Origin: a virus | Reading direction: 5' to 3' (one strand) | Length of the DNA stretch: 27,327 bases | IMG/VR virus record: IMGVR_UViG_3300021403_000554 | Coordinates: 1 to 27,327 of that record | Shown here: in pieces, positions 1 through 27,327 of the stretch | How positions within the stretch are numbered: position 1 is the stretch's first letter | Layout: every line of letters begins with the position of its first letter | Notes under the pieces: model-generated | What the model was told of the DNA's origin: nothing | Seen by the model: only the letters and a program-made list of their open reading frames with translations | Databases searched by the model: none | Translations under genes and position numbers: made by a program

Positions 1-21
1 TGCAGAAGGGATTGTACGCTC

Positions 22-1479
22 TTACCTTCCCCCGCAAAATACAGAGCCGCCATAAGTTGCTGCTATTGGGGTTATGTTTGCGGTGATTTTTAGCGTGGTT
101 GAGGTGATATCCGAGGATGATAAGGTAATCCAAGTTGGGTTTGCGCCTGTTGTCGGACCATTGGCAAAAACACATATCGGAGGATTCGTCCAGGTACCAT
201 CGGCAAAAGTTATAGTTACCGATGGGTTGGTAGCCAAACCTGTACCACCCGCAGTAACAATAAAAGAAAAAAGTGAGTCAGTACCCACGATACTGCCAAC
301 AGATGCAGTTGATCCCCATCCTGCGCTCAAAGCAAATTTAGCAGAAGTTAGAGCTGTACCGCGATTAACTACAATGCGGTTGAAATTAGTGTTCGGTGTG
401 GCGGAACCAGAGCCGCCGAAGCTCTTGCCAGTCAGTGTCTCGGTTCCGCTATCTGTTCCTGTTGTCGTAGGGCTGCTGACCGATGGCGTCGTCAAGCTAC
501 AGCTGGTAGTAAGACAGACGCTGCCGCTGCCCGATGTTCCGTTTGAAAGATCTGAGGCAGCAAGCGTGGAAGCGACAAAATTAGTCCCATTTCCGCGAAG
601 CACGTTTCCTGATGGAGCTCCACCGTTGACGCGATAGCCAGTTGCGATGTTAAAAACTCCACTGTCAGTAAGAAACGCCTCCACAGTATCTGTAGACGCA
701 GTACGTTTCGCCCATTCGCATTGCCAGCCGGTACCGTCACCGCAATAAATTCTGTTGGCGTGAGGAGTTCCAAGACCGCCTACAACCTGGAAGCCACCCG
801 TTCCGGCTGTTGTTCCCAGCCCCGTACTGGCCGTCACGTTCAGCGAATCGGCAATCGTGAGTGTATTGCCATCATCTGTCAAATCCGAATTCCCAACCAC
901 TCCGCTCGCGCCGTTGGTATATTTCGGGATCGCATTCGTGGTTCCAGCTCCTGTATTGATCTGCCCCGCGGGAATATTCGATCCGTTTACTGTTCCCGTC
1001 GCCGCCACATTCCCGGTGACGCTCAGATTTCCGGTAACCGAATTTCCGGAGAGTGGCGCGGCATTGCCCAGGTTCTGCGGCGCGTAATTATCAAAATTAA
1101 ATGTTGCTCCGGTAAAACTCACCTGTGTATAGCGCAGGACCTCCAGCCCGGAAGAAGAATCTTTCACCGTCACGCGATAGTAGATTCCGCTGGGCTGCGT
1201 GGCCGACGGATTCGGGACCGTAAAACCCGTCACCGCGCCTGCGCTGACCGGCGAGCAGTATCCGCGCCGCAATGCCTGCCCGCCTCCGCCGATGGAAACC
1301 GAAATCGGATTGTCCTGCTGGTCAGTGATAAGAAAACAAAGCTGGCCTGAAGCCAGCTTCGTGCCATTGATGTCAGTGATGTTGGACGCGCTGACGGTCG
1401 TAAGATTTTGCGCCTGCGCATTTATTGACAACCCAATGACCACGCACACGAACGCGAGAACTGAGAACAGCTTTTTCAT
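22..1479 (-). CDS. Tail-fibre-like virion protein with a Sec signal peptide
   Basis: This 485-aa protein is the last gene of the minus-strand structural run, placed directly after the tail-tip gene, where receptor-binding fibres are usually encoded. Residues 1-24 form a clear Sec signal peptide (MKK, a hydrophobic core, then AQAQ), which is odd for a cytoplasmically assembled virion part. Residues 25-135 look like a beta-sandwich domain (ASNITDINGTKLASGQ, GGGGQALRRGYC). Residues 135-360 are low-complexity Gly/Ser/Thr/Asn repeats of fibre type (GNLSVTGNVAATG, GTETLTGKSFGGSG). The C-terminal 120 residues are again beta-rich and end in CGGR. A GGAG ribosome site lies about 8 nt before the ATG, and no other Met near the N-terminus would remove the signal. 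It could instead be an exported host-type surface protein carried by the phage. The fibre role is inferred from position and composition. Confidence 0.6.
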   Translation of the reverse strand: MKKLFSVLAFVCVVIGLSINAQAQNLTTVSASNITDINGTKLASGQLCFLITDQQDNPISVSIGGGGQALRRGYCSPVSAGAVTGFTVPNPSATQPSGIYYRVTVKDSSSGLEVLRYTQVSFTGATFNFDNYAPQNLGNAAPLSGNSVTGNLSVTGNVAATGTVNGSNIPAGQINTGAGTTNAIPKYTNGASGVVGNSDLTDDGNTLTIADSLNVTASTGLGTTAGTGGFQVVGGLGTPHANRIYCGDGTGWQCEWAKRTASTDTVEAFLTDSGVFNIATGYRVNGGAPSGNVLRGNGTNFVASTLAASDLSNGTSGSGSVCLTTSCSLTTPSVSSPTTTGTDSGTETLTGKSFGGSGSATPNTNFNRIVVNRGTALTSAKFALSAGWGSTASVGSIVGTDSLFSFIVTAGGTGLATNPSVTITFADGTWTNPPICVFANGPTTGANPTWITLSSSDITSTTLKITANITPIAATYGGSVFCGGR

Positions 1480-1520
1480 GAATTTTTCTCCGATTTTAGG
1501 AACTTGATTTGAGCGGCTGT

Positions 1521-4418
1521 TTAGAAGCCTTGCGGCAGCGGACGCCCCGGAGCGCCGGAACCGCCGTGGCCGGAATTGCCCAGCCCGCCAAGCGTGCCGC
1601 CGGTGCCGCCGCTATTGACTGTCGTCACCATGCCCACGCGCATCTGCCCGCGGCCGATGGCCTGGACATAATCGTTGTAGTTGATCCACGCCACATGTGT
1701 GGATTGGTTGAAGTCATAGCTCACCCAGTAATTCGTGGTGAAAGCGATGGTTGTTCCATTGCTATCCACAGTCAGGATTTGTGCATTGATGGTGCGCTGG
1801 GTTTGGTCCGACTTCCAGGCAGTGTATGGGGTTCCAGACGGTGGCGGAGACGAGCCGTAAATCCTGATCTCCGCAACCCCGCCGGCCAGGACTGAATCTA
1901 CTGTGGCATTATTGGCCGGCGGTGTGCCCAGATTGCCAAATGTCCCATTGAAGGCAAAGCTGTATGCCGTTGCGTTGGCCAGCGATTGCTCCATCAAGCC
2001 AAAAGTATTGAAGCTGGTGAACTTGAAAAAAACCGTGGTGCCTACCAGTGTGGGATCGGCTTCCCAGACAAAAACAGCATTGTCCAGCCGCAGAAATGGC
2101 GAGCCAATGTTGTGCGTGCCGATTGGTGAGCCAAACACGCCGCGATGCAGCTTTGTGCCAAGGCTGTAATGGTACGCGCTGGTGAGAGTTGCCGATTGAA
2201 AGCTGATTAACTCCCCATCTACATAACAGAGCGTGCGGAAATTGTCCGCATCGGACGAAGATCCACCATTCAGCGTTCCGAGTGATTCGGTGATATCCAC
2301 AGCGAGCGTATGCGTGGTATCAGGATCTGCGGACGAAACGAGCTGCGCCGTAAGCGGTCCCATACGAGATGCCCCATACATGGTTCCGATCTTGGCGTAC
2401 GTCACGTTGTCCGGCGAGAGCCACACCGAGCAGCCGCCCCAATCCTGATTGATGGCGATGCCACCCGATGTATATGCGCCATTGCCGATGGAATTGTTCA
2501 GCGTGAAATTGTTCGGGTCCACCAGCGTGACCACCCACGTTCCATTGGCTGCCGTGTTTCCACCCACTCCGGCAATCACAACTTTCTGCCCTGTCTTATA
2601 GCCATGATTGTTCGCCGTAATCTGAATTGGAGCTGCGTTGGTTGCCGCCGTGATGGCCACCGTTGGCCCGCATACGCCGATCCAGACTTCGTAATTCCCT
2701 GTGAGCGAAAGCCGGTCATTGGCTTCAAAGATGATCGGCGCTGAGACTGAGCCGGGATCCGAGTTTGCCTGTGCCACCGCGCCGGCCGCTGCCTGATGCG
2801 GATACAACGTGGGAGCCGCCGTGCCCCAGGGAAAATCCTCCGCGTCAATTTCAATCTGGCCGGAATCATCTTCGCGCATCGCGGTGATGCGCACGGGCTT
2901 CTTGTCATAGCCCAGCTCAGGGACCGTCAGCGTGACCAAATCCATGGGCTCAAGCAAATTGAATTGCCAGCCAAGCGTAAATGTGTAAGTAGCGCGGATT
3001 TCCACAGACCGTTTTCGCAACAGGTTGGCAACGAACTTTGCGACGGTGGTCGTCGTAATGGAGTGCGCCTGCATTGGATCTGCTTTCCGCAGTCCGTATA
3101 AGGCGATCATCGCATCGTCTTTGTCTTCTGCAATATCTGGATTGTAGTCATTGGCGCGGTTAAGAAATTCAACACTGATATCGTTCATCACATCCGCCAC
3201 TGATGGCCTCTTAATCAGGACCTCCGTCAGCAGGTCGATGGTCGTAAGGTCATAAATGGGCTGAGTATTTGGGATGAACGTTGCGCCGTTGCCCACTGCG
3301 CTTGTATCTCCGTATGAAATGATCTTTAAAACGCCTTCGCTCCAAACCGCCGCGGCATTAGTGATGTCAAGGATGTCCTGAATCCATTCAGCTGCAGTCT
3401 TTTGCGCATCGAGCACCGGCGAGAGAAACACGCCGTTGGCAACACACCAGTTTCTGTAAGCTGTGAGATCGCCAAGCGACACCACACCGGCCAGTCCGTA
3501 AAACAGGTTATTCATCAGATCATTAATGATCGCGGATGGCTCTGCGTCGGTCGTAGCACCGCCGAAAGGCAAAACGCCAAGAACCTCGAAACTCAAATTT
3601 GGCAGCGTCCCACTTTCACCCAAGTCCATGGCAGAAGAAGCGACATAGGCAATGCCGTTATAGCCGAGATTTTGGCCAGGATGAGACGAGGTCAGATACG
3701 TCCACGGGGTTTGCGGACGCGGGCCGGTAAATAAAGTTAAATTCAATTTTTGTTGCGGCTGACCATTGGAATTTGTGTCCGGGACCGAATAGACATAGTT
3801 GATGGTCACGCTCTTTCCTGCATCCGCGGCGGAAAAAGTAAACGTCGTGCTGGACTGCGAATATTGGCCGGCTCCTGGCGTTCCAGTAACAAGAATGAGA
3901 GGAGTGTGCTGAGTACCGCTCAACACTGCCAGGCCGTCCGAACCGAAGTCATTGTTGGAAACGCTGAAAGAATCCGCGCGTGTCACACCGATCGGTGAAT
4001 GAAATATTCCTGTGCCGGGCGGAGTGACTGTCACAGAACCGCCGCCGCTGGGCGCTGAGAACGATTGTGAAGTGGAAACCATTGTGAGCTTCCCTTTTGT
4101 ATCCCAGACGTTATAGATGTTCTGGATTGGTCCTGAACACAACGCAATTGCTACGGCTGTTTGATATGTATAAGTCGTATTCGTGACGGCATTGCCGCCG
4201 CCGGAACCCAGGCCTTTACCGCCGACTTTCGATGTTGAAGTATGCGGAATCGAGGTGAAATCGCCAGCCCAGATCAAGCGGCCGGCAATCCTGTTCTGCC
4301 CATAAATAATTGGAATCACCTGCCCGTAAGAACTGGTTTGCACTTGAAGCGCGCTCAGGATATTCGGTTTTGCCGCAAGAGAAGATTTACCGCCGCTTTT
4401 TCCGCCTGCTAATCCCAT
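1521..4418 (-). CDS. Large tail-tip protein (phage-tail_3 / GTA gp15-like)
   Basis: This 965-aa protein follows NlpC/P60, DUF2163 and DUF2460 genes, the position of the tail-tip 'megatron' in Rhodobacter GTA and many siphophages. The N-terminus (residues 20-110, including SYGQVIPIIYGQNRIAG and VAIALCSGPIQNI) and the middle (residues 380-545, RKRSVEIRATYTF and ITAMREDDSGQIEIDAEDF) match the usual phage-tail_3 pattern. Residues about 140-212 carry a beta module (PGAGQYSQ) that also occurs in the tail-tube protein of this window. Residues about 587-657 look like an E1-FCCH-type insert (NHGYKTGQKVVIAGV, GNTAANGTW). The C-terminus is Gly-rich (GGTGGTLGGLGNSGHGG). Start: ATG 2 nt after the NlpC stop, with a GAGG ribosome site inside that gene, so translation is probably coupled. 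It likely forms the tail-tip hub through which DNA exits and to which fibres attach. Confidence 0.8.
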   Translation of the reverse strand: MGLAGGKSGGKSSLAAKPNILSALQVQTSSYGQVIPIIYGQNRIAGRLIWAGDFTSIPHTSTSKVGGKGLGSGGGNAVTNTTYTYQTAVAIALCSGPIQNIYNVWDTKGKLTMVSTSQSFSAPSGGGSVTVTPPGTGIFHSPIGVTRADSFSVSNNDFGSDGLAVLSGTQHTPLILVTGTPGAGQYSQSSTTFTFSAADAGKSVTINYVYSVPDTNSNGQPQQKLNLTLFTGPRPQTPWTYLTSSHPGQNLGYNGIAYVASSAMDLGESGTLPNLSFEVLGVLPFGGATTDAEPSAIINDLMNNLFYGLAGVVSLGDLTAYRNWCVANGVFLSPVLDAQKTAAEWIQDILDITNAAAVWSEGVLKIISYGDTSAVGNGATFIPNTQPIYDLTTIDLLTEVLIKRPSVADVMNDISVEFLNRANDYNPDIAEDKDDAMIALYGLRKADPMQAHSITTTTVAKFVANLLRKRSVEIRATYTFTLGWQFNLLEPMDLVTLTVPELGYDKKPVRITAMREDDSGQIEIDAEDFPWGTAAPTLYPHQAAAGAVAQANSDPGSVSAPIIFEANDRLSLTGNYEVWIGVCGPTVAITAATNAAPIQITANNHGYKTGQKVVIAGVGGNTAANGTWVVTLVDPNNFTLNNSIGNGAYTSGGIAINQDWGGCSVWLSPDNVTYAKIGTMYGASRMGPLTAQLVSSADPDTTHTLAVDITESLGTLNGGSSSDADNFRTLCYVDGELISFQSATLTSAYHYSLGTKLHRGVFGSPIGTHNIGSPFLRLDNAVFVWEADPTLVGTTVFFKFTSFNTFGLMEQSLANATAYSFAFNGTFGNLGTPPANNATVDSVLAGGVAEIRIYGSSPPPSGTPYTAWKSDQTQRTINAQILTVDSNGTTIAFTTNYWVSYDFNQSTHVAWINYNDYVQAIGRGQMRVGMVTTVNSGGTGGTLGGLGNSGHGGSGAPGRPLPQGF

Positions 4419-4420
4419 AA

Positions 4421-4858
4421 TCAGCCTCTGACCTCAAAAAATTTCATCTCCCTGCCAATCAATTCGCCATCGCGTATGGCATCTCCCAGCAAAACTCCAT
4501 GCGGAATATAACTATGAATAATGAGAGGCCACTCCACCACAATGGCGCCATGAGAAAACGTCCGTCCAAATTTGAAGATCACAAAATCCGCAGGAAGCGG
4601 ATTGCCTTGTTTCTCTATGCAAAATGGCGTAATGGCCTGCAGGTACAATTCATCTCCTCTATTAAGATGCCACTGCATTGAATATTCTGGCGGCTGAAAG
4701 GTGGCAGGCAAAACGCCACATTCCTGGTAGACGGCCAGCGGAAACATGGCACAATCCGCTCCTGCCTTCTTGACGCGAGCATGATGATGGTATGGCGTTC
4801 CCAGCCATTCCTTTGCGGCACGAATTATTTCTGCACGTTTTTCAGGAGTCATAGTCAT
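4421..4858 (-). CDS. NlpC/P60-family tail peptidoglycan hydrolase
   Basis: This 145-aa protein has the NlpC/P60 cysteine-peptidase fold signature: WLGTPYHHHARVKKAGADC with the likely nucleophile Cys36, then FSHGAIVV with His103, and His115 in PLIIHSYIP as the third polar residue. The family cleaves peptide bonds in peptidoglycan. In phage tails the enzyme sits at the tail tip and opens the wall for DNA entry. It lies between DUF2163 and the tail-tip gene, as in Rhodobacter GTA (g14). Length is normal for this single-domain family. The start could be the ATG at 4858 or the ATG two codons later. Neither has a strong ribosome site, and both follow a terminator-like hairpin. Confidence 0.88.
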   Translation of the reverse strand: MTMTPEKRAEIIRAAKEWLGTPYHHHARVKKAGADCAMFPLAVYQECGVLPATFQPPEYSMQWHLNRGDELYLQAITPFCIEKQGNPLPADFVIFKFGRTFSHGAIVVEWPLIIHSYIPHGVLLGDAIRDGELIGREMKFFEVRG

Positions 4859-4888
4859 AAAAAGAAATAGGCGGCATCTCTGCCGCCT
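4859..4888 (-). terminator. Terminator-like hairpin between DUF2163 and NlpC genes
   Basis: On the minus strand a GGCGGC/GCCGCC stem with a 6-nt AGAGAT loop (4870-4887) is followed by ATTTCTTTTT just before the NlpC start. This has intrinsic terminator shape, but it sits inside the tail operon, so partial termination or RNA processing is more likely than a complete stop. Confidence 0.55.
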
Positions 4889-4915
4889 GTATTCATAGAA
4901 TTATTCTTGTTAGAT

Positions 4916-5782
4916 TTAGATTGCAGTTTCAGGAACTGGCACGTAGGGAAAACCTTCAAAATTCACAAGGTTGCTGAATTTGTTGGTGCACGTAGCTTGC
5001 GTTTTGTCGCATCCGGGATAGGCCGTGAAAGCATCTCCGGCACTCGGAGCAAAAGGCAGCGGAGAGTTGAAGGTGAACTGCTGTCCCAGGAACTGTTTAA
5101 CCGCCTTCACTAAACCTGCATTTGCGCCCGAGGTGAAAGCAAGTTGGCCATTGTCGTAATAGCCGTCTGCTTTGGCTGAAAGCGAAATCAGCTTGTTCAC
5201 CGTGCTTCCAGCCTGCACAATATTCGACTCTGCGAACGTCGCTTTGCTCAGTCCGCAGCGTGCGTCAAACAGTGTATTTGTACAACCCGGCTGCAGGATG
5301 ATTGCCGGCAATTGCATCGACAGCAGCTCTGTCCCAGAATTGACGGTAATTTTTGCGTAGCTGCGGGCCAGTTCGTCCACAGGACCAATGAAGCCGGCAA
5401 AGCGGATCACAGTGCCGATCTGCTGATTGTTGCTATCCATGAAGAGACGCTCGATTTTGAAAGCAGCGCCATCGAAAAGCCCCATGCCAATCGCCTGCAG
5501 AATGGGCACGCCGCTGATCAGATCGGATGGGCTTGCCGTGACTGTTACCTCAATCGTGGAGACATCCAAGCCAAGCTGCTCTTCAATCGCCGTGCGCTCT
5601 ATGCTTGGCGGGCCGGTCAAAAACGTGTTACCCAAAACTTTAAGCGTGGTATCCCAGGTGGTGTAGCGCAGTACCGTACCCGCTTTAAGCGTGATGGTAT
5701 AGAGGTCCGCCATGCGAAATTCGGTTGTGTTTTGCAGAAAAGTAACAAGATTATTGCTGCCAATATTCGTCGGTGTTTTCAT
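4916..5782 (-). CDS. DUF2163 / phage BR0599-type tail hub protein
   Basis: This 288-aa protein ends with the family signature YPGCDKTQATCTNKFSNLVN followed by FEGFPYVP. Four cysteines (C167, C176, C258, C265) are placed as in hub proteins that hold an iron-sulfur cluster (lambda gpL; Rhodobacter GTA hub), so Fe-S binding is a fair inference. The N-terminal half (IERTAIEEQLGLDVSTIEV) is the typical DUF2163 beta domain. The role is a baseplate hub ring linking the distal tail ring to the tail-tip protein. The ATG overlaps the DUF2460 stop as ATGA, indicating coupled translation. A terminator-like hairpin follows the stop codon. Confidence 0.87.
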   Translation of the reverse strand: MKTPTNIGSNNLVTFLQNTTEFRMADLYTITLKAGTVLRYTTWDTTLKVLGNTFLTGPPSIERTAIEEQLGLDVSTIEVTVTASPSDLISGVPILQAIGMGLFDGAAFKIERLFMDSNNQQIGTVIRFAGFIGPVDELARSYAKITVNSGTELLSMQLPAIILQPGCTNTLFDARCGLSKATFAESNIVQAGSTVNKLISLSAKADGYYDNGQLAFTSGANAGLVKAVKQFLGQQFTFNSPLPFAPSAGDAFTAYPGCDKTQATCTNKFSNLVNFEGFPYVPVPETAI

Positions 5783-6456
5783 TTCCTCACACTAATCAAC
5801 TGCACCTCTTTGCATTCATAGAGGTTGTAGTAAAAGTTTGAGAACTCAATACCTTCGCGTGTTCCGCCTGACGAACCTGAGTTGCTGCGAGACGTTCCCA
5901 GGTCAAAGCGCACGCGATGCAGAAAGATGAAGTCCGCGGTAATGGCAGCGCCTGGAGACGGCGCAGTAGTAAATGTGACCAAGCCTAGAGAGATTGTGTA
6001 ATCAGTGCCCTGGGCTTTTACCACTCCGTTTACATAGATTTTGGCGGACTGATTTGCCGGATTCTGGCAGGCTTCAAGAAAGCCGCCAAAATTACGGACG
6101 AGCTGAAAGCTTGTAGTAACGCCGTCGCCTATCCCGATAGGCTGGCCCGAGTAGACGGAGTCTTCCAAACGCTGCGTCAGATCAGATTCGTTTAACAGAA
6201 AGTCATCGAATTGCCCACCGCGCGCCAGATAAAAGCCCACCAATTGTTCAAGTGGCGTGGCTCCGGTGTCGTCGCGCAGCTTTGGATCATTGAGAAGATA
6301 TTCGTATGTGAGTGAAAACTCCCAGATGGGATTCTGAAAATTTTGGATTCTCACTTCCCGCCCAGCTAGCGATGATTGGATTTCAGTGGAGAGAGTAGGA
6401 TTCTTTACTACCTCCCAGGAAAGTCCTCTGATTTTCGGAAACAAGATGTCGCTCAC
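5779..6456 (-). CDS. DUF2460 distal tail protein
   Basis: This 225-aa protein matches DUF2460: FPKIRGLSWEVVKNP at the N-terminus, WEFSLTYEYL, LVGFYLARGGQFDDFLL, and the terminal beta region with VNGVVKAQGTDYTIS and VTFTTAPSPGAAITADF. The family forms the distal tail ring that caps the tube (GTA g12 / phage Dit-like role). It starts 1 nt after the tape-measure stop and overlaps the next gene by ATGA, so it lies within a tightly coupled trio. Length is typical and nothing appears missing. Confidence 0.88.
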   Translation of the reverse strand: MSDILFPKIRGLSWEVVKNPTLSTEIQSSLAGREVRIQNFQNPIWEFSLTYEYLLNDPKLRDDTGATPLEQLVGFYLARGGQFDDFLLNESDLTQRLEDSVYSGQPIGIGDGVTTSFQLVRNFGGFLEACQNPANQSAKIYVNGVVKAQGTDYTISLGLVTFTTAPSPGAAITADFIFLHRVRFDLGTSRSNSGSSGGTREGIEFSNFYYNLYECKEVQLISVRK

Positions 6457-6457
6457 G

Positions 6458-8482
6458 TTATGCCCTCTTCCTCTTTAGTGCTCGCGTAACTTCATTGGCG
6501 ATCATGTTGCTGTGTGTGCGGATGTGCTGCTGAAATGATGCGGCGTCTACTGCATTTACAGAATGGTTCACGATGATTGTGGCGCCTCCGCCTCCGCTCC
6601 CACCACCGCTAATCACGCTGCGCATCTGGTTGGCGATCCCGGCAGGCAAAACCATTTCCTGAGGATGAAGCATGGTGAGTTGGTTGTTGGGTACGTAATA
6701 TTGACCACCTTCAGCGGAACCAAAAGAAACGACTCCGGCAAAAGCCGCGGCGGCGGCGATTGGCGCAAGCACCGGGCCTACAACATCAATGCCTGCGGTG
6801 GCTTTCCAGGCATTCTTGGCAGCGCTATACGCGGTGCGCAAATCCTCTTTTTGGGTAGTGGCCTTACTGATGGCTTCTTTTGTTTCTTCTGTCTGCGCAT
6901 GGATAGCAATCTCCATCACCTTTTTCTGGAGAAACGCCATCAGCTGCTTTTCCAGGCCTTCCACAAACTTGGTGGCCATATCGTCCACCATCTTGTCCCA
7001 TGCCTGGCCAATACTCTTATTGCCGCTCAAAATGTTGCGGGTAAAGCCGGAAAATACACCTTCCATTCCGGAAAAGACCCGGCGAATCTGATTGGCCAGA
7101 TTCTGGTACTGCTTTTCTTGTTCTGTGATTGATTCTGTAGTGGCTTTTGCCCTGATGAGTTCCTGCTGCGCTTTGAGCTTGGTGATTTCTGCTTCAATAC
7201 GAGCTACTGCTTTTTCGTCACCTTCATTCAACCGCGCCAGTCCCGCATAGTAGTCAATCTCAATCTGCAATTCTTTCTGCTTGGCAGCGGCCAAGGCGGC
7301 GATTTCCTGCTGCTTGCTGATTTGCCCTTTGGCAAACTGTTGCTGAATGAGCTGCTCTTCTGTCTGTTCCTTGATCTTGGCTGCGTCAACCTCGCCCTTC
7401 ATTTCAATTTCGGCGGCCTCAAGTTTTTCCTGGCTGGCTTTTATGATCTGTTCATTTTGGCGTTTGGCTTCATTCAGGCTCTCAAGGTCGCTCTTTACTG
7501 CGCTCTGCAGCTGTTCTTTTTGTGCCCGGTCTTGTATTTCGTGCACATCAGCAGCAGCCGTCTTTTCTAAATCATCAAGAGAAACATTTTCCTGTTTCTT
7601 TACGGTAACAACCTGTTGACTAGCTTGCTTCTCTGCTAAGATGCGCTTTTCATCAGCTATAAATGTTTCATTTTGCAGATCTTGAAGCCCTGCCCCATAA
7701 ATCCCTTCAAGATCACGAATCGTCGCCTGTGCTTGTTTCACTTGTTCATCGGAAATTACCGGCATGTTGTAAGTATTTCGCATGCCTGTACGCGGATTTC
7801 GATAGTCCGATTGAACCTGCTTAGTCTCCCCTTTTGCCGCCTCCGCCAATAGAGCTTTTGCCGCAGCATAACGCTCGGTCGCAAGTTTTAAATATCCCTT
7901 GTCTTCCGCCAGATCCTCTTGTGCAAATTGCGCACGAAGACGAGCCTGCTCCGCCTCAGATTTGCCAACAAGGAGAGTTTCACGCCTGATGGCAATTACT
8001 TGTCTTTCAAAGCTGATTGCTTTCCTGACAGATTGAACATGGGCATCGATGGCGCCCTTTTCTTCATCGGACAAATTGCGCCACGATTCAATCAGATCTT
8101 CTACCTTGCTGATCACATCAACAATGGCCTGCGCCACCGCCAAAATAGCCAGCGGCTCAAAGGCCGCATCAAGCAGAGGGCCGGCAATCTCGCTTTCGGC
8201 AGCCATTTTCTGCAATGCGCCCGGTATCTTGATGCCGATTGCATCACTCAGGAGTTCTGCCGCCCCGGTGGCTTTATCTATCTGCTCTTTGCTGCGAGTA
8301 TATGTTTCATCTGACTCGGAAGCTACAGCCTTCAATGCTTCGACCGCGTTGGTGCCCGCCTGGTTCCAACCATCTGACACTGCTTGCGCAGCATCACTGG
8401 ACAACTCTTTTGCGCGGTCCATTCCGGACGCTAGCTCATCGGTATCAGCAAGAAATTTCCATTGGGTTTGAATATCAGCCAT
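6458..8482 (-). CDS. Tail tape-measure protein
   Basis: This 674-aa protein is rich in Ala, Glu, Lys and Gln with long heptad-like stretches between about residues 140 and 440, so it is mainly coiled coil. A hydrophobic segment (about 565-587, VVGPVLAPIAAAAAFAGVV) is followed by GGQYYVPNNQLTMLHPQEMV, a Gly-rich linker (GGGSGGGG), and a basic C-terminus ending ALKRKRA. This organisation is typical of siphophage tape measures, which set tail length. At about 0.15 nm per residue the tail would be near 100 nm. The frame extends upstream to a TTG at 8536, but that codon abuts a terminator T-run, so the ATG at 8482 (MADIQTQWKF) is preferred. The gene follows a lipoprotein moron that separates it from the tail chaperones. 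Confidence 0.87.
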   Translation of the reverse strand: MADIQTQWKFLADTDELASGMDRAKELSSDAAQAVSDGWNQAGTNAVEALKAVASESDETYTRSKEQIDKATGAAELLSDAIGIKIPGALQKMAAESEIAGPLLDAAFEPLAILAVAQAIVDVISKVEDLIESWRNLSDEEKGAIDAHVQSVRKAISFERQVIAIRRETLLVGKSEAEQARLRAQFAQEDLAEDKGYLKLATERYAAAKALLAEAAKGETKQVQSDYRNPRTGMRNTYNMPVISDEQVKQAQATIRDLEGIYGAGLQDLQNETFIADEKRILAEKQASQQVVTVKKQENVSLDDLEKTAAADVHEIQDRAQKEQLQSAVKSDLESLNEAKRQNEQIIKASQEKLEAAEIEMKGEVDAAKIKEQTEEQLIQQQFAKGQISKQQEIAALAAAKQKELQIEIDYYAGLARLNEGDEKAVARIEAEITKLKAQQELIRAKATTESITEQEKQYQNLANQIRRVFSGMEGVFSGFTRNILSGNKSIGQAWDKMVDDMATKFVEGLEKQLMAFLQKKVMEIAIHAQTEETKEAISKATTQKEDLRTAYSAAKNAWKATAGIDVVGPVLAPIAAAAAFAGVVSFGSAEGGQYYVPNNQLTMLHPQEMVLPAGIANQMRSVISGGGSGGGGATIIVNHSVNAVDAASFQQHIRTHSNMIANEVTRALKRKRA

Positions 8483-8535
8483 ATTCTGCTCGTTTCTGAT
8501 GTGATCGGTCGTAGGGATTTCTGTTCCGTCGAGCA

Positions 8536-8561
8536 ATAAAAAAGCAGCCCGAAGGCTGCTT
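8536..8561 (-). terminator. Intrinsic terminator of the lipoprotein gene
   Basis: On the minus strand AGCAGCC-TTCG-GGCTGCT (8543-8560) has a perfect 7-bp stem and a stable TTCG tetraloop, followed by TTTTTTATT. It lies 23 nt after the lipoprotein stop codon and before the tape-measure start. This is the best intrinsic terminator in the window. Confidence 0.85.
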
Positions 8562-8583
8562 GATTCTGGTTGCTTACGATTTG

Positions 8584-9279
8584 CTACAAGACGGTCCAGC
8601 CTTTTTTATCTCTTTTAAATGTTGCTGTCGAATTCTTCGTATAATCTTCTGGTGGAACGGGCATTGGCAGCATTTCCGCTATACCACGCTTAAAAACTCC
8701 CAGTTCAACACGCTGAACTGAATTCAAACTTCGGTAGATCCTTCCATCTTGTCTTAAAGCTTGCCCTAGTTCCGTGGGCTTCCACTTCCAGGTATAGTCA
8801 GCTTTGGGATAAATTTGATCAGCAGAAAGATCGGTAACATCTACAAGCTCTGGAGTGGCCAGCGGGAAATCTACTTGCTGGTAATCACAACCAGCACCGG
8901 AGTTGTGCGCAAAAGGCTTGCCCTCAGAGCCTTGTGCCATGGCCGTGTTGCCCTGGTCAGTCAAGGTTACTTTCCAAAAGCCTTTGCCATCCGGCACTAC
9001 TGTTACATACCCTGCTCGCTTGGCAATAATTGTGTTTAAGTCAGACTCGGGATCCATGGAATTTTCCATGCTGTTACCATACAGCCCTTTTTCCACGCAA
9101 TGCCTTCCTACTCGTCCAACTTGTACAAAAAGATCAACCTCCTCGATCTTAAGGGATATTCTGATCTCTTGTGCCGCAATATTCTTGTCCATTGGGATCA
9201 ATTTCTCAGAAGTGGATTTCTTTTCTGATGAACACCCAGCCAAAATACCGGCCACCAGCAGAAGTACTACCCTTTTCAT
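8584..9279 (-). CDS. Lipoprotein moron in the tail operon, function unknown
   Basis: This 231-aa protein starts MKRVVLLLVAGILAGCSSEKK, a clean signal-peptidase II lipobox (LAGC, Cys16 lipidated). Ser at +2 predicts outer-membrane sorting under the usual rule. The remainder is soluble and has two further cysteines in GRHCVEKG and GAGCDYQQ. I do not recognise a named domain. The ATG at 9279 is chosen because GAGGAGG lies 8 nt upstream and the lipobox then sits correctly; the frame itself extends further. The gene sits between tail chaperone and tape measure, normally adjacent genes, and has its own promoter and terminator, the hallmark of a moron. Phage lipoproteins of this kind often block superinfecting phage at the receptor (for example T5 Llp), so exclusion or lysogenic conversion is the leading guess. 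Confidence 0.82.
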   Translation of the reverse strand: MKRVVLLLVAGILAGCSSEKKSTSEKLIPMDKNIAAQEIRISLKIEEVDLFVQVGRVGRHCVEKGLYGNSMENSMDPESDLNTIIAKRAGYVTVVPDGKGFWKVTLTDQGNTAMAQGSEGKPFAHNSGAGCDYQQVDFPLATPELVDVTDLSADQIYPKADYTWKWKPTELGQALRQDGRIYRSLNSVQRVELGVFKRGIAEMLPMPVPPEDYTKNSTATFKRDKKGWTVL

Positions 9280-9301
9280 TCGCCCCTCCTCAAAAGGCCG
9301 T

Positions 9302-9331
9302 ATAGTACTATCCATCTGCAATTTCAGTCAA
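9302..9331 (-). promoter_or_regulatory. Sigma70-like promoter of the lipoprotein moron
   Basis: On the minus strand TTGACT (9326-9331, 5 of 6 to consensus) and TACTAT (9302-9307, 4 of 6) are separated by 18 nt. A start site is expected near 9294, about 15 nt before the ATG, with the GAGGAGG ribosome site in between. The promoter begins immediately after the end of the tail chaperone frame. Confidence 0.65.
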
Positions 9332-9350
9332 CAAAAATAGTAGAACTATT
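9302..9350 (-). promoter_or_regulatory. Twin operator-like palindromes around the moron promoter
   Basis: Two inverted repeats share the half-site ATAGT/ACTAT. AATAGTAGAACTATT (9336-9350) lies just upstream of the -35 box, and ATAGTACTAT (9302-9311) overlaps the -10 box. Their centres are about 36.5 bp apart. The layout fits a dimeric repressor binding two sites, which would keep the moron off or link it to the lysogenic state. No regulator is visible in the window. The upstream repeat followed by TTTTTG could also act as a weak terminator of the chaperone message. Confidence 0.45.
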
Positions 9351-9678
9351 GCGTCCGATAGATGGAAGGAAGTTTGCCCAAAGATGATCCTCCAACAGAG
9401 GCGACTGCGTGCGATAGCTCAAGAAGCTGGCTGGAAGGTGCCTTCTCTTGTTTGATCTTTTGTCTACCACCAGTGAGATAAGCTGACACCAATACATGGG
9501 TTGGAGGATAGTCCTGCCAATAAGCCATTAAATCATTTAAGTCCCAAAGCGTGAGCTGTTCAATCTGGGCGAAAGTCCATCCGGTAGCGGTTGCGACATG
9601 GCCAAAAATAAATGGCCAATCAACTATGCCGGTACCGGAGTTGGTTCCCCCGCAGGCGCCTTTTTGAGTCCGGATACC
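9346..9678 (-). CDS. Frameshift extension of the tail assembly chaperone (GT product)
   Basis: This frame has no strong start of its own. It is open from an in-frame TGA at 9679-9681 to the TAG at 9346 and is -1 relative to the upstream chaperone gene. Its translation (DWPFIFGHVATATGWTFAQI, then EQLTLWDLNDLMAYW and DYPPTHVLVSAYL) closely resembles the second half of siphophage tail chaperones, including the 'GWT...L.L.DL..L..YW....P' pattern. An ATG at 9528 would yield only the last 60 residues and would split this conserved region. I therefore read it as the T part of a G-GT pair made by a programmed -1 frameshift, giving a fusion of about 194 aa. The stop lies inside an operator-like palindrome at the edge of the moron. 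Confidence 0.78.
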   Translation of the reverse strand, partial: GIRTQKGACGGTNSGTGIVDWPFIFGHVATATGWTFAQIEQLTLWDLNDLMAYWQDYPPTHVLVSAYLTGGRQKIKQEKAPSSQLLELSHAVASVGGSSLGKLPSIYRTQ

Positions 9679-9929
9679 TCAAGCACAGCGTTGAAAAGCG
9701 CATTGAAATCATCGAAAGTGAGGCCATTCTCAAGCTGCTCCGAAGAGAGATCCTGATGCACTTTACGAACGGCATTGAGAACCACCGGTAAGTAACGCAG
9801 GAGAGCTGCCAGTCCGGAATTATCAGATTTTTCCTGGAACAAAGAATCGAGCTGGCGTAATTCGCCGAGTGTGAGAGAAGAGACAGTAAGCTGTCCCATG
9901 GAAGTAGCTATTGTTTGTTGCTTAAGCAT
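9624..9929 (-). CDS. Tail assembly chaperone, short (G-like) product
   Basis: This 101-aa acidic helical protein lies between the tail-tube gene and the tape measure, the invariant position of the lambda G/GT-type chaperones that coat the tape measure before tube polymerisation. Sequence features are LTVSSLTLGELRQLDSLF and a helical repeat that includes LSSEQLENGLTFDDFNALF, ending in a Pro/Ala linker (PAGEPTPVPA). The linker is where frameshifting would join it to the downstream frame. AAAGGA precedes the ATG by 9 nt. The overlap with the -1 frame runs from 9624 to 9678. Confidence 0.8.
   Translation of the reverse strand: MLKQQTIATSMGQLTVSSLTLGELRQLDSLFQEKSDNSGLAALLRYLPVVLNAVRKVHQDLSSEQLENGLTFDDFNALFNAVLEVSGLKKAPAGEPTPVPA
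9645..9666 (-). promoter_or_regulatory. Candidate -1 ribosomal frameshift site
   Basis: Within the only stretch where both frames are open (9627-9678), two slippery-like runs occur on the minus strand: CAAAAAG (9660-9666, read in frame as AAA AAG) and GGGGGAA (9645-9651, read as GGG GAA). CAAAAAG allows good A-site re-pairing. Neither is a perfect X-XXY-YYZ heptamer, so which one is used is uncertain. Confidence 0.5.
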
Positions 9930-9949
9930 AAAAATTATTCCTTTCGCAA

Positions 9950-9979
9950 ATTAAAAATGGGCCTGATTGCTCAGGCCCT
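9950..9979 (-). terminator. Terminator-like hairpin between tail tube and chaperone genes
   Basis: On the minus strand GGGCCTGA-GCAA-TCAGGCCC (9959-9978), an 8-bp perfect stem with a GCAA tetraloop, is followed by ATTTTTAATTT. It lies between the major tail protein stop and the chaperone ribosome site. Partial termination here would make tube protein far more abundant than chaperone. Confidence 0.75.
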
Positions 9980-10005
9980 TGGAGACATGAGGAGAGAAAG
10001 GCGAT

Positions 10006-10731
10006 TTATTCCGCCGAGTAAATATCAATCACCTTGCCCGCAGCATTGGCAAAGCATTCAAAGTCAAACTCAGGAATCAGAAAATCTTCCTGCTTGGTAG
10101 CAAAGCTCAGCTTTGACGCCATGGCGGAATAGATCAGGACACCAAATTGCTGATTGTTGTAAACCTGGTCCAGAAGGATCTGGATGGTCGGTGCAAAGCC
10201 CATCAGCTGGTTACTGATGTTTGCCTGCGTGCCAACGCCAGCAGCAGCGAAGGTATAAGAGATCAGAACAACCTGGGTATTGTCACCCGTGTTGAAGGTG
10301 TATGTGCTGCCAGTCTGAGAATACTGGCCGACTGTAGGCGCGGATGCAACCTTGGTAAGAGGCAATCCTGTCGCCTGATAAATCACACCCAGGTCTGTGA
10401 CGGGCGTGCTTGTGGCGGTGGCAGCGCCGGTGGCGACGGTGTGCTGCTCGTCCAGCGCTGTCTGTACCATGCCGCTGCCCATGGTCTGTCCGAAGAAAAG
10501 ATCGTTCAACTGCTTGCCGTTGACAGAAGCAAATTTTGCTTTGCCGGTGATCTTGCACTTTCCCCGCGCAACCGCTTCAGGAAATTGCTTCTGGCCGTAA
10601 AGCTGTTTGACGTCACCCGAGATGTCCAGGGAGACATCCTGCAAGGTGCCGAATTTTTTGGGAGTGGGATTGGCAGCCACGTTGCCGCCAACCGGGAATC
10701 CCCATAGTGTGCCTGAGCCAAACTCAAACAT
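10006..10731 (-). CDS. Major tail tube protein
   Basis: This 241-aa beta-rich protein precedes the chaperone pair and follows the tail-terminator gene, the standard tube-protein position. Features are GTLQDVSLDISGDVKQLYG, the GKCKITGKAKFASVNGKQLN strand pair, and a C-terminal FDFECFANAAGKVIDIYS strand. Residues about 113-163 form an inserted module (TPVTDLGVIYQATGLPLTKV, APTVGQYSQTGSTYTF) also found in the tail-tip protein. Such modules usually decorate the outside of the tube. AAAAGGAG lies 9 nt before the ATG, a strong site fitting a highly expressed protein. It is flanked on both sides by hairpins. Confidence 0.85.
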   Translation of the reverse strand: MFEFGSGTLWGFPVGGNVAANPTPKKFGTLQDVSLDISGDVKQLYGQKQFPEAVARGKCKITGKAKFASVNGKQLNDLFFGQTMGSGMVQTALDEQHTVATGAATATSTPVTDLGVIYQATGLPLTKVASAPTVGQYSQTGSTYTFNTGDNTQVVLISYTFAAAGVGTQANISNQLMGFAPTIQILLDQVYNNQQFGVLIYSAMASKLSFATKQEDFLIPEFDFECFANAAGKVIDIYSAE

Positions 10732-10746
10732 TTTTTGTTTCTCCTT

Positions 10747-10796
10747 TTGGGGAGCGTGTTCTGCACTCCCAATGAATTGATCCGGCAGGAAGCCGG
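10747..10796 (-). other. Paired hairpins just upstream of the tail-tube gene
   Basis: On the minus strand CCGGC-TTCCT-GCCGG (10782-10796) is followed by GGGAGTG-CAGAACA-CGCTCCC (within 10747-10772). The second ends just before the AAAAGGAG ribosome site. There is no U-run, so these look like mRNA processing or stability elements rather than terminators. Confidence 0.5.
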
Positions 10797-10819
10797 TGAA
10801 CTTGAATTGACGGCGCGAA

Positions 10820-11272
10820 TTACGCGGTGGTCAGGATTTCGACGGGAACAACAGCAAGAGCGATTGAGCCCATCATGTTCTCCACAATTTCAATCTTGCC
10901 CTGAATGCGGCAATGGGAAACTTTGCCGCCAAGCGATTGCGCCAGGCCGGGCGTCGCGCTGCGAATGGCTGCTTCCACGGCATCGAGCAGAGTGTTGAGC
11001 TCGGTGGATGGAATGGAGTTTGGCTCGCTATCGCCAGCGGTATAAAGAACAAGATCAACGGTCATTCTCGATTGAAGAGGCAGGCCGTTCACGCTAGTGC
11101 TGGTGAGCTCGTCTTTTTGTACCTGATAGAGAGCGGGGCGATCCGCAGGCGATATTTGTGACGGATCCTGCCAGCGCCGGCTGACCGTTTGAAATGGCCC
11201 GGCCGGCGCGAGGAGGGCGCCCTGCAAAAGGGTGAACAGCGCGGAATAAATTTGTTCGCGAGGAAAGATCAT
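10820..11272 (-). CDS. Tail terminator / tail completion protein
   Basis: This 150-aa protein resembles a widespread siphophage family: REQIYSALFTLLQGA at the N-terminus, FQTVSRRWQDPSQISPADRP, ALYQVQKDE, then LNTLLDAVEAAI, SLGGKVSHCRIQGKIEI and AVVPVEILTTA. Family members cap the tail tube and join it to the head. The start overlaps the gp10-like stop as ATGA. It is the last of three overlapping neck genes and precedes the tail-tube gene. Confidence 0.75.
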   Translation of the reverse strand: MIFPREQIYSALFTLLQGALLAPAGPFQTVSRRWQDPSQISPADRPALYQVQKDELTSTSVNGLPLQSRMTVDLVLYTAGDSEPNSIPSTELNTLLDAVEAAIRSATPGLAQSLGGKVSHCRIQGKIEIVENMMGSIALAVVPVEILTTA

Positions 11273-11736
11273 TCGTCCACCTGCACTTGTTGAATTGCCT
11301 GCTCCAGAAGATCAGGCAGTGCATTTTGAAGGTCGGTCATGGCAGGATTCAGATATGGACGAGGCGGTAAATATGGCCGCTGTCCGTTTTTCTTTTTGAA
11401 TGGAGGGCGACGCCCAGCAGTGCCGCCATATTCCTGAATGGCCGCGTAGGGCAAGTCTGAGCCGATGCTGACGGTCAGAGTCTCGCCATCCGTACTGGTC
11501 TGGATCGATTTCAAAACAGAGTTCATCAGGCTGCCGCTGCGCGAGGTCAAGACGCCAGCTGTCGAGGTTTTTGAGCCGCCTGAGCCGGAAAAGTATTTAG
11601 GAATCGCTGTTTGCAATGATTGATAAATCAGCGGTGTGAGCGCCTCGTATACACCTGCAATCATGCGTGGCGGCAGTTCAGTAAGGCGTTGCTGGAGTTG
11701 CTGCAAGGCGGATTCATCCATCTGTACGGTGATCAC
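11269..11736 (-). CDS. HK97 gp10-family neck protein
   Basis: This 155-aa protein has the gp10-like pattern. An N-terminal helical part (LQQLQQRLTELPPRMIAGVY) is followed by a strand and loop ending in SDLPYAAIQEYGGTAG. A basic proline-rich loop (RRPPFKKKNGQRPYLPPRPY) and a final helix complete it. 'YA...EYGG...RPYL.PA' is characteristic of HK97 gp10 proteins, which form a ring between connector and tail. ATGA overlaps on both sides (11733-11736 and 11269-11272) show tight coupling with its neighbours. Confidence 0.83.
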   Translation of the reverse strand: MITVQMDESALQQLQQRLTELPPRMIAGVYEALTPLIYQSLQTAIPKYFSGSGGSKTSTAGVLTSRSGSLMNSVLKSIQTSTDGETLTVSIGSDLPYAAIQEYGGTAGRRPPFKKKNGQRPYLPPRPYLNPAMTDLQNALPDLLEQAIQQVQVDE

Positions 11737-12305
11737 AGCGCCAGCCTCCGGTATTGATTGAAAATCGATAGCGAGCGCGCGGGGACATCGCTCATGTCGT
11801 AAGCAACAGTGACTTGTGCGCCCATGCTGTTGGATTTTTCACCGATGCGAACACGCTGCCGATAAGCCAGAGCAAAGGCTTCGATGGCGGCTTGCTTGAG
11901 ATCGAGTGGAACGCTGGAATAGCCTGCGGTGTATGAAAGCTGAATGTTCTGCACGCCTCGATTAAAGCGAAAGCCACGCAGCAGGATGCGTCGAGAATCC
12001 CAGAGAAAGCCAGCAGTTGTGGGGCTGGTAGATTGCTGAACAGTAATGCCATCCACGCTGACAGCAGTTACAGCAATGATGGGAAACTGATGCGGCAGAA
12101 GACGGTCAGAGTCATTGCCATCATAGGTTTCCGTTAGCGAACCGATTACTGAGGCGAGGATGTGCGGGCGATCAATGTATTGCAGCACTTGCAGGCTGCC
12201 GTTGGTAATGAGGTTTTGCAGAGTTACGTCGTCATTGTTGCCCTGGTTCGGCAACCATGATTTGATCTCCGCGAGGGTGCAAAGATCGTCTGGTGCGGCG
12301 GCCAT
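11733..12305 (-). CDS. Head-tail connector (gp6-like adaptor)
   Basis: This 190-aa protein begins with the helical adaptor signature CTLAEIKSWLPNQGNNDDVT and LQNLITNGSLQVLQYIDRP. It continues with PIIAVTAVSVDG and VQNIQLSYTAGYSSVPLDLK, then helices with ALAYRQRVRIG. This matches phage head-tail adaptors that dock on the portal. A perfect AGGAGGT site lies 6 nt before the ATG. It follows the major capsid gene after a gap of about 165 nt holding three hairpins. Confidence 0.83.
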   Translation of the reverse strand: MAAAPDDLCTLAEIKSWLPNQGNNDDVTLQNLITNGSLQVLQYIDRPHILASVIGSLTETYDGNDSDRLLPHQFPIIAVTAVSVDGITVQQSTSPTTAGFLWDSRRILLRGFRFNRGVQNIQLSYTAGYSSVPLDLKQAAIEAFALAYRQRVRIGEKSNSMGAQVTVAYDMSDVPARSLSIFNQYRRLAL

Positions 12306-12344
12306 TGGTTACCTCCTGGATTTTGCGTTTGACGGTTGAATGGC

Positions 12345-12392
12345 AAGAAGAAGAAAGGCAGTCTGAGAGAGAGGGGCCCAGAACTGCCTTTC
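12345..12392 (-). terminator. Attenuator-like hairpin after the capsid gene
   Basis: On the minus strand GAAAGGCAGT and ACTGCCTTTC (12353-12392) form a perfect 10-bp stem around a 20-nt loop, followed by TTCTTCTTG. The U-run is interrupted by C, so termination would be partial. Confidence 0.5.
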
Positions 12393-12401
12393 GGGACACC
12401 T

Positions 12402-12462
12402 CATCTGGCCGGTTGGCCGGATGAGGGCATCAGTGGCGAGGTTGATCGTCTGCCCACTGATG
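12402..12462 (-). other. Two further hairpins in the capsid-connector gap
   Basis: CATCAGTGG and CCACTGATG (12428-12436 and 12454-12462) are perfect 9-bp arms 17 nt apart. CATCTGGCC-GGTT-GGCCGGATG (12402-12423) is a second stem with one mismatch. The first begins 8 nt after the capsid stop and could protect the capsid mRNA 3' end. Confidence 0.5.
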
Positions 12463-12469
12463 AAATGCT

Positions 12470-13963
12470 TTATCCGTTGGCAACGTTGGCAATCACGCCG
12501 AGAGAGAATGGCGCGCGGCAGACAAGGACTTCGTCGGCATAGACGCCATAGACATACTGGCGAGAAACGACGGGCCACTCGATCTGGTAATAGTCGCGGC
12601 GGCAGCGGACGAAGGAGACGTTGTCCACGCCGGAAAGCGGGTAAGGAATTTCCGCGCTGTTGAAGAAAATGCTTCCCGGCGCGAGGTTGGGATGGATACG
12701 GATATCCAGGAATTGCTGAGTGAACTTGTTCCAGTATTTGGCGATGCTGGCGCCGCCGAGCAGAGCGGGCTGATCGCCGCCTGAGCCGGAGTTGCCGGGC
12801 AAGGTGAAGCGGAAGAGCGGCACGCCGCCAGAGGCAACGATCTTCTTATTGATGTTGCGAGCCTCCTGCGAATTGACCCAGATTTCCGTGGGGCTGAGAC
12901 GCTTGTTGTCCCAGAACCACTGCAAGGCGGTATCGATTTCCACAATGCCGTTAGCCTGGTCCGCGGTGAGGGTGTTGCCATCGAGCGAGGCGAAGTAGCC
13001 GGCGCTCGATTTCAAGGTCTGGGTAAGGAATCCGTCAAAGACCAGAGTGTTGGCTGAACCATCAGTACCGGAGTTGGCGGCATTGGCTAACTGCGTACCA
13101 GCAACAGGAGCGCTGATGGTGACTTTGTTGATGGTGGTAATGGTGTTCAGCGTTGCGGTGGCAGCGCTGGTGCCGATGTACCAAGCGTATCCGGCTGCGC
13201 CTTTTACCGCGGGAACAGTTGCAATAACTGTCTGCTGACCGGCACTGGTAGTGGCAGCGGACGAGGCAGCACTGATAGCGGCAGCGCCTGCGCCATATTG
13301 GGTGGAAGTTCCATCAATGTTGACGCGAGTAATCTGACCGTAAGTTACGCCCGTGGATGAGACAGTTGCATTGGCCAGGGCGCGCGCAGTCAGTGCGGTA
13401 ACAAAGACGACAAGGTTCTGTCCTGTTCCCAGAGTGCCGCCGCTGGCAATTGTTGCCGTTGGAGTGGGAGTGGTTCCCAGCGGCATGGAGGCGTTGCCGT
13501 TGAGAATAATATTTTCCTCGCCAATCATCACGGCTCGCAGTAGCGACTGGACGAGGGTGGCTTTGTTATCGAACTCCTTGCCACCAGACCAGACAGCTTC
13601 CCAGTCGACCGAGCCTTCAAGGCCGATGCCGGCGTAAGAAGCGACATAATCCTGCTCAGTGACGCTCATTTCCGCAGAGCGCCGGCCGGGAGCAACGCCA
13701 AGTTCGAAGTTCTGCGTGTTCACGCCGGTAATGGCTTTCCAGCGCGTGGCGAGATCGCCGCGATCACTGAGCTGGCGCGGCAGCCGGTTGCGCAACGGAG
13801 TTATAACCGGATAAAGCTGAAGCGCCGGACCGCTGAGATCAAAGGCGTTCAAGTTACCGGCCACGCCGCTGATCAGCGATTGGCTGATGGTGGTTTTATT
13901 CAAAGCGGAGAGTCCCGCCTTATTGAGCAGATCGAAAGTCTGCTGACTGAGATCGCCAAACAT
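12470..13963 (-). CDS. Major capsid protein with an inserted beta domain
   Basis: This 497-aa protein sits between protease and connector, the capsid position. N-terminal residues 1-155 (ALQLYPVITPLRNRLPRQ, DYVASYAGIGLEGSVDWEAV) and C-terminal residues 305-497 (WVNSQEARNINKKI, RDYYQIEWPVVSRQYVYGVY) read as an HK97-type capsid core. Between them, about residues 165-295 form a Thr/Ala/Gly-rich insert (AGYAWYIGTSAATATLN) resembling Ig/fibronectin-like surface domains of phage capsids. The frame extends to 14053, but that part runs through repeat DNA. The ATG at 13963 has AAGGA 8 nt upstream. There is no obvious N-terminal delta domain, consistent with scaffolding by the preceding protease protein. 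Assignment rests on position, length and sequence style. Confidence 0.8.
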   Translation of the reverse strand: MFGDLSQQTFDLLNKAGLSALNKTTISQSLISGVAGNLNAFDLSGPALQLYPVITPLRNRLPRQLSDRGDLATRWKAITGVNTQNFELGVAPGRRSAEMSVTEQDYVASYAGIGLEGSVDWEAVWSGGKEFDNKATLVQSLLRAVMIGEENIILNGNASMPLGTTPTPTATIASGGTLGTGQNLVVFVTALTARALANATVSSTGVTYGQITRVNIDGTSTQYGAGAAAISAASSAATTSAGQQTVIATVPAVKGAAGYAWYIGTSAATATLNTITTINKVTISAPVAGTQLANAANSGTDGSANTLVFDGFLTQTLKSSAGYFASLDGNTLTADQANGIVEIDTALQWFWDNKRLSPTEIWVNSQEARNINKKIVASGGVPLFRFTLPGNSGSGGDQPALLGGASIAKYWNKFTQQFLDIRIHPNLAPGSIFFNSAEIPYPLSGVDNVSFVRCRRDYYQIEWPVVSRQYVYGVYADEVLVCRAPFSLGVIANVANG

Positions 13964-14005
13964 TTTTTGTTCCTTTTCTCCGCTAGAAGTGTGCGGTTGA
14001 GTGAA

Positions 14006-14068
14006 GATCCCGGGGCTAAAGCCCCATGATCTATTTGGTCCTTTTTGCGGCACGGCTAAAGCCGTGCC
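14006..14068. repeat. Pair of REP-like 'GGCTAAAGCC' hairpins upstream of the capsid gene
   Basis: GGGGCTAAAGCCCC (14012-14025), itself bracketed by GATC, and GGCACGGCTAAAGCCGTGCC (14049-14068) are perfect hairpins with a TAAA/TTTA loop. The second, with flanks 14041-14076, matches 18101-18136 at 33 of 36 positions. They look like a dispersed acidobacterial REP-type element placed in the protease-capsid gap. Confidence 0.75.
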
Positions 14069-14076
14069 CTTTCAAA

Positions 14077-14144
14077 GCAATGCGATGAATGGGGCATATT
14101 GCAACGCAATGAACGGGCGTATTGCATCCGATGAACGGAATAGG
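14077..14144. repeat. Three imperfect 21-24-bp tandem repeats
   Basis: Three adjacent units begin GCA and contain (C)GATGAAYGG or CAATGAACGG (14077-14100, 14101-14123, 14124-14144). They fill the space between the REP-like hairpin and the protease stop and are non-coding. The tail of the 18.1-kb hairpin copy (ATGAAATGGGG) resembles one unit. Confidence 0.5.
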
Positions 14145-14149
14145 TTGTC

Positions 14150-15247
14150 TTATCGCAGATAAACTGAGGCAGGCTGGGGTTTTTGCAGCGTTTGCTTAAT
14201 CATTTCATGAATGCCGGGCTCGGCGGCTGATTTTGCTAGCGAGGGATGAGCGTCATCTTCTTTGGTGACGGTGTGGGTGGGTGTTCCGGTGCGGGCGACA
14301 CGAGCTCCACTTTCATATGGCGCCACGATTTTTTCCACGAGAGCAAGGAGGTTATTCAGCGAACGCTGAATCTCCTGGTTGTTGCTCTCCATTTCAGTGC
14401 GAAGGCTGGCCACATCCTGTTCCATGGCGGCCAGCTTGGCGAACGCTAGAGTAGCGCCGGCTTTTTCAAGTTGCGCTTTGTCATTTGCTTCCAACATAGT
14501 GTGTTCTCCCGTTTTTAGTCCTGAGCTTAGATCGCCCGGAATTTTTGTCATCTGCGAGGCGGCTGCCATAGCAGCGGCATTGTCAGTGCCGAGCAAGGCG
14601 TCCATGTGCGCGGAGGCGTCCTGCTGGCTTTGGACCATCTGGTCCATGCAGGCTTTAATTGCGTTGAGGTGCGACAGCGTCTCTTTGGAATGTCTCGCGC
14701 CAAGCTTGGCGGCGAGAGAATGACGCGCTCCGATCTTGCTGACCTGGTGGGCCGGCTGAAACTTGCGGACTTCAAAAGTGCCGTCGGCTTTGACGGCGGT
14801 AAAGTGAGCGTCGGGGACACAAGGGTTATCGACAACACTGATCTCTACCGGATTGGCGGTGAAGCGGGTGAAGTCACCATCTTTCCAGGCTTTGACGTAC
14901 GCGCCGCCGATGCTGAAGCCGGTGTAGACACCCTGCATACATTTTTGCCAGGCAACGCTATCAACGATGCGCGCGCCAACGCGGACTTGTTTCAGATCGT
15001 CGTCAAAATCAATGGCGACAAGCTTGCCGACGGCGCTTGGCGCATGCATTTCACGCACATTTCCAAGGCTTTTGCCATCAGTGGCTTTGGAGATTTCATC
15101 ACTCCAACACTTGAAGTATGGTTTAGAAGTGTCATAGTCAAAGATTTCGCCTTCTTTATCGACGACTTCGGCGGTAGCGATGCCCCAGACTTCATGTTTG
15201 GATTCATCGATCTTGGCGATCTGGGCGAAGAGGTGCAGAGATTTCAT
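14150..15247 (-). CDS. XkdF-like prohead protease with a C-terminal scaffold-like region
   Basis: This 365-aa protein has an N-terminal protease domain (1-165): VWGIATAEVVDKEGEIFDY, then VREMHAPSAVGKL with probable catalytic His68, VGARIVDSVAWQKCMQGVYT, and GFSIGG with probable nucleophile Ser112. This is the pattern of XkdF/S78-type phage proteases, which cut scaffold and capsid proteins inside the prohead. Residues about 190-320 are helical and charged (QLEKAGATLAFAKLAAM, MESNNQEIQRSLNNLLALV) like an internal scaffold. One gene thus probably supplies both functions, and no separate scaffold gene is seen. The ATG follows TTGGAG by 8 nt and lies right after a terminator hairpin. Confidence 0.8.
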   Translation of the reverse strand: MKSLHLFAQIAKIDESKHEVWGIATAEVVDKEGEIFDYDTSKPYFKCWSDEISKATDGKSLGNVREMHAPSAVGKLVAIDFDDDLKQVRVGARIVDSVAWQKCMQGVYTGFSIGGAYVKAWKDGDFTRFTANPVEISVVDNPCVPDAHFTAVKADGTFEVRKFQPAHQVSKIGARHSLAAKLGARHSKETLSHLNAIKACMDQMVQSQQDASAHMDALLGTDNAAAMAAASQMTKIPGDLSSGLKTGEHTMLEANDKAQLEKAGATLAFAKLAAMEQDVASLRTEMESNNQEIQRSLNNLLALVEKIVAPYESGARVARTGTPTHTVTKEDDAHPSLAKSAAEPGIHEMIKQTLQKPQPASVYLR

Positions 15248-15261
15248 AAGTTGGCTCCAAA

Positions 15262-15286
15262 TGAAAAAGGCAGCCGTGAGGCTGCC
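15262..15286 (-). terminator. Intrinsic terminator after the broken secreted-protein gene
   Basis: On the minus strand GGCAGCC-TCAC-GGCTGCC (15269-15286), a perfect 7-bp stem with a 4-nt loop, runs straight into TTTTTCATTT. It lies between the pseudogene stop and the protease ribosome site. Confidence 0.8.
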
Positions 15287-15313
15287 GCTGGATGAGTAAT
15301 GAAGTACTGAGAA

Positions 15314-16070
15314 TTATCGGGGCGGAGCGGAAGCTTGTCCGATGCCGCACATGCTGGCAATTAGATGATCAAACACATCGGCGGCTTCTGCCGAGGCGTC
15401 ATAGTATTCGATATGGGTTCCTCCGATGAAGGCCCATCGCCAGTGTTTTCCATCAACAGTGATCCCGCTGAGGTCCAGCTTAGTTCCGTTTTCGGCTGGA
15501 TGAACAATGATGTCATTCGTTTCGTCCAACGCATCGACATGAGGGTAACCAAGAGAAACGCCACCTGAAGCGAACGTGATGGTCTGGGGGTTTTTCCCCG
15601 GATAGGAGATCTCGATAAACCTGGCATCTGCTCCTCGAGATACTTTTATTTTTGTCTTTTCTGGGATGGCAATGCGGCCATTTAGTCCAACTCGCAGGGT
15701 CTTCCACATCGGCGTGGAATCTGAACACTGCAGGAGTGAAACAGTCCCACGCTCGGCAGCAGCTTTCATCACAACCAACGGGTTTCCGGGAAGGCCATCC
15801 ACGCGATAGAGCTGAGGCAAGATATCCTTCTTTTTGTACAAACAGAGCATCTGGGGTTGTCTTGAGATGAAACACTCCCGCCTCGTCGGTTTGGGACAGG
15901 ATCCCAAGTTCTACGTCTCCGCCACCCTTGCGTACCAGTAAGACAGTGGCGCTGCGAAGCGGGGATCCTGATTCGGTAATGACGCGCCCTTCAAAATCTG
16001 GCTGACTCGCTGCAAATGAAAGCGATAGGAACAAACCCACTACATGAAGAAGATTTAAAAGCCTAGCCAT
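15314..16070 (-). pseudogene. Secreted carboxypeptidase-regulatory-like protein broken by one base
   Basis: Two overlapping frames make one protein. From 16070 the first frame has a signal peptide (MARLLNLLHVVGLFLSLSFA) and a CarboxypepD_reg-type beta sandwich (FEGRVITESGSPLRSATVLL, ALFVQKEGYL). The second frame resumes with QLYRVDGLPGNPLVVMKAAA and continues to a domain with HWRWAFIGGTHIEYYDASAE and VFDHLIASMCGIG, ending at 15314. Removing one base near 15818 would restore YLPQLYRVDG and a 251-aa protein. GGAGGAG precedes the ATG closely. The gene lies between portal and protease, which are usually adjacent, and is followed by an intrinsic terminator, so it looks like a second moron of bacterial origin. 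The lesion could be real decay or a sequencing error. No convincing promoter was found. Confidence 0.72.
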
Positions 16071-16173
16071 CTTTCTCCTCCCACGATATCGGACGCAGTC
16101 AAATTGAACCTATTCCCAAACTCTTTCGATGTCGAGATTACTTTTGACTGCGGAAGAAGAGGTTTCTTGATTT

Positions 16174-17637
16174 TTAGTGCAGCTCATCCGCGGAAGCATC
16201 TGCTTCGGGCTTGATCTGCCGTATGCCTGAAATATCGACCATAGCGTTGTCGGGTGAATTGCTGACCTGTAACGGGCAGATTCCGGTGCTGGTGATGATG
16301 GCATTGGCTGCGCCGATGGGGCGTTTGCCAAGATCGGCACGAACTTCATCAATAGAGAGAACTCCGGCGCGCACATAAATGTCGTCGATCCTGGCCTGTT
16401 CGAGGGGATTCAAGGTACGGTCCTGTTCCCAGACAAATTCAATATCGGTAAAGCCGAAGTGGCGATGAACTATGAAGTTTATGGTATCTGCCAGGTAGCC
16501 GAGGATAGGAACCAGACCTTCCGCGGCGGCCTGCTCGACGCTGGTTTCGGCCGTAGCACGGTTCATCACGCTGACGAACTGCTGCGGCGAGAGACCAAAG
16601 GCGTAACAGACGATGCGGGTGATCCATTCATCGAGCGCGTCTTTGAGCATGGGGTCGCGCGTGAACTGGAGCGGGCCGCATTGCGGAACAAAGGTGATGC
16701 GGCGACGGCGCGCGGAATTGCCCGCAAGAGCGCTATCAAACCAATCCTGAAACTCACTGATCTGATCGGCTGACCACTCTTTGGGAACCTGCGCCACGGC
16801 TTCAGGCACGTTGCCCTCAGTGTAGTAATTGAGCAGATGAATCTGGCGGCGCAGGCCGATGTTGATGGTCAAAATAATCTGCTCAACAGGCGAGAAGCCG
16901 AAAAACTTATGCGTGCGCACGTTGCGCGGACGATAGATAAGCTGGTCCGCGGTGAAATCAACGGCAGGCAGGCCTTTGAGAATCTGCTGATAAGCAACTG
17001 CAGGCGCTGCGGGAGTGCGGCCCATAGCGTCAATCTTGCGAGAGATGGTTGAGCCGTCAATGACCTCTAGCGCGTAAAGCTGCTTGCCCGGCGACCACAG
17101 CTCACCGTCAGGCGAGACGATGGGCACGAGCACAGGCGCATCAAGCACAAGCAGATCTTCCAGCAGCAGACGAACCCATTGCTGCCATGTATGCTCACGA
17201 TCAGGATACGAGAAGAAATCTGTGAGCTGGAGAAGGCGCGGATCCTCCTCTTCATTATCTTCATTGCTGATGGGCTCATTACTGCGCGCGTCAACCCGCT
17301 TTTGCTGGCCGGGATGAGTTTTATGGCGGAAGGCCCACGGCATCCGGCTGACCTGGTCTTTACGGGTTTCAATGCAGAGACGGACGAGATCAAACGAGTC
17401 AGCCAGGGAGCGCATCTGGTGAAAAGAGATGGGTTCCATGTTGCGAGGCTGAATGTTGATGTTGTAGCCGACAGGATAATCGAGCGTGCGCGGCGGCGTG
17501 CCTGCCGGAGCGCTGGGCGGCATGGGCAGGTCCGGGCCGAACCAGACATCGAGAGTATTGCGAAGCTTGCGGCTGATGCGGGTGGCGAATCCGGACTCAA
17601 GCGCTGTTTCTTTTCCGCCATTGAGAATGTCAGGCAT
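16174..17637 (-). CDS. Portal protein
   Basis: This 487-aa protein has portal-family features. The N-terminal wing includes MEPISFHQMRSLADSFDLVR and ETRKDQVSRMPWAFR. DFTADQLIYRPRNVRTHKFF is followed by FGFSPVEQIILTINIGLRRQ, a hallmark of SPP1/HK97-type portals. Further on are VPKEWSADQISEFQDWFDS and the stem/crown helices (YAFGLSPQQFVSVMNRATAE). It forms the dodecameric DNA channel at the capsid vertex. The ATG starts immediately after the TAA of the preceding 55-aa gene, with GGGGA about 9 nt upstream, so translation is probably coupled. It is separated from the terminase by about 6.5 kb of other genes, which is abnormal. Confidence 0.87.
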   Translation of the reverse strand: MPDILNGGKETALESGFATRISRKLRNTLDVWFGPDLPMPPSAPAGTPPRTLDYPVGYNINIQPRNMEPISFHQMRSLADSFDLVRLCIETRKDQVSRMPWAFRHKTHPGQQKRVDARSNEPISNEDNEEEDPRLLQLTDFFSYPDREHTWQQWVRLLLEDLLVLDAPVLVPIVSPDGELWSPGKQLYALEVIDGSTISRKIDAMGRTPAAPAVAYQQILKGLPAVDFTADQLIYRPRNVRTHKFFGFSPVEQIILTINIGLRRQIHLLNYYTEGNVPEAVAQVPKEWSADQISEFQDWFDSALAGNSARRRRITFVPQCGPLQFTRDPMLKDALDEWITRIVCYAFGLSPQQFVSVMNRATAETSVEQAAAEGLVPILGYLADTINFIVHRHFGFTDIEFVWEQDRTLNPLEQARIDDIYVRAGVLSIDEVRADLGKRPIGAANAIITSTGICPLQVSNSPDNAMVDISGIRQIKPEADASADELH

Positions 17638-17805
17638 TTAGGCAATCCCCACTTTCACGCCCATGACGGCGGAAGATTCAATGATGAATTCAACGAGAGC
17701 ATTGTTGCGATATGCCTCTTTGATTTGATCGTCGTAGATGCGAAGGCCTTCATGCCAGCGGCATTGGCCAGCAGAGTCGATGGTGTATTCGCTAATCCAT
17801 TTCAT
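17638..17805 (-). CDS. Small 55-aa protein coupled to the portal gene
   Basis: The product begins MKWISEYTIDSAGQCRWHEG and is acidic, soluble and has one Cys; I do not recognise a family. The ATG at 17805 has GGAG about 10 nt upstream; a GTG at 17832 would add nine residues but lies inside repeat DNA. Its TAA abuts the portal ATG. Tight coupling, sensible composition and conserved operon direction argue that it is real. A head-associated or regulatory role is possible but unsupported. Confidence 0.6.
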   Translation of the reverse strand: MKWISEYTIDSAGQCRWHEGLRIYDDQIKEAYRNNALVEFIIESSAVMGVKVGIA

Positions 17806-17806
17806 T

Positions 17807-17893
17807 GTCGCTACGCTCCAAACCGCTTTCACGGGTGTTCAGGAAATTAAGTGTTGTTGAGCCTTGCAGCAGGCAGCTCGGCGCGTGGTCGGC
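17807..17893. repeat. 87-bp direct repeat, copy 1
   Basis: This is identical to 17922-18008 except for one base (C versus T, at 17826 and 17941). The 115-bp period marks a recent tandem duplication. The minus-strand end carries the GGAG used by the 55-aa gene. Confidence 0.9.
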
Positions 17894-17921
17894 CGCGCTG
17901 CCATCTGTGTTGAAACATTCG

Positions 17922-18008
17922 GTCGCTACGCTCCAAACCGTTTTCACGGGTGTTCAGGAAATTAAGTGTTGTTGAGCCTTGCAGCAGGCAGCTCGGCGCG
18001 TGGTCGGC
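17922..18008. repeat. 87-bp direct repeat, copy 2
   Basis: This is the second copy of the duplication. On the minus strand its GGAG is followed by an ATG at 17918 that could open a 23-aa frame (17847-17918) ending in copy 1, possibly a fortuitous leader peptide. The gap 17806-18160 otherwise holds only a REP-like hairpin; I see no other gene there. Confidence 0.9.
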
Positions 18009-18100
18009 TTCCCGCCCCACCACGCGAGAGAACAGGCGTGTCGGGGAACCACGGCCTCGCCTCCCCCACCTCAGGGCTTAAAAACCCAATTTGTAAAAAA

Positions 18101-18136
18101 CTTTTAGCGGCACAGCTAAAGCTGTGCCCTTTCAAA
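18101..18136. repeat. Second copy of the REP-like hairpin
   Basis: GGCACAGCTAAAGCTGTGCC (18109-18128) with flanks CTTTTAGC and CTTTCAAA matches 14041-14076 at 33 of 36 positions. Two of the three differences are a paired G-to-A and C-to-T change in opposite arms, so the stem is kept. Confidence 0.8.
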
Positions 18137-18160
18137 ACAGTTCATGAAATGGGGTTCCAG

Positions 18161-18700
18161 TTAGTAGCCTACTATGACGCGATCTGTGCAAGCGCCGGCG
18201 ACAGCAACGTCGTTCTTCTCAAAGAAAGAGACGGCGAGTTGCGGAAGACGGACCGGAGCAGCAAGGGTACCGCTGGTGACGGTGGGAGCAAGTTCGCTGG
18301 CGATATATGCCTGCTGCGATCCGGAGGCCATGGCTGTAGCAACGGTGTAACTGTTGTAAAGAGTGAAAGTGGGGTTGGACTGGTTCTGATCATCAGCGGT
18401 ATAGACGTTCATGACGAGATCAAAGTTCTGCGAGCAGCTGGCGAAGACGGTGAGCTTGGTGGCGTCTCCAATGCGGATGATGTTGGTGGTGGTGGTTGCG
18501 CCACCAATGGAGGCCGGCAAAGTGACGGCGCTATGCGCGAGGTCTGACGGAGAATACACAACATGCGGCATGGGCCTGGGCAAGATGGGTTTGCCGTTTT
18601 TATCGAGCTCAGGAAACTGGCTGGCAGTCTGCGCCAGCAAAGTTAATGTAATGGTTATACAGAGAGCAGCAATGATGAAGATAAGACTATTTTTGGACAT
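18161..18700 (-). CDS. Exported beta-rich protein of unknown function
   Basis: This 179-aa protein starts with a Sec signal peptide (SLIFIIAALCITITLTLLAQ) and has a mature part that looks all-beta, with two cysteines (FASCSQNF, GACTDRV). A Thr/Ile-rich stretch (GGATTTTNIIRIGDATKLTV) precedes them. I do not recognise a family. AAGGA lies 5 nt before the ATG. It is transcribed with the phage head genes, between a zinc-ribbon gene and the 55-aa gene, yet is predicted to leave the cytoplasm. It may be a host-type moron product or a surface protein. The fibre-like gene at the other end of the operon also has a signal peptide. Confidence 0.65.
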   Translation of the reverse strand: MSKNSLIFIIAALCITITLTLLAQTASQFPELDKNGKPILPRPMPHVVYSPSDLAHSAVTLPASIGGATTTTNIIRIGDATKLTVFASCSQNFDLVMNVYTADDQNQSNPTFTLYNSYTVATAMASGSQQAYIASELAPTVTSGTLAAPVRLPQLAVSFFEKNDVAVAGACTDRVIVGY

Positions 18701-18715
18701 GGCATTCCTTTTGAG

Positions 18716-18729
18716 GCCTCTGCCGAGGC
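18716..18729 (-). other. Hairpin in the gap before the exported-protein gene
   Basis: GCCTC-GGCA-GAGGC on the minus strand is a perfect 5-bp stem just upstream of the AAGGA site. It has no U-run. Another instance of a hairpin at a gene boundary. Confidence 0.4.
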
Positions 18730-18748
18730 GGAGCGGTATTTGTTGCAG

Positions 18749-18979
18749 TTACGACGTTTTGATCAGGGACGAAGAACGGATACTGCGGATTCTTTCAGTT
18801 GCAAGTAATTCAATCAGCAGGCGACGGCGGCGCTTGCGGCGCGGAAATGGGTTCACTACAGGCTGACAATCGAGACAGAAGAAGTTAGTAGAGTTGAGAC
18901 GGCATTCATCGGATGTAAGTGGAGCATTACATTCCTGACAGCGTGGCGGACCGACATGTCCGTTGTAGTCGTGGGGCAT
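18749..18979 (-). CDS. Small zinc-ribbon protein
   Basis: This 76-aa protein has CQEC (C14, C17) and CLDC (C35, C38) as a four-cysteine zinc ribbon, plus Cys26, followed by a strongly basic helix (PRRKRRRRLL) suited to nucleic-acid binding. The frame extends to 19096, but GAGGTG 5 nt before the ATG at 18979 fixes the start. It is the first gene after the 19.3-kb promoter. Its length and Cys pattern resemble the small Cys-rich proteins at the right end of the window. A regulatory or packaging role is possible. Confidence 0.65.
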   Translation of the reverse strand: MPHDYNGHVGPPRCQECNAPLTSDECRLNSTNFFCLDCQPVVNPFPRRKRRRRLLIELLATERIRSIRSSSLIKTS

Positions 18980-19302
18980 GGAAACACCTCGGGGTGAAAG
19001 GCAGTCTGTGGGATCAGGCCTTGGCGGCGGATTTTGTTGCGGAATTGGGTGAGTACAGACGGTTCTTGGGAACCGGATCATCCGAGGAGAAGGCAAGAGG
19101 CAAAGTTTGGCCTCTACATTCCTACTTCCGATGCGAAGCGCGGAATTCTGCTGAGCAGGTCCGCGGCAAACACATGGTCGCCAAGGATGGCTTACCGGGC
19201 AGACAAGAAACTTACACTACATCAAGTCCACGAGATAAGATGTGCGAGCCTTTGGGTACGGGAGCCGCTCCCCCGCATGCAAGACGATGAGCTGCCTTGC
19301 AT
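18980..19302 (-). other. Untranslated leader of the structural transcript
   Basis: From the predicted start site near 19302 to the first convincing gene there are about 320 nt with no supported coding sequence on either strand. It contains a GGGAG-CGG-CTCCC hairpin (19260-19272) and a second ATGCAA half-site (19277-19282). Such a long leader could hold antitermination or attenuation signals, but I cannot identify one. Confidence 0.45.
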
Positions 19303-19308
19303 ATGCAA
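19297..19308. promoter_or_regulatory. Palindromic operator candidate at the start site
   Basis: TTGCATATGCAA is a perfect 12-bp palindrome that begins directly after the -10 box and covers the expected +1. A protein bound here would block initiation. No cognate regulator is in the window. Confidence 0.45.
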
Positions 19309-19338
19309 TTTATAGACTATTTTTGTTCTCTATGTCAA
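19309..19338 (-). promoter_or_regulatory. Near-consensus sigma70 promoter for the phage structural genes
   Basis: On the minus strand TTGACA (19333-19338, perfect) and TATAAA (19309-19314, 5 of 6) are separated by 18 nt in a local AT-rich patch. It points to the zinc-ribbon, portal and capsid genes and lies beside the cargo operon that runs the other way. It explains how head and tail genes could be expressed although an antisense block cuts them off from the terminase side. Confidence 0.7.
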
Positions 19339-19537
19339 GAGTAAAAATAAAAACCATGTTTGTTTTTTTGTCGTCTTGAAAAGAGACCAGGCAAGCAAAG
19401 GTGCGCATTGCATTGCTCTTCTGAGCACTCCCTTCAGATACATCTTCATTTTTGTAACGTCTACACATGGCTGCTCACTACTAAAGAGTAGAATGCAAAG
19501 AAGTTTTGCGGTCCGGAGGCATTGAAAGGAGTTTGTA

Positions 19538-20785
19538 ATGTCGCAAGGCCTGGACAACCTCAAACATATTGTCGTTTTGATGATGGAGAACCGCTCCTTT
19601 GACCACATGCTGGGCGGACTGAAGAAGAAATATCCCAAGATCAATGGACTGACCGGGAATGAATCGAATCCGGACAGCGCGGGGAGCAAAGTTCAGGTTT
19701 CAGCGACAGCCGACTATCGCGGACAGCTGAGCCATGATCCGGACCACCATTTTCCGGGGGTCGATTTGCAGATTTACGGCGGCGCGCCGTATGCCCCTGG
19801 ACGTGTGGCCAATATGCAGGGATTTGTGCAGAGTTATGGAACGCAAGGACCGAACGTACAGGATTCACACGCGATCATGAATTACTTTTCACCGGAGAAA
19901 ATTCCAGTTTTGACCACGCTTGCCACTGAGTACGCCTTGTTCAACGGGTGGTTCGCGTCGATTCCAGGGCCGACGATTTGCAATCGGGCATTTGCGCACT
20001 ATGGCACATCATTCGGCAATGTAGACATGAACATGTTTCTGGTCAGCGATGCTGACCGGGCGAAGATCCCAACAATCTACGAACGGCTGGCGGCCGGCGG
20101 ACACAGCGCCAAGCTTTATTACTACGATCAGCCGAGCTCGACGATGGAGATTGTTAACCTGATCAAGGACCAGAGCTTCTTTGGCGTATTCAGCGATTTT
20201 GTGGCTGACTGCAAATCAGGAAATCTGCCGGAGTACAGCTTTGTGGAGCCGAATTATTCGGACCATCCGGCGCCTGATGGCACACAGTTGCTGGCTACGG
20301 ACCAGCATCCGGACCATCATGTGCTTGCGGGCGACAATTTTATTGGGAAAGTTTATGACTGCATCCGCATCAATCCCGACCTGTGGAAGAGCACCGTGCT
20401 GCTGATCGTCTATGACGAGCATGGCGGACTTTACGATCACGTGGTTCCACCGGACTGCACGCCAGATGGTTTTCAGGCGCCTGAGGCATCCACGGGAGTA
20501 CCGGGGCTGACATTTAAATTCGACCGGCTGGGAATTCGGGTGCCGGCGGTGCTGGTTTCTCCATACGTTCCGCGGGGAATGGTCATTCCCGGACCAGAAG
20601 ATTCCCAGAACCAGAGAATTTTTGAGCATTCCTCAATCCCGGCAACAGTAAGCCGGCATTTCCTGGGCGGCAATGATATGGGCACTCCACGAGAGCAGAA
20701 GGCGCAGACGTTTCTGGACCTGATGGGTGACAATTTTCGTCCGGACAGTGACTGCGTATTTTTTCCCAAAGCAATGAAAGGGTGA
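19538..20785 (+). CDS. Phosphoesterase-family protein (phospholipase C / acid phosphatase type)
   Basis: This 415-aa protein of the alkaline-phosphatase superfamily (PF04185 type) hydrolyses phosphate esters, either phospholipids or phosphomonoesters, and likely uses metal ions. Visible motifs are VVLMMENRSFDHMLGG (Glu17-Asn18), PGPTICNR (144-150), FVEPNYSDHP (235-244), DQHPDHHV (255-262), VYDEHGGLYDHVVPP (291-305) and RVPAVLVSPYVPRG. All family landmarks are present. Unlike many relatives it has no Sec or Tat signal, so it should be cytoplasmic or leave by an unknown route. AAGGAG lies 7 nt before the ATG. It is the first gene of a three-gene plus-strand operon, antisense to the phage genes. 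Substrate is unknown. Confidence 0.88.
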   Translation: MSQGLDNLKHIVVLMMENRSFDHMLGGLKKKYPKINGLTGNESNPDSAGSKVQVSATADYRGQLSHDPDHHFPGVDLQIYGGAPYAPGRVANMQGFVQSYGTQGPNVQDSHAIMNYFSPEKIPVLTTLATEYALFNGWFASIPGPTICNRAFAHYGTSFGNVDMNMFLVSDADRAKIPTIYERLAAGGHSAKLYYYDQPSSTMEIVNLIKDQSFFGVFSDFVADCKSGNLPEYSFVEPNYSDHPAPDGTQLLATDQHPDHHVLAGDNFIGKVYDCIRINPDLWKSTVLLIVYDEHGGLYDHVVPPDCTPDGFQAPEASTGVPGLTFKFDRLGIRVPAVLVSPYVPRGMVIPGPEDSQNQRIFEHSSIPATVSRHFLGGNDMGTPREQKAQTFLDLMGDNFRPDSDCVFFPKAMKG

Positions 20786-20788
20786 GTT

Positions 20789-21139
20789 ATGGCGATTAAA
20801 GACGCTCCGACAGTCGATACCATTGATTTTGACGAGAAGGCAGCCTACAACCCGGACCGGCCGATTTCGAGTTTGATCCGCACGCAGCTTTTGCATCTCC
20901 ATTTAGCGGAGCATATTGCGGTTCCGGAGAAGGAGCGCACGAATACAAACATCAATATGCTGCATACGGAGCGGCAAGCCAGCGAGTACATACAAAAAGT
21001 GACGGCGCTGCTGCACAAGTACGGCAAGAAAACTGCAAAGAAGTCAAAGCCAATCAAGAAGAAGGCATCGGCCAAGAAGACAGCCAAGTCCAAGAAGAAG
21101 ACAAAATCAGCTCAAAAGAAGCGTACGTCGCGCAGGTAA
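20789..21139 (+). CDS. Small protein with a histone-like Lys/Ala tail
   Basis: This 116-aa protein has a globular N-terminal part (residues 1-76: PDRPISSLIRTQLLHLHLAE, NMLHTERQASEYIQKVTALL), probably helical. The C-terminal tail is almost all Lys, Ala, Ser and Thr (KKKASAKKTAKSKKKT), like histone H1 or HU tails. It starts 3 nt after the phosphoesterase stop with a GGGTGAG site, so it is coupled. The tail suggests binding of nucleic acid or anionic membrane/polymer. I do not know a function. The N-terminal part looks like a conserved domain I have no name for. Confidence 0.7.
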   Translation: MAIKDAPTVDTIDFDEKAAYNPDRPISSLIRTQLLHLHLAEHIAVPEKERTNTNINMLHTERQASEYIQKVTALLHKYGKKTAKKSKPIKKKASAKKTAKSKKKTKSAQKKRTSRR

Positions 21140-21149
21140 GGAGAAGTCA

Positions 21150-22568
21150 GTGCGTCGATTGATTCTGGCATTTATGTTGCTTTCAGTGAGCCTCTGGGCA
21201 CAGCAGCCCTCTCCCACACCAACCCCTAATCCAGGTGCAAAGAATGAAGAGGAAAAAGAGCCGGCCACGGAGTCGGGCAAGTTCAAACTGAACTGCCTGG
21301 GCTTCCACATAGCAGGATGCGCTGAGTTGCTGTTCACCGGGCAGCCACTCCACATCGCCGTGGGAAGCATTGCGCCACAAAATGGCTTTGGCGCGGGGCT
21401 GGCGTATGTCGGACACAAAGATACCGACAACTGGAGCACGTCATGGAGCGCAGACGCCATCGGCTCGAGCAACGCATCATGGCGCGCAGGCTTCTTTCTG
21501 AAATTCGTGGACACGCGTCTTGAGCCGTCCAATGTAACGATGGGAACTGCGGGCGCAAATCCTAATGACATACAGCCTTATGCGGAGCGGCCGGTTTACA
21601 ACATTTATGAGCAATCGATTTCGCTCAACAAGTTGACGTTCTTTGGCGAAGGACCCGCAACAACAACGGCAGGACGGTCATTCTTTGGGATGACAGAGCA
21701 CATTGTGGGCGGCAATATGATTCGGCCGCTCTATGAGAAGCTCAACATGAGTTTTCTTGCCGAGGTCAATGGGCGCCTGGCGGATATTCGTTCAAGCACA
21801 GGGCAGAAATCACCCTCCATCGAGGCGATCTATACAGCTGCGACCGCACCTGGCCTGGCGCACCAGCCATTTTTTCTGCAGCTGGGCGCGGGCGTGAGAA
21901 TGCGACCGTCGGCAGCGAAGAATCTTCTGCATTTTGATTACAGCGCGATATACCAGCCGTTCATCGACACAGACGGTTCGGGTTTTTCATTTCAGCGATT
22001 GACCTTTGATCTGAACCAGCAGATTTCGTTGTATCACCACAATGTGTATGTGGCGCGAGACACGAACGATCCGAACGATTGCCGCATGGATCCGACAGAT
22101 GCTCATTCAAAGTGCCCGCCTGCAACCAGCCGGACCATGCAAGGCACGCTGGGGCTGAGGATATTCACTTCCCTTTCCATGGTGCCGGGCAACAACGTGG
22201 TGCCGTTTTATTTCCAGCCAACGCTGGGCGGATCGGACATTAATGGAAATTCAATTTTGAGCAGCTACCAGGATTACCGGTTTCGAGCGCCGAATGTCTT
22301 CTTGTTGGAAGAATCATTGGACCATTCGATTGGCAATTTGCCGCTGGGAATATTGCTGCGCGCCGATCAGGGCAAGATCGCTTTGTTGCGCGGCGACCTG
22401 GGCAGCAATTCATGGCGACATAGTTATGCCGCCGGCCTGACCTTGCGCGCTGGCGGCTTCCCTATGGTGTATTTGCTGTTTGCGTTTGGCGGACAGGAAG
22501 GCACGCATACGATCGCAAACGTGAATACATCATTGCTGGGGAGTTCCGCCAGGCCGAGTTTGTTCTAG
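21150..22568 (+). CDS. Outer-membrane beta-barrel protein
   Basis: This 472-aa protein has a Sec signal peptide (MRRLILAFMLLSVSLWAQ), a Pro/Thr-rich linker (QQPSPTPTPNPG), then alternating amphipathic strands throughout. It includes GFGAGLAYVGHKDTDNWSTS, FLQLGAGVRMRPSAAKN and SYAAGLTLRAGGFPMVYL, and ends in Phe, the usual outer-membrane insertion signal. It resembles BamA/surface-antigen-type barrels in its C-terminal part, without visible POTRA domains. The start is GTG with AAGGAG 6 nt upstream, 10 nt after the Lys-rich gene. It could serve as a channel or anchor for its operon partners; this is inference. Confidence 0.72.
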   Translation: MRRLILAFMLLSVSLWAQQPSPTPTPNPGAKNEEEKEPATESGKFKLNCLGFHIAGCAELLFTGQPLHIAVGSIAPQNGFGAGLAYVGHKDTDNWSTSWSADAIGSSNASWRAGFFLKFVDTRLEPSNVTMGTAGANPNDIQPYAERPVYNIYEQSISLNKLTFFGEGPATTTAGRSFFGMTEHIVGGNMIRPLYEKLNMSFLAEVNGRLADIRSSTGQKSPSIEAIYTAATAPGLAHQPFFLQLGAGVRMRPSAAKNLLHFDYSAIYQPFIDTDGSGFSFQRLTFDLNQQISLYHHNVYVARDTNDPNDCRMDPTDAHSKCPPATSRTMQGTLGLRIFTSLSMVPGNNVVPFYFQPTLGGSDINGNSILSSYQDYRFRAPNVFLLEESLDHSIGNLPLGILLRADQGKIALLRGDLGSNSWRHSYAAGLTLRAGGFPMVYLLFAFGGQEGTHTIANVNTSLLGSSARPSLF

Positions 22569-22726
22569 AGCTTGAAATTCCAATAGCAGGGCAAGGCGAG
22601 AGTCTTTTCACGATTGATAGAGCCATCTTCATTTCTGAAGACGGGAGTTTCGGGTTTGGGACCGTCGGCGGATTGACCGAGATAGGCGGCGAGACGGGCC
22701 AGGAAGATGTCGTCGGTTATGATCAT
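22565..22726 (-). CDS. Small 53-aa protein, unrecognised
   Basis: The frame begins MIITDDIFLARLAAYLGQSA and ends KTLALPCYWNFKL. It has GAGGT 8 nt before the ATG and reads in the phage direction, overlapping the end of the barrel gene tail-to-tail by 4 nt. Composition looks protein-like. It may be a leftover phage gene stranded inside the cargo block, in line with the other minus-strand genes. A hairpin region (22752-22794) lies upstream. Confidence 0.5.
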   Translation of the reverse strand: MIITDDIFLARLAAYLGQSADGPKPETPVFRNEDGSINREKTLALPCYWNFKL

Positions 22727-22822
22727 TTTTGGGACCTCGGGTTTCAGGGAATGAGTGAATATTTGCGGCGGCTAACGCAAGATCCCTCACTCATGGACGG
22801 AGTACGGATGGCTTAATGTCTT

Positions 22823-22930
22823 GTGAGAATGCCTTGAAATGGCATGGTTAGTTCAGGCATTCTCGGGGTCCTTCGACTCTACCTCACGCCCGATGGCGCT
22901 CGGTGTCGCTCAGGATGACACAGGGTTGAG
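22823..22930. repeat. 108-bp dispersed repeat, copy 1
   Basis: About 90% identical, without gaps, to 23945-24052 (offset 1122). It contains an inverted repeat (GAGAATGCC and GGCATTCTC, 22825-22864) and the motif CCTTCGACTC...CGCTCAGGATGACAC, a type I associate with dispersed intergenic elements in bacteria of this kind. It lies directly upstream of the HhH-GPD gene. Confidence 0.85.
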
Positions 22931-22932
22931 GG

Positions 22933-22962
22933 TCTAGAAATCTTGTAAAACCATTCTAGAAT
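22933..22962 (+). promoter_or_regulatory. Inverted repeat and -10-like box before the HhH-GPD gene
   Basis: TCTAGAA (22933-22939) and TTCTAGA (22954-22960) are perfect 7-bp arms spaced 21 bp centre to centre, two helical turns. TAGAAT (22957-22962) could be a -10 box, but no matching -35 is seen, so this is a weak regulatory call. Confidence 0.3.
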
Positions 22963-23011
22963 TAGGAACTCTGTGTAAGTTTTTTTCCTTCTGCGATATG
23001 CTTTGCCCGAC

Positions 23012-23713
23012 ATGCCCGAGCTTAAAAAGCTAATAGCAAAACTGAAGAAGCATTATGGTGATCCGGCCATACCTCCGGCGCGCGGGCCGTTTGAGCTGGT
23101 GATGTGGGAGAATGCATGTTATCTGCTGCCTGATGATCGTCGCGCCGCCGTTTTTGAGGGCCTGCGCAAACGAGTTGGGCTTAATCCAAAAGCAATTCAG
23201 GATGGTGATCCGGATACATTGCTGGAGCTGGCGACGATGGGCGGGATGCGTCCCAAGGTGCGTGTGTTTCGCTGGCAGGAGATTGCACGAATTACGCTCA
23301 GCCAGTTTGACGGCGACCTGGACCAGATACTTGAGCTTCCTTATCCGCAAGCCAAGAAGGCATTGAAGCAGTTCCCTAACATTGGCGATCCGGGAGCGGA
23401 AAAGATTCTGATGTTCTGTGGGGCCGCGCCGGGACTGCCTCTGGAATGGAACGGGCTGCGGGTCCTGACACGGGTTGGTTATGGCAGAGCGCAGAAAAAT
23501 TATGGCGCTACGTATAAATCCGTACAGGAGGCATTGAAGCCGGAGCTTCCGCGCAAAGCGGAGGCAATTGCGCAGGCGCATCTTTTATTGCGGCAGCATG
23601 GTAAAGAAATTTGCCGGGACAAATCGCCGCAGTGTTATTTGTGTCCGGTGAAGGAGATGTGCGCGTATCCGGCAAAGCAGCTGAAGATATTCAGCCGGAG
23701 TGTAGGAGCTTAG
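23012..23713 (+). CDS. Endonuclease III-like HhH-GPD protein with altered catalytic residues
   Basis: This 233-aa protein has a helix-hairpin-helix (QFPNIGDPGAEKIL, 120-133) and an intact C-terminal iron-sulfur motif C-x6-C-x2-C-x5-C (C201, C208, C211, C217), as in Nth/MutY. Aligned to Nth by eye, the catalytic Lys (GVGRKTA) is replaced in NIGDPGA, and the catalytic Asp (VDTH) becomes Glu145 in PLEWNGLRV. The upstream MWENACYLLPD replaces the Nth LLSAQATD helix. It is thus probably a distinct clade, either with another chemistry or binding damage without cutting. The ATG at 23012 is chosen; TTG at 23003 is also possible, and no ribosome site is clear. It is bracketed by 108-bp direct repeats. 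Confidence 0.75.
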   Translation: MPELKKLIAKLKKHYGDPAIPPARGPFELVMWENACYLLPDDRRAAVFEGLRKRVGLNPKAIQDGDPDTLLELATMGGMRPKVRVFRWQEIARITLSQFDGDLDQILELPYPQAKKALKQFPNIGDPGAEKILMFCGAAPGLPLEWNGLRVLTRVGYGRAQKNYGATYKSVQEALKPELPRKAEAIAQAHLLLRQHGKEICRDKSPQCYLCPVKEMCAYPAKQLKIFSRSVGA

Positions 23714-23944
23714 TGATATCGCGCAAGCCCTGCGCCCCACCTTTGTGATTCCCCAATGTTTCTGATCGCGCCTACGGCGCTGGAGTGTGATCAATCAAAC
23801 ATTTTCATCTTCCCAGGCCTCCTACTGAAATTGTTTTTAGCAAACGCGAGATCCCTCACCCTATTCCCACCCATTAAGCCAAAACTGGGCTTACCGGGAC
23901 CACGGATTCGGGGGGATGACGAGTTGAATACAGATAACTGTTTA
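23714..23944. other. Intergenic region without a supported gene
   Basis: I see no convincing coding sequence. It holds a short TAAGCC/GGCTTA hairpin (23877-23895 region) and CGGATTCGGGGGGATGAC, which look like further debris of dispersed intergenic repeats. The stretch 24053-24165 before the terminase stop also appears empty. Confidence 0.4.
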
Positions 23945-24052
23945 GTGAGAACGCCTTGAAACGGCATGGTGAGTTCAACCATTCTCGGGGTCCTTCGACT
24001 CTACCTCACGCCCACCGGCGCTCGGTGCCGCTCAGAATGACACAGGGTTGGG
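23945..24052. repeat. 108-bp dispersed repeat, copy 2
   Basis: Direct repeat of 22823-22930 with about 11 mismatches. The internal inverted repeat is degraded here (AACGCC versus ACCATT). It marks the junction between the HhH-GPD gene and the phage terminase. Confidence 0.85.
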
Positions 24053-24165
24053 GGGGTGATGAAACGTAAGATTGCGTTTGGTTAAAGAAGATTGTGTCAC
24101 GCCTTCGCGGGCTCTTTAGTCGTCAATACATTTACCTAGCGCTTACATATTTAAGCAGTACCAAT

Positions 24166-26169
24166 TTATTCCTGGTAGCCAAATAGAAGATCCAAACGGC
24201 GGAGTTCTTTATCTGCGAGGACGGATGATGGTTGATCATGTGAATCGCTGGGATGATTGATATTGCTTATATTGTTTGCTGCGTTCACGAGCGCCGCGCG
24301 GATTTCTGGATATTGTTTGACGTTGCACTGGATCTGGCTCCCTTCGGCAACTGCTTCAATGACAGTGCGGGCAAGAGCGTCTTGCGAGCGGGCGGATTCT
24401 TCCGTCATGAGTGAGCTGGTCGCAGGACGGCGAAGCTTTGGTCGATTAGCTTCGGATGCTTGGACTTCCCCCGAAGCTTGCTGGCGGTAGAAGTCGACGA
24501 TGCCGCCGCCAAGTCGCGAGCGCATATAGATGAGGGCTTGCGAGGTTGAGTCCATATCATCGTCATGCGCGGCTTTGGGAAAGGTGCAGATGTTGTGGAG
24601 ATAGTCCTCGATCCAGGGACAATCAAAGAGCTGTGGATCAGGGAGTTCGATGCTGCCGGATTCCCAGAGCGGCGCGGTGGCCTGGGCGCGGGCAATTTTG
24701 CCGCCTTCAGGATTGACGGCGATGACGCCGGGAATTTCCTTCTGCAGCTCACTGATGATGGCCGGACCGTTAGCCTTGTCTTCAACAAGGATGGCGTGTG
24801 CGAGCGGAAATTTTGCGTGGCAGGACTTGATGGCCGCCATGGTGGGGCCGAAATCAAGACGCTCATAAGTTCGATATGGGAGCATGTAATACTTGCCTCC
24901 GGAGCGCGCCCAGACCTGTCCGGCGACGAAGTCATTGTCTGAGCCGCCGGAGAAGGTGCAGTCCCAGGATTGCACGATGAAATCGAAATGTTCTGGAAGC
25001 TGGCGATAAAAACGCACCCAGGCACGCTTGACGATACCGCCTTCCAGAGGCGCGGGACGCTGCTGATATTGTCCGTTATAGGCCCAGCTGCCCATGCCGA
25101 CGCGCTGACTATCGAGGAACGATTGCGTCAGACGCAGCGGCCAGAGCAGTTGGCCGGCTTGTAGCGTTGCAACTTTGTTGCTGGTGGGAAATTTCCATTC
25201 CTCATCTTTTTCTGCGATGGCCGGCAAATTCACATGATGCCAGCGGTTGGATTCACGGGCGAGAACATGTCCGGTGAGGTCAAGCTCATGCAGACGCTGC
25301 ATAACGATGATTTTTACGCCGGTGGCGGGATCATTGATGCGGCTGCGGAAAGTGGTATCAAAACGGAGATTGACGGCTTCCCTTTCCACCTGGCTGATGG
25401 CCTGCTCAGGGTTGAGAGGATCATCAAAGATAAGCACGTCACCACCCATGCCGGTTGCGGTGGCCTGCATACCGGTGGAGAACATGGCGCCACGCTTGGA
25501 ATTTTCATAGTGGCTCTTGATGTTCTGGTCGCGAGAGAGCGTGAATAACTTGCCCCAGTGTTTCTGATAATAGGCGGACTCAATGACGCGGCGGCGGAAG
25601 ATGCTGTGCTGCGTGCTGAGCTTTTCAGAATAAGAAACGAACATGAAGCGGCGCGCGGGATCGACGGTCCAGACCCAGAGGGGAAAGAAGACGGAGATGA
25701 GAAGGCTCTTCATGGTCCGCGGGGGAACGTTGAAGATGATGCCTTCTTTTTCCTGTCCGCACGTTTTTTTGAAGCCTCCTTGTTTGATGACCGTGAGGTA
25801 GTCACAGATGAGATTGAGGTGCCAGTTCCAGACAAGGGGCGTGACTGGCTCAAGCGTCTGCCAAGCCCGGCGAACAAATTCTTCTAACGTGGGGCTATAA
25901 ACACCATTGGGGCTGGTGGGTTTTTCAGATAGTTCATCGGGTGCTTGATTGACTGGCAGCTGAGTTGGTTGTGGTGATTCGATGGTGGATTGTGCCGACT
26001 GCTCGAGTGCCTGGGGTTCGGGTTGAGGAGCTTGTGCAGGCGAGTCCTGGGCTTGGTGGCTCGAGTTCTGCAATGGCTGCTGTTCTGTTGGAGCGGCGGA
26101 TGGTACAGCTGCTGCGGCTGCCAGCTTAGACTTTTTTTCTTTGGCGGATTTATTTTTCGACTTAAGCAT
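24166..26169 (-). CDS. Terminase large subunit with a long disordered N-terminus
   Basis: This 667-aa packaging motor and nuclease has an ATPase domain with a Walker A-like VPPRTMKS (148-155) and Walker B VLIFDD (245-250). A coupling-like region includes IVMQRLHELDLTG. The RNase H-type nuclease has QSWDCTFSGGSDNDF (Asp403), LVEDKANG (Asp464) and HDDDMDSTSQAL (Asp536-540). All catalytic positions appear intact. Residues 1-95 are an unusual basic then Pro/Gln/Ala-rich tail (KSKNKSAKEKKSKLAAAAA). The frame continues to 26646, but that part overlaps another gene. The ATG at 26169 overlaps the upstream stop by 8 nt and fits coupled translation. It is separated from the portal by cargo genes, unlike standard phage order. 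Confidence 0.9.
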   Translation of the reverse strand: MLKSKNKSAKEKKSKLAAAAAVPSAAPTEQQPLQNSSHQAQDSPAQAPQPEPQALEQSAQSTIESPQPTQLPVNQAPDELSEKPTSPNGVYSPTLEEFVRRAWQTLEPVTPLVWNWHLNLICDYLTVIKQGGFKKTCGQEKEGIIFNVPPRTMKSLLISVFFPLWVWTVDPARRFMFVSYSEKLSTQHSIFRRRVIESAYYQKHWGKLFTLSRDQNIKSHYENSKRGAMFSTGMQATATGMGGDVLIFDDPLNPEQAISQVEREAVNLRFDTTFRSRINDPATGVKIIVMQRLHELDLTGHVLARESNRWHHVNLPAIAEKDEEWKFPTSNKVATLQAGQLLWPLRLTQSFLDSQRVGMGSWAYNGQYQQRPAPLEGGIVKRAWVRFYRQLPEHFDFIVQSWDCTFSGGSDNDFVAGQVWARSGGKYYMLPYRTYERLDFGPTMAAIKSCHAKFPLAHAILVEDKANGPAIISELQKEIPGVIAVNPEGGKIARAQATAPLWESGSIELPDPQLFDCPWIEDYLHNICTFPKAAHDDDMDSTSQALIYMRSRLGGGIVDFYRQQASGEVQASEANRPKLRRPATSSLMTEESARSQDALARTVIEAVAEGSQIQCNVKQYPEIRAALVNAANNISNINHPSDSHDQPSSVLADKELRRLDLLFGYQE

Positions 26170-26644
26170 AGCGACGACGCTGCCGCGCAAGGGCGGTCCT
26201 CCGTTTGACATCATCGATGATGACCTTTCGTTTTTGCGGGAGCATGGATTCGATGCGCAGTCCCCAACCGATGTCGACAGCGGCGCGGGCGCGGAGAGAC
26301 CCGGCAGCGTACATGCGGATGATGTGAGGAGCGACGTTGCAACTTTGATCGCGAAGGTACTGTTCGTGATCGAACAAGAGTTGAATGGCCGAACCGCGAT
26401 GGACGATTTTTGCCAGACCGTCATAGACAAGCCGGATAGCAGTACGAAAGCGAAGGTAAAAAGCTGGTTCAGCCGGCGACGCACGTTCACAGTCAAAAGC
26501 CTGGCCGCGCTTGCACCATTGACACTCACGGCCTGAAAAACAGAGTTGATGGAGGGTGCAGACGGAGCAGAGATTTCCCAGAAGACACGGCGAAACAAGC
26601 GTGGGTTGATGCATACGATAAACAGGGACGAATAAAGTCGACAC
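26162..26644 (-). CDS. Cys-rich protein directly upstream of terminase, possible small subunit
   Basis: This 160-aa protein has a Cys cluster at residues 20-52 (C20, C26xxC29, C35, C41xxC44, C52), probably zinc-binding. The rest is basic and helical, including FYLRFRTAIRLVYDGLAKIV and, at the end, KRRTALARQRRRYA. The start is GTG with GAGAGGA about 5 nt upstream. The frame overlaps the terminase start by 8 nt. No standard terminase small subunit is present in the window, and this gene has its position, so it is a candidate. The zinc cluster is not typical of that family, so confidence in function is low while confidence in the gene is fair. Confidence 0.65.
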   Translation of the reverse strand: MSTLFVPVYRMHQPTLVSPCLLGNLCSVCTLHQLCFSGRECQWCKRGQAFDCERASPAEPAFYLRFRTAIRLVYDGLAKIVHRGSAIQLLFDHEQYLRDQSCNVAPHIIRMYAAGSLRARAAVDIGWGLRIESMLPQKRKVIIDDVKRRTALARQRRRYA

Positions 26645-26754
26645 ACGATCCTCTCAAAGTTAAGTGCCGTTGGGTGACCAGTGCGAAGACTGGATGGAAA
26701 ACGTTCATTGGTGTCTCGCTTGCGTAGTTGCGATTGAGCCGCTGCAAGTGGAGG

Positions 26755-27036
26755 TCAGGAACAATCGGTTGGTGCGAGATGAGCTATCCAACAACGCAGA
26801 CGAGCGCTGGACTGGAGTTCATGAAATGGAAGCGGAGTGGTCGTGAGTCCCGCGCCGAGCAGGACGAAGACGCAGAGTTTGGCACAGAGGGGACATGCGA
26901 TTTCGCCAGAGTTGGGCGCGGTGGCGAGAGCCAGCCTTAACTCACCACAGTGTGGGCATCGCATGGCGATGTAAACGCAGGGAGTAAGCGTTGTGGTATT
27001 GGCTTGCGAAATCGGGGATCGTGTGTTGAGGGACAT
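26755..27036 (-). CDS. Small zinc-ribbon protein
   Basis: This 93-aa protein has CPHC (27-30) and CPLC (48-51), a rubredoxin-like four-cysteine ribbon, followed by a hydrophobic stretch (LCVFVLLGAGL). AAGGA lies 7 nt before the ATG, right after the TAA of the preceding gene. I do not recognise a family. It belongs to the same minus-strand run as the terminase. The 110-bp gap to the next gene (26645-26754) holds nothing I can name. Confidence 0.6.
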   Translation of the reverse strand: MSLNTRSPISQANTTTLTPCVYIAMRCPHCGELRLALATAPNSGEIACPLCAKLCVFVLLGAGLTTTPLPFHELQSSARLRCWIAHLAPTDCS

Positions 27037-27045
27037 TTTGTTTCC

Positions 27046-27327
27046 TTATTTCGCAGAGCGCGGCTGGGGTTGAGATTGGTCGGCAACAATTGACTGAGCC
27101 ATTTGTTTTGCGAGGTATTTCTCAAAGAGTTTTTGCGCGCATGCCTGGCCACAGACAGGTTCGTCTGCAAGGTGAAGAGCAGATGCGGGCGAGTAAGGGC
27201 GGCAAACGAAGCGATGTTGGTGGATGGAAGTGACGAACCAGTGGTTGGCGTCGCGGTGGACATTGGTGCATCCAGGAGCTGCACACTTGGCGGTGACGAC
27301 TAGATGAGGATTGCGAGGGCGGCTCAT
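27046..27327 (-). CDS. Small Cys-rich protein at the window edge
   Basis: This 93-aa protein has cysteines at C15, C20, C42, C59 and C63 and several His, suggesting zinc binding (TAKCAAPGC, HRFVCRPY, CGQACAQKLFEKYLAKQM). The ATG is at the last base of the window, so its ribosome site cannot be seen and the frame could begin further upstream. It leads a series of three small metal-binding proteins before the terminase. Confidence 0.55.
   Translation of the reverse strand: MSRPRNPHLVVTAKCAAPGCTNVHRDANHWFVTSIHQHRFVCRPYSPASALHLADEPVCGQACAQKLFEKYLAKQMAQSIVADQSQPQPRSAK

What the first reader, a model, noticed from the sequence alone, without database searches (positions are those of the whole stretch)
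8536..9350. Self-contained lipoprotein moron with its own promoter, twin operators and terminator
Between the tail chaperone and tape measure sits a lipobox protein with TTGACT-18-TACTAT upstream, GAGGAGG before the ATG, and a TTCG-loop intrinsic terminator after it. Two inverted repeats with the same ATAGT/ACTAT half-site flank the -35 and overlap the -10. The protein family is unknown to me. Together these suggest a regulated lysogenic-conversion or superinfection-exclusion gene.
Basis: partly seen in the sequence, partly recalled or inferred. Interest (0 to 1): 0.7.

Follow-up and report, generated by a model that had tools for sequence, protein, structure and literature searches.

The report
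Swappable lipoprotein cassette beside tape-measure gene
A soil-bacterium virus carries, next to its tail-length gene, a plug-in gene cassette with its own start and stop signals that makes a lipid-anchored envelope protein; sister viruses carry very different versions at the same spot, as phage HK97 does with a protein that blocks rival phages, so it is probably a swappable anti-rival gene.

Summary
A 231-aa lipobox protein lies between the tail chaperone and the tape-measure gene (TMP), with a sigma70-like promoter, a ribosome site and a UUCG-loop terminator. Sister temperate phages of Acidobacteriota confirm most of it. The slot holds this protein family in 25 of 34 sisters (one more has it just after TMP), as one or two genes. 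A matching terminator closes 28 of 30 cassettes. Three promoter types occur, and three sisters have no insert. It therefore meets the sequence definition of a moron, in the exact position of the HK97 gp15 superinfection-exclusion moron. The twin 'operators' are statistically unusual in this one sequence but absent from all 24 comparable sisters, so operator status is unsupported. The protein matches no Pfam, PHROG, NCBIfam or PADLOC family. It has an invariant cysteine pair, a confident model (pLDDT 89) with at most weak NTF2-like similarity, and distant chromosomal relatives in Acidobacteriota. It and TMP are hypervariable (median identity 35% and 27%) amid 81-91% core genes, but they reshuffle almost independently, which argues against a strict lipoprotein-TMP recognition pair. 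Best reading: a prophage-expressed periplasmic exclusion protein acting at DNA injection (about 0.45). Expression and phenotype are untested.

The parts
8584..9279 (-). Lipobox protein (231 aa): signal peptide with LAGC|SS, conserved Cys61 and Cys131, GR[VIL], DGxGFWK and WKW motifs
   Evidence: AF2 model pLDDT 89.1, pTM 0.80
9285..9291 (-). Ribosome-binding site GAGGAGG
   Evidence: sequence
9302..9331 (-). Sigma70-like promoter TTGACT-18-TACTAT (class II; relatives L005 and L033 have TTGACC-17-TACACT / TAACAT)
8542..8561 (-). Intrinsic terminator AAGCAGCC-TTCG-GGCTGCTT + T-run, same design in 28 of 30 sister cassettes
9337..9349 (.). Upstream palindrome ATAGT-tct-ACTAT (overlaps the stop codon of chaperone T); not conserved in sister phages
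9302..9311 (.). Palindrome ATAGTACTAT over the -10; not conserved as a palindrome
6458..8482 (-). Tape measure protein (674 aa), the other hypervariable gene; 3' neighbour of the cassette
   Evidence: PHROG 2854 E 8e-24
9346..9929 (-). Tail assembly chaperone G (9624-9929) and its overlapping other-frame extension T (about 9346-9620); 5' neighbour of the cassette

Best explanation
This is a moron cassette (own promoter, one or two genes, own terminator) in a fixed slot between the tail chaperone and tape-measure genes of temperate Acidobacteriota siphoviruses. SHOWN by sequence: cassette structure, slot, empty slots in some sisters, swapping of alleles, lipobox, temperate family. INFERRED: the prophage transcribes the gene from its own promoter while the late operon is silent. 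The protein is exported, lipidated, folded around a Cys61-Cys131 disulphide, and stays in the periplasm on the membrane. There it stops related phages after adsorption, at the step where tape measure and tail tip open a way for DNA across the envelope. Because rivals differ in envelope-penetration proteins and required host factors, alleles are under turnover selection, which would explain why very different alleles are exchanged while each is kept by purifying selection. The terminator stops this prophage transcript from running into the tail genes; in lytic growth the late transcript must read through it.
For: Same gene order as the annotated HK97 record: chaperone 7472-8145, gp15 'moron product' 8203-8391, terminator 8398-8422, TMP 8435; HK97 gp15 and TP-J34 Ltp block DNA injection, and both blocks are overcome by changing tape-measure genes (PMC10883804; PMC3952083). 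Own terminator in 28 of 30 cassettes, following the cargo to the far side of TMP in L022, L026, L051 and L043. Promoters of three sequence classes in front of the first gene. Chaperone directly adjacent to TMP in L022, L026 and L051. Lipobox in 24 of 30 family members, two invariant cysteines. Purifying selection within allele groups, dN/dS 0.10-0.24, so it is functional. Core genes 81-91% median identity, lipoprotein 35%, TMP 27%. Tyrosine integrase at the very end of 9 of the longer sister records. Alternative cargo in the same place is also membrane protein (zinc ribbon + TM helix).
Against: No expression or phage-challenge data. Lipoprotein and TMP alleles are only weakly associated (Mantel r 0.19, p 0.011; given core genes r 0.17, p 0.017), and swaps are plain: L027/L012 TMP 95% but lipoprotein 24%; L009/L012 lipoprotein 80% but TMP 22%. 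So the variable part of TMP is probably not a one-to-one target. The +2 residue is Ser, which by the E. coli sorting rule predicts the outer membrane, unlike gp15. No sequence similarity to gp15 and no Ltp domain. Chromosomal relatives outside phages show that the fold is not exclusion-specific.
Confidence: 0.45

Rival explanations
1. Moron for lysogenic conversion other than exclusion: a phage-borne version of a host envelope protein that changes the lysogen's cell surface or periplasm (stress, peptidoglycan or secretion upkeep), with no action on other phages.
For: Distant relatives (E 1e-15 to 7e-4) in 12 of 395 other sampled Acidobacteriota genomes; the six read in wider context sit among ordinary chromosomal genes, anchored by TM helix or lipobox, and those genomes lack the phage capsid gene. 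A second secreted-protein cassette with the same kind of terminator lies in this window between portal and protease.
Against: Deep allele turnover at a fixed place beside TMP, and alternation with unrelated membrane proteins that also flank TMP, are not expected of a housekeeping function; other cargo positions exist.
Confidence: 0.33
2. Lytic-phase accessory protein: made late and exported to protect progeny or the dying host (for instance to stop released virions from injecting into debris, like T5 Llp or N15/phi80 Cor), so exclusion at the receptor in the outer membrane rather than at injection.
For: Ser at +2 predicts the outer membrane by the E. coli rule; the gene lies inside the late tail operon.
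Against: Own promoter and terminator separate it from the late transcript; six family members lack the lipobox cysteine, so outer-membrane anchoring is not essential.
Confidence: 0.12
3. Tail assembly or virion component.
For: Position between two tail genes.
Against: Export signal, absence from 8 of 34 sister slots, replacement by unrelated proteins, position on either side of TMP, no match to tail families.
Confidence: 0.04
4. Repressor-controlled gene through twin operators, as first proposed (a claim about control that could hold together with any function above).
For: Two palindromes with one half-site around the promoter: 0 of 5000 shuffles, unique in the 27 kb.
Against: None of 24 sister regions has them, including the two with the same promoter class; the upstream one overlaps a stop codon; the repressor region is outside the window. 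Operators could still be specific to this phage's own repressor.
Confidence: 0.12

Closest known systems
HK97 gp15 moron (Cumby et al. 2012, as cited in PMC10883804; record NC_002167)
   Same: Same slot between frameshifted tail chaperone and TMP, own terminator just before TMP, temperate phage, membrane-associated product
   Different: gp15 is 62 aa with one TM helix; this is a 231-aa exported lipoprotein of an unrelated family, present as very diverse alleles and often in tandem; exclusion not tested
Ltp lipoprotein of Streptococcus thermophilus phage TP-J34 (PMC3952083)
   Same: [quoted passage not shown] Ltp targets TMP and blocks DNA injection
   Different: Ltp lies in the lysogeny module of a phage of Gram-positive hosts and carries repeat domains; no sequence relation found here; alleles here reshuffle against TMP
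Cor (phi80/N15) and T5 Llp receptor-masking lipoproteins
   Same: Phage-encoded envelope proteins with an exclusion role (named from own knowledge and from references in PMC10883804)
   Different: Weak Cor-like PHROG hit covers only the signal peptide (E 0.37); different size and position
NTF2/cystatin-like folds (ARC6 intermembrane domain, IseA, VirB8, CaMKII hub)
   Same: Weak fold similarity spanning residues about 25-231 (best Z 7.4, rmsd 4.0, 86 aligned)
   Different: No Foldseek hit at E <= 0.001; an extra winged-helix-like insert at about 81-117; common-fold level only

Membership tests
Moron (Hendrix/Juhala sense) | Inserted between two genes that are adjacent in related phages | tested here: met
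   Chaperone directly followed by TMP in L022, L026, L051
Moron (Hendrix/Juhala sense) | Own promoter | tested here: met
   Sigma70-like sites at 17-18 nt spacing in most slots, three classes; sum score 218 vs 191 +/- 4.4; by sequence only, related sequences
Moron (Hendrix/Juhala sense) | Own intrinsic terminator | tested here: met
   28 of 30 cassettes, folding z -4.0 in the window
Moron (Hendrix/Juhala sense) | Base composition differing from neighbours | tested here: inconclusive
   GC 46% and GC3 44%, against 50-57% and mostly 51-66% around it, but the NlpC gene is similar at 48% / 46%
Moron (Hendrix/Juhala sense) | Transcribed in the prophage state | not testable with these tools
   needs RNA from a lysogen
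HK97 gp15 family | Sequence homology to gp15 | tested here: not met
   BLASTP E 0.14 over 9 residues
HK97 gp15 family | Genomic position chaperone - gene - terminator - TMP | tested here: met
   one search compared
Superinfection exclusion protein | Blocks infection by related phages | not testable with these tools
   phage challenge needed
Ltp family | Ltp repeat/HTH domain | tested here: not met
   No Pfam match in the window protein and no Ltp-type match in any of 30 members
Bacterial lipoprotein | Signal peptide with lipobox cysteine | tested here: met
   LAGC|SS in the window protein; 24 of 30 members
NTF2-like superfamily | Cone-like sheet packed on N-terminal helix | tested here: inconclusive
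   Best Z 7.4, no significant Foldseek match

The most novel reading that the evidence does not exclude
The slot is an exclusion-specificity locus of a whole soil-phage family: a phage-borne version of a host envelope protein family, held as many swappable alleles, decides which sister phages can inject into a lysogen, perhaps by standing in for a host protein that tape measure or tail tip needs during entry, rather than by binding the phage's own tape measure.
Probability: 0.15. Interest if true: 0.72.

Novelty: new variant of a known kind. Interest (0 to 1): 0.48.

Why it matters
It extends the HK97-type moron next to the tape-measure gene to temperate phages of Acidobacteriota, abundant soil bacteria whose phages are little studied, with an undescribed protein family. 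About 30 natural alleles, tandem copies, empty slots and alternative cargo form a ready comparative set for asking what sets exclusion specificity during DNA injection. The allele swapping already argues against the simplest model (lipoprotein matched to its own tape measure).

Tried and rejected
Family searches in Pfam, PHROGs, NCBIfam and PADLOC with the window protein and (except PHROGs) all 30 members: nothing convincing. PDB sequence search: no. Foldseek against PDB and BFVD: no hit at E <= 0.001. An IseA-like inhibitor of the phage's own NlpC/P60 tail enzyme was considered because IseA appears in the fold list, but IseA is tied with many unrelated NTF2-like folds; rejected as a claim. 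tblastn in isolated phages and plasmids: none. The genome-contig scan with a five-member alignment gave none; a profile search of 396 genomes then found distant chromosomal relatives. Search for other contigs with the twin-palindrome arrangement: seven unrelated hits. Strict lipoprotein-TMP co-evolution tested and found weak. Rapid point-mutation diversification not supported: dN/dS well below 1 within allele groups. The HK97 gp15 paper itself was not held, so its results are taken from citing papers.

Full report
WHAT IS THERE. On the minus strand, window 9331 to 8542 reads: promoter-like TTGACT-18-TACTAT, ribosome site GAGGAGG, a 231-aa ORF (9279-8584) with signal peptide and lipobox LAGC|SS, then AAGCAGCC-TTCG-GGCTGCTTTTTTATT. 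It lies between the tail assembly chaperone (G 9929-9624, T-frame extension to about 9346) and the tape measure protein (TMP, 8482-6458; PHROG 2854, E 8e-24). The window is a 27,327-base IMG/VR virus record.

SISTER PHAGES. The protein alone found one relative, an alignment found eight, and a tail-gene alignment found 40 IMG/VR loci plus two Acidobacteriota genome contigs (Terriglobia; L051, L052) and one distant Elusimicrobia locus. Every phage-borne relative found is in this phage family. Of 34 records in which the slot can be judged (the window included), 25 carry a family member there (L008, L009, L013, L027, L035 and L052 carry two), L043 carries it just after TMP, and 8 do not. Of those 8, L022, L026 and L051 have chaperone directly followed by TMP and a zinc-ribbon + TM protein after TMP; L041 and L044 have a zinc-ribbon + TM protein in the slot; L025 has another protein; L030 and L038 have no ORF over 100 aa. 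In L004/L007/L027 (one contig) the second copy is frameshifted.

CONTROL SIGNALS. The slot terminator has the same design in 28 of 30 cassettes (0-2 of 100 shuffles as good) and goes with the cargo when the cargo sits downstream of TMP. In front of the first gene there are three promoter types: TTTACA/TTTGCA-17/18-TAGTAT (most), TTGACY-17/18-TAxxxT (window, L005, L033) and TTGCNC-17-TACACT or similar (L014, L045, L052, L019, L028, L025). Any single site is weak; the set scores 218 against 191 +/- 4.4 in shuffles, with the caveat that the sequences are related and the classes were drawn by eye. The twin palindromes are unusual in this sequence (0 of 5000 shuffles) but none of 24 sister regions has ATAGT-N(0-4)-ACTAT, and the arrangement elsewhere in IMG/VR is in unrelated contigs. 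I do not accept them as shown operators; a phage-specific operator remains possible.

LIFESTYLE. A tyrosine integrase sits at the extreme end of 9 of the longer sister records, so the family is temperate; the window itself holds no integrase and appears to stop short of that region.

PROTEIN. 30 members align with two invariant cysteines (61 and 131), and GR[VIL], DGxGFWK and WKW motifs. 24 have a lipobox; six of one subfamily have a hydrophobic N-terminus without the cysteine. The AF2 model from the 30-member alignment is confident (pLDDT 89.1, pTM 0.80): N-terminal helix, an inserted winged-helix-like unit (81-117, my reading of the secondary structure), and a long curved sheet. Structure searches give only NTF2/cystatin-like similarity at common-fold level (best Z 7.4). 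A profile search of 396 Acidobacteriota genomes found the known prophage (G016) and, in 12 others, distant relatives (E 1.5e-15 to 7e-4); the six examined in wider context sit among ordinary chromosomal genes (for example near what read as heme-synthesis or glmS-like genes), anchored by TM helix or lipobox, and those genomes lack the phage capsid gene. So the phage gene is a branch of a host envelope protein family of unknown function.

EVOLUTION. Between sister phages the median pairwise identity is 91% (tail completion), 89% (chaperone), 85% (major tail) and 81% (DUF2460-like tail protein), but 35% for the lipoprotein and 27% for TMP. Within allele groups dN/dS is 0.10-0.24, under purifying selection and mostly somewhat looser than core genes. 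Alleles are swapped: L015/L018 share 99% major tail but 21% lipoprotein; L027/L012 share 95% TMP (over the part held) but 24% lipoprotein; L009/L012 share 80% lipoprotein but 22% TMP. The lipoprotein-TMP association is detectable but weak (Mantel r 0.19, p 0.011; partial r 0.17, p 0.017).

HOW IT MOST LIKELY WORKS. The annotated HK97 record has the same order: frameshifted chaperone, gp15 'moron product', terminator, TMP. HK97 gp15 and the TP-J34 lipoprotein Ltp stop DNA injection and are overcome by changes in tape-measure genes (PMC10883804; PMC3952083). The simplest reading is a prophage-expressed periplasmic exclusion lipoprotein (0.45). The shuffling of alleles against TMP makes a strict own-TMP recognition code unlikely, so the target may be a conserved part of the entry machinery or a host factor. 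General lysogenic conversion is the main rival (0.33). The terminator inside the late operon implies read-through or antitermination in lytic growth; I found no test for that here.

VERDICT. Observation confirmed; moron supported; exclusion plausible and untested; operators unsupported. New variant of a known kind.

Noticed in passing
window 15264-16140 (-): Second moron-like insert between portal and protease: signal-peptide ORF 15513-16070 with weak CarboxypepD_reg match (E 5e-4) overlapped in another frame by ORF 15314-15907 (possibly one gene with a frameshift), followed by hairpin GGCAGCC-TCAC-GGCTGCC-TTTTT of the same design. Only 104-324 nt lie there in 29 of 34 sister loci.
   Followed up: partly
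window 19538-23713 (+): Opposite-strand block between terL and portal: phosphoesterase gene (PF04185, E 3e-68), a small basic protein, a 472-aa exported-looking protein without Pfam match, and a 236-aa protein 88% conserved in L008.
   Followed up: partly
L022:4575-5120, L026:11226-11837, L051:14369-14914, L041:11161-11946, L044:6693-7394: Zinc-ribbon + TM-helix proteins flank TMP (downstream in three, upstream in two) with the same type of terminator, as alternative cargo.
   Followed up: partly
L015:11917-12429 and L031:4565-5215: Unrelated protein ('EKTDQMDGHK' motif, resembling VasI-type proteins from memory; no Pfam match) as second gene in the slot.
   Followed up: no
window 9959-9978 (-): Terminator-like hairpin between major tail protein and chaperone; the HK97 record also lists a putative terminator at that place.
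   Followed up: no
L013:4901-5000 and equivalents: Conserved block CTTTATAAGG...CTTTAGAATGTTCGTTT some 60-120 nt upstream of the gene in the commonest promoter class; possible second regulatory site.
   Followed up: no
L027 10005-10756 (same contig as L004/L007): Second lipoprotein copy broken by a frameshift; L023 has a truncated hybrid of two alleles.
   Followed up: no
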